In this document: in pieces, positions 1 through 40,704 of the stretch
Position numbering within the stretch: position 1 is the stretch's first letter
How the letters are laid out: each line of letters begins with the position of its first letter
Origin: Candidatus Methylomirabilis lanthanidiphila
GTDB lineage: Bacteria > Methylomirabilota > Methylomirabilia > Methylomirabilales > Methylomirabilaceae
Direction: 5' to 3'
Assembly: GCA_902196205.1 (NCBI GenBank)
Contig: CABIKM010000043.1
Coordinates: 1-40,704 of the forward strand
DNA length: 40,704 nt
The notes under the pieces: generated by a model
The model's database searches: none
The model's input: the letters and a program-made list of their open reading frames with translations, nothing else
What the model was told of the DNA's origin: nothing
Position numbers and translations under genes: made by a program

Positions 1-37
1 GTTCCCCCCTTCTCAAAAGGGGGGAACGGGGGGGATT
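1..37. repeat. GC-rich palindromic repeat (C-run/G-run type), cut by window edge
   Basis: A C-run, a short A/T-containing centre and a matching G-run form a hairpin, followed by a second G-run and ATTTTG. The same pattern recurs at 20323-20371, 23281-23307, 32423-32473 and 37464-37513, so this is a dispersed family. The left part is probably cut off by the window edge. No gene is seen in 1-255 apart from this repeat and the next one. Confidence 0.7.
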
Positions 38-84
38 TTGCTGGGCGTGATAACGTTTATCCCCACGGATGAGTCGACGGCTCA

Positions 85-168
85 TACAATATTGCTTCGG
101 CTTTGCCTCGTAACGACACTCCGCGTCGGATTGCCGCACTCCCTGTGGTCGCTCGCAATGACGGAGTT
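85..168. repeat. REP-like palindrome (ATTGC...GCAATGACGG type)
   Basis: ATTGCTTCGGC near the left end and CGCTCGCAATGACGG near the right end are roughly complementary, giving an imperfect long hairpin between genes. Related cores occur at 27034-27070 and 27266-27303. This type of intergenic palindrome is common in large bacterial genomes. No coding function is supported. Confidence 0.5.
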
Positions 169-318
169 GGAGGGCAGACTTATGGGTGTGGACGCAGATT
201 TATGGGTTAGTACGTAGGCAGTATAAGTAGTAATACTCTTGCATTTGAAATTCAAGTGTTTAATAGTAACAAGGAGAGGACAAACTCGAAAAAAAGATAC
301 TTTACAGTAAGTGAGGAC

Positions 319-2565
319 ATGAGGGCAAGCATTCCACCTACCCAGTCCGACTCTCATCAGCTCGCATCGCGGTTTCGCTGGATTCCACACGCTGCAAGCG
401 CGAGCGCGGTTGCCGTCGGCGGCCTGGTCCTGGTCGGCTGGTGGCTTGACGTCGGAATCCTCAAGGCTCCGCTACCCGAATATCCCGCCATGATGGCCAA
501 CACGGCACTGGCCTTCGTCCTGATCGGTGTCGCTCTCTGGTTGTTGCGGACAGCGTCCACCAGTGGGCGGGGTCGACGTCTGTCCCGGATCTGCGCATCG
601 ATCGTCGCCCTCATCGGTCTGCTCACGCTCAGCGAATATCTGTTTGTATGGGACCTGGGGATTGGTCGACTGCCGGCCACGGATTTCCAGGCGCCTGCGG
701 GACCCTACCACGTTCCGGGTCGGATCGCGTTTGCGAGCGCGCTGAATTTTGTTGTGCTCGGCGCCGCGCTCCTGCTGTTGGATGTAAAGATCCGCGGCGA
801 CTATCGGCCTGCCGAGCATCTTGCGGTTACGGTTGCCGCCATCGCGTTGTTGACGCTCGTGGCGTACCTTTACGGCGGGACCGAGATCCATCAGCTCTAT
901 CCTTTTACAACCGTCGCTCCGCACACGGCCCTACTGTTCGTCGTGCTCTCCATCGGTGTCCTGTTTGCTCGATCACAGCACAGGATCGTGAGCATCATGA
1001 TGAGTGATACGGTCGCCGCCGCCGCAATGCGGCGCCTGCTGGTTGTCGCGATCCTTCTCCCGATCTCAGCGGGTTGGGTGAGGCTGATCGGGCAACGGTT
1101 CGGCCTCTTCGGCACCGAGTTCGGGCTGGCGCTTATCGTGGTGTTCGCAATCGTCGCGTTGACCGTGAGCGTCTACTGGCAGGCGACGTCGTTGATTCAG
1201 GCGGAGGAGTATCAGTGCGGGATCAATGAGATATCCGTCGCCTTTAGTGGGACGACCACCATTGAGGATACGTTCCCCGTCTTTGCGACGATAATCAAAA
1301 AGATCGCTTCGTATGATCGGATCTGTGTTGTGGCGCGTGACGGGGAGAAGCTGGTCGCAATAGCGTCGTGGGCTACCCTCCCTTTACAGTGTTTTCGGGG
1401 GAAGGCGTGGCGTCCGTCCGGTGAGACTGCCGTCGAGTGGGTCATGGACCATAAAACCCCTCGCCTGGTTCGGGACCTGCCGCTGGAGCAGCGTTTTGCT
1501 GATGAGGCCATCGTCGTGCGGGAGGGGATCCGGTCCACCTTGGTCCTGCCCCTAATGGTTGGTGGGGAGGCGGTCGGGACCGTAACCCTGGATAACAGGA
1601 TACCGGGCGCTTACACGTCGGACTCCGTAACGGTGTTGACGGGCTTCATGGAACCGCTGGCCGCTGCCGTGCGGAATGCCGAGCTCCACGCGCAGGTGGT
1701 CCGCTACACCCACGAGTTGGAGGATCTGGTCGAGGCGAGGACCCGAGAGTTGCAGACGGCGAACGGCCATCTGGCGGAAGCCTCTCGCCACAAGTCCATT
1801 TTTCTGACCAACATGTCCCACGAGTTGCGTACACCGCTCAACAGCATCATTGGCTTTTCCGAACTGCTGCGCAACCAGACTGCCGGTCCGCTGATCGCCA
1901 AGCAGGCCCGCTACATAGACCACATCTACACCAGCGGCCAGCATCTGCTTGTGCTGATCAACGACCTGCTGGACCTGTCGAAAGTCGAGGCGGGCAAACT
2001 CGTACTGCACCCCGAGCCCATCGCCCTCTCCGAGGCGCTTGCGGCCGCCGTACAAGATATCCGGCCCTTGACCGACACCAAGCGACTCACTCTCACGCTG
2101 GACGTGGACACTGCGCCGATCACCATTGCTGCCGACCCGGTCCGCTTCAAGCAGATCATCTACAACATGCTGTCGAATGCCGTGAAGTTCACTCCGGAAG
2201 AAGGCCGAATTACGGTCACCGCGAGACGAGTTTCGAGTTCCGAGTTTGGAGTGTCGAGTGTAGAACCCGAAACTGGAAACTCAAAACTAAAAACTGCCAG
2301 TCTGGGCGAGTTCGTGGAGATCACGGTCGCCGACACCGGGATCGGGATTGCGGCAGAGGACCTCTCTCGACTCTTTGCGCGCTTCAGTCAGATCGAAATT
2401 GAGACGACGAAGCGGCTCAAGGGGAGCGGGTTGGGTCTCGTGCTGACCAGGCAGTTGGTCGAACTGCACGGGGGGACGATCGCGATTGCGTCCGATGGCC
2501 CGGGCCAGGGGAGCACGTGTACGGTGCGGCTGCCGCTGGCGCCTCAGGTGAAGCCGGAGACATGA
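319..2565 (+). CDS. Membrane-bound GAF sensor histidine kinase
   Basis: About eight hydrophobic segments fill the first ~300 residues (MASE-like sensor membrane domain). A GAF domain follows, then a short coiled coil, a HisKA domain with the phospho-acceptor His at about residue 501 (motif MSHELRTPLN), and an HATPase_c domain with N box NMLSNAVKF, G1 ADTGIGI and G2 GSGLGL. It should autophosphorylate and pass phosphate to the response regulator whose ATG overlaps its stop. I chose ATG 319, preceded by GTGAGGAC. An in-frame GTG at 256 would add 21 polar residues. The signal is not recognisable from sequence. Oddity: a heptamer repeat element (2228-2296) is inserted in frame between the N box and G1 box of the ATPase domain. 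Confidence 0.88.
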   Translation: MRASIPPTQSDSHQLASRFRWIPHAASASAVAVGGLVLVGWWLDVGILKAPLPEYPAMMANTALAFVLIGVALWLLRTASTSGRGRRLSRICASIVALIGLLTLSEYLFVWDLGIGRLPATDFQAPAGPYHVPGRIAFASALNFVVLGAALLLLDVKIRGDYRPAEHLAVTVAAIALLTLVAYLYGGTEIHQLYPFTTVAPHTALLFVVLSIGVLFARSQHRIVSIMMSDTVAAAAMRRLLVVAILLPISAGWVRLIGQRFGLFGTEFGLALIVVFAIVALTVSVYWQATSLIQAEEYQCGINEISVAFSGTTTIEDTFPVFATIIKKIASYDRICVVARDGEKLVAIASWATLPLQCFRGKAWRPSGETAVEWVMDHKTPRLVRDLPLEQRFADEAIVVREGIRSTLVLPLMVGGEAVGTVTLDNRIPGAYTSDSVTVLTGFMEPLAAAVRNAELHAQVVRYTHELEDLVEARTRELQTANGHLAEASRHKSIFLTNMSHELRTPLNSIIGFSELLRNQTAGPLIAKQARYIDHIYTSGQHLLVLINDLLDLSKVEAGKLVLHPEPIALSEALAAAVQDIRPLTDTKRLTLTLDVDTAPITIAADPVRFKQIIYNMLSNAVKFTPEEGRITVTARRVSSSEFGVSSVEPETGNSKLKTASLGEFVEITVADTGIGIAAEDLSRLFARFSQIEIETTKRLKGSGLGLVLTRQLVELHGGTIAIASDGPGQGSTCTVRLPLAPQVKPET
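2228..2296 (+). repeat. Heptamer inverted-repeat element inside the histidine kinase gene
   Basis: Left arm repeats a 7-nt word (TTTCGAG, TTCCGAG, TTTGGAG, TGTCGAG). Right arm repeats roughly its complement (ACCCGAA, ACTGGAA, ACTCAAA, ACTAAAA). The element is read in frame and encodes residues containing SSEFGVSS and PETGNSKLK. The same family occurs at 6777-6866 and in both cobalamin riboswitches. Confidence 0.85.
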
Positions 2566-2942
2566 GTGCAATAACGCAGGCTGTCATCCTGATCGTGGAG
2601 GATGATCCGCTGGGCCGGGAGCTGGCGAAGGAGATTCTCCATGACGCGGGATACGCCGTATTATCGTTGGAGGATGGCGTTGGCCTGCTGGAGCGGGTCA
2701 AGATCGAGCGGCCGGACATCATCCTCATGGATCTGCAATTGCCCGGCACCGACGGCGTCACACTCGCTCGGCAACTGAAGGCGGATGACGAGACGCGATC
2801 GATTCCGGTCGTGATGACGACCGCCTATGCGCAGCCGGAGTCGTACGTACAGGCCATTGAGGCCGGCTGCGCCGCCTACCTCACCAAACCCATCAATTCC
2901 AAGCTCCTTCTGAAGGCTGTCGCCACTCTGCTGAAGCGCTAA
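2562..2942 (+). CDS. Single-domain response regulator (CheY-like receiver)
   Basis: The 126-residue protein is a receiver domain only: acidic pair in IVEDDP, phospho-acceptor Asp57 in ILMDLQLPG, and conserved Lys109 in YLTKPIN. There is no output domain, so it probably acts by protein contact or in a phosphorelay, like DivK/CheY-type regulators. Its ATG overlaps the TGA of the upstream kinase (ATGA), indicating translational coupling and a cognate pair. A more upstream GTG lies inside the kinase and is unlikely to be used. Confidence 0.9.
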   Translation: MSAITQAVILIVEDDPLGRELAKEILHDAGYAVLSLEDGVGLLERVKIERPDIILMDLQLPGTDGVTLARQLKADDETRSIPVVMTTAYAQPESYVQAIEAGCAAYLTKPINSKLLLKAVATLLKR

Positions 2943-3040
2943 GTCGCCGACACCCCCGGGCGCACTCGGCGGAATGAGTGTGGCGCGCTCTTCCCTGAAA
3001 TCCTATATTAATTCATAGGGTTAATGTATGTCGTGTAGCT

Positions 3041-3058
3041 GTATACTATCGTATACGA
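3041..3058. promoter_or_regulatory. Possible operator palindrome upstream of the LuxR-type gene
   Basis: GTATAC is repeated twice with TATC between, and the second half forms the perfect palindrome TCGTATACGA. It lies about 50-70 bases before the start of the first LuxR-type regulator in an AT-rich stretch. A binding or autoregulatory role is inference only. Confidence 0.3.
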
Positions 3059-3108
3059 TTATAATATTTCGTTTAGCAGGTAAGTCGCTGGTATAGTGGT
3101 TGAAATCG

Positions 3109-3879
3109 ATGCGGGATGTGCGAAACAACCGAAGTCCCCTATCACGCTCGCTGGAAACGCCGCTCGCGAAGATGCTGGCGGGGATGATTGAGGCGGCGGC
3201 GAAGCGCCTGCACCCGGCGGTCCTTCAAGAGATGGTTCGCGATGTTGGGGCGCAGTTGGGTCGGCAGGCGGCTGCCGAGTACCGGCTGGCGCATCACATA
3301 AGCGGACGGTTCGACAGGTATGCCTGCGCCCGGTGCCTTGAGGCAATCGGGCAGCAGTTCAGGTGGGAGTATCAGGCATCAGTCGAGTCGGAAAGTGCCA
3401 TCCGGCTTGATGTGCAGGGGTGCCCGCTGGCGAAACTGGGCAGGCCTGAACCGTACTTGACCGAATTGGGATACGGAATGCTTGGTGGGGTGGTGGCGGA
3501 TGAGTTTGGCTACGCCAAGGTCTGCGTGAGCCATCAGCCTGACATGCCGCCGTTTCACTGTACCATCATGATCTACCTGCACGAATCTGAGGAGAGCCGG
3601 GCGGTAGGTGGCATCCTCTTTCCGCAGGTCGTCGATGAAGCGGCCCAGCTTGCAGAGTGGCAATCGCGCGAAAAACCTGCAGAGCGCCTGACGCCCCGCG
3701 AAACGGAAGTCTTCCGACTCATTGCGCAGGGTTTCACCGATAAGGAGGTCGCCACAGCGCTCCATCTATCCGTCTGTACCGTCCAGAATCATGCCGCGCA
3801 GATCCGCCGCAAACTGAGGATCGGTACCCGCACGGCGCTGGTCCGGTTCGCACTCCGTGCTCCTGTGGGCGAAGGGTAA
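3109..3879 (+). CDS. LuxR-family transcriptional regulator with Cys-rich N-terminal domain (paralog 1)
   Basis: The C-terminal ~65 residues are a GerE/LuxR helix-turn-helix (LTPRETEVFRLIAQGFTDKE, then recognition-helix region VQNHAAQIRRKL). The N-terminal ~185 residues are not a receiver or autoinducer domain. They contain GCPL, a Gly-rich helix GMLGGVVADEFG, then KVCVS and PPFHC, vaguely like V4R/methanogen-output-domain (MetOD1) sensors. Cys76, 105, 139 and 151 are conserved in the paralog at 4046. A metal, Fe-S or thiol sensing role is inferred from that. Start is ATG 3109; TTG 3100 is also in frame, and neither has a strong ribosome site. Confidence 0.78.
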   Translation: MRDVRNNRSPLSRSLETPLAKMLAGMIEAAAKRLHPAVLQEMVRDVGAQLGRQAAAEYRLAHHISGRFDRYACARCLEAIGQQFRWEYQASVESESAIRLDVQGCPLAKLGRPEPYLTELGYGMLGGVVADEFGYAKVCVSHQPDMPPFHCTIMIYLHESEESRAVGGILFPQVVDEAAQLAEWQSREKPAERLTPRETEVFRLIAQGFTDKEVATALHLSVCTVQNHAAQIRRKLRIGTRTALVRFALRAPVGEG

Positions 3880-4045
3880 GGGGTGCGTTGCGCGCAAAAA
3901 AGGACGAGAGAGAGAGAGTGGTACATTGGTCCTTGTTGCCGTATATTGTTTATAAAGTGACGATCTGCGGTCATTAAAAAGTGGCCTCATTGTACAGTCT
4001 CTTGCTCCTTTACCGAGTACGGAGCGAGCATGAGGTGAATATGGA

Positions 4046-4819
4046 ATGGCCCGTGACGCTCGCGAGCATACCGGCCCGACCCCAATGCCTCGGCAGACGC
4101 TGCTGATGCAGGCGCTGAATGGGCTGATCCTAGCTGCCGCGAGGCAGCTTGACCCTTCGGTGCTCCAGGAGATGGTTCGCGGTGTTGGGGCGCAGTTGGG
4201 TCGGCAAGCGCTGACGGGGTACCGTCTGACACATTACGCGTGCGGGCAGCCCATCGGTTATACCTGGGCTGAGTGTCTGAAGGAGATAGGGGAGCAGTTC
4301 GGGTGGACGCTTCGGGTTGCGGTCGAGTCGGAGGGCGTGATTCGCGTCACCGTGCTGGAGTGCGACGTTACGGAATCGGAAGAGTCCGGATTGCACCTGT
4401 GCGAGTTCAGTTCCGGGCTCTTCGGCGGGGCCATGGCGGAGGCGATCGGCGACGTCAAGGTCTGTGTGAGCAGATGCTCGGAGACGCCACCGCGCAATTG
4501 TGCCTTTGCGATCTATTATCGAACGTCGGAAGAGAGCTTGGCGTTACCCGGTGTTGTCTATCCGCGGATAAGCGATCGGGCAGTCCAGCTTGCGCCAGGG
4601 TTACTGGACAGCGGCCCAGGCGCGCGCCTGACGTCCCGTGAGGCGCAGGTTCTCAGGCAGATCGCCCATGGTTTGCCTGATAAGGAGATCGCGGCAGCGC
4701 TCCAGTTGTCCGTCCGGACCGTCGAGAACCATGGCGCAAGAATTCGCAGGAAGCTCAGCATCGGCAACCGCGCCGCGCTGGTCCGGTTTGCGCTGCAGAA
4801 TCGCTTGATCGAGTCGTAA
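4046..4819 (+). CDS. LuxR-family transcriptional regulator with Cys-rich N-terminal domain (paralog 2)
   Basis: Tandem paralog of the gene before it, colinear over its whole length. Shared segments include LQEMVRGVGAQLGRQA, the Gly-rich GLFGGAMAEAIGDVKVCVS, PPRNC, and the C-terminal LuxR helix-turn-helix (LTSREAQVLRQIAHGLPDKE, VENHGARIRRKL). Cys77, 106, 140 and 152 match those of paralog 1. The two extra cysteines of each protein do not align well. ATG 4046 has GAGGTGA at 4032-4038, seven bases upstream. There are ~166 bases between the two genes, so they may have separate promoters. Neither gene sits next to an obvious target operon; the neighbour downstream is a housekeeping cluster. Confidence 0.8.
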   Translation: MARDAREHTGPTPMPRQTLLMQALNGLILAAARQLDPSVLQEMVRGVGAQLGRQALTGYRLTHYACGQPIGYTWAECLKEIGEQFGWTLRVAVESEGVIRVTVLECDVTESEESGLHLCEFSSGLFGGAMAEAIGDVKVCVSRCSETPPRNCAFAIYYRTSEESLALPGVVYPRISDRAVQLAPGLLDSGPGARLTSREAQVLRQIAHGLPDKEIAAALQLSVRTVENHGARIRRKLSIGNRAALVRFALQNRLIES

Positions 4820-4971
4820 GAGCGCAGACCACTCTACCTCTCTATTTCTATTTGCCGATTTTTACCTAGCCCTGCCTGCCTGCATCGTTCGAAGATTGCC
4901 TTTCAGGGCGCCTTCGTGTATGATTTTGTGCGATACGGTGTGAACCGCGCGCAAAAAAGGAGATGCCTCTG

Positions 4972-7602
4972 GTGCGTAGCTTCCGACAGGCGATGGTGGA
5001 CGAGATTCTGCCCCAGGTCAGCAAACCGTCCCGCTATATCGGAATGGAGTGGAACGCCGTCAGGAAAGACCCCGCCAAGACGTCCGTCAGAATTGCGCTC
5101 GCCTTCCCCGATACGTACGAAATCGGCATGTCCCATCTGGGCCTGAAGATCCTCTACCAGATCGTGAACCGACGGCCGGAGTTCATGGCGGAACGGGTCT
5201 ATGCGCCATGGACCGATGCGGACGCGCTCCTGCGGCAGCGGCGGATTCCGCTTTGCAGCCTCGAATCCGGCTACAGCCTGGCCGATTTTGATCTGATCGG
5301 CTTTACGCTGCAGTATGAGTTGTCGTACACCAACATCCTGAACATGCTGGACCTGGCCGGTGTCCCTTTGAAGAGCGCCGACCGGCGGGAGGGCGATCCG
5401 TTCGTCATCGGAGGCGGCTCCGTCGGCTTCAATCCCGAGCCGATTGCGGAGTTTCTCGACCTGTTCGTCCTGGGCGACGGCGAGGAGGCCGTTCTCGAGG
5501 TCTGCGAGGCGACGGCCGCGTGGAAGGCCTCAGGCGGGCGGCGCGAGGCGCTCCTTGAGGCATGGGCCAAGATTCCCGGCTGCTACGTCCCCGCGCTTCA
5601 CCAGGGCGAGACCATCCGCAAGAGGACGGCGATCCATCTGGACGGGATCGACTATGGTGCCTTCCCGGTCCCCTTCATGGAGATCGTTCACGACCGGGTC
5701 AGTATCGAGGTGATGCGGGGCTGCACCCAGGGGTGCCGGTTCTGCCAGGCGGGTTACCTGTATCGGCCGCTGCGGGAGCGGTCGGCTGAGGAGATCCAGC
5801 AACTGGCCTTACAGGCAATTCGGGAAACGGGATATGAAGAGGTGTCGCTGGCCTCGTTGAGTATCGCCGATCTGACGGTCCTCCCGGACGTCGTGCCGTC
5901 GTTAATGGATCAACTGTTGCCGGAGAAGATCTCGCTGTCGCTTCCCTCCCTCCGTGTCGAAACGCTGAACCGGTTTCCGCAGGTGGCCGAGGAGATCAGC
6001 CGGGTTCGCAAGACCGGCTTCACTATTGCGCCGGAGGCCGGAAGCCGCCGGTTGCGAAAGGTGATCAACAAGGAGGGATTCGACGAGGAGCAGATCTTTA
6101 CGGCCGTGCGTAATGCCGCCAGATCAGGCTGGGAATCGGTCAAGTTCTATTTCATGATCGGGCTCCCCACCGAGACGCAGGAGGACCTGGACGAGCTGGT
6201 TCGCATTACGCGGGAATCGGCGCGGATTGCGCGGGCCGAGTCGGCGAGAGGGTTTGGTCTGACCGTCAGTACCTCCCCATTTGTGCCGAAGCCTCATACC
6301 CCGTTCCAGTGGTTCGCCCAGGATTCGATGGAGATGCTCCAGGAGAAACAGGACTATCTGAGGCGGAGGTTGCGGGAGGTCAGGGTCTCGTACAAGTGGC
6401 ACAACGTCCGGTCCTCATTTCTGGAGGCGGTCTTTTCGCTGGGCGACCGTTCGCTGGGCCGGGTTGTCCAGCGCGGCTATGAGCTGGGGTGTCGGCTTGA
6501 CGGCTGGACCGAACATCTGAAGTTCGATCGATGGATGCAGGCGTTCGAAAAGACCGGGATCGACCCCAGGGCGATCGCCAACCGGCCGCGCAACCTGGAC
6601 GAGCCGCTGCCGTGGGATCACATCGACACCGGCGTCGACAAGGCGTTCCTGCAGCGCGAATACAAGAAGGCGCTGGAGGCCCGCGGGACGGTCGATTGCC
6701 ATACGTCCACCTGCACGGCCTGCGGCGAGATCTGCATGCCCAACTGGCCCACCTGGGCCGAGCAGGTGGGAATGAAGGTTTGGAGTTCCGAGTTTGGAGT
6801 TTCGAGTTCAAAGTTCCTAGCGCCACGCGCTGACCCCGAAACCCAAAACCCGAAACCCCAAACTCCCGCGCAGCGTATTCGGTTCGTCTTTCAGAAGGTC
6901 GGGGTGCTCCGGTTTCTGTCGCATCTGGAAGTGATGCGGGCGCTGGGGCGGGCGCTGCGCCGGGCCGGGATTGCTGTGGCCTATTCGCAGGGGTTCAACC
7001 CGCAGCCGAAGCTGTCGCTTGCGCTTGCGCTGCCGGTAGGGGTCGAGGGACGGCAGGAGTTGGGGGACATCGAGCTGCGCGCGGCTATGGCCCCGGAGGA
7101 GTTGGCGGCGCGGGTCAACCGGTCCCTTGTGGACGGATTGCAACTGCTGCGGGCGTGGGAGGTGCCGTTGACGGCGCCGTCGCTCACGGCATTGGTGCGG
7201 GAGGTCGCGTATCGTGTGACGCTGCCGCTGGTCGGCTTCGCCGCGCCGATCGGCGAGCGGCTCAGCGCTCAGGCGCTGTGCGACGAGTGGTTGGATCGAC
7301 CCAGTATTGTCGTGAGCGTGGAGCGCAAGGAGGGGCGGCGGGAGGTTGATGCCCGTCCGCAGATCGTGGGGTTGACCGCGTCGCGGGAAGAGGACGGGGC
7401 GCTCTGTTGGGTTCTTCGCCTGAGGACGGGCCAGGGGATCGGCGTGCGGCCGCAGGCGATTATGACCAGCTTGCTGCAGGAGGCGATTAACGGCCAGTGT
7501 GAAGGGTGGGAAGCGAAGCTGCGCGTGGCGAGAACAGCCCTGATCCTGGATGGCGAGGGGGATTTCCAAAGCGATGATACTTCGGTGAAGGAGACGCTTT
7601 GA
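4972..7602 (+). CDS. Fused radical SAM (TIGR03960-type) / DUF2344 protein
   Basis: Residues 1-~620 are the TIGR03960-type radical SAM protein: an N-terminal region ending in a cobalamin-binding-like fold, then the 4Fe-4S motif C251-x3-C255-x2-C258 (GCTQGCRFC) and a SAM-binding barrel. The C-terminal ~240 residues match DUF2344 (TIGR03936), starting near QRIRFVFQKVGVLRFLSHLE. The two parts are fused or adjacent in many bacteria, often beside rng as here. The reaction is not established; an RNA-related role is inferred from context. Start: AAGGAG at 4957-4962 touches ATG 4963, so GTG 4972, nine bases away, is the better start. A heptamer repeat element (6777-6866) is read in frame in the linker between the two halves. 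Confidence 0.88.
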   Translation: MRSFRQAMVDEILPQVSKPSRYIGMEWNAVRKDPAKTSVRIALAFPDTYEIGMSHLGLKILYQIVNRRPEFMAERVYAPWTDADALLRQRRIPLCSLESGYSLADFDLIGFTLQYELSYTNILNMLDLAGVPLKSADRREGDPFVIGGGSVGFNPEPIAEFLDLFVLGDGEEAVLEVCEATAAWKASGGRREALLEAWAKIPGCYVPALHQGETIRKRTAIHLDGIDYGAFPVPFMEIVHDRVSIEVMRGCTQGCRFCQAGYLYRPLRERSAEEIQQLALQAIRETGYEEVSLASLSIADLTVLPDVVPSLMDQLLPEKISLSLPSLRVETLNRFPQVAEEISRVRKTGFTIAPEAGSRRLRKVINKEGFDEEQIFTAVRNAARSGWESVKFYFMIGLPTETQEDLDELVRITRESARIARAESARGFGLTVSTSPFVPKPHTPFQWFAQDSMEMLQEKQDYLRRRLREVRVSYKWHNVRSSFLEAVFSLGDRSLGRVVQRGYELGCRLDGWTEHLKFDRWMQAFEKTGIDPRAIANRPRNLDEPLPWDHIDTGVDKAFLQREYKKALEARGTVDCHTSTCTACGEICMPNWPTWAEQVGMKVWSSEFGVSSSKFLAPRADPETQNPKPQTPAQRIRFVFQKVGVLRFLSHLEVMRALGRALRRAGIAVAYSQGFNPQPKLSLALALPVGVEGRQELGDIELRAAMAPEELAARVNRSLVDGLQLLRAWEVPLTAPSLTALVREVAYRVTLPLVGFAAPIGERLSAQALCDEWLDRPSIVVSVERKEGRREVDARPQIVGLTASREEDGALCWVLRLRTGQGIGVRPQAIMTSLLQEAINGQCEGWEAKLRVARTALILDGEGDFQSDDTSVKETL
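6777..6866 (+). repeat. Heptamer inverted-repeat element inside the radical SAM gene
   Basis: Left arm GTTTGGA, GTTCCGA, GTTTGGA, GTTTCGA, GTTCAAA; right arm ACCCGAA, ACCCAAA, ACCCGAA, ACCCCAA; about 25 unrelated bases between. It is translated in frame (WSSEFGVSSSKF then DPETQNPKPQTP) exactly at the boundary between the radical SAM and DUF2344 parts, a place where extra residues should be tolerated. Confidence 0.85.
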
Positions 7603-7627
7603 TTTCAGATAAGCTGAGCATCGACCG

Positions 7628-9160
7628 ATGAAACGCGAGATTATCGTTAACTCTTCCATCGTAGAAACCCGGGTGGCCGTCCTGGAGGACGGCGTCCTGG
7701 TCGAGCTGCTGATCGACGACTCGAAGAACAAGAGCATCGCCGGTAATATCTACAAAGGGCGCGTCCTCAAGATCCTTCCTGGGATGCAGGCGGCCTTCGT
7801 GGACCTGGGCCTGGCGAAGGATGCCTTTCTGTATGTCCGGGATATCTTCGAGGACGTGGAGGAGTATGAGCAGTTGCTGACCATCGGGGAGGAGGGCGAG
7901 CCTGCCGAGTCGTCATCTGAGGAGCCGAGGCCCAGCTTTGCTCGAGGTCGTCGCCAGCAAGCCAGCATTGAGGAGCTGCTCAAGGAGGGGCAGGAGATTG
8001 TCGCGCAGGTGGCCCGTGAGCCGCTCGGTACGAAGGGCGCCAGGATCACCTCGCACATTACCCTGCCCGGCCGCTATCTGGTCTATATGCCGACCGAGCA
8101 GCATGTCGGGGTGTCGCGAAAGATCGAGAACGAGGCGGAACGATCCCGACTGAAGGCGATCATCGAAGAGATCAACCCGGAACGCGAGGGAGTGATCGTC
8201 AGGACCGCCGGGGTCGGCAAGGGGAAGGCGGAAATTGAGGCCGATCTCGAGTTTCTCCGGTCGCTCTGGAAAAAGATCAAGAGCAGGGCCGAAACGCTCG
8301 CCGCCCCGGCATTAGCGCAAAAGGACCTGGACCTGATCTTCCGAATCTTCCGCGATCTCTTCACGAAGGAGGTAGTCCGCCTGGTTGTGGATAGTCCGAC
8401 CGAGTACGAGCGGTGTCTGGAGTATGCCGAGTCGCTGCACCCCGAACTGAAATCACACCTGTTTCTCTATACGGAGGACGAGCCGATCTTTAAGTCGTTC
8501 GGCATCGAAAAGGAGGTCGAGAAGGCGCTCCGACATAAGGTGTGGTTGAAATCAGGCGGCTATATCGTGCTGGAGGAGACGGAGGCGCTGGTCTCCATCG
8601 ATGTCAATACCGGTAAGTACGTCGGTAAGCACGATTTTGAGGAGACGGTCCTCAAGACCAACCTGGAGGCGGCCCGCGAGATCGCGCGCCAGGTGCGCTT
8701 GCGCGACCTGGGCGGGATCATCATCATCGACTTTATCGACATGGCCCGGCAGGAGAGTCGGGATCGGGTGCTGCAGGAGCTGAAGGAGGTGCTGAAGCCC
8801 GACCGCTCACCCACGAATGTCTCGCTCCTGTCCGAGCTGGGTCTGGTCGAGATGACACGAAAGCGCGTCCGCCAAGGGCTGAACAAGGCCCTGAGCGCGT
8901 CGTGCCCGGCATGCGGCGGCCTCGGCTATATCCGTTCGACCCCGTCCATAGCCCATCAAGTCCTGCGAGAGGTCGAGTGGCAGCTCTCCCGCAAGCGGAT
9001 CCCCCTGATCCGGATCCGGGCCCATCCCGACCTGATCGGCTGGTTCCAGGCTGAGGATGGCGAGGTGATCGAGGCGCTCCAGCAGACCTACGCCGGGGAG
9101 ATCATCCTGGTTCCTGAAGAAACATTGGCGCCCGGAAAATATCAGTTGCTGGAAGGGTAG
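7628..9160 (+). CDS. rng: Ribonuclease G (RNase E/G family)
   Basis: 510 residues, the usual length of RNase G and without an RNase E C-terminal scaffold. An N-terminal S1 domain (IYKGRVLKILPGMQAAFVDLG) is followed by the RNase H-like and DNase I-like catalytic core. Metal-binding Asp325 (VSIDVNTGKY) and Asp368 (IIIDFIDM) are both present. The zinc-link cysteines are C426 and C429 (CPACGG). The enzyme should process rRNA and decay mRNA in the cytoplasm. It follows the radical SAM gene by 25 bases, probably in one transcript. A charged insertion around residues 80-115 (Glu-rich, then Arg-rich) extends the S1 loop. ATG 7628 has only a weak ribosome site. Confidence 0.93.
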   Translation: MKREIIVNSSIVETRVAVLEDGVLVELLIDDSKNKSIAGNIYKGRVLKILPGMQAAFVDLGLAKDAFLYVRDIFEDVEEYEQLLTIGEEGEPAESSSEEPRPSFARGRRQQASIEELLKEGQEIVAQVAREPLGTKGARITSHITLPGRYLVYMPTEQHVGVSRKIENEAERSRLKAIIEEINPEREGVIVRTAGVGKGKAEIEADLEFLRSLWKKIKSRAETLAAPALAQKDLDLIFRIFRDLFTKEVVRLVVDSPTEYERCLEYAESLHPELKSHLFLYTEDEPIFKSFGIEKEVEKALRHKVWLKSGGYIVLEETEALVSIDVNTGKYVGKHDFEETVLKTNLEAAREIARQVRLRDLGGIIIIDFIDMARQESRDRVLQELKEVLKPDRSPTNVSLLSELGLVEMTRKRVRQGLNKALSASCPACGGLGYIRSTPSIAHQVLREVEWQLSRKRIPLIRIRAHPDLIGWFQAEDGEVIEALQQTYAGEIILVPEETLAPGKYQLLEG

Positions 9161-9248
9161 GACACAGTCGACGAGTGGGAGGCGGCCCGGCGGCTTAATC
9201 TGTAAGTCGGAAGCGATCTGATGACCAACAGACAGAACGGAGGGAGAG

Positions 9249-9614
9249 ATGGCGAGATTGCTGATCACCGCGACCCATGGGTACGACAATTCCACGCGGG
9301 CGGCGATGCCGTTCTTTGTGGCGAAGGGGGCGAAGGAGTCGGGTATCGACGTCGGCATTGTGCTGGCGCTCGACGCCACGGTCCTGATCAAGCCGGAGTT
9401 ACGACAGCACGTGAAGCCCTACGGACTTCCGCCGCTCGACGAGCTGTTTCAGTTCGCTGTGGATCACCAGGTCCCGATCTACCTCTGAGGCGGGTGAGCG
9501 CAGACCCGGGGGGTCTTGGATGAAGACCTCAAGCGCGTGTCGGTCGTTGAGAAGATCGACATCAAACGGTACGCCCAACTGCTCGTAGAATACGATCGGT
9601 CGGTGACATATTAA
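9249..9614 (+). CDS. DsrE/DsrF-family protein, probable selenoprotein with UxxU motif
   Basis: The first 79 codons give a DsrE-like fold (ITATHGYDNSTRAAMPFFVAK through DELFQFAVDHQVPIYL), where the family normally continues with C-x-x-C. Here both cysteine positions are TGA (9486-9488 and 9495-9497), with GGC GGG between. Reading through gives a further 40 codons (AQTRGVLDEDLKRVSVVEKI and on) to TAA 9612-9614, for 121 residues, the normal family length. Two G-loop hairpins lie downstream (9502-9516 and 9510-9530). DsrE-like selenoproteins are known in bacteria, to my recollection. The role is likely thiol/sulfur or redox chemistry. The ribosome site GGAGG at 9239-9243 is good. An ordinary annotation would stop at 9488. 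The alternative, a pseudogene, would need both active-site codons to mutate to TGA while all else stayed intact. Confidence 0.75.
9502..9530 (+). promoter_or_regulatory. Candidate bacterial SECIS hairpins
   Basis: Hairpin 1: AGACCC-GGG-GGGTCT (9502-9516), loop G about 20 bases after the first TGA. Hairpin 2: 8-bp stem GGGGTCTT/AAGACCTC with loop GGATG (9510-9530, one G-U pair), loop G about 21 bases after the second TGA. Bacterial SECIS elements typically have a G in the apical loop roughly 16-37 bases after the UGA. The two stems overlap and exclude each other, so each may serve one codon as the ribosome advances. Confidence 0.55.
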
Positions 9615-9617
9615 GAA

Positions 9618-9709
9618 GCAGCTATTAGCTGTCAGCTATCAGCTTTCAGGTAAAGATAATCTGAAGAGTACGATAAAGCTGATCGCTGACGGCTGATAGC
9701 TGATAGCTG
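9618..9709. repeat. Heptamer inverted-repeat element (AGCTATC type)
   Basis: Left arm 9618-9646 repeats CAGCTAT, TAGCTGT, CAGCTAT, CAGCTTT with a 7-base period. Right arm 9675-9709 repeats the complement (AAGCTGA, GGCTGAT, AGCTGAT). About 28 bases lie between the arms. It sits between the DsrE gene and the quinone oxidoreductase gene and could form a strong hairpin in RNA. Confidence 0.85.
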
Positions 9710-9727
9710 TTTTGAGGAGACATCACG

Positions 9728-10696
9728 ATGCGCGCGATTCGCGTACATGAATATGGCGGTCCTGACGTACTTCGCTACGAGGAGGTGGCGCGCCCCGAAC
9801 CCGGCGCAGGCGAGGCGCGGGTCAAGATCGATGCGGTGGGCATCAACTATATCGATATCTACCAGCGGAAGGGTCAATACCCCGACCCGCTGCCGGTGAT
9901 CCCCGGCAGGGAGGCAGCCGGCGTCGTCGATGCGGTCGGCCCGGACGTGTCGGATCTTGCAGTAGGAACCCGCGTCGTCTACGCGATGCACGTAGGCAGC
10001 TATGCGGAGTATGCGGTTGTCCCGGCACGGCGGCTGGTGCCGATCCCCGCCGCGATAGATGCGCGAGTAGCGGCCGCGGTGATGCTACAGGGACTGACCG
10101 CGCACTATCTGACCCACAGCACCTATCCGCTGCAGCCTGGCGACAGCGCGCTGGTTCATGCGGCCGCCGGCGGCGTCGGCCTGCTCCTGGTCCAGATGGC
10201 GAAGCGGCGAGGCGCCCGGGTTATCGGGACCGTCTCGACAGAGGAGAAGGCGAGCCTGGCGAAAGAGGCCGGTGCCGATGAGGTGATCCTCTACACGCGG
10301 GCCGACTTCGAGGCGGAAACCAGGCGCCTGACCGACGGCAAGGGCGTACATGTGGTCTACGACTCGGTCGGACAGACTACCTTCGATAAAAGCTTGAACT
10401 GCCTGAAGCCTCGCGGCTATATGGTCCTTTATGGCCAAGCCAGCGGACCGGTGCCGCCGTTCAACCCCCAACTGCTCAGTACCAAGGGTTCAGTGTTTCT
10501 GACCCGTCCTAACCTGATGCACTATACGCTCGACCGGGCGGAACTGTTGAGGCGGGCCGGCGATCTGTTCGACTGGATCAACGCCGCAACGCTCACCGTG
10601 CGGATCGACGCGGCATTCCCGCTTGCCGAGGCCCCCCTCGCTCATCGCCGCCTTGAAGAACGCAAGAGCATAGGAAAACTGTTACTGATCCCCTGA
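9728..10696 (+). CDS. Zinc-independent NADPH:quinone oxidoreductase (MDR superfamily)
   Basis: 322 residues with the MDR layout: a GroES-like N-terminal half ([25 protein letters not shown]) and a Rossmann half with the nucleotide-binding motif [19 protein letters not shown]. The catalytic and structural zinc cysteines of alcohol dehydrogenases are absent, as in QOR/zeta-crystallin enzymes. Late motifs ([30 protein letters not shown]) fit quinone reductase. It likely reduces quinones or enones with NADPH in the cytoplasm. AGGAG at 9714-9718 supports ATG 9728. Its TGA overlaps the ATG of the next gene (TGATG). Confidence 0.9.
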
Positions 10697-11814
10697 TGCG
10701 CGCCATTCGGCCCGGCCTGCTTGTGCTCGTGTTGCTGGTAGGATCGGTATCGTGCAGCAGAGTCAACGGCGCGCCAGGGTTGCCGCTCCACCAGATTCAC
10801 CTGCCGCCCCGATTTGAGATCAGTATCTACGCGAGTCCGGTTCCCAACGCCCGGTCCATGGCTCTCAGTCCACACGGCACACTGTTTGTCGGCACTCTTA
10901 CGGCAGGAAACGTGTATGCCGTTATTGATCGTAACCAGGACGGCAAGGCTGACGAGGTCATCACGATTGCGCAGGGGCTCAATATGCCGAATGGCGTAGC
11001 CTTTCGTGATGGTGCCCTCTACGTGGCCGAAGTGAACCGAATTCTTCGATATGACGATATCGAGACGCATCTGAAGGATCCGCCTGCGCCGGTGGTGGTG
11101 TATGATGGCCTTCCCCGGGATCGCCATCATGGCTGGAAGTTCATCGCGTTCGGTCCAGACGGTTGGTTATATATTCCGGTCGGCGCGCCATGTAACGTCT
11201 GTGAGCGCGACGACGCGCGCTACGCGTCGATTACGCGCATGAAGCCGAACGGGACCCGATTGGAAATCTTTGCGAAAGGCGTCCGTAATACGGTCGGCTT
11301 CGATTGGCATCCGAAGACGCATGAACTGTGGTTTACGGACAACGGGCGCGATTGGATGGGTGGCGATTCGCCGCCGGACGAGTTAAATAATGCGCCGCAT
11401 CCGGGCCTGCATTTTGGCTTCCCCTACTGCCATGGACGCACTATTGCCGATCCCGGATATGGGAAGCGGCGGAGATGTGAGGAGTTTACCCCGCCGGCCG
11501 TAGAACTTGGGCCGCACGTCGCGGCGCTTGGCATGCGGTTTTACACAGGAGCGCTGTTTCCCGACGAGTTTCGGAATCAGATCTTTCTTGCGGAACATGG
11601 ATCGTGGAACCGAAGCGCGCCGATCGGCTATCGTGTGATGCTGGTGCGGATTATGGAGCAGCGCGCCATGGCGTATGAGGTATTTGCCGAAGGCTGGTTG
11701 CATGGCGGGCACGCTTGGGGACGCCCGGTGGACCTGCTGGTCATGCCGGATGGCGCCATGCTCGTGTCGGACGATAAGGCGAATGTGATCTATCGGATCA
11801 GCTACGGAAAATAG
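10696..11814 (+). CDS. Exported PQQ-type sugar/sorbosone dehydrogenase-like beta-propeller protein
   Basis: 372 residues with an N-terminal export signal ending near VGSVSC (a weak lipobox, so lipoprotein status is uncertain). The body is a GSDH/L-sorbosone dehydrogenase-type propeller: RSMALSPHGTLFVGT, DGKADEVITIAQGLNMPNG, RDRHHGWKFIAFGPDGWLY, RNTVGFDWHP, LWFTDNGRDWMGGDSPPDE and LAEHGSWNRSAPIGYRV. These proteins oxidise sugars or aldehydes using PQQ in the periplasm, although many members have no proven substrate or cofactor. It is translationally coupled to the quinone oxidoreductase gene by one base of overlap. Confidence 0.82.
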   Translation: MRAIRPGLLVLVLLVGSVSCSRVNGAPGLPLHQIHLPPRFEISIYASPVPNARSMALSPHGTLFVGTLTAGNVYAVIDRNQDGKADEVITIAQGLNMPNGVAFRDGALYVAEVNRILRYDDIETHLKDPPAPVVVYDGLPRDRHHGWKFIAFGPDGWLYIPVGAPCNVCERDDARYASITRMKPNGTRLEIFAKGVRNTVGFDWHPKTHELWFTDNGRDWMGGDSPPDELNNAPHPGLHFGFPYCHGRTIADPGYGKRRRCEEFTPPAVELGPHVAALGMRFYTGALFPDEFRNQIFLAEHGSWNRSAPIGYRVMLVRIMEQRAMAYEVFAEGWLHGGHAWGRPVDLLVMPDGAMLVSDDKANVIYRISYGK

Positions 11815-12015
11815 GTCGTTCCGGCTCCTGCCATACCACCACAATGTCCAAAAGAGCCCGGATATGATACGGGTTAGAAATTTTGCGCGACAAGAAGAAT
11901 AATTCGTGGTAAAGATGATGGACCATTTTGGGAAACGGGGAAGATGAGTCTAGGGGGAAGGGGCGTCGATAAGAGGTCGCAAACATCGGCTTTGGCCAAG
12001 GAAAGGAGAGAAGGG

Positions 12016-12786
12016 GTGGGACACAGGACCGGGAGATCATTGCCGTGGATGGGTGCATTGGCCGTTACAATCGCAGTCGCAGGCTTGGTCGGCGCATCGA
12101 GTGTCATGGCGGCAGATCCGCAATCGACCGAGGAACGCGCTGTCCAACAGATGGAAGGCGCCGTATCGTTGGAGAAAGAGCAGATCGAGGAGTACGATCC
12201 CTGGGAGCCGTACAACGAAAAAATGTTCAGCTTTAACCACGATGTGGTCGATCGGTATGTACTCAAACCCGTAGCGACCGGATGGGATTATCTGCCTGAT
12301 CCTGTACAAGAAGGCCTCGGCAACGCCTTCGATAACGTCGCCATGCCTCGCCGCGTCGTCAACAACCTGTTGCAGGCGAAATTCAAGGGAGCCGGCACCG
12401 AACTGACTCGCTTCGGCATTAACACAACGGTCGGTGTCGTGGGTGTGTTCGATGTTGCGAAGAAGTGGGGATTTGAAAAGAGCGATGCGGATAGCGGTCA
12501 AACGCTGGGTAAATGGGGGGTAGGCCCCGGTCCGTATTTCGTTCTCCCGTTCTTGCCGCCGCTGACGGTCCGTGATGCCTTCGGTCTGGTGGCGGACGTA
12601 GCCATGGATCCCATCAATTACTTCGTCCCACTGGCCGCATCGTTTGGACGCAGAGGCGGCGACACCGTCAATAGCCGGTCCCAGAATCTGGAATTGTATG
12701 AGAGCGTTGAAGACTCGACCGTTGATTTGTACAGCGCGGTACGCAATGCCTATCTGCAGCGGAGGCAACAGGCTATCGAGAAGTAA
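12016..12786 (+). CDS. mlaA: MlaA (VacJ) family phospholipid-transport protein
   Basis: MlaA signatures are clear: DPWEPYNEKMFSFNHDVVDRY, RVVNNLLQAKFKGAGTELTRFGINTTVG, and GVGPGPYFVLPFLPPLTVRDAFG. The family removes mislocalised phospholipids from the outer leaflet of the outer membrane. I prefer GTG 12016: AAGGAGAG lies at 12003-12009 and the protein then begins with a normal signal peptide cleaved after VMA (mature ADPQ). ATG 11944 would add 24 polar residues and lacks a spaced ribosome site. The lipobox Cys of E. coli MlaA is not seen. No other mla genes are in the window. Confidence 0.9.
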   Translation: MGHRTGRSLPWMGALAVTIAVAGLVGASSVMAADPQSTEERAVQQMEGAVSLEKEQIEEYDPWEPYNEKMFSFNHDVVDRYVLKPVATGWDYLPDPVQEGLGNAFDNVAMPRRVVNNLLQAKFKGAGTELTRFGINTTVGVVGVFDVAKKWGFEKSDADSGQTLGKWGVGPGPYFVLPFLPPLTVRDAFGLVADVAMDPINYFVPLAASFGRRGGDTVNSRSQNLELYESVEDSTVDLYSAVRNAYLQRRQQAIEK

Positions 12787-13207
12787 TCGTGACCACTGAA
12801 ACCCCGTACCTTTGACGGAGAGCGGCTGACATACTCCGGCTCTTCCAGATTCGGTTGGAGTGAATGCTATCTCTGATGTGTCCATGGGTATAGGAGGCAG
12901 CCGTCACTTCTTATGCCTTCGCTGGCTCGGTCGGGTGTCGTGTTCCTTCCGAGCTGAGACTCGGCGGAGCCCTGCTCGTTCGATAAAGCGTGTTCCTGCC
13001 CCCTGCTCTACTCACACTGACTCCTGACTCCCCACCCAACTTCCTCGCTGAACAACGAGAATAATTTACCTTTCTGGTGTGCAATTTCAACTCCCTGGAG
13101 TTGAACGGCCCTCAGTGCGACACGGTCAATGATGTGTCGTACGGGCGCTTTCCGACGCTTCATAGTCCAGTGTTCAGCATGGCACGATAGTTGCCCTCTC
13201 TAAGGGT
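12787..13207. other. Intergenic region without recognised gene
   Basis: 421 bases between mlaA and the penicillin-binding protein gene. I see no credible reading frame, tRNA or strong terminator. It contains short partial palindromes (such as CTCCCTGGAG near 13091) and presumably the promoter for the downstream gene, which I could not fix to a clear -35/-10 pair. Confidence 0.4.
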
Positions 13208-15223
13208 ATGAGCGGACACGCACCATCCCTTGATCGAGCGACTATTCGCGCGAGGATGCCGCTGCTTCTTCTCGCGGGACTCGCAGCCACCTGGGCGATC
13301 TGGCATGTCGTGGCCGGCCAGGCATTTAGCCCGACGGTGTTGTTTTATGCCGACGGCGCCCGTACGCCGATGGCGGCATTTAATGGATCGGCGTACGAAC
13401 TGCGCGAAGAGCGTCTCTTGAGCGCCTATCCGCCTCTTCTGATCGACGCAGTTCTACTTATGGAAGATCGGCGCTTCTATGAGCATCATGGAGTCGACGT
13501 GCGCGCCGTTATAAGAGCCGCATGGGCCAACGTGAGGCGCGGGACCATCGTACAGGGCGGCAGCACGCTCACCCAGCAACTGGCCCGCGCTCGTTATCTG
13601 AATCGCGAACGCACGTTCTGGCGGAAGATGAAAGAGGCTGTCTTGGCGGTCGGGCTGGAGGCTACCCTATCGAAGCGGGAGATTCTCGAGCAGTACCTCA
13701 ATGAGGTCTATCTCGGGCAACTCGGGACCTATGAGATACGAGGGATGGCGGCCGCCTCGCGCCACTATCTGGGCAAAGAGCCTGACGCGCTTCGTCCGGC
13801 TGAGGTCGCGTTGCTGGTCGGTCTGATCCGGTCGCCCAACACGATCTCCCCTCTTACCTCGTTGCAACGCGCTCGCGAGCGCCGGAACTTCGTTCTCCGC
13901 CGCCTGCGGCAAGAGCAGAGATTGAGCGACGCTGACTATGACCGCGCCCTGAAGGAACCGGTCCGGGTGGTGCGAGACTCGACTGTGGGGGCCTCGTATT
14001 TTTTGGATTTCGCCAGGAAAGAACTTGAGGCCAGGCTCTCCGGCGTCTCGGGTAGCGGGACGTTGAAGGTCTACACTACCCTTGAAGTGGCAATTCAACA
14101 GTCGGCTTATCAGGCGGTTGTGCAGGGGCTGGTGAAGCTTGACGGGGGACGGAAGGCGTCATCAGGACACACCCTCGAAGGCGCACTGGTCGCGCTGGAC
14201 GTGCAGCGCGGCGCCATCAGGGCGATGGTGGGTGGGAGGAGCTACCAACGCAGCCAATTCAACCGCGCCGTTCAAGCCCGCCGACAGCCGGGTTCGCTTT
14301 TCAAGCCATTTATCTATCTGGCTGCGTTTGAAACAGGGAGTAGAAACGGAGAGCACGCGCTGACCCCTGCAACGCTGGTTCCTGACCATCCTCTCACGCA
14401 AATCATCGGGAACGAGCGATGGACGCCGAAGAATTTCAACGGTCGTTACTATGGTTCGGTGCGACTGCGCGAGGCGCTTGAACAATCCCTTAATGCGGCC
14501 ACCATCACCATTGGAGAGCGGGTCGGGTTAAGTCGCGTGATTGAGCAGGCCAGAGTATCCGGCATCGAAAGCCCGCTTCGACCAAGCCCTGCGACGCTGT
14601 TAGGCGCGTCCGAGGTCACCCTGCTGGAAATCACCGCGGCGTACGGTACGCTCGCCAGGGGTGGAGAGTGGCTCAGGCCCTCCGCCATTAGGAGGGTAGA
14701 GGACAGTGACGGGCGGGTTCTGTTCGAAGCGCAGCGCGAGGCGCGACGAGCGGCTTCTCCTCAGGCCGCCTTCCTGGTGACATCGCTTCTGCGGGGCGCA
14801 ATCGAGCGGGGCACTGCGGCGTCGGCTCACCGTCTCGGACTGACCAGAGAGGCGGCAGGCAAGACCGGGACCAGCAATGAGATGCGCGATGCCTGGTTTG
14901 TGGGCTATACGCCTGACTTGGTTGCCGGTGTGTGGGTTGGTATCGATTTCGGCGCGCCGGTCCGATTGACGGGGGCTCAGGCCGCGCTGCCGATCTGGAC
15001 CCAGTTCCTTGAGCAGGCATCGGTCGGCTATCCGCCGCGAAGCTTTGAGCCTCCTTCAGGGATTGTCACAGCCAGGATCGATCCGGCATCCGGTCTCCGT
15101 CTGACTCCCGGATGCCCGGGCGGGGTAGACGAGGTGTTTATTCATGGGACCGAACCGGGGGCAGGCTGTTCACAAGGTGAGTTCGCTTTGTTTGGTTGGT
15201 TTCGTCGTCTCTTTTCCCATTGA
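13208..15223 (+). CDS. Class A penicillin-binding protein (bifunctional transglycosylase/transpeptidase)
   Basis: 671 residues. One N-terminal transmembrane helix is followed by a GT51 domain (catalytic Glu86 in MEDRRFYEHHGVD; GGSTLTQQLAR; KEAVLAVGLEATLSKREILE; YLNEVYLGQ). The transpeptidase domain has Ser363 in SLFK, SLN in EQSLNAAT, and KTG at Lys552 (AGKTGTSNEMRDAWFVGYTP). It polymerises and crosslinks peptidoglycan in the periplasm. The overall plan is closest to PBP1b/PBP1a-type enzymes; I do not assign a specific symbol. The C-terminal tail has several Cys (TPGCPGG, GAGC). There are over 400 bases upstream and 250 downstream, so it is probably transcribed alone. Confidence 0.92.
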   Translation: MSGHAPSLDRATIRARMPLLLLAGLAATWAIWHVVAGQAFSPTVLFYADGARTPMAAFNGSAYELREERLLSAYPPLLIDAVLLMEDRRFYEHHGVDVRAVIRAAWANVRRGTIVQGGSTLTQQLARARYLNRERTFWRKMKEAVLAVGLEATLSKREILEQYLNEVYLGQLGTYEIRGMAAASRHYLGKEPDALRPAEVALLVGLIRSPNTISPLTSLQRARERRNFVLRRLRQEQRLSDADYDRALKEPVRVVRDSTVGASYFLDFARKELEARLSGVSGSGTLKVYTTLEVAIQQSAYQAVVQGLVKLDGGRKASSGHTLEGALVALDVQRGAIRAMVGGRSYQRSQFNRAVQARRQPGSLFKPFIYLAAFETGSRNGEHALTPATLVPDHPLTQIIGNERWTPKNFNGRYYGSVRLREALEQSLNAATITIGERVGLSRVIEQARVSGIESPLRPSPATLLGASEVTLLEITAAYGTLARGGEWLRPSAIRRVEDSDGRVLFEAQREARRAASPQAAFLVTSLLRGAIERGTAASAHRLGLTREAAGKTGTSNEMRDAWFVGYTPDLVAGVWVGIDFGAPVRLTGAQAALPIWTQFLEQASVGYPPRSFEPPSGIVTARIDPASGLRLTPGCPGGVDEVFIHGTEPGAGCSQGEFALFGWFRRLFSH

Positions 15224-15474
15224 CCCCTTCGAATCGAGGCTACCCCAATTGGGATACAACACGTCCCAAATCGGGTGAATAAGCCGGTGTGACCGTCGAC
15301 GATATCGATGGGCCTGCGCCGGAGCAGTCCGTAACTTACGAGATCTATAGGGGGAACACAATTAATTTGGTAGACTCGGAATTTGGTATCTCGCCTGCAT
15401 GTCAGAAGGAGTTGTCGACAACAATTCGTGAATCGGGACACCACGTTCATTGTAGAGGAGGGTAATTGCAACCA

Positions 15475-15855
15475 ATGATAAAGAAGCTGAGTATCGTAGC
15501 GATGGCTGGTCTCTTCAGTGTCTCTGCAGCCGGGCTGGGTTTCGCCGATGAGAAAGTCATACCGGTGCCTGTCACACCCGCCATGCCCGATGTGCGCGGA
15601 GAAGTGAAGAAGGAGATCAAGGACGTCAAGAGCAAGGCGAAGCAGATGAAGGAACAGGCGACGACGGCCGTAACGCCAACGGTTGTGGCGCCGGTTCCAG
15701 CTGTCACACCCGCCATGCCCGATGTGCGCGGAGAAGTGAAGAAGGAGATCAAGGACGTCAAGAGCAAGGCGAAGCAGATGAAGGAGGAGGCTGTGAAGGC
15801 AGTTACACCTCCGATTATGGCGCCGGTTCCAGCGACTTCTGGAGAAAAGAAGTAA
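15475..15855 (+). CDS. Small exported protein with an internal perfect duplication (KAP cluster 1)
   Basis: 126 residues: a signal peptide (IKKLSIVAMAGLFSVSAAGLGFADE) and a Lys/Glu/Ala-rich mature part. The segment TPAMPDVRGEVKKEIKDVKS plus KAKQMKE occurs twice, encoded by identical ~83-nt blocks (15571-15653 and 15703-15785). The repeat is strongly amphipathic and probably helical. Ala/Pro-rich linkers flank it. The signal peptide resembles those of the next two genes, so the three are paralogs at least in their 5' part. GAGGAGGGT at 15455-15463 supports ATG 15475. The function is unknown; a periplasmic structural or envelope-binding role is only a guess. Confidence 0.75.
   Translation: MIKKLSIVAMAGLFSVSAAGLGFADEKVIPVPVTPAMPDVRGEVKKEIKDVKSKAKQMKEQATTAVTPTVVAPVPAVTPAMPDVRGEVKKEIKDVKSKAKQMKEEAVKAVTPPIMAPVPATSGEKK
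15571..15785 (+). repeat. Direct duplication of ~83 bases inside the small exported protein gene
   Basis: Bases 15571-15653 and 15703-15785 are identical as far as I can see, offset by 132 bases (44 codons), so the frame is kept. Identity at wobble positions indicates a recent duplication or ongoing gene conversion. Confidence 0.85.
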
Positions 15856-15865
15856 TCTGATGATT

Positions 15866-16303
15866 CTCGTCTATGGACGATATGATGTCGAAACCAGGAA
15901 GGAGGTGATTCCAAGCGATGATGAAGAAACTGGGTATCGTAGTGATGGCCGGCCTCTTCACGGTCTCCGTGGCTGGTCTGAGCTTTGCCGATGAAATGAA
16001 GGAGCATAAGGGCATGCCTGCGGCGACCGGCACCCCAGCCAACCCTTGTGCTGGAGCGAAGAAGGAGGAGCCTAAGAAGAAGGCAGCCGCGAAGAAGGCC
16101 GATAAGAAGGCGGCAGAGGCCCCGGCAGCGCCAGCTCCTGCACCAGCCCCGGTTGCACCGGCGAAGAAGTAACCCCTCGTCTATGGACGATATGATGTCG
16201 AAACCAGGAAGGAGGTGATTCCAAGCGATGATGAAGAAATTGGGTATTGTATTGATGGCTGGCTTCTTCACGGTCTCCGTGGCCGGTCTGAGCTTTGCCG
16301 ATG
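15866..16303 (+). repeat. Tandem duplication of leader and signal-peptide region
   Basis: Bases 15866-15993 and 16176-16303 are nearly identical over ~128 bases. They cover the whole upstream leader, the ribosome site and the signal-peptide codons of the two small Lys/Ala/Pro-rich genes, and diverge afterwards. The offset is 310 bases. Confidence 0.85.
15918..16172 (+). CDS. Small exported Lys/Ala/Pro-rich protein (KAP cluster 2)
   Basis: 84 residues: signal peptide (MKKLGIVVMAGLFTVSVAGL, cleavage near SFA), a short middle containing one Cys (NPCAGAK), a basic KKKAAAKKADKKAAE block and an Ala/Pro tail ending APAKK. The ribosome site AAGGAGGTGAT at 15899-15909 is almost fully complementary to the 16S 3' end, eight bases before ATG 15918, which suggests very high expression. 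No domain is recognised. The mature protein would be basic, disordered and extracytoplasmic. Low-complexity composition makes homology hard to judge. Confidence 0.72.
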   Translation: MMKKLGIVVMAGLFTVSVAGLSFADEMKEHKGMPAATGTPANPCAGAKKEEPKKKAAAKKADKKAAEAPAAPAPAPAPVAPAKK

Positions 16304-16464
16304 AGAAGGCGGCGGCCCCCGCGGCCCCCGCTGCTGAGAAGGCGGCTCCTGCTAAGGACGAGAAGGCGGCCCCTAAGAAGAAGGCGGCAAAGAAGGCAGC
16401 CCCGAAGGCAGAGACTGCTCCGGCTCCGGCTCCAGCCCCTGCCCCTGCAGTAGAGAAGAAGTAG
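16228..16464 (+). CDS. Small exported Lys/Ala/Pro-rich protein (KAP cluster 3)
   Basis: 78 residues, a recent duplicate of the preceding gene in its leader and signal peptide. The mature part is all low complexity: KAAAPAAPAAEKAAP, a basic KKKAAKKAAPK block, and an alternating Ala/Pro tail ending AVEKK. It has the same near-perfect ribosome site at the same spacing, and lacks the Cys of its sibling. A strong terminator follows 34 bases after the stop, closing a three-gene unit. Function unknown. Confidence 0.72.
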   Translation: MMKKLGIVLMAGFFTVSVAGLSFADEKAAAPAAPAAEKAAPAKDEKAAPKKKAAKKAAPKAETAPAPAPAPAPAVEKK

Positions 16465-16497
16465 CCTCTGTTTGTTGTTCGGGCTCGAACGCGAGCC

Positions 16498-16540
16498 AAA
16501 AGGCACCCTGTACTGTGTGCAGGGTGCCTTTTATTTTCTT
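16498..16540 (+). terminator. Rho-independent terminator after the KAP cluster
   Basis: AAAGGCACCCTG and CAGGGTGCCTTT form a perfect 12-bp stem around a 9-base loop, followed by TATTTTCTT. It ends the three-gene unit of small exported proteins. Confidence 0.9.
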
Positions 16541-16568
16541 GACACCGAGCCGGAGTGTGGGATTAGAT
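16539..16568 (+). promoter_or_regulatory. Candidate promoter for the B12 leader
   Basis: TTGACA at 16539-16544 is a perfect -35 box. About 18 bases later an AT-rich ATTAGAT stretch could be a weak -10. Transcription from here would include the whole first cobalamin riboswitch. Confidence 0.45.
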
Positions 16569-16594
16569 AGACCTCGTCTCGCGAGAGTGGGACG

Positions 16595-16860
16595 AGGCTG
16601 AGTCCGCCGGCGGCGGAAACAGGGAAAACGGTGAAGCCCTGCACTCGCAGGGTGGAGGGCCATGCCGTTGCTGCCCCGCAACTGTAAGCGGCATTGAAAT
16701 CTGCAGAATGCCACTGTCCAAAGGAATAGTTTCGAGTTGCGAGTTTTGAGTTTCGAGTTTGAGAACCCGAAACCCGGAACCCAAAACCAGAAACTAGCGT
16801 GGATGGGAAGGCGCAGAGAGTAAGGTGAGCCGCGAGTCAGGAGACCTGCCCAGCCTTCAG
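16595..16860 (+). ncRNA. Cobalamin riboswitch 1 (upstream of the terminator hairpin)
   Basis: Conserved pieces appear in the right order: AGGGAAAACGGTGAAGCC, GCTGCCCCGCAACTGTAAGC, GCCACTGT, GGGAAGGCGC and the B12 box GAGTCAGGAGACCTGCC (16834-16850). AGGCTG (16595-16600) can pair with CAGCCT (16851-16856) as P1. The variable arm between GCCACTGT and GGGAAGGC holds a heptamer repeat hairpin. No gene follows directly. A terminator lies at 16945 and a second riboswitch after it, so this one probably acts by transcription attenuation on the btu operon. Confidence 0.88.
16700..16816 (+). repeat. 117-nt block with heptamer hairpin inside riboswitch 1
   Basis: Identical to 17193-17308 in riboswitch 2. 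The core repeats TTTCGAG-like heptamers (left arm) and ACCCGAA-like heptamers (right arm), with TAGTTTC and GAAACTA closing the hairpin. It occupies the peripheral variable arm of the riboswitch. Confidence 0.9.
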
Positions 16861-16944
16861 GTGCTGATGACCTTCCGAGGGGGAGGGCGGCCTTGTCGCG
16901 TACCGGGTTAATCGCGGCGCAGGTGTAGCGCTCGGTTTGGGTAT

Positions 16945-16980
16945 AAAAACCCCAATCCTCCTTGGAGGATTGGGGTTTTT
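16945..16980 (+). terminator. Strong terminator between the two cobalamin riboswitches
   Basis: A perfect 17-bp stem (AAAAACCCCAATCCTCC with its complement) has a two-base loop and ends in a T run. It lies ~85 bases after the B12 box of riboswitch 1 and before riboswitch 2, with no coding region between. It is probably the expression platform of riboswitch 1. Confidence 0.88.
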
Positions 16981-16987
16981 TGTTGCG

Positions 16988-17026
16988 AGTAACCTTTAGC
17001 GTTCAGCGATTAGCAGTCAGCGAATG
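16988..17026. repeat. Short heptamer repeat tract (CAGCGAT type)
   Basis: TAGCGTT, CAGCGAT, TAGCAGT and CAGCGAA follow one another with a 7-base period just after the terminator. Only one arm is seen. Confidence 0.6.
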
Positions 17027-17094
17027 GATAGCGAAGGCGAGTTGACGAGAGGGGGTGATGGTCACCTACACGATCGGGTCACTGTTGAGAGCAC

Positions 17095-17345
17095 ATTGAA
17101 CGCCCCTGGATGTAAGGGAAGCTGGTGTGCCGGCCGCATAGTGCGGCGGAGCAAAGCCAGCACGGTCCCGCCACTGTGAGTGGGGAGCCGCTCTGCAGAA
17201 TGCCACTGTCCAAAGGAATAGTTTCGAGTTGCGAGTTTTGAGTTTCGAGTTTGAGAACCCGAAACCCGGAACCCAAAACCAGAAACTAGCGTGGATGGGA
17301 AGGCGCAGGGTTGGCGACGATCCACAAGTCAGGAGACCTTATCCG
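17095..17345 (+). ncRNA. Cobalamin riboswitch 2 (directly upstream of btuB)
   Basis: It carries AAGGGAAGCTGGTG, CCGCCACTGTGAG, then GCCACTGT, GGGAAGGCGC and the B12 box CAAGTCAGGAGACCTT (17326-17341), all in the order of cobalamin riboswitches. Apart from the shared 117-nt block its sequence differs from riboswitch 1. It ends ~45 bases before the btuB start, with no terminator between, so it most likely controls translation initiation of btuB. Confidence 0.9.
17193..17308 (+). repeat. 117-nt block with heptamer hairpin inside riboswitch 2
   Basis: Same sequence as 16700-16816, offset 492 bases. Bases on both sides differ between the two riboswitches, so the identical tract is confined to the peripheral arm and its base. 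This points to recent copying or gene conversion of the arm only. Confidence 0.9.
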
Positions 17346-17390
17346 GGGGACAATATCGACGTACCACCTTCGCGGATAAGGGGGCGAATG

Positions 17391-19409
17391 ATGACACGCT
17401 GGAAAAGTGCCGCCAAGTGGTGGTTGTGGATGGTGATTCTGTGGTGCTGTGGACTGGAAAGCGCGTGGGGACAGATGCTCGGATCGGTTGCTGAAGACGC
17501 GGTAGAGCTGGGATCGGTGGTGGTGACGGCGACGAAAACTGAGGTTCCCGTGAAACAGGTCGCGGCGTCGGTCACCGTGATTACGAGGGAGGAGATTGAG
17601 GCGCGTCAGGTCACTCAGGTGTCGGATCTGCTCCGGGATGTTCCAGGCTTGAGTGTCAGGCAGCAGAGCAGTCGAGGGAGTGTCGTGAGTATTTTTCCGA
17701 GGGGCGGCAACTCGAATTTCAACTTGGTGCTGATTGACGGCGTGAAGGTCAACGATGCCGGCGGCTTCTACGACTTCGGCGACTTCAGCGCCGACAATAT
17801 CGAGCGGATCGAGATTGTCCGAGGTCCCCACAGCGCGCTGTACGGCTCCGATGCCATGGGGTCGGTGATTCAGATCTTTACCAGGCGAGGAAAGGGAACC
17901 CCGCGCGTCGAGACCTCGTTTGGGGGCGGAAATCTGAAGACGTTTGAGGAAAAATTGAATCTCAGCGGGGGTGCCGGGCAATTCGACTATTCGTTCGGGG
18001 TGGGTCGAAACGATACCGGTGGGAACCTTCCGATCAACAACCACTTCGGCGAGACGACCGTGAGCAGTCGTGTGGGCTTTACGCTTGAGAAAGTGCTGGA
18101 TCTGGGTCTCGCTGTCCGTTATACCGACAGCCATCTTCATTTTCCTACTGAGACCGGCGATCGGTTCAATGGAGTCAAGCTCCCGCTCGATCCGGACCAA
18201 TCGAGCGACCAGCAACGGCTGGTCGTCAGCGGCAAAGCCAGCCACGCGCTCACACCCTGGTGGGGGCAGACGCTTCAGCTTGGTTGGTACCGGCGCAACT
18301 ATGCGTTGGATGATCCCTTCAATTCCGGGATCGATTTTTCGACCTTTCGCAGTGATAGTGAAGAGCGCCGGTTCTCCCTCGATTACTCCTGGAACCTGAC
18401 CGCCCCCACCGTTCTGAATATTTCCAGCCTCTTGACCGCAGGTTTCGCCTTTGAGCGTGAGGAGTTTGAGCAGCAGGCCGCAGTCACCGCGACCGATTTT
18501 CCCTCCTCAAGCGCCAACGCGGCCAGACGGGATAATAAGGCCGGTTATCTCCAGGGTCAGTTTGATTGGAGGAAACAGCTTTTCCTGACGGCAGGATTCA
18601 GGGTTGACGGCAACAGCACCTTCGGGACCGAGGTGACGCCGAGGGTCTCGGCGGCGTGGATCGTTCCGTACCTGGGGACCAAGTTGAGGGGTGGATATGG
18701 TGAGGGGATCAAGGAGCCGAGCTTCGTTGAGAATTTCGGCGATGGAAGTCAGTTTATCGTCGGGAATCCTCACCTGAAGCCGGAACGGATCAGGGGCTGG
18801 GAGATCGGCTTCGACCAGCCGTTCTTTCATGGTCTGGCCGATTTCTCGGCGACGTACTTCCACAACCACTTTCAGGACCTGATCGCTTTCATCTTCAGTC
18901 CTACCTCAGGCTGTTCGGCCAGCTTCTGTAACGTTCAAAAGGCAAAGGCGGAAGGGGTCGAATTCGCTGCGACAATCCGGCCGGGATACGGCCTGACTAT
19001 CGGCGGAGGCTACACATTCCTTGATACGAAGGTGCTCAACGATGGCGGCATTGGGTCTGTCGCGCTGCAGAATGGGGAGCGGCTGCTCCGCCGACCCAAG
19101 CACGCCGGGACGCTTTCCATTGACCATGTCTGGCGTCGCCTGCACACCAGCCTGACGACCACATTTGTTGGGAATCGGTCGGACATCTTTACCGATCCTG
19201 CCACATTCTCGACTGAACGGGTAAGGGCGGATGGCTATATAACCGTAGATCTGGCGGGCTCGTATCTCCTGTTGAAAGACACCCGCCACCTGCGGGAGCT
19301 TACACTGTTCGGAAGAATCCAGAATCTCTTCGATCGGAATTATCAGCAGGTCGCCGGTTTTTCGGCGCCGGGCATCACCTGGCTGTTTGGCCTGAAGGGC
19401 AGCCTATGA
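17391..19409 (+). CDS. btuB: TonB-dependent outer-membrane cobalamin receptor
   Basis: 672 residues: signal peptide ending near SAWG, a TonB-box-like VVVTATK, a plug domain (TVITREEIEARQVTQVSDLL, SRGSVVSIFPRGGNSNFNLVL, NIERIEIVRGPHSALYGSDA), a 22-strand barrel and a terminal aromatic-rich strand. Two cobalamin riboswitches upstream and btuFCD downstream identify the substrate as B12 or a related corrinoid. ATG 17391 has AAGGGG at 17378-17383. Earlier in-frame starts such as 17229 lie inside the riboswitch and are rejected. It overlaps btuF by ATGA. Confidence 0.92.
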   Translation: MTRWKSAAKWWLWMVILWCCGLESAWGQMLGSVAEDAVELGSVVVTATKTEVPVKQVAASVTVITREEIEARQVTQVSDLLRDVPGLSVRQQSSRGSVVSIFPRGGNSNFNLVLIDGVKVNDAGGFYDFGDFSADNIERIEIVRGPHSALYGSDAMGSVIQIFTRRGKGTPRVETSFGGGNLKTFEEKLNLSGGAGQFDYSFGVGRNDTGGNLPINNHFGETTVSSRVGFTLEKVLDLGLAVRYTDSHLHFPTETGDRFNGVKLPLDPDQSSDQQRLVVSGKASHALTPWWGQTLQLGWYRRNYALDDPFNSGIDFSTFRSDSEERRFSLDYSWNLTAPTVLNISSLLTAGFAFEREEFEQQAAVTATDFPSSSANAARRDNKAGYLQGQFDWRKQLFLTAGFRVDGNSTFGTEVTPRVSAAWIVPYLGTKLRGGYGEGIKEPSFVENFGDGSQFIVGNPHLKPERIRGWEIGFDQPFFHGLADFSATYFHNHFQDLIAFIFSPTSGCSASFCNVQKAKAEGVEFAATIRPGYGLTIGGGYTFLDTKVLNDGGIGSVALQNGERLLRRPKHAGTLSIDHVWRRLHTSLTTTFVGNRSDIFTDPATFSTERVRADGYITVDLAGSYLLLKDTRHLRELTLFGRIQNLFDRNYQQVAGFSAPGITWLFGLKGSL

Positions 19410-20299
19410 CGCGCCTGGCGATCCTGCTGGGCTGGATCGCGTTGTTGCTGTGGGGAGTTGCCGACGCCTCTCCCCTCACGATTGTCGATGACGCAGGGCG
19501 GTCCGTGACATTGGGCGGGCCGCCCAAGCGGATCATGACGCTTACGCCGGGCCATACCGAGATCCTGTTCGCCCTTGGCGCTGCGGACCGTATCGTCGCC
19601 GTCGACCAATGGAGCGACTTTCCATCTGCGGCGAAGTTCAAACCACAGGTGGCTCCCTTCAGCCCCAACCTGGAGCAGGTGGTGCGTCTCAATCCCGACC
19701 TGATTCTCTCGACTCATGGGGGCGCCGAACCGCTGCTGCCCCTCGAGCGGCACGGGATGAGGGTGATAATCTTTGCGCCGCGAACGCTCGAAGAGCTCTA
19801 CCGAAATATCCTTCTGATCGGACGGATCGTGGACGCTGAGGCGCGGGCCGAGGGTCTGGTCCGCGTTATGCGGCAGCGGGTAGCCGCAGTCGTGGCGAAG
19901 GTGCGAGACGCCCCCAGGCCCAGGGTCTTCATCGAGGTTGACGGCACCGATCCGGCCCGCCCCTTCACAGCCGGTCCTGGTTCATTCGTCGATGTCCTTG
20001 TACAGCTTGCAGGCGGGGCAAACGTCGCCGCTCGTTCACGAACGGCGTGGCCCCAGTTCAGTCTCGAAGAGCTTGTCAAGGCGGATCCCGACCTGATTAT
20101 CCTGGCCGATCCGCTTGCGCCTCCGAACCTCGACGCGCCGGGACTGGCGGCTCGACGGCCCGGATGGGGTCGCTTGCGGGCGGTGCGTCGCGGAGCGATC
20201 GCTGCGATCGATGCGAATCTGATCAGTCGGCCGGGGCCAAGGATTGTCGAGGGTCTTGAGCGGTTGGCCGGACTGGTTCACCCGGACCGGTTTCAATGA
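19406..20299 (+). CDS. btuF: Periplasmic cobalamin-binding protein
   Basis: 297 residues: a signal peptide ending around WGVADA, then a two-lobed BtuF/helical-backbone binding protein (LTIVDDAGRSVTLGGPPKRI, TPGHTEILFALGAADRIVAV, LNPDLILSTHGG, VLVQLAGGANVA). It should capture B12 released by BtuB and hand it to BtuCD. The ATG overlaps the btuB stop by four bases and its stop overlaps the btuC ATG in the same way, so the operon is tightly coupled. Family members also bind siderophores; the assignment to cobalamin rests on the riboswitches. Confidence 0.9.
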   Translation: MTRLAILLGWIALLLWGVADASPLTIVDDAGRSVTLGGPPKRIMTLTPGHTEILFALGAADRIVAVDQWSDFPSAAKFKPQVAPFSPNLEQVVRLNPDLILSTHGGAEPLLPLERHGMRVIIFAPRTLEELYRNILLIGRIVDAEARAEGLVRVMRQRVAAVVAKVRDAPRPRVFIEVDGTDPARPFTAGPGSFVDVLVQLAGGANVAARSRTAWPQFSLEELVKADPDLIILADPLAPPNLDAPGLAARRPGWGRLRAVRRGAIAAIDANLISRPGPRIVEGLERLAGLVHPDRFQ

Positions 20300-21402
20300 A
20301 ACAGCGCCCGTACCACACGCCCCAAATCCCCCCGTGCCCCCCTTTGGTAAAGGGGGGGTGGGGGGATTTCGCATTCTGCATCTATGTTGCCTTGTCAACC
20401 TTGCTCCTGTTGGCTGTGCTCATCGGGATCATGCAGGGCGCAGTTGCCTTGTCGCCGGTGACGATTCTCCAGATCCTTCTTCGGTCGGTCGGCATCTCGC
20501 TTGGTCCGGTTACGTGGGAGGGTGCCGATGAGACGATCCTGCTGGAGCTCAGACTGCCGAGGGTCCTGGGTGGGGCATTGGTGGGTGCGGCGCTCGCGAC
20601 TGCCGGTGTGTTGTTCCAGGGATTACTCCGCAATCCGCTCGCCGATCCGTATATCATCGGCACATCTGCCGGCGCAGGCTTCGCCGCGACGGTGGCCATG
20701 CTGATCCTGCCCCCGGCCTCGATTCTCGGCTTCGGATCGGTCGCGCTTTCGGCCTTTGCGGGTGGCCTGCTGGCGGTGCTGCTGGTCTACCGGCTTGCGC
20801 GGGTAGATGGGCGCAGCTCGCCGGTCACGCTGCTGCTCGCCGGGGTTGTCGTCAACACGGTCCTCGGCTATCTGGGTTCATTGAGCATCGTGCTCTTCGA
20901 GGGAAGCGAGTTTCGGCTCCGTCACGTCTTCACCTGGCTTATGGGTGGGATTGCAGTTCACGATCTGCGACAACTGTTGGCGGTGGGGCCGATCGTTGTT
21001 GTGGGGATTGTCGCAGCGTTTGGTCGCGCGGTGTCGCTCAATGCCTTGGCGGTCGGAGAGGAGGGGGCACAGGTCCTGGGAGTGGATCTGGATCGGGAGG
21101 TCGGACGAATCATCGCGCTCGGCGCGTTGCTGACGGGCGCTGCGGTGAGCGTCGGCGGCCTGATCGGATTCCTGGGGCTGGCTGTTCCGCACATCCTGCG
21201 CCTCCTGGTCGGGCCCGATCACCGACGGCTCTTACCGATGTCGGCCTTGGCCGGCGCCGCCCTTCTGGTATTGGCGGATACGGCCGCGCGTTCCATTGCG
21301 GCCCCGGCCGAACTCCCCGTAGGCATCTTCACGGCCCTGCTCGGCGGTCCCCTGTTTCTCGTCCTGCTCCGGCGGGACGGAAGAGCGTCGGGGTGGCGAT
21401 GA
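20296..21402 (+). CDS. btuC: Cobalamin ABC transporter permease
   Basis: 368 residues of a FecCD/BtuC permease with about ten transmembrane helices. Signatures are LRLPRVLGGALVGAALATAG, FQGLLRNPLADPYIIGTSAGA and GLIGFLGLAVPHILRLLVGPDH. ATG 20296 overlaps the btuF stop. Oddity: codons ~9-25 are a copy of the GC-rich palindromic repeat found elsewhere between genes, giving an N-terminal PPCPPLVKGGWGDF peptide before the first helix. No alternative start after the repeat has a ribosome site, so the repeat seems to be translated. Confidence 0.92.
   Translation: MKQRPYHTPQIPPCPPLVKGGWGDFAFCIYVALSTLLLLAVLIGIMQGAVALSPVTILQILLRSVGISLGPVTWEGADETILLELRLPRVLGGALVGAALATAGVLFQGLLRNPLADPYIIGTSAGAGFAATVAMLILPPASILGFGSVALSAFAGGLLAVLLVYRLARVDGRSSPVTLLLAGVVVNTVLGYLGSLSIVLFEGSEFRLRHVFTWLMGGIAVHDLRQLLAVGPIVVVGIVAAFGRAVSLNALAVGEEGAQVLGVDLDREVGRIIALGALLTGAAVSVGGLIGFLGLAVPHILRLLVGPDHRRLLPMSALAGAALLVLADTAARSIAAPAELPVGIFTALLGGPLFLVLLRRDGRASGWR
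20323..20371. repeat. GC-rich palindromic repeat forming the btuC 5' codons
   Basis: AAATCCCCCC, a second C-run, GGTAAA, a G-run, and GGGGGGATTTC make a near-perfect palindrome with AAATCC/GGATTT ends. It is the same family as 1-37, 32423-32473 and 37464-37513, which are intergenic. Here it lies within the coding sequence in frame. Confidence 0.88.
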
Positions 21403-22232
21403 GGCCGGAGATCCGTCTCGATAGCGTTCGTTTCACCTACTCGAACGGCTTCGGACTCTCGGGGATCGATCTGCGTGTCGAACCGGGCGAGCGAATGGCG
21501 ATCCTGGGCCCGAACGGCTCCGGCAAGTCGACGCTCCTGAAGTTGATGCTGGGTCTGTTGCATCCACAGGAGGGCAAGGTCTCTTTTGAGGGTCACGACC
21601 TGAGTACGATGAGCCGGGCAGAGCTGGCGCGGGCGATGGCCATGGTTCCCCAGGAGTTGCTGCTGCCGTACGCCCTTACGGTCAGGGATGTCGTGCTGCT
21701 GGGGCGTACACCGTATCTGCATCGCTACCGCGGCCCCGCGCGGAAGGATCTGGAGGCGGCGCGGGAGGCGATGACCGCCGCTGATCTGGTCTCCTCTGCA
21801 GACCGTCCGTATAATGATCTTTCCGGAGGAGAGCGGCAGCGAGTGATCCTGGCGATGGCGCTGGCACAGCAGCCGCGTCTGCTGCTGCTCGACGAACCGA
21901 CCCGCTCCCTCGATCTTAATCATCAGGTCGGGATCCTCTCGTTGATCAGGGATCTCACAGCGACCCACGGTCTGACGGTCATCGCATCCATGCACGATCT
22001 GAATCTGGCGTCGCTCTATTTCAACCGTCTGATCCTTCTGTCGTCGGGTCGAATCGTGGCGGATGGCCCCCCGGAACAGGTCATCCGGCCGGATATGATC
22101 CGAGAGGTGTTTGGCGTGTCCATCCTTGTGCGCCGGCATCCCGGATACGGTATTCCGTGGGCGACGCTTACACCTGATGCCCGCGATCTGTTCTCTACTC
22201 GCGAAGACGTCTCGGAGGCGTTCAACCCTTGA
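21399..22232 (+). CDS. btuD: Cobalamin ABC transporter ATP-binding protein
   Basis: 277 residues with Walker A GPNGSGKST (residues 37-45), Q-loop VPQELLL, signature LSGGERQR, Walker B LLLLDEPT, D-loop SLD and H-loop SMHD. It powers BtuC. ATG 21399 overlaps the btuC TGA (ATGA); GTG 21393 is less likely. The C-terminal ~45 residues (VFGVSILVRRHPGYG) extend as in the FepC/BtuD group. The operon appears to end here, followed by a promoter for the TonB-like gene. Confidence 0.93.
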   Translation: MRPEIRLDSVRFTYSNGFGLSGIDLRVEPGERMAILGPNGSGKSTLLKLMLGLLHPQEGKVSFEGHDLSTMSRAELARAMAMVPQELLLPYALTVRDVVLLGRTPYLHRYRGPARKDLEAAREAMTAADLVSSADRPYNDLSGGERQRVILAMALAQQPRLLLLDEPTRSLDLNHQVGILSLIRDLTATHGLTVIASMHDLNLASLYFNRLILLSSGRIVADGPPEQVIRPDMIREVFGVSILVRRHPGYGIPWATLTPDARDLFSTREDVSEAFNP

Positions 22233-22258
22233 CAAATGTGGCGGCCGCGGATTATTGT
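22229..22258 (+). promoter_or_regulatory. Sigma-70-like promoter for the TonB-like gene
   Basis: TTGACA at 22229-22234 and TATTGT at 22253-22258 are 18 bases apart. The -35 overlaps the btuD stop codon. Transcription would begin near 22265, leaving almost no leader if GTG 22267 is the start codon. Confidence 0.5.
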
Positions 22259-22266
22259 AACGTTCA

Positions 22267-23235
22267 GTGTTGAGAGTCAAGATTCAAGAAGGCGGGTTGC
22301 GAGTGTTGGCTGCTGCACATCCGCAGATCCGTAACTTTCTCGTCTTTTCGCTGCTGGCTCACCTGGTGTTTGTCGGCCTGCTCAGCGCGCTGCAGCAGTC
22401 CGCTCGACTGCCTGCCAATCGACCCCTCCAGGTCCGGATTGTCGACCAATCGCTTCGGACGCGGGCGTTGCCCGCACCTGATCGTAGAACTTTTGGTAAG
22501 ACGACCGCGCGCGCGCAGCAGCGCGCGAAAAAGCTGGATCCGCCGAGAACGCCGAGGAGTTCACGCATCCCGCGCCTCGCATCGGCTGCCCCTCGCAGAA
22601 CCGTCAGTTCGCGGCGGCCATCTGTGGTGGAGGCGAGACCGAGCACCCCTTCTACCCCTACCCGTCAGGCTGCGCTTACCCCGTGGACGCCGCCACCCCT
22701 GCGGACATTGCAGGGCGCGGACGTCGCCCCAAGCCCGAAGACGACTCATGTAGAGCCGCTTGAAGGCGATGGTGGCGGCGGATCGAGTCGGCCATCAGAT
22801 CTCAGGGGTCAAATGGCCATGCTGTGGAAAAGCCTCGATGCCGGGCAATACCCCGCCCAGGGGGCTGATACCGACGAAGAGGGCGATACGAGCTCCTCCA
22901 CCGGGCCGACGGTCTCGTTGGACAGCCAGGATTCCCGGTTTGCGTCCTATCTGATGGGGGTGAAAAGGCGGATTGAGAGCGTCTGGAGTTATCCTCCGGG
23001 CGCGCGAGGCCTGACCGGAAATCTGGTGGTGACCTTCGGGATTACCCGCGATGGCCGCCTGAGCGATCTGCAACTCACACAGACGTCCGGCATTGCCCCG
23101 CTGGACAACGAGGCGATTCGAGCGATCCGGCAAGCCACTCCCTTCGGTCCATTCTCCGAGCAGATGCGCTTCGAGCGACTGAATATCCGGGCGGCCTTTT
23201 ACTACCATGTCAGCCGCGCAAGCCTCAAGGATTAA
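22267..23235 (+). CDS. TonB-like energy transducer
   Basis: 322 residues: a short cytoplasmic segment, one transmembrane helix (FLVFSLLAHLVFVGLLSAL), a long Pro/Arg/Ser-rich periplasmic spacer with a Gly-rich stretch, and a C-terminal TonB domain (YLMGVKRRIESVWSYPP, GNLVVTFGITRDGRLSDLQL, LDNEAIRAIRQATPFGPF). It probably links the proton-motive force to the BtuB receptor encoded upstream; no ExbB/ExbD genes are in the window. The start is uncertain: GTG 22267 would be nearly leaderless relative to the promoter seen, while TTG 22297 or GTG 22303 follow an AAGGCGG stretch. Confidence 0.85.
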   Translation: MLRVKIQEGGLRVLAAAHPQIRNFLVFSLLAHLVFVGLLSALQQSARLPANRPLQVRIVDQSLRTRALPAPDRRTFGKTTARAQQRAKKLDPPRTPRSSRIPRLASAAPRRTVSSRRPSVVEARPSTPSTPTRQAALTPWTPPPLRTLQGADVAPSPKTTHVEPLEGDGGGGSSRPSDLRGQMAMLWKSLDAGQYPAQGADTDEEGDTSSSTGPTVSLDSQDSRFASYLMGVKRRIESVWSYPPGARGLTGNLVVTFGITRDGRLSDLQLTQTSGIAPLDNEAIRAIRQATPFGPFSEQMRFERLNIRAAFYYHVSRASLKD

Positions 23236-23280
23236 TGAGCGTTACCGCCGAGATATTACTCAGAGCCTAACATAGCTTGC

Positions 23281-23307
23281 ATCCCCCCTTTTGCAAAGGG
23301 GGAGGTT
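23281..23307. repeat. GC-rich palindromic repeat (short copy)
   Basis: ATCCCCCCTTTTGCAAAGGG and the following GG form a short C-run/G-run hairpin of the same family as the other copies, lying between the TonB-like gene and the protease gene. Confidence 0.65.
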
Positions 23308-23449
23308 GCTTGAGATGTTGTGCAACGGTGCAATCTGTTTAGCGCTCCCCTTAATATATCGAGGCGCTTGCCGTTACGTCCAATCCGGCCTTCGCGGAGA
23401 GGTCATGGAGGAGTTTGACCGCTTCTAGGGTCCGTGGTATAAAAAAGAT

Positions 23450-24538
23450 ATGGCAAGCTGGCTGGAATCGGAAGATGACGTCCTCTTGTTTCTTGAACGC
23501 GAGATGGCAGGCGTCTTTGCGATCCGCGAGAGACGCCTGTTTGATGGGACCGTCCGTTTGCAGGGAAAATTGCTGATCGATCCCGTCACGGCTGTCGCCG
23601 AATTGACGGAACGGCTTGCTCCTCACGGCTATTACCCGGTGCTCCGAAGCGATGAGGATCTCACGATCCTCCGAGCGAGGCCCGCAAAGCGCCTCTTTCG
23701 TACCGGTCCGTGGGTGAACATCGTTCTCCTGCTGGCGACCCTTACGACGACGGTGTTCGTAGGGGCCGCCAATCGCGGCGCCAATCCCTTTGCGGATCCC
23801 TGGTCTCTGGCGCAAGGACTCCCTTTTGCGGTGACACTACTGTTGATCCTTGGTGTGCATGAGCTTGGGCACTACTTCACCGCTCGACGCTATGGCATCA
23901 CGGTCACGCTCCCCTATTTTATCCCCGCTCCGGTCGGGCTCGGGACCTTCGGGGCGTTTATCAGGATGAAGTCTCCCGTGACCGATCGCCAGGCGCTCTT
24001 CGACGTCGGGATTGCGGGACCGCTGGCAGGGCTGTGCGTGGCGCTGCCGGCTATCGTTGTCGGGCTACACTGGTCGGAGCTGATCCTTACGGGTGCGGAG
24101 GAACATGCCGGTATCGCGCTGGGGACGCCGCTATTATTCTCGCTCCTGCAGTGGTTGACGCTGGGACCGATACCGGAGGGAGGCGATGTGCTGTTGCACC
24201 CGGTCGCGTTTGCCGGCTGGATCGGCCTGTTTGTGACGGCGCTCAATCTGCTCCCGATCGGTCAACTGGATGGCGGCCACATCGCGTATGCGCTGGTGGG
24301 CAGACATCACCGGAGGGTGGCAATCTTCACCGTGCTGGTGCTGATCGGCATGGGGATCGCGTATTGGCCTGGGTGGCTGTTCTGGGCGTCGCTCTCCCTG
24401 ATTCTGGGACTGAAACATCCTCCCCCCCTGAATGATGTGACGCGGCTGGACGATCGCAGGAGGCTGGTAGGCTTTGCGTCGCTGCTGCTCTTACTGAGCG
24501 TCATGACCCCGTCCCCATTTCATTTCTCGGAGTCGTAA
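23450..24538 (+). CDS. Site-2 protease family membrane metalloprotease (M50)
   Basis: 362 residues with at least six hydrophobic segments. The zinc motif HELGH is at 137-141 (LGVHELGHYFTARRYG), followed by the conserved FGAFIRMKSPVTDR region, a GPLAGL motif and the second active-site motif NLLPIGQLDGGH, in which Asp is the third zinc ligand. The N-terminal ~85 residues are a cytoplasmic domain. There is no PDZ domain. This layout matches the plant EGY/cyanobacterial S2P-like group. The substrate is unknown. A ribosome site is not obvious (AAAAAAGATATG). Confidence 0.88.
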   Translation: MASWLESEDDVLLFLEREMAGVFAIRERRLFDGTVRLQGKLLIDPVTAVAELTERLAPHGYYPVLRSDEDLTILRARPAKRLFRTGPWVNIVLLLATLTTTVFVGAANRGANPFADPWSLAQGLPFAVTLLLILGVHELGHYFTARRYGITVTLPYFIPAPVGLGTFGAFIRMKSPVTDRQALFDVGIAGPLAGLCVALPAIVVGLHWSELILTGAEEHAGIALGTPLLFSLLQWLTLGPIPEGGDVLLHPVAFAGWIGLFVTALNLLPIGQLDGGHIAYALVGRHHRRVAIFTVLVLIGMGIAYWPGWLFWASLSLILGLKHPPPLNDVTRLDDRRRLVGFASLLLLLSVMTPSPFHFSES

Positions 24539-24599
24539 ATGTTGTGGTTATTGTGAGGGGGAGGTTAGAGATTCGGAGATCGAAGAGACGAGCGGCGTG

Positions 24600-25403
24600 A
24601 TGTCGGTGACGAATGAACGGTATGGAATGTTCAAGCATCTCCTGTACCGGCTCTACGAAGGGCGACTGTTGCAGGAAGTGCGAGGCGGAGAGCTGCCTCG
24701 GCACATCGGCCTGATCCTCGACGGCAATCGACGATACGCGCGCGAGAGAGGGTTTTCGACGCTCCTTGAGGGGCACCGGAGAGGGGCGGAGAAGTTGGAG
24801 GAGGTCCTGAATTGGTGTGAAGAGCTTGCGATCGGGATGGTCACGGTGTGGATCTTTTCCACTGAAAATGTGTCGCGAACTCAGGAGGAGGTGGACGGCC
24901 TTCTGGGGCTGATTGAGAAGAAGATGCACGACATTGCCAGGGATCCCAAGGTGCACCGGAAGCGGATGCGGATCCGAGCTATCGGCAAGATGGATCTTCT
25001 GCCTCAGTCTACAGTGAAGGCGATACAGGAGGCCGAGGACGCCACGCGGGAGTATGACGCCTTTTGCCTGAATGTCGCCGTCGGGTATGGCGGGCGACAG
25101 GAGATCGCTGATGCCGTCGCGACGATGCTCAGGGACAAGTCGGTGAGAAAGGTCCCGCTGGAGCAGATTATTGATGAGATTTCTATCGACGAGATCGGTA
25201 AATATCTTTATACCTATGATCTGCCGGATCCCGATCTCATCATCCGAACCAGCGGTGAGGTTCGACTGAGCGGATTTCTGCTCTGGCAGAGTGCGTACAG
25301 CGAGTATTACTTTTGTGATGCCTACTGGCCGGTCTTCAGGAAGATCGATTTCCTTCGAGCTATTCGAAGCTTTCAGCAGCGCGAGCGCCGGTTTGGGATA
25401 TGA
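24600..25403 (+). CDS. uppS: cis-Prenyltransferase (isoprenyl diphosphate synthase, UppS family)
   Basis: 267 residues. Active-site Asp41 lies in LILDGNRRYARERG. Other family motifs are FSTENVSR, NVAVGYGGRQEI, DLIIRTSGEVRLSGFLLWQS and SEYYFCDAYWP. It extends isopentenyl units in cis to make a polyprenyl diphosphate carrier at the membrane. The N-terminal extension (YGMFKHLLYRLYEGRLLQEV) resembles the longer archaeal/actinobacterial-type enzymes more than E. coli UppS, so chain length is uncertain. GTG 24597, ATG 24600 and ATG 24627 are all possible starts. cdsA and dxr, often neighbours, are absent. Confidence 0.9.
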   Translation: MSVTNERYGMFKHLLYRLYEGRLLQEVRGGELPRHIGLILDGNRRYARERGFSTLLEGHRRGAEKLEEVLNWCEELAIGMVTVWIFSTENVSRTQEEVDGLLGLIEKKMHDIARDPKVHRKRMRIRAIGKMDLLPQSTVKAIQEAEDATREYDAFCLNVAVGYGGRQEIADAVATMLRDKSVRKVPLEQIIDEISIDEIGKYLYTYDLPDPDLIIRTSGEVRLSGFLLWQSAYSEYYFCDAYWPVFRKIDFLRAIRSFQQRERRFGI

Positions 25404-25411
25404 GGGAAGAG

Positions 25412-25502
25412 TGGTTCAAAGTGCAAGGTTCAACGTTCAAGGTTCAAGGTTCAAAGTGCAAGGTTCAACGTTCAACGTTCAAGGTTCAAGGTTCAAGGTT
25501 CG
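25412..25502 (+). repeat. Long heptamer tandem repeat (GGTTCAA type)
   Basis: About twelve consecutive heptamers (GGTTCAA, CGTTCAA, AGTGCAA variants) run without a break in phase. There is no complementary arm next to it, but the complementary orientation appears at 31199-31237. It starts within ten bases of the cis-prenyltransferase stop codon. Confidence 0.92.
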
Positions 25503-25598
25503 GGGTGCGGGGCTTAGGATACAGGGGAGGCGGGGTTGTGGGGTCATGACCATTGAAGGGGGAATCTCGGACGGCTTTGGGGTCGGGAGGGTAACAGC

Positions 25599-25937
25599 AT
25601 GAGGCCTATCAGACGACTGACAGCGCTCCTTGCGCTGTGCCTCTTGGTGCAGATGGTAGCGGCGTCCCGGGTAAGAGCCGAGGAGACTACGATAGGGGCG
25701 GATCTGTCTGCCGGTGCTATCAGCGTGATTGCGACCATCGTCACGGTGCCGCTTAAACTGATCACGTGCGCTGCGACAGTGGCGCTTGGCGGGACGGTCT
25801 ACGGGCTGACTATGGGGACCAGCGAGATCATTCGGGAAGAGTTGGTGGCTGGGACCAATCAGACCTGCGGCGGGCGATTCTATGTTTCGCCTCAGCAAGT
25901 CAAGCAGCTTGCGAGAGAATCGGAAGTGGGGAGGTAG
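25599..25937 (+). CDS. Small exported hypothetical protein
   Basis: 112 residues: a signal peptide (RRLTALLALCLLVQMVAAS, cleavage near VRA), then a hydrophobic stretch (AGAISVIATIVTVPLKLITC) and a Gly-rich segment (VALGGTVYGLTMGTSEIIRE), ending with a Cys-containing hydrophilic tail. GGGAGGG at 25585-25591 supports ATG 25599. I do not recognise the family. The general plan, a short protein with Gly-rich hydrophobic middle, resembles the exosortase-associated protein encoded next, and they may work together. Confidence 0.7.
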   Translation: MRPIRRLTALLALCLLVQMVAASRVRAEETTIGADLSAGAISVIATIVTVPLKLITCAATVALGGTVYGLTMGTSEIIREELVAGTNQTCGGRFYVSPQQVKQLARESEVGR

Positions 25938-26045
25938 GCGGTCGCGTGCCCGCCTGTTCTTATCATCATCAGTAATCTAGAGGGGGTGCTGCGCCATGCG
26001 CTTCAGAGGCTGCAGGACGGCTCCCGGAACCTATCGGAGGCGCTC

Positions 26046-26441
26046 ATGAAAAGGACCTTGCGAGTTGGTGTGCTTGCGCTTGCGCTATCGACGGCCCTCA
26101 CCGCCCAAGCCGCTGCCGGGGAACTGGCCGCCTCGACGCCCGGCCAGAAAGCGTTGAGAGGTGTCACGAACCTGACCCTTGGGCTTTTTATTGAATGGCC
26201 GAAGACGATCTGCTATGAGGCGCGAGAGCAGGGTCCGCTTTATGGGATTCCGGCCGGATTCCTTGCGGGATTCGGTCTTGGTTTGATGCGGGTCGGCGCC
26301 GGAGTATGGGAGCTCGCTACCTTTCCGTTCCCGCTCCCGGCTGACTACAAGCCGCTCTTGAGCCCACGCTATCCTTTTGAACCGGGGCGGACAGTAGTAT
26401 CACCCGCATTCATCGCGCGTCCGCAGGAGGCCACGCCCTAG
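26046..26441 (+). CDS. Exosortase system-associated protein (TIGR04073-like)
   Basis: 131 residues from ATG 26046, with CGGAGG upstream. A clean signal peptide (ALALSTALTAQAAAG) is followed by NLTLGLFIEWPKTICYEARE, GIPAGFLAGFGLGLMRVGAG and the closing WELATFPFPLPADYKPLLSP. That Gly-rich helix and TFPFP-containing end match the TIGR04073 family, which occurs in genomes with exosortase/PEP-CTERM systems. Function is unknown, and no exosortase gene is in the window. A longer frame from 25986 lacks a signal peptide at its start and is not preferred. Confidence 0.72.
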   Translation: MKRTLRVGVLALALSTALTAQAAAGELAASTPGQKALRGVTNLTLGLFIEWPKTICYEAREQGPLYGIPAGFLAGFGLGLMRVGAGVWELATFPFPLPADYKPLLSPRYPFEPGRTVVSPAFIARPQEATP

Positions 26442-26490
26442 CAAAGGCGCTGTCGCGCGCTCGAGGCGAGAACCTTGTTTGCGCGGGCCT

Positions 26491-26886
26491 CTACCTCTTT
26501 ACCAGTCTCAACGCGACAGAATTCATGCAGTAGCGCAGGCGGGTCGGCGGCGGGCCGTCATGGAAGACGTGGCCCAAGTGCGCCCCGCAGCGGCTGCACC
26601 GCACCTCAGTACGCCGCATCGACAGCTCGGTATCCTCCGCGGTGTCGATTCGCTCGGGCGCGAGAGGCGCCCAGAAGCTGGGCCACCCGGTCCCCGAATC
26701 GAACTTGGTTTCGGAATCGAACAACTCGTTCCCACAGCAAATGCACTGGTAGATCCCACCTTCTATGCAGTCGTAGTAGTCGCCCGAAAACGGCTGTTCA
26801 GTCCCCTTCTGCCGACAGACATAAAACTGCTCCGGCGTGAGCCGCGCTTTCCACTCCTCATCGGTCTTGCGTAGCTTGTCATTCAT
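26491..26886 (-). CDS. msrB: Peptide methionine-R-sulfoxide reductase
   Basis: 131 residues on the minus strand. Zinc is held by C48/C51 (CICC) and C97/C100 (CSRC). The substrate region is GTGWPSFW and the catalytic nucleophile is C120 in [11 protein letters not shown], encoded as Cys rather than selenocysteine. The enzyme reduces methionine-R-sulfoxide in oxidised proteins. It is the only gene on this strand in this part of the window and converges with the TIGR04073-like gene (49 bases between stops). No msrA is nearby. Confidence 0.96.
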
Positions 26887-27033
26887 TCCTGAGACCTCCG
26901 CATGAGGTTCTGAGCGAGTTCGACCAGGTGTCCATCCGGGTCTCGCTGATCCGACTCTTCTGAGTGTACCATCTGCGCGGGAGGGCGGTAGTCTAAGGAT
27001 AGAAATTGATCGCGCAATCCGCTCATTGATCTG

Positions 27034-27070
27034 CCATTGCGAGCGACCAACGGGAGCGCGGCAATCTCGT
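27034..27070. repeat. REP-like palindrome (CATTGCGAGCGACC type)
   Basis: CCATTGCGAGCGACC and GGGAGCGCGGCAATCTC are partly complementary. Related to 85-168 and 27266-27303. Confidence 0.5.
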
Positions 27071-27104
27071 GTCCTGTTTCTGAAATTCGTTGCATATTTC
27101 CGGA

Positions 27105-27194
27105 CGTCATTCCGGCCAAGTCCGCATAGCGGGCGCGAGCAGGAATCCAGAGGATAGCGAGGGTTCTGGATTCCTGCTTTCGCAGGAATGACGA
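27105..27194. repeat. Long palindromic repeat ([10 protein letters not shown]-encoding type)
   Basis: CGTCATTCC at the left and GGAATGACG at the right close the element. Inside, GAGCAGGAATCCAGA pairs with TCTGGATTCCTGC. Read on the minus strand it gives the peptide [11 protein letters not shown], often mis-annotated as protein in other genomes. Confidence 0.75.
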
Positions 27195-27265
27195 TACGTA
27201 GGGCGCCGACTTCTTCATCGAACTTCTGATTCAGGACACTAGCCGTTCTGCTCTATAGGTCAAAA

Positions 27266-27303
27266 GCGGTGAGATTGCTTCGCCTTCGGCTCGCCATGAC
27301 GTG
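27266..27303. repeat. REP-like palindrome
   Basis: GAGATTGCTTCGCCTTCGGC and TCGCCATGACG form a degenerate copy of the family at 85-168. Confidence 0.45.
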
Positions 27304-27411
27304 CGGAGGGGAGTTTTCGAACCGGTGGTGCTTCCTGGAGTGAGCTTGGATCAGGACACTACCGAAACGATGGGACTAATGAGGAATGGGAGTCTTCTCT
27401 GTGATATGATG

Positions 27412-27498
27412 TGGTGCCGAAGCGGGGACTCGAACCCCGATGAGCGTACGCCCACTGCGCCCTGAACGCAGCGCGTCTACCAATTCCGCCACTTCGGC
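27412..27498 (-). tRNA. tRNA-Leu (anticodon CAG)
   Basis: The reverse complement starts GCCGAAGUGGCGGAAUUGG and ends CUUCGGCACCA, so the 3' CCA is encoded. The anticodon stem CUGCG/CGCAG encloses the loop UUCAGGG, giving anticodon CAG. A long variable arm (GGGCGTACGCTC region) and the T arm GGGGTTCGAGTCCCC fit a class II leucine tRNA. The acceptor stem GCCGAAG/CUUCGGC is perfect. Confidence 0.96.
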
Positions 27499-27591
27499 AT
27501 CAGTTATCGTCAGCTAGTTACGATCTTTACTTGTAAAGGGTCAACCCGGAAAAGTCAACGGAAAAAGCGTAGGAGTAACTGTTCAGGTAGA

Positions 27592-27611
27592 TAGGCTGAA
27601 GACTGAAGGCT
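27592..27611 (+). repeat. Left inverted heptamer arm of the S23 unit
   Basis: TAGGCTGAAGACTGAAGGCT matches the complement of 27991-28011 except for a short mismatch in the middle. Units AGGCTGA, AGACTGA, AGGCTTT run with a 7-base period. It ends 14 bases before the S23 start codon. Confidence 0.8.
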
Positions 27612-27625
27612 TTTAGGAATAAGTC

Positions 27626-27985
27626 ATGCGTGATCACACAAAACTTCGGGCATTTGAGCTGGCTGATGAAGTAGCAATGTTGGTTTATCGGGTAACCGCC
27701 GGGTTTCCAAGAACAGAGATGTTTGTACTGACTCCTCAAATACGGCGGGCTGCAGTTTCAGTTCCTTCCAACATCGTGGAGGGTTGTGCTCGCGACAGCG
27801 AGGCAGATTATCTCCGATTTCTCACTATAGCCTTCGGATCCGTGAGGGAGTTGCACTATCAATTACGTTTGTCGACGCGTTTGGGCTTCTTGCCCAATAA
27901 GGATTACTCTCTGATAGAACCAAAGGTCGTCGAAACCGAGAAGGTCCTGAATGGCTTGATTCATGCCTTGCGAAATAGTGTCTAG
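27626..27985 (+). CDS. Four-helix bundle protein, S23 / 23S rRNA intervening-sequence type
   Basis: 119 residues with the S23 family signature: LTPQIRRAAVSVPSNIVEGC, then LRFLTIAFGSVRELHYQLRL and a C-terminal helix. The family is known from proteins encoded in 23S rRNA intervening sequences and includes the related Avd protein of diversity-generating retroelements. It forms a basic pentameric bundle that can bind nucleic acid. Here the gene stands alone between tRNA-Leu and a thioesterase, and imperfect inverted repeats with heptamer period lie at both ends, much as ends of rRNA intervening sequences pair. AGGA near 27614 is a weak ribosome site. Its AT-richer composition than the neighbours suggests transfer. 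Confidence 0.9.
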   Translation: MRDHTKLRAFELADEVAMLVYRVTAGFPRTEMFVLTPQIRRAAVSVPSNIVEGCARDSEADYLRFLTIAFGSVRELHYQLRLSTRLGFLPNKDYSLIEPKVVETEKVLNGLIHALRNSV

Positions 27986-27990
27986 CCTTC

Positions 27991-28011
27991 AGCCTTCAGT
28001 CTAAACGCCTA
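27991..28011 (+). repeat. Right inverted heptamer arm of the S23 unit
   Basis: AGCCTTCAGTCTAAACGCCTA is the imperfect complement of 27592-27611. It begins five bases after the S23 stop codon, and an extra AGCCTTC unit overlaps the stop at 27984-27990. Confidence 0.8.
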
Positions 28012-28036
28012 AGCAGTGACGCGTGGGAAGAATCTG

Positions 28037-28429
28037 ATGGATTACGAAGACGATCAGATGTGCTTTGTCTGTGGCAAGCAGAACGCGGACGGTCTACACC
28101 TCCATTTCGAGTTGGTCGGCGATGATCGGATCCGGACAGAGTTCATCCCGCTGAAGCGGTTTCAGGGCTGGAAGGATATCCTGCATGGCGGCATTATCGC
28201 AACCATTCTCGACGAGGTGATGGTCAATGGCGCCTATCTGCGGCAGATCATGGCCGTAACCACGAAGCTTGAGATGAGACTCAGGCGCCCAGCCGCGATC
28301 GGAGCGCGATTGATCTTTTACGGGCAGATCGTGAAACAGGATAGCAGGACGGTCACGACGAAGGCCTGGGCCGAGCGGGAGGACGGGACGATCGTCGCCG
28401 AGGCCAACGGCCTTTTGATGAAAATCTGA
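28037..28429 (+). CDS. PaaI-family hotdog thioesterase
   Basis: 130 residues of a single hotdog domain. The N-terminal CFVCGKQNADGLHLHFE segment is typical of one PaaI subgroup. The active-site region is WKDILHGGIIATILDEVMVNGA, followed by EMRLRRPAAIGARLIFYGQI. It probably hydrolyses an acyl-CoA; the substrate cannot be told. ATG 28037 has GGGAAG upstream; GTG 28016 would start inside the S23 repeat border. The gene is followed after seven bases by the SAM hydrolase gene. Confidence 0.85.
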   Translation: MDYEDDQMCFVCGKQNADGLHLHFELVGDDRIRTEFIPLKRFQGWKDILHGGIIATILDEVMVNGAYLRQIMAVTTKLEMRLRRPAAIGARLIFYGQIVKQDSRTVTTKAWAEREDGTIVAEANGLLMKI

Positions 28430-28436
28430 GGATGGG

Positions 28437-29264
28437 ATGGAAGAGGGAACGCGCCGGATCGTCACGCTGCTGACCGATTTTGGGTTGAGCGACCCATTCG
28501 TCGGGATCATGAAGGGGGTGATCCTCGGAATCAATCCAACCGTAACGCTCGTCGACCTATGTCATACCGGTAAGGCCTATGATCCCCTGGCGGGGGCCTT
28601 TCTTCTCATTACGTCCTATCACTATTTTCCCAAAGGTACCATCCATATTGCGGTGATCGACCCTGGGGTAGGCGGGCCTCGTCGGCCGATTCTGGTTGCC
28701 TGCGACGGCCATCTGTTTATCGGCCCGGACAACGGTTTGCTGGCTCCGCTGGCAGAGCTGGCGGGCTCAACGGTCAGAGCCATCACTGCGAACCGATATT
28801 TTCTCCAGCCGGTCAGCGCCACCTTTCACGGACGCGATCTGTTTGCGCCCGTAGCCGGCCATCTCTCGCGCGGGGTTGAGCCCGCTGAGTGCGGAGCGCT
28901 GATTGACGACTATGTCCGCCTGCCGCTTCCGCGCGCGGTACTGTCCGGGACCTCATTGATCAGGGGACAAATCCTCCATATCGATCGGTTCGGTAATCTG
29001 GTGACGAACATCGCGCGACGTGACCTGGAGCGCCTGGCGACCGGGGATGCTCCGACAACATGCGTGGTGAATGTCGCCGACCGGGAGATTCCGGTTGTTG
29101 CGTACTACGGCCAAGTCGCCCCTGACGCGCCGGGCGCGATCATTGGAAGTGCAGAGTATCTGGAAATCTTTGTGAATCAGGGAGATGCGTCCCGGCTCTT
29201 CGGTGCAGGGCTGGGATCTGAGATCGTGGTCGGCATGAAGGACGCCGAAACGTCGCGTCTTTGA
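28437..29264 (+). CDS. SAM hydroxide adenosyltransferase (DUF62 family)
   Basis: 275 residues with the family layout: TLLTDFGLSDPFVGIMKGVI, the HIAVIDPGVGGPRRPI core, IGPDNGLLAPL, TFHGRDLFAPVAGHL and a C-terminal domain (IDRFGNLVTNI). Members of this family hydrolyse S-adenosylmethionine to adenosine and methionine and are relatives of the SAM fluorinase/chlorinase. Role in the cell is uncertain, perhaps limiting SAM. It is probably co-transcribed with the thioesterase. A strong -35 box for the next gene begins one base before its stop codon. Confidence 0.9.
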   Translation: MEEGTRRIVTLLTDFGLSDPFVGIMKGVILGINPTVTLVDLCHTGKAYDPLAGAFLLITSYHYFPKGTIHIAVIDPGVGGPRRPILVACDGHLFIGPDNGLLAPLAELAGSTVRAITANRYFLQPVSATFHGRDLFAPVAGHLSRGVEPAECGALIDDYVRLPLPRAVLSGTSLIRGQILHIDRFGNLVTNIARRDLERLATGDAPTTCVVNVADREIPVVAYYGQVAPDAPGAIIGSAEYLEIFVNQGDASRLFGAGLGSEIVVGMKDAETSRL

Positions 29265-29290
29265 CAATTTGTAAAACACTGTGTTAGGCT
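29261..29290 (+). promoter_or_regulatory. Candidate promoter for the sigma factor gene
   Basis: TTGACA at 29261-29266, overlapping the stop of the SAM hydrolase gene, is followed after 18 bases by TAGGCT (29285-29290). The -10 match is partial. The predicted leader before ATG 29356 is ~60 bases. Confidence 0.45.
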
Positions 29291-29355
29291 GTAGCTTCAT
29301 CACGCGGTGCGTTCAGAGTACAGCGGCTGCCGACCTCACACACGAGTGAAATACA

Positions 29356-30216
29356 ATGGCGAAAGGGTCATTTGCAAATTTCTATAGAGGGGTATCCAAC
29401 GACGCCCTTGGCGCGTATCTGAAGCGGATTGCGCAGGTTCCCCTTCTGAAGAAGGAGGAGGAGCTGAAGCTGGGGGAGGCGACTCAACGGGGGGATGAGA
29501 AGGCCCTACGACAACTGGTAGAGGCCAACCTCCGTTTCGTCGTCAAGGTGGCCCTCCGCTATCGGGGGTGCGGCCTGTCGCTGCCGGACCTGATTAACGA
29601 AGGCAACATCGGCCTGCTCGAAGCGGCGCGCCGCTACTCTCCGGACTATAATGTTAAGTTTATCACCTATGCCGTCTGGTGGATTCGACAAGCGATTATG
29701 CAGGCCCTGGCCGTGAGCGGAGGGGCGGTTAGACTTCCGCTCCGAAAGGCTCGTCTTGCCTCGCAACTTGACGACGTCCGCGCCGATCTCTCCCAGCAGT
29801 TGCAGGCTGCGCCGACCGATTCGGAGGTGACGGAGGAAGTGGACCTCAGCGCGAGCGACCTGGAGGGGGCGTTGCACCGGGGAGGCCAGTTAGCCTTCCT
29901 CAGTGATGAAATCGGCTTTGAACAACGGCTTGGAATGGAGTTATATGAATCGAAGCAGCTTCCCCCCGCCGATTACGAATTAATCCGGAGGTCGCTCCGT
30001 GAAGAGATCGAGCGGATGCTCGGCAGTCTCACCGAAAGAGAACGCCTCATTGTGGAGCTACGCTTCGGGTTGGGGAAAGAAGATGCGATGACTCTGAAAG
30101 AGGTCGGTAAGCGACTCACACTCTCGCGGGAGCGAGTCCGACAGATCGAGGAGCGCGCGAAGGAGAAATTGCGCGTGTGGGCCAAATCCAGGCATCTGAA
30201 GGATTACTTGAATTAA
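29356..30216 (+). CDS. Group 2 sigma-70 factor (RpoD/RpoS-like)
   Basis: 286 residues. Region 1.2 (DALGAYLKRIAQVPLLKKEEE), region 2 (NLRFVVKVALRYRGCGLSLPDLINEGNIGLLEAARRY, then FITYAVWWIRQAIMQAL) and region 4 (LTERERLIVELRFGL, TLKEVGKRLTLSRERVRQIE) are all present. Region 1.1 and the large non-conserved insertion of RpoD are missing, so this is an alternative factor of the RpoS type rather than the main one. Region 3 is shortened and acidic (PTDSEVTEEVDLSASDLEGA). No anti-sigma gene is adjacent. A terminator follows. Confidence 0.92.
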   Translation: MAKGSFANFYRGVSNDALGAYLKRIAQVPLLKKEEELKLGEATQRGDEKALRQLVEANLRFVVKVALRYRGCGLSLPDLINEGNIGLLEAARRYSPDYNVKFITYAVWWIRQAIMQALAVSGGAVRLPLRKARLASQLDDVRADLSQQLQAAPTDSEVTEEVDLSASDLEGALHRGGQLAFLSDEIGFEQRLGMELYESKQLPPADYELIRRSLREEIERMLGSLTERERLIVELRFGLGKEDAMTLKEVGKRLTLSRERVRQIEERAKEKLRVWAKSRHLKDYLN

Positions 30217-30299
30217 TGCTCTCGGAGTTGCTGTGCTGTTCGGCATCACGAGGGGGGCAGAACCCGCCCGGTTGAAATGGATGACAATCGAATCGATAG

Positions 30300-30339
30300 G
30301 CCCTGATCTTTTGCGAGAGATCAGGGCTATTATTTTTTG
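30300..30339 (+). terminator. Rho-independent terminator after the sigma factor gene
   Basis: GCCCTGATCT and AGATCAGGGC form a 10-bp stem with a short loop, followed by TATTATTTTTT. A second small hairpin (GGCAGGGCTCGTGCCCTGC) lies just downstream. Confidence 0.88.
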
Positions 30340-30469
30340 TCCGGCAGGGCTCGTGCCCTGCGATGCGGCAGTCGCAAGGTGAGACACCGTGAGATTCTCC
30401 ATCATCGCCTCGTTCTTGCGCTGCCGCGCCCTCGCGTGGTTCTCTCATCTGATCGCACCAGGAGGACGC

Positions 30470-31132
30470 GTGGACAACCAATATGAAGTCAGTGCCGAAG
30501 CGGCGCGATGGCGGATGGTCGAGCAACAGCTCAGGGCCCGGGATATCGTCGATGAGCGGGTCCTTGCGGCGATGGGAAAGGTCGCCCGCCACCTGTTCGT
30601 CGAGCCGGCTTTGGAGCCGTATGCCTACGAAGACCGTCCGCTCTCTATCGGCGCCGGACAGACCATCTCTCAGCCGTATATTGTTGCGCTCATGGTTCAG
30701 CTTCTCCGGGTACAACCGTGGCATCTGGTCCTCGAGGTTGGTACCGGTTCAGGCTATCAAGCCGCCATTCTAGCCGAGTTGGCCGCCGAGGTGTACACCG
30801 TCGAAATCATCCCATCGCTTGCAGAGAGTGCCGGCGCCAGGCTGGAGGCTTTCGGATACCGGAATGTGTACACCCGACAGGGGGATGGATACGAGGGATG
30901 GCCGGAGGTCGCCCCATTTGACGGGATTGTGGTCGCTGCCGGCGCTCCTGAGATCCCCCCTCCCTTGATCGAGCAGTTACGCGAGGGGGGGCGAATAGTG
31001 ATTCCGGTAGGGATTACGGGGGGAACCCAGGACCTGATCCTCGGGGAGAAGCGCGGAGGGAGATTTCATGTCCGCTCGATTGCGCCTGTGCTCTTTGTGC
31101 CGTTAACGGGAAAGGGAGGCGCCCCGAACTGA
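30470..31132 (+). CDS. pcm: Protein-L-isoaspartate O-methyltransferase
   Basis: 220 residues from GTG 30470, where AGGAGG lies four bases upstream. Family motifs: MVEQQLRARDIVDERVLAAM, the YEDRPLSIGAGQTISQPYIV substrate loop, the SAM-binding motif LEVGTGSGYQAAILAEL, and PFDGIVVAAGAPEIPPPLIEQL. It methylates damaged isoaspartyl residues to start their repair. A longer frame from 30389 adds 27 residues that look like a poor signal sequence; I cannot fully exclude it. Often found near surE and a sigma factor gene, as with the sigma factor upstream here. Confidence 0.93.
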   Translation: MDNQYEVSAEAARWRMVEQQLRARDIVDERVLAAMGKVARHLFVEPALEPYAYEDRPLSIGAGQTISQPYIVALMVQLLRVQPWHLVLEVGTGSGYQAAILAELAAEVYTVEIIPSLAESAGARLEAFGYRNVYTRQGDGYEGWPEVAPFDGIVVAAGAPEIPPPLIEQLREGGRIVIPVGITGGTQDLILGEKRGGRFHVRSIAPVLFVPLTGKGGAPN

Positions 31133-31198
31133 TGAAAGTACAGAGTTCATCGTATTCGCCGGCTCAGATCTCTCCACAACGCCCGGCACAGCCCCCCC

Positions 31199-31237
31199 GA
31201 ACGTTGAACCTTGAACGTTGAACTTCAAACATTGAAC
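31199..31237 (+). repeat. Heptamer tandem repeat (GAACGTT type)
   Basis: GAACGTT, GAACCTT, GAACGTT, GAACTTC, AAACATT, GAACCCC run in phase. It is the complementary orientation of the tract at 25412-25502. It ends five bases before the rhomboid start codon, so the ribosome-binding region is made of repeat. Confidence 0.88.
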
Positions 31238-31241
31238 CCCC

Positions 31242-31937
31242 ATGATCCCACTCAGAGATAACATCCCCTCCCGTCGCACCCCCATCCTGACGGTCGGGCT
31301 TATCGCCGTCAATGTCCTGGTCTACTTGAACCAGATGATGTTGCCGCCACAGGACGTGGTGGAGTTCATCCGCGTCTACGGTCTGATCCCATTGGAGATC
31401 AGTAGCGGCGATCTGTTGATTCCGCACACTGTTCCCCTCTATGCTACCCTCTTGACCTCGATGTTCGTACATGGCGGCCTCTTCCATCTCGGCGGCAACA
31501 TGCTCTACCTCTGGATCTTTGGCGACAACGTAGAGGACCGGATGGGACGGTTCAAATTTCTGATCTTTTATCTGCTCTCCGGATTGGGAGCGGCCGCGGC
31601 GCAGATCTGGGCTGATCCCGCGTCAAAGATTCCCATGGTCGGCGCCAGCGGGGCGATCTCTGGCGTATTGGGCGCCTATATGTTCCTCTTTCCGCATGCG
31701 CGCGTCCTGACCCTGATTCCACTCGGCCTGTTCTCTCGGGTTGTGGAGATCCCGGCGTTGGTCGTCCTGGGGTTCTGGATCATCGTCCAGGTCCTGAACG
31801 GCGTCATGACACTGGGTGTGCAGACAGGGGGCGTCGCCTGGCTTGCCCATGTCGGAGGGTTCGTGGCGGGTCTTGTGATGGTGATACCCTTCGCCGGACG
31901 CCGCAGGCAGCTCCACCGGGGGGATCAGCTATCGTGA
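31242..31937 (+). CDS. Rhomboid-family intramembrane serine protease
   Basis: 231 residues with six to seven transmembrane helices. The catalytic Ser is in GASGAISGVLGAY and the His in AHVGGFVAGL. The oxyanion-side motif HGGLFHLGGNMLYLWIFGDNVEDRMG is complete. It should cleave membrane proteins within the bilayer; the substrate is unknown. There is no Shine-Dalgarno sequence because a heptamer repeat directly abuts the ATG. The next gene overlaps by GTGA, and it too encodes a metalloprotease-like protein, so the two may be coupled functionally. Confidence 0.92.
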   Translation: MIPLRDNIPSRRTPILTVGLIAVNVLVYLNQMMLPPQDVVEFIRVYGLIPLEISSGDLLIPHTVPLYATLLTSMFVHGGLFHLGGNMLYLWIFGDNVEDRMGRFKFLIFYLLSGLGAAAAQIWADPASKIPMVGASGAISGVLGAYMFLFPHARVLTLIPLGLFSRVVEIPALVVLGFWIIVQVLNGVMTLGVQTGGVAWLAHVGGFVAGLVMVIPFAGRRRQLHRGDQLS

Positions 31938-32329
31938 ATACGGCGAAGCGGACGGCGGCCCTGAGCCGTGAAGAGTTCCGTGAGTTGGTTGCCCAGGCGA
32001 TTGCGTCGCTCCCGCTGCGAGTAATAGAACATCTCTCGAATGTCGACATTGTGGTCGAGGCTCGCCCGACATCCGAGGAGTTGGCTATGGCCGGGACCGA
32101 TCCTGGGGAGACACTCTTCGGCCTGTACACCGGCATTCCGCTCTCAGCGCGGAGCAGCTCGTACGGGATGGTCCTCCCTGACAAGATCACCCTGTACCAG
32201 CGATCGATCGAGGAGGGCTGCCGGACCAATCAGGAGATCCAGGCGCAGATCCGTATCACTCTGCTGCACGAGATCGGACACCATTTTGGCCTCTCTGAAG
32301 ACGAGCTGCACGAGGCCGGGTACGAGTAA
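31934..32329 (+). CDS. Small metallopeptidase-like protein (zincin_1 / DUF1025 type)
   Basis: 131 residues. The zinc motif HEIGHHFGLSEDEL near the C-terminus, preceded by TLFGLYTGIPL and DKITLYQRSIEE, is diagnostic of the minimal zincin family (PF06262). Proteolytic activity has not, to my knowledge, been proven for the family. It begins at GTG 31934, overlapping the rhomboid stop by four bases. It likely is cytoplasmic because there is no signal peptide. Confidence 0.88.
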   Translation: MNTAKRTAALSREEFRELVAQAIASLPLRVIEHLSNVDIVVEARPTSEELAMAGTDPGETLFGLYTGIPLSARSSSYGMVLPDKITLYQRSIEEGCRTNQEIQAQIRITLLHEIGHHFGLSEDELHEAGYE

Positions 32330-32422
32330 TGCCGCTGTTTTCGTTTCTTGAGAACTGTGGCTATACTGGAGCTCGTATGGGTGAAGCTCATAGGCAAAAA
32401 AGGAGAAAAGACCCTCCACCCC

Positions 32423-32473
32423 CGAAATCCCCCCTCGCCCCCCTTTATTAAAGGGGGGAATGGGGAGATTTGC
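32423..32473. repeat. GC-rich palindromic repeat (intergenic copy)
   Basis: GAAATCCCCCC, a second C-run, TTATTAAA, a G-run, and GGGGAGATTT form the family palindrome between the zincin gene and the threonine synthase gene. Confidence 0.88.
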
Positions 32474-32624
32474 GACGGGGATTTCGGGACGGGAATGGAA
32501 CACTTTCGAATCAATGGCACATCTCAATATCTGGGTTTGGATGAGCCAAAACACTTGACACTACGGGGTAAACCCCGCTAGATTGAGCGGGTTTCGTATC
32601 GAATTCACACATTCAGGAGGATCA

Positions 32625-34484
32625 ATGGCCCCGAGGGGACGACGGCGAGGCGAGGCGAGGTTCTACGAGCTCTACTGCATCGTGTGCGGCACAACCTGCA
32701 CCGAGCAGGAGAGCAGCTCGCGTTGCGTCAGTTGCGGCAAGCCGCTCGGCGTGCGCTATGACTATGCCTATATCCGGGCCCGCCTGAATCGATACTCGCT
32801 GAAGACCTCTCCGATCAAAGCGCTCAAATACCTCGATTTCTATCCCATTCTCAACCTCGACCTGGTGGTCTCGCTTGATGAGGGGGGAACCCCGCTGTAC
32901 CGGTGCCATCGGTTGGCGAAGGATTTAGGGGTCAAACGGCTGTATATCAAGAACGAAGGGATGAATCCGACCGGCGTCTTCAAGGACCGAGGGACGCTGG
33001 TGGAGATCACCAAGGCCAAAGAGCAGGGCGCCAAGGCGATCTGCGTCGCCTCGACCGGCAATATGGCCGGCTCCGTCGCCGCCTACGCCTCGATTGCGAA
33101 TCTGCCGTGCTATGTAGCGGTGCCGGAGGGGACCCCGATCGGCAAGATGGCTCAGTCCCTCTCCTATGGAGCCCGGGTCCTCCAGATTCGCGGGACGTAT
33201 AACGACGCAGCCTCCATCGCCGAGCAGATGAGCCGGCGGTACGGGTATTATCTGGCCGGTGATTACGCGTTCCGCATCGAAGGCCAGAAGTCACAGGCGT
33301 TCGAGATCGTGGAGCAGTTGGACTGGCAGGCACCAGCGGTCGTCATCGTCCCGATGGGGTGCGGGACCAACATCGCCGCCCTGTGGAAGGGGTTCAAAGA
33401 GTTTTACGAGCTGGGGTTGATCTCGTCCCTGCCGCGGATGATCGGCGTCCAGCCGATCGGCTGTTCGCCGATTGTGGCCGCGTTCAATCAGGGAAGCGAT
33501 GACATTATCCCCGTGAACAAACCGGAATCGGTCGCCTCGGCGCTGATGGCAGGCGATCCACTGGACGGGTTAAAAGCACTGGCGGCGCTGCGGGAATCGG
33601 GCGGGTGCGCCCTGTCGCTCAGCGATGACGAGATCCTGCAGGCTCAGCAGCAGCTCGCGCGCCAGGAGTCGATCTTTGTGGAGCCGTCCGGAGCGATCCC
33701 CGTTGGGGCGCTCGCGCTGCTGCTGACCAGCGCGCGTGTGAGGGCGGATGAGACGGTAGTCTGTCTCGCCACAGGGAACGGACTGAAGGATCCCAGGGCG
33801 GCACTGCGAATCCTCCCGTCGCCGGCCACGATCGATCCCTCAATGCAGGAGGTTGAGAAGTTCCTGAAGCTGCGCCTGTATGAGATCCGGGCTGCGGGCG
33901 CCAAGAACGGCGACAAGAACCTGTTTGAGCAAGTCCCGTCGGTGGCCGACATCACCACGCGTGTACGACAGGAGTTCGGGGTCAAGCTGACCGCGGAATA
34001 CGGCGGAAAGGTGCGGTTGTTGATTGAGGAGTTCGTGAAAAAGGGGAAGCCGATCATGAAGGCGGACCTTCAGTATATCGTTGAGAACGTCCTCAAGGGG
34101 CTGTCGGTCCACGAGCCCATCCTGGCAGTCGAGGATTTCAGGGTCTCGACGTCGCTCCATGGCCAGGCTGAAGCGGCTGTCTGGATTGTATTCGACGGGG
34201 AGAAGGTGGAGGCAACGGCAGTTGGTGTCGGACCGGTAGATGCCGTGATCAACGCCCTGAAACAAGCCGCCTTAACCCGCGGGAAGCTCTTCTTTGAGCT
34301 GATCGACTACAATGTGGAGATCAGTTCGCCAGGGACGGATGCCTCGGTCGAGACCACCATGGTCATGAAGGACGCCGAAGGGAACCGGATCGTCGCCATC
34401 GGGACCTCCCCGGACATCATCGTCGCCTCAGTGAACGCCTTCGTGGAAGGCTATAACCTCCTGCGGGCGCGGCAGAAGGGGTGA
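32625..34484 (+). CDS. thrC: Threonine synthase with C-terminal LeuA-type allosteric domain
   Basis: 619 residues. An N-terminal zinc ribbon (CIVCG, CVSCG) precedes a PLP fold II domain: Lys120 in GVFKDRGT should hold PLP, and STGNMAGSVAAYAS and VPMGCGTNIAALW are typical of threonine synthase. The last ~140 residues (AAVWIVFDGEKVEATAVGVG, PVDAVINALKQA, VETTMVMKDAEGNRIVAIGT) match the 2-isopropylmalate synthase regulatory/dimer domain (PF08502). This suggests feedback control by an amino acid. AGGAGG at 32615-32620 supports ATG 32625; the frame from 32583 is an artefact. The gene is monocistronic here, overlapping a minus-strand gene at its 3' end by 57 bases. Confidence 0.92.
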   Translation: MAPRGRRRGEARFYELYCIVCGTTCTEQESSSRCVSCGKPLGVRYDYAYIRARLNRYSLKTSPIKALKYLDFYPILNLDLVVSLDEGGTPLYRCHRLAKDLGVKRLYIKNEGMNPTGVFKDRGTLVEITKAKEQGAKAICVASTGNMAGSVAAYASIANLPCYVAVPEGTPIGKMAQSLSYGARVLQIRGTYNDAASIAEQMSRRYGYYLAGDYAFRIEGQKSQAFEIVEQLDWQAPAVVIVPMGCGTNIAALWKGFKEFYELGLISSLPRMIGVQPIGCSPIVAAFNQGSDDIIPVNKPESVASALMAGDPLDGLKALAALRESGGCALSLSDDEILQAQQQLARQESIFVEPSGAIPVGALALLLTSARVRADETVVCLATGNGLKDPRAALRILPSPATIDPSMQEVEKFLKLRLYEIRAAGAKNGDKNLFEQVPSVADITTRVRQEFGVKLTAEYGGKVRLLIEEFVKKGKPIMKADLQYIVENVLKGLSVHEPILAVEDFRVSTSLHGQAEAAVWIVFDGEKVEATAVGVGPVDAVINALKQAALTRGKLFFELIDYNVEISSPGTDASVETTMVMKDAEGNRIVAIGTSPDIIVASVNAFVEGYNLLRARQKG

Positions 34485-35144
34485 GTCGTTCGGCAGGTCG
34501 CAGCGGAGGGGGCAGCTCTCGCAGTGCGGTGTTCTCCGGCAGTAGATCTTGCCGACGGCCACCAGCAGGGCGTGATATTCATTGAAAAGCGCCGGGTCAG
34601 CCGGCAGATGTGTCATAAAGAGGCGCTGGATCTCACCATAGGAAGTGTTCGCCGCAATCAGCCCATGCCGTTCCAGCACCCGGCGGGTGTAGGCATCCAC
34701 GACAAAGATCGGCCGGTCGCCCGCGTACAGCAGGATGGAGTCGGCCGTCTCCTCGCCAATCCCTGAAATCGTCAGCAGCTCTTCCCGTAGTCCGGGTCGC
34801 TTGCCTCGGAACATCCGCTGTACGCTTCCGCCGTAACGTATCAGCAAGAAATGCGTGAAATGCTTCAGGCGTTCGGCCTTCATGTTATAATAGCCTGCAG
34901 ATCGAATGAGGCTGGCGAGGCGCTCCTGTGGTACGGTATTGATCCCTCGGGGGTTCAGCAGGCGTGCGACCCGCAACGCCGCAATCGCCTTCTCAACATT
35001 GGTCCATGCAGTATTCTGGGTCAGGATGGCGCCGACAATGACCTCGAACCGGGAGCGGGCCGGCCACCAGTGCTGTGGTCCAAATTGTTGGAAGAGATGT
35101 CGGTAGAGGGAGAGGAGCCGGCGTCCGGTTGCTGTCTGTGGCAT
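34428..35144 (-). CDS. Endonuclease III-like / MagIII-type DNA glycosylase
   Basis: 238 residues on the minus strand with the HhH-GPD fold. The hairpin is ISGIGEETAD (127-135) and catalytic Asp150 is in VVDAYTRRVL. The Lys that gives Nth its AP-lyase activity is replaced by Glu132, as I recall for Helicobacter MagIII, so a monofunctional alkylpurine glycosylase is more likely than Nth. Four cysteines near the C-terminus (CRRTPHCESCPLRC) resemble the Nth 4Fe-4S loop but with shorter spacing. It overlaps the 3' end of thrC by 57 bases tail to tail. Confidence 0.85.
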   Translation of the reverse strand: MPQTATGRRLLSLYRHLFQQFGPQHWWPARSRFEVIVGAILTQNTAWTNVEKAIAALRVARLLNPRGINTVPQERLASLIRSAGYYNMKAERLKHFTHFLLIRYGGSVQRMFRGKRPGLREELLTISGIGEETADSILLYAGDRPIFVVDAYTRRVLERHGLIAANTSYGEIQRLFMTHLPADPALFNEYHALLVAVGKIYCRRTPHCESCPLRCDLPNDSPLLPRPQEVIAFHEGVH

Positions 35145-35197
35145 GTCCAGTATTGTGACCGGTTTTTCGCGGAGGTCAAGGGGAGAGTGAGCAAACA

Positions 35198-35632
35198 GTG
35201 ACGCGATACTTGGGGATCGATTTTGGGACGCGGCGGATCGGGGTGGCCCTCAGTGATGAGTTGGGACTGACAGCTCAACCCCTGCCCACGCTCGAGCCGT
35301 CTACAGACGAGGAGGCTCTCGGCGCCATTCGACGGTTGATTGACGAGTATGGAGTGCGCGAGGTGATCGTCGGTCTGCCAAAGAATATGAACGGCTCTCT
35401 CGGTCCGGCGGCGGAGCAGGCCCTGGCATTTGCCAGACGGTTGGAAGAGGGCGTACCCGTGAAGGTGACGATGTGGGACGAACGGCTGACCAGCAGGGCG
35501 GCTGAACGTCTCCTGATTGAAGCCGATCTGTCGCGGACCAAGCGGAAAGGGCGTGTCGACCAGATGGCCGCCGCGCTGATCCTGCAGGGGTTCCTCGATC
35601 GTTGTCATCGTCAACGGGAGCGTTCCTTATGA
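35198..35632 (+). CDS. ruvX: Holliday junction resolvase-like protein RuvX (YqgF)
   Basis: 144 residues, RNase H-like fold. The N-terminal GIDFGTRRIGVALSDELG contains the first catalytic Asp. VIVGLPKNMNGSLGPAAEQA, WDERLTSRAAERLL and GRVDQMAAALILQGFLD are the other family motifs. It is implicated in 16S rRNA maturation and possibly in recombination. GTG 35198 follows AAGGGGAG. It overlaps mltG by ATGA, the common ruvX-mltG pairing. Confidence 0.93.
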   Translation: MTRYLGIDFGTRRIGVALSDELGLTAQPLPTLEPSTDEEALGAIRRLIDEYGVREVIVGLPKNMNGSLGPAAEQALAFARRLEEGVPVKVTMWDERLTSRAAERLLIEADLSRTKRKGRVDQMAAALILQGFLDRCHRQRERSL

Positions 35633-36648
35633 ACGGGACGAACGCCTTGCCCTCGTTGCCGCAGCGGGCGCTTGCTATTGCCTTCTGTCTGCTGATAGGG
35701 GGAGGTCTCGGCTGGTATGTTCTGAACGGGCCTGCGCCGTCCGCGAACGAGGCCGTGAGGGCTGTGGTTATCAGACCACAGACGCGAGCCTTCGATATTG
35801 CAAGGACGCTGAAGGAGGCGCGGGTGATTCGCAGTCGCGCTGCCTTTCTGATCGTCGCTGTCGCCCGCGGTACGCAACGACGCCTGCTTGCCGGAGAGTA
35901 CGAGTTTGCCCCAGGTCTCAGCCTGCTGGAGGTGATCCGCCGGATCGAGCAGGGGAAGGGGCTTGTTAATCCGGTGACGATTCCCGAGGGGTATGCAGCC
36001 AGGCAGATTGCCGAGCTCCTCGAAGAAAAAGAGCTGATCGATCAGAAACGGTTCATGGCGCTCCTGCAAGACCGTCGGCTGCTCCAGCAGTATGGAGTAG
36101 AGGGGCCGTCACTCGAAGGCTACCTGTTTCCCGACACCTATCGGCTCGTCAGGGGACTGAGCGAGGAGGCCATTATTGGGGTGATGGCCCAGCGATTTGC
36201 GGAGGTGTTCGGTCCTGCGGAGCGGGCGCGCGCCATGGAACTGAAGATGTCGGTTGCTGCGATCGTCACTCTGGCCTCTTTGATCGAACGGGAAGCTCAG
36301 GCGGACGAAGAGCGGCCGCTTGTCTCAGCGGTGTTCCATAACAGGCTGCGGCTTGGGATGCCGCTGCAATCCGATCCGACCGTATTGTACGGCCTCTCTC
36401 GGTTCAACGGCAAGCTCACCAAAGCGAACCTGCAGTCGCCCTCGCCGTATAACACCTATCTTCACCGCGGCTTGCCGCCAGGGCCGATTGCAAGCCCTGG
36501 ACGCGCCTCCATGATAGCCGCCCTGTATCCCGCCTCCTCCCGATATCTGTACTTCGTATCAAAAAATGACGGGACGCATGCCTTCTCGAATACGCTGCGG
36601 GAGCATGGTGCGATGGTCAGGCGATATCAGATCAGGAGGGCCGGATGA
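35629..36648 (+). CDS. mltG: Endolytic murein transglycosylase
   Basis: 339 residues: one N-terminal transmembrane helix (ALAIAFCLLIGGGLGWYVL), a LysM-like region, then the YceG/MltG domain with LEGYLFPDTYRLVRG, the catalytic Glu in ASLIEREAQADEERPLVSAV, FHNRLRLGMPLQSDPTVLYG and YNTYLHRGLPPGPIASPG. It cuts nascent glycan strands at the inner membrane and sets glycan length, working with class A penicillin-binding proteins such as the one at 13208. ATG 35629 overlaps the ruvX stop. Its TGA overlaps the next ATG. Confidence 0.94.
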   Translation: MNGTNALPSLPQRALAIAFCLLIGGGLGWYVLNGPAPSANEAVRAVVIRPQTRAFDIARTLKEARVIRSRAAFLIVAVARGTQRRLLAGEYEFAPGLSLLEVIRRIEQGKGLVNPVTIPEGYAARQIAELLEEKELIDQKRFMALLQDRRLLQQYGVEGPSLEGYLFPDTYRLVRGLSEEAIIGVMAQRFAEVFGPAERARAMELKMSVAAIVTLASLIEREAQADEERPLVSAVFHNRLRLGMPLQSDPTVLYGLSRFNGKLTKANLQSPSPYNTYLHRGLPPGPIASPGRASMIAALYPASSRYLYFVSKNDGTHAFSNTLREHGAMVRRYQIRRAG

Positions 36649-37397
36649 TGCGGGGTCTGGTTGTTATTGCGGGACTGGGCTGTCTGATTGCCGCCTGTGC
36701 CACAGAACAGATCGCGGTGAGGGAGGAGAAGGCGGACGCCCATTACAATATCGGCGTGGCACGCCTGGCCAGCGGTGACGCCAAACAGGCCATTGCAGAG
36801 TTGAGTCAGGCAATCGGTGACGCCTCTAATAATCCGGCCTATCACAATGCCTTAGGATTAGCGTATTTGATGGATCGTCGGGCTGATCCGGCCATTGCCT
36901 CTTTTCGACGGGCAGTTGAGCTCGATTCGAATTTTTCCGATGCCTACAATAATCTGGGTTCGGCATATATTCAGCAGGCCAAGTACGACCAGGCGGTGAA
37001 GGCCTTTAAGCGCGCGCTTGCAAACCCCTCCTACCTGTCCCCGGAGCAGGCGCACCTGAACCTGGGGAATGTCTATATGGTCCAGGGACAGACTGCCGAT
37101 GCAGTTGTGGAGTTCAAGCGCGTACTGGACGCCGCCCCCGATTTCGCCGAGGCCCATAATCGATTGGGCTACGCCTACCTGGTGCAGGGACAGTTGGAGC
37201 TGGCGATCGCCGAGCTGACACTGGCCGTGAAACAGGCGCCCGAGCTCGCCACCGCATACCAGAGCCTGGGTTTTGCCTATCTGAGGGCAGATGAGAAAGA
37301 CCGGGCCAGGCAGGCGTTTCAGAAGGTCGTCGACCTGAGTTTCACGAGCGAGATGTCAGCCGAGGCGATGCGCCAACTCAAACAGCTCAACCAGTAA
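36645..37397 (+). CDS. TPR-repeat lipoprotein (PilW/PilF-like)
   Basis: 250 residues. A lipobox (LIAAC) gives lipid-anchored Cys near residue 18. About six tetratricopeptide repeats follow, each of ~34 residues (HYNIGVARLASGDAKQAIAE, YHNALGLAYLMDRRADPAIA, AYNNLGSAYIQQAKYDQAVK, HLNLGNVYMVQGQTADAVVE, AHNRLGYAYLVQGQLELAIA). It is probably an outer-membrane scaffold, similar to PilF/PilW pilotins of type IV pili, but no pilus genes are in the window, so that role is uncertain. ATGA overlap with mltG, then next to rlmN as in the pilF-rlmN arrangement of proteobacteria. Confidence 0.85.
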   Translation: MMRGLVVIAGLGCLIAACATEQIAVREEKADAHYNIGVARLASGDAKQAIAELSQAIGDASNNPAYHNALGLAYLMDRRADPAIASFRRAVELDSNFSDAYNNLGSAYIQQAKYDQAVKAFKRALANPSYLSPEQAHLNLGNVYMVQGQTADAVVEFKRVLDAAPDFAEAHNRLGYAYLVQGQLELAIAELTLAVKQAPELATAYQSLGFAYLRADEKDRARQAFQKVVDLSFTSEMSAEAMRQLKQLNQ

Positions 37398-37463
37398 CCG
37401 CATCGTAAAGTCTTCGTACGTATCAATGATCCAACCAATCTTCCCGTGAGCGTCATTGCCCAG

Positions 37464-37513
37464 CAAATCCCCTCTAACCCCCCTTTATAAAAGGGGGGGA
37501 GCGGGGGGATTTC
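37464..37513. repeat. GC-rich palindromic repeat (intergenic copy)
   Basis: CAAATCCCCTCTAACCCCCC, TTATAA and a G-run ending in GGGGATTTCGG form the family palindrome between the TPR lipoprotein gene and rlmN. Confidence 0.88.
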
Positions 37514-37554
37514 GGAACGGTTGAGCGAACCTTCTAACGAATAGTACTGTCGAG

Positions 37555-38637
37555 ATGGAAGTGCAAGGTATTGATAACAAGATCGACCTCAAAGGGCTGA
37601 GCCTTGAGGAGATGGAGCGGTTGGTTGCCGACCACGGCGAGCCGTCCTACCGTGGCCGCCAGCTCTTCCACTGGGTCTATGGGCGTGGCGCGCGCACATT
37701 CGCTGAGATGACCGATCTGTCGGTGGCGCTACGTGCCGGACTGGCCGAACAAGCGTCCATTAGCGCTCTCGCGTCTCTTGCGAAAGAGGTGTCCCGGGAC
37801 GGTACGCGCAAATACCTGTTCGGCTGCGCGGACGGGCGAGCGATCGAGACGGTGCTGATCCCCGATGAGGGGCGGTTGACTGCGTGTCTCTCCACCCAGG
37901 TGGGATGCGCCCTGGCCTGCGCCTTTTGTCTCACGGGAACGATGGGGTTTGTCAGGCACTTACAGCCGGGTGAGATTGTCGATCAGGTGCTCGCGCTCCA
38001 GCGGGATCTTCAGCCGGGAGAGCGGATCGGCAATCTGGTGTTGATGGGGATGGGGGAGCCGCTCCACAACTACGACGCCACCGTGAAGGCGCTCGCAATC
38101 CTGGTGCACCCCCTGGGTCTTGCGTATCCGCCGCGCCGGATCGCCCTCTCCACCGTCGGCCTGGTCCCGGAGATCGTACAACTCGGCCGGAGTGGACTTG
38201 GGGTGAACCTGGCCGTGTCACTCCATGCGAGCACCGATGAGCTGCGCGACCGTCTGGTTCCGATCAACCGTCGCTATCCCCTCAAAGAGCTGATGGCCGC
38301 GGTCAGGGCCTATCCGCTCCCGCCCAGGCGGCGGATCACGTTCGAGTATGTGATGATCGATGGGGTCAACGACCGACCGGAGGATGCTCGGGAAATGGTG
38401 CGGCTGCTGCACGGCCTTCGGTGTAAGGTGAATCTCCTGTCCTTGAACGAGGCCCCCGCCATCCCGTTTCGGCGACCGTCGATAGAGCGCGTCGAGACAT
38501 TCCAACACATCCTGAAGTCGGGCGGCATCGTGGCCACCATCCGCGAGAGCCGCGGCCTGGACATCTCGGCCGCCTGTGGCCTGCTGGCCACCGAAGTCAA
38601 CCAGAAAAGCCTTGACACTAGCGGGTGTCTTGCCTAA
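37555..38637 (+). CDS. rlmN: Dual-specificity 23S rRNA/tRNA methyltransferase RlmN
   Basis: 360 residues. Radical SAM motif C-x3-C-x2-C lies in GCALACAFCLTGTMGFVR. NLVLMGMGEPLHNYD, RRIALSTVGLVPEI, NLAVSLHAST and LLSLNEAPAIPFRRPS are RlmN motifs. The late Cys of the SAACG motif is the methyl-carrying residue. It methylates A2503 of 23S rRNA and A37 of some tRNAs. The start ATG 37555 has GTCGAG upstream, weak. The initiator tRNA gene follows within ten bases of the stop. Confidence 0.95.
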   Translation: MEVQGIDNKIDLKGLSLEEMERLVADHGEPSYRGRQLFHWVYGRGARTFAEMTDLSVALRAGLAEQASISALASLAKEVSRDGTRKYLFGCADGRAIETVLIPDEGRLTACLSTQVGCALACAFCLTGTMGFVRHLQPGEIVDQVLALQRDLQPGERIGNLVLMGMGEPLHNYDATVKALAILVHPLGLAYPPRRIALSTVGLVPEIVQLGRSGLGVNLAVSLHASTDELRDRLVPINRRYPLKELMAAVRAYPLPPRRRITFEYVMIDGVNDRPEDAREMVRLLHGLRCKVNLLSLNEAPAIPFRRPSIERVETFQHILKSGGIVATIRESRGLDISAACGLLATEVNQKSLDTSGCLA

Positions 38638-38645
38638 GATGTCTT

Positions 38646-38722
<77 letters not shown>

Positions 38723-38732
38723 CGCAATTTAT

Positions 38733-38767
38733 TGGGCTAGGCGATTTCGCCTAGCCCATTTGTTTTT
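38733..38767 (+). terminator. Rho-independent terminator after tRNA-fMet
   Basis: TGGGCTAGGCGA and TCGCCTAGCCCA form a 12-bp stem with a two-base loop, followed by TTTGTTTTT. Confidence 0.93.
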
Positions 38768-39280
38768 GCATACGGCCGGTAAGCCAATGGGCGGGCTGGG
38801 CCTGCGTCATCCACACCGGTCCCAGGTGGTGTCCGAGAGCAGGTTGACCTCCGCATAGACGGTCTCCCGGTCCGGGTACTGGCGCAAGCTCTATGAGGAA
38901 AAGGTGATCGATAAGCGGGAATACGTTGAGCAATGGTTGTCGATCTTCCAATCCACACTATTCCCCCTACTATAAAGGCGATTTTTCTCCCTAGCTGATC
39001 GTGTCAGCCTTACTGTGTCCGGCCGACTTAGATTCTCCTTGCCTCAAATTTGTAGGCTGTGGCATATTCGGGGCAATCTTTACAAATGGAGGCGGGTTCT
39101 GTCAGCGAGACCCTCAGCCTCCACCGTACCAGGCTTCACCGAGACCGAGCCGTCAGAGAGAAAGCCGTGGAAGATGTACAAAGCGAAGGAAGATGAGTTG
39201 ATCCGCGAGTGGCTCGACCGGACGGCATACGGCGAGACCGTGCCGGAGCACGCGTAGTGGGAGTGGAGGAGAGGCGACAC
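38768..39280. other. Decayed or unassigned region
   Basis: One forward frame gives YWRKLYEEKVIDKREYVEQW before TAA at ~38973, broken upstream by a TAG, so it looks like the tail of a lost gene. A short frame at 39174-39257 (MYKAKEDELIREWLDRTAYG) has protein-like composition but no ribosome site I trust. Neither is recognised. The stretch may be a remnant of an insertion that followed the tRNA. Confidence 0.35.
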
Positions 39281-40444
39281 ATGATCGCTCCTGACACCAT
39301 TGCCTGCCCGCACTGCGGCGCCCAGATCCCCTTAACAGAAGCCTTGCGCACTCACATGCGGGAGGACTTCGAGCAGACGCTCCACGCCCGCCTCGCCGAG
39401 GAGCGTGCCAAGGCTCTCGCCCAGGCCAAGGCCGACCTCGCTATTGAGCACGCCAATCTGACGAACGAACTCACCGAGAAGGCCACACAACTTGAAGACA
39501 GCCGCACCCGTGAGCTCGCGCTCCTCAAGAAGGCCCGAACACTCGAAGACGAAAAGGCGGCCCTCGATCTTGAGCTCGAACGGCGCCTGCAGGCGGAACG
39601 GGCGACCATCGAGGAGACCGTTGAGACCCGACTCGCCGAACAGCACCGGCTCCGTGATCTGGAAAAGGACAAGCAGCTCGGCGACCTCCGCCGGCAGATC
39701 GAGGACCTGAAGCGAAAGGCCGAGCAGGGCTCCCAGCAGACCCAGGGCGAGGCCGCCGAACTCGATCTGGAGGCCATGCTCCGGACTGCCTTTCCGCAGG
39801 ACGAGATTGCGCCGGTTCCCAAAGGGATCCGCGGCGCCGATGTCATTCAGCGGGTGATCAGTCCGGGCGGACGAGCCTGCGGCTGCATCGTCTGGGAGGC
39901 CAAGAACACCAAGGCCTGGAGCGACGGCTGGCTCGAGAAGCTCCGCGATGACCGGCGGGAGCTGAAGGCCGACGTCGCCGCCCTGGCGACCACCGTGCTT
40001 CCGAAGGACGTCAAACACCTCGCGCTGATGGAGGGCGTGTGGGTGACCGACTTCGCCGCGTTGCCGGGCCTTGCCACCGCGCTGCGCTCTCAACTGATCC
40101 AGGTCGCCTCAGCCCGGGCCGCCGCCCAGGGCCGCGGGACGAAGATGGAGCAGCTCTACGACTACCTCACCGGCACCGACTTCCGACAGCGCGTCGAGGC
40201 GATCGCCGAGGCCTTTGTGGCCATGAAGGCCGACCTCGACCGGGAACGGCGCGCGGTCGAAAAGATCTGGGCCGCGCGCGACAAGCAGCTCGGCCGGGCC
40301 CTGTCCGGGCTGGCCGGCATGTACGGCGATATGCAAGGCCTTGTCGGCGCCAGCCTGCCCAAGGTCGCGCACCTGGAGCTCGGGTCGGGCGACGGGCAGA
40401 ACGCTGCCGAACAGCCGGCGCTCCCGGTCATGGACCAGCCCTAG
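39281..40444 (+). CDS. DUF2130 protein: zinc ribbon, coiled coil and nuclease-like domain
   Basis: 387 residues from ATG 39281; GGAGGAG at 39265-39271 supports this start over 39209. Order: a CPHCG half-ribbon near the N-terminus, a ~150-residue charged coiled coil (many Glu/Arg/Leu heptads), then the DUF2130 domain (COG4487): GADVIQRV, then GCIVWEAKNTKAWSDGWLEK, and a helical C-terminal part. The Asp plus E-x-K (WEAK) pattern resembles PD-(D/E)XK nucleases. Function is unproven; DUF2130 proteins are sporadically distributed, so a role in defence or DNA processing is possible. It sits between a decayed stretch and the window end. Confidence 0.82.
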   Translation: MIAPDTIACPHCGAQIPLTEALRTHMREDFEQTLHARLAEERAKALAQAKADLAIEHANLTNELTEKATQLEDSRTRELALLKKARTLEDEKAALDLELERRLQAERATIEETVETRLAEQHRLRDLEKDKQLGDLRRQIEDLKRKAEQGSQQTQGEAAELDLEAMLRTAFPQDEIAPVPKGIRGADVIQRVISPGGRACGCIVWEAKNTKAWSDGWLEKLRDDRRELKADVAALATTVLPKDVKHLALMEGVWVTDFAALPGLATALRSQLIQVASARAAAQGRGTKMEQLYDYLTGTDFRQRVEAIAEAFVAMKADLDRERRAVEKIWAARDKQLGRALSGLAGMYGDMQGLVGASLPKVAHLELGSGDGQNAAEQPALPVMDQP

Positions 40445-40704
40445 TAGCGGCCGCCGGACGAGGCGCTCACAGCCCGCTACGCGGAGCGGCGACTGCGGGT
40501 TTTGGCAGGGCTGACCGATGGTCAGATGGCCTGGATCAAGCGTGAGGCGAAGAGCGCCGTGGATCAGGTGCCTGGACCCCAACGGCGATTTATCCGGTCA
40601 GCAAACCGCCTGGCCCATACAAGGCCGAGGAGGAGAAGCTCATCACGTGTCAAGGGTCACCCAAATTTCTCTAGGTGTGGTCATCGAAAAGTCCCTACCC
40701 AGCC
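40445..40704. other. Window end with fragmentary coding-like sequence
   Basis: A forward frame here reads ALTARYAERRLRVLAGLTDG then QMAWIKREAKSAV without a proper start, then runs into unrelated low-quality sequence. It may be the remnant of a gene once following the DUF2130 gene. No family is recognised, and no complete gene is supported. Confidence 0.3.

Follow-up and report, generated by a model that had tools for sequence, protein, structure and literature searches.

Two in-frame UGA codons in a DsrE/DsrF-like gene of Candidatus Methylomirabilis lanthanidiphila very likely encode a double-selenocysteine UxxU motif

The stretch of DNA analyzed here, from the methane-oxidizing Candidatus Methylomirabilis lanthanidiphila (the window, 40,704 nucleotides) carries a dsrE-like gene that yields a 79-aa ORF under the standard code (table 11). 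Its frame continues through two TGA codons and another 38 sense codons to a TAA, which raises the question of whether the gene is broken or whether both UGAs are decoded. Our analysis indicates that the gene very likely encodes a DsrE/DsrF-like selenoprotein with U80-G-G-U83 at the redox/sulfur-carrying CxxC site of the family, with selenocysteine (Sec) very probable at both UGAs. A double-Sec (UxxU) site had been proposed in an earlier, sequence-only reading of this locus, and it is supported by the cysteine columns of the family, the Sec machinery and a bSECIS-like hairpin. The start, both TGAs, the stop and the length given in that reading were all exact (Table 1), as was the expected truncation by gene callers at 79 residues. 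The read-through motif is L-U-G-G-U-A, and G-rich stretches resembling the Shine-Dalgarno-like element are found upstream of the start in most dsrE orthologs. An overlapping ORF in the +1 frame (9221-9523, 100 aa) was set aside, as it overlaps dsrE and lacks homology evidence.

Table 1. Features at and around the dsrE-like gene (window coordinates).
Feature	Position	Strand	Remarks
dsrE-like selenoprotein gene	9249..9614	+	ATG 9249; read-through product of 121 aa with UGGU; ends at TAA 9612-9614
Shine-Dalgarno-like GGAGGGAG	9239..9246	+	5' of ATG 9249; seen in sequence
UGA1 / Sec80 (TGA, codon 80)	9486..9488	+	residue 1 of CxxC-type motif
UGA2 / Sec83 (TGA, codon 83)	9495..9497	+	residue 2 of CxxC-type motif
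Hairpin A, alternative: AGACCC[GGG]GGGUCU	9502..9516	+	loop 19 nt after UGA1
Hairpin B, putative SECIS: GGGGUCUU[GGAUG]AAGACCUC	9510..9530	+	8 bp
Hairpin B apical loop, GGAUG (GGACG in some orthologs)	9518..9522	+	
Zinc-type MDR / quinone-oxidoreductase-like gene	9728..10696	+	adjoins dsrE in 5/5 genus genomes examined

The read-through product matches the Pfam family DsrE (PF02635) over residues 4-120 with 51.7 bits against a cut-off of 22.7, so the match spans both TGAs and bears out the family assignment of the sequence-only reading. Within the genus, the gene was found in 11 of 15 genomes, all 11 with both TGAs. Most of the four genomes that gave no match are incomplete (80-81%), but G008, which contains selA, is 94% complete; here the gene is either lost or unassembled. 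Among 95 Methylomirabilota genomes, six more have close orthologs with both TGAs (66-82% identity). Sixteen further genomes thus have both TGAs at identical codons, flanked on either side by full-length homology; such a recurrence is far beyond chance. The motif is UxxU in 16/16 close orthologs aligned over it, and the double TGA is also present in two more distant relatives (L042 and L049); G030 and G032, members of one family with about 38% identity, have the motifs UGGU and UTGU. About 30 further relatives in the phylum have a single TGA and the motif UxxC, while a distant group has CSPC and no TGA. Columns 80 and 83 hold U or C throughout the relatives; the one exception is the distant L091, in which the second Cys is missing. 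The TGAs therefore fall on the C-x-x-C columns of the family, as had been proposed, with homologs carrying U or C at 80 and C or U at 83, and close relatives show Cys or TGA at both columns instead of frameshifts or stray stops. One family thereby displays a CxxC, UxxC and UxxU series. The window protein falls in a clade of its own, with identity of about 40% to UxxC relatives in the phylum. Two independent UxxU origins were considered, since two changes are required on the best tree, but the AU test does not reject a single clade (p 0.468). Outside the phylum, no double-TGA member was seen among roughly 300 sampled genomes, where homologs have one TGA or none.

The sequence beyond the TGAs evolves as coding sequence. 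Against the window gene, dN/dS of orthologs is 0.008-0.19 before the TGAs and 0.02-0.18 after UGA2, with mean pN/pS of 0.15 and 0.21, respectively. By these ratios the codons 3' of UGA2 are under purifying selection, which indicates that this part is translated in the same frame.

A bSECIS-like hairpin, which the sequence-only reading had left to be checked, lies within the distance range of both UGAs. The bSECIS model specifies a loop of 3-9 nt with a G within the first two loop bases, a stem of 4-16 bp, a distance of 16-37 nt between UGA and loop, and an MFE of at most -7.5 kcal/mol (PMC13188914). Hairpin B fits this model for both UGAs, with a 5-nt loop, 8 bp and -10.3 kcal/mol (z -3.28), and its loop starts 29 nt past UGA1 and 20 nt past UGA2. 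The hairpin itself stands out, whereas a longer stretch of 54 nt has an unremarkable folding energy (z -1.0). In the window, an 8-bp hairpin meeting both spacings arises at about 2.6% of coding positions. Of the 128 pair cells in 16 distinct UxxU sequences, 127 are formed, and codons 88-94, which cover the hairpin, have the lowest synonymous variation among 7-codon windows (tied with the overlapping codon-89 window); the sole synonymously varying third position belongs to the loop. Permuting the codons, with autocorrelation ignored, gives p about 1e-5. Because hairpin B is near-invariant, it provides no compensatory changes. We consider it likely that hairpin B is the SECIS for UGA2, and somewhat favor that it additionally serves UGA1. 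SelB and Sec-tRNA would then decode both UGAs with the aid of this downstream hairpin, whose loop would be within working range of each.

The alternative that survives best is that Sec is inserted at UGA1 while UGA2 mostly terminates or is read inefficiently, such that an 82-residue fragment is the main product and the full protein a minority. Two recodings nine bases apart presumably reduce yield, and if hairpin A worked alone, the distance from UGA2 to its loop, 10 nt, would be too short for the 16-37 nt of the model. However, the purifying selection on the codons past UGA2, the synonymously frozen hairpin B 20 nt past UGA2 and the Cys at column 83 of relatives all oppose this explanation, and we regard it as improbable.

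The position of the putative SECIS differs between the UxxC and UxxU forms. In UxxC relatives, a 6-bp hairpin A occupies nt 17-31 counted from the U of the UGA, which places its loop 19 nt downstream; 96% of cells are paired, and the double-change score is 0.139 compared to at most 0.021 in slid registers, a value reached in 0/300 shuffles. The alternative hairpin in the window has the same register as this covarying SECIS, and UxxU orthologs keep the 6-bp hairpin A, but the near-invariant one is hairpin B, about 10 nt further downstream. The hairpin A loop of the UxxC relatives would be just 10 nt from a second-position UGA and thus out of range, whereas hairpin B of the UxxU forms is in range of both; a downstream shift of the SECIS therefore seems to have brought both UGAs within its reach. 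Individual orthologs vary: hairpin A is longer (9 bp) in L035 and L038, and in L038 also the lowest-energy fold, while L042 and L049 have a different 7-8 bp hairpin with its loop 35 nt past UGA1 and 26 nt past UGA2. Since the 3' arm of hairpin A (nt 26-31) is shared with hairpin B, the two are mutually exclusive. The shared arm also makes a refolding relay conceivable, though rather unlikely, in which hairpin A serves UGA1 and hairpin B serves UGA2: a ribosome advancing nine bases would melt the 5' arm of A and free the GGGUCU strand, allowing B to form. If true, such a relay would be a new way to decode closely spaced UGAs. The shift between UxxC and UxxU makes it testable whether UGAs nine bases apart are served by a single RNA element or by two that overlap.

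The 79-aa ORF under standard calling could also be the remnant of a dead dsrE gene with two nonsense mutations. A pseudogene is, however, hard to reconcile with 17 genomes, down to 66% identity, that share these two stops and are free of further stops or frameshifts in the gene, or with dN/dS of 0.008-0.19 over the whole gene, and this explanation is highly improbable.

Decoding of both UGAs as Sec further requires the corresponding machinery. The source assembly (99.98% complete) contains selA (603.6 bits), selB (377 bits), selD (405.6 bits) and a tRNA-Sec with anticodon TCA (65.9 bits); the components that the sequence-only reading had proposed to look for, and whose absence it had set against itself, are thus all present in the same assembly. 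Above its cut-off, selA is found in 83 of the 95 phylum genomes; G060, a 95% complete MAG, has the double TGA, yet selA was not detected. At its HGAGU site, the selD gene (L053, G000:C30) also contains an in-frame TGA, followed by a 9-bp hairpin with a GTG loop that begins 33 nt downstream of the TGA. Sequence evidence supports the reading of both UGAs in frame, at cysteine columns and in a genome with the complete Sec machinery. A genome-wide reassignment of UGA to Trp, Gly or Cys would also give read-through, but TGA is the true terminator of dsrE in six orthologs, which excludes a global reassignment, and the complete Sec machinery and the Sec-type TGA in selD likewise leave it a negligible probability. 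Equally negligible is a sequencing or assembly error, since independent assemblies agree, including the single contig of 2,752,854 bases of G004, even though the genomes compared are mostly draft MAGs.

Cysteine at this motif position acts as a sulfur carrier in DsrE/TusD proteins, and the redox potential of a diselenide pair lies below that of a disulfide. The likeliest role is therefore in redox or in sulfur/selenium transfer, and we find such a redox or chalcogen-transfer function probable. The protein would adopt a DsrE/YchN-type subunit fold, and U80 and U83 may alternate between diselenide and selenol or hold selenium-bound sulfur, which would make it a protein for low-potential redox reactions or for the transfer of sulfur or selenium. 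The predicted structure of the read-through protein has a pLDDT of 96 and a pTM of 0.90, with the motif located where strand 77-80 ends and helix 81-86 begins. The nearest solved folds are 3mc3, YchN, DsrEFH, Swol_2425 and TusBCD (TM-score 0.74-0.83). E. coli YchN (1jx7) and Sulfolobus 3mc3 are nearest at about 0.8, and CKTC of YchN aligns to UGGU of the Methylomirabilis protein; both differ from it in being without Sec and are about 20% identical. The TusD/DsrE sulfurtransferase subunits (2d1p, 2hy5) have the fold in common and a weak profile match around the motif, but no adjacent tusBC-like partners were seen at the Methylomirabilis gene, and the TusD equivalog profile scores 15.1 bits, under its cut-off of 89.25. 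A PHROGs profile search gave no match. The DsrE-like domain of YedF (SirA-like + DsrE-like) is likewise tied to selenium use, although its motif is described as CGxC, not Sec, and the Methylomirabilis protein is without the SirA-like domain (PMC5322559).

In previous reports, DsrE-like selenoproteins are listed with a single Sec in a UxxC motif (PMC1088965, PMC2398784, PMC9312934, PMC13188914; tabulated in PMC1794560). The protein found here agrees with them in the PF02635 domain, Sec at the first motif position and a SECIS just downstream; it differs in that the second motif residue is also Sec and the loop is about 10 nt further downstream, and it thereby falls outside the single-Sec UxxC definition of the subfamily. 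UxxU is known from a Prx-like thiol:disulfide oxidoreductase (PF00578), a putative mercuric reductase (NF041115) and an FmdB-type protein (TIGR02605) (PMC13188914, PMC2398784), which likewise have two Sec in an xx-spaced redox motif but belong to unrelated protein families. The sequence-only reading had called the two-Sec site rare; the double Sec itself held up, whereas the Prx-like and mercuric-reductase-like UxxU proteins show that it is not unprecedented in bacteria (PMC13188914). As DsrE is published as UxxC and UxxU in other families, the probable double-Sec DsrE constitutes a new form of a known selenoprotein family, and extends a family listed with one Sec only by a form that is conserved between Candidatus Methylomirabilis and its relatives. 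The literature examined contained no double-Sec DsrE, although a groundwater study of 2026, cited as ref. 66 in PMC13188914 and reporting 63 selenoprotein genes predicted in one Methylomirabilota MAG, may already list it. For genome annotation, the consequence is that automatic calls in these genomes cut the DsrE-like protein short at the first UGA.

The neighboring genes differ between genera, and a function based on the operon was therefore dropped; as neighbors are not conserved outside the genus, the functional assignment is based on fold and motif. Within the genus, the adjoining MDR gene is a possible partner of the DsrE-like protein. The gap between dsrE and the MDR gene is 12 nt in L094. 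Elsewhere, the neighbors are Rieske/cytochrome genes and a rhodanese (L098), or pyruvate dehydrogenase E1/E2-type genes (L101, G091:C12, 4242-8042, minus strand), where the UxxU dsrE lies between a transketolase-type E1-beta and a 2-oxoacid dehydrogenase E2 gene. In L100 (G082:C164), a UxxU and a UxxC dsrE gene (880-1242, plus strand, and 3031-3387, minus strand) are located about 2 kb apart, near a class-V aminotransferase (cysteine-desulfurase-like) gene. In the window, the interval separating dsrE from the MDR gene contains an inverted-repeat cluster of AGCTGTCAGCTATCAGC type (9619-9709), with 28-nt arms that are 89% complementary. Further downstream, tandem cobalamin riboswitches (16583-16867, plus strand, 96.8 bits; 17095-17356, plus strand, 79.2 bits), which share a 148-nt stretch with 93% identity, precede a TonB-dependent-receptor-like ORF (17229-19409) and ABC-transporter-like genes.
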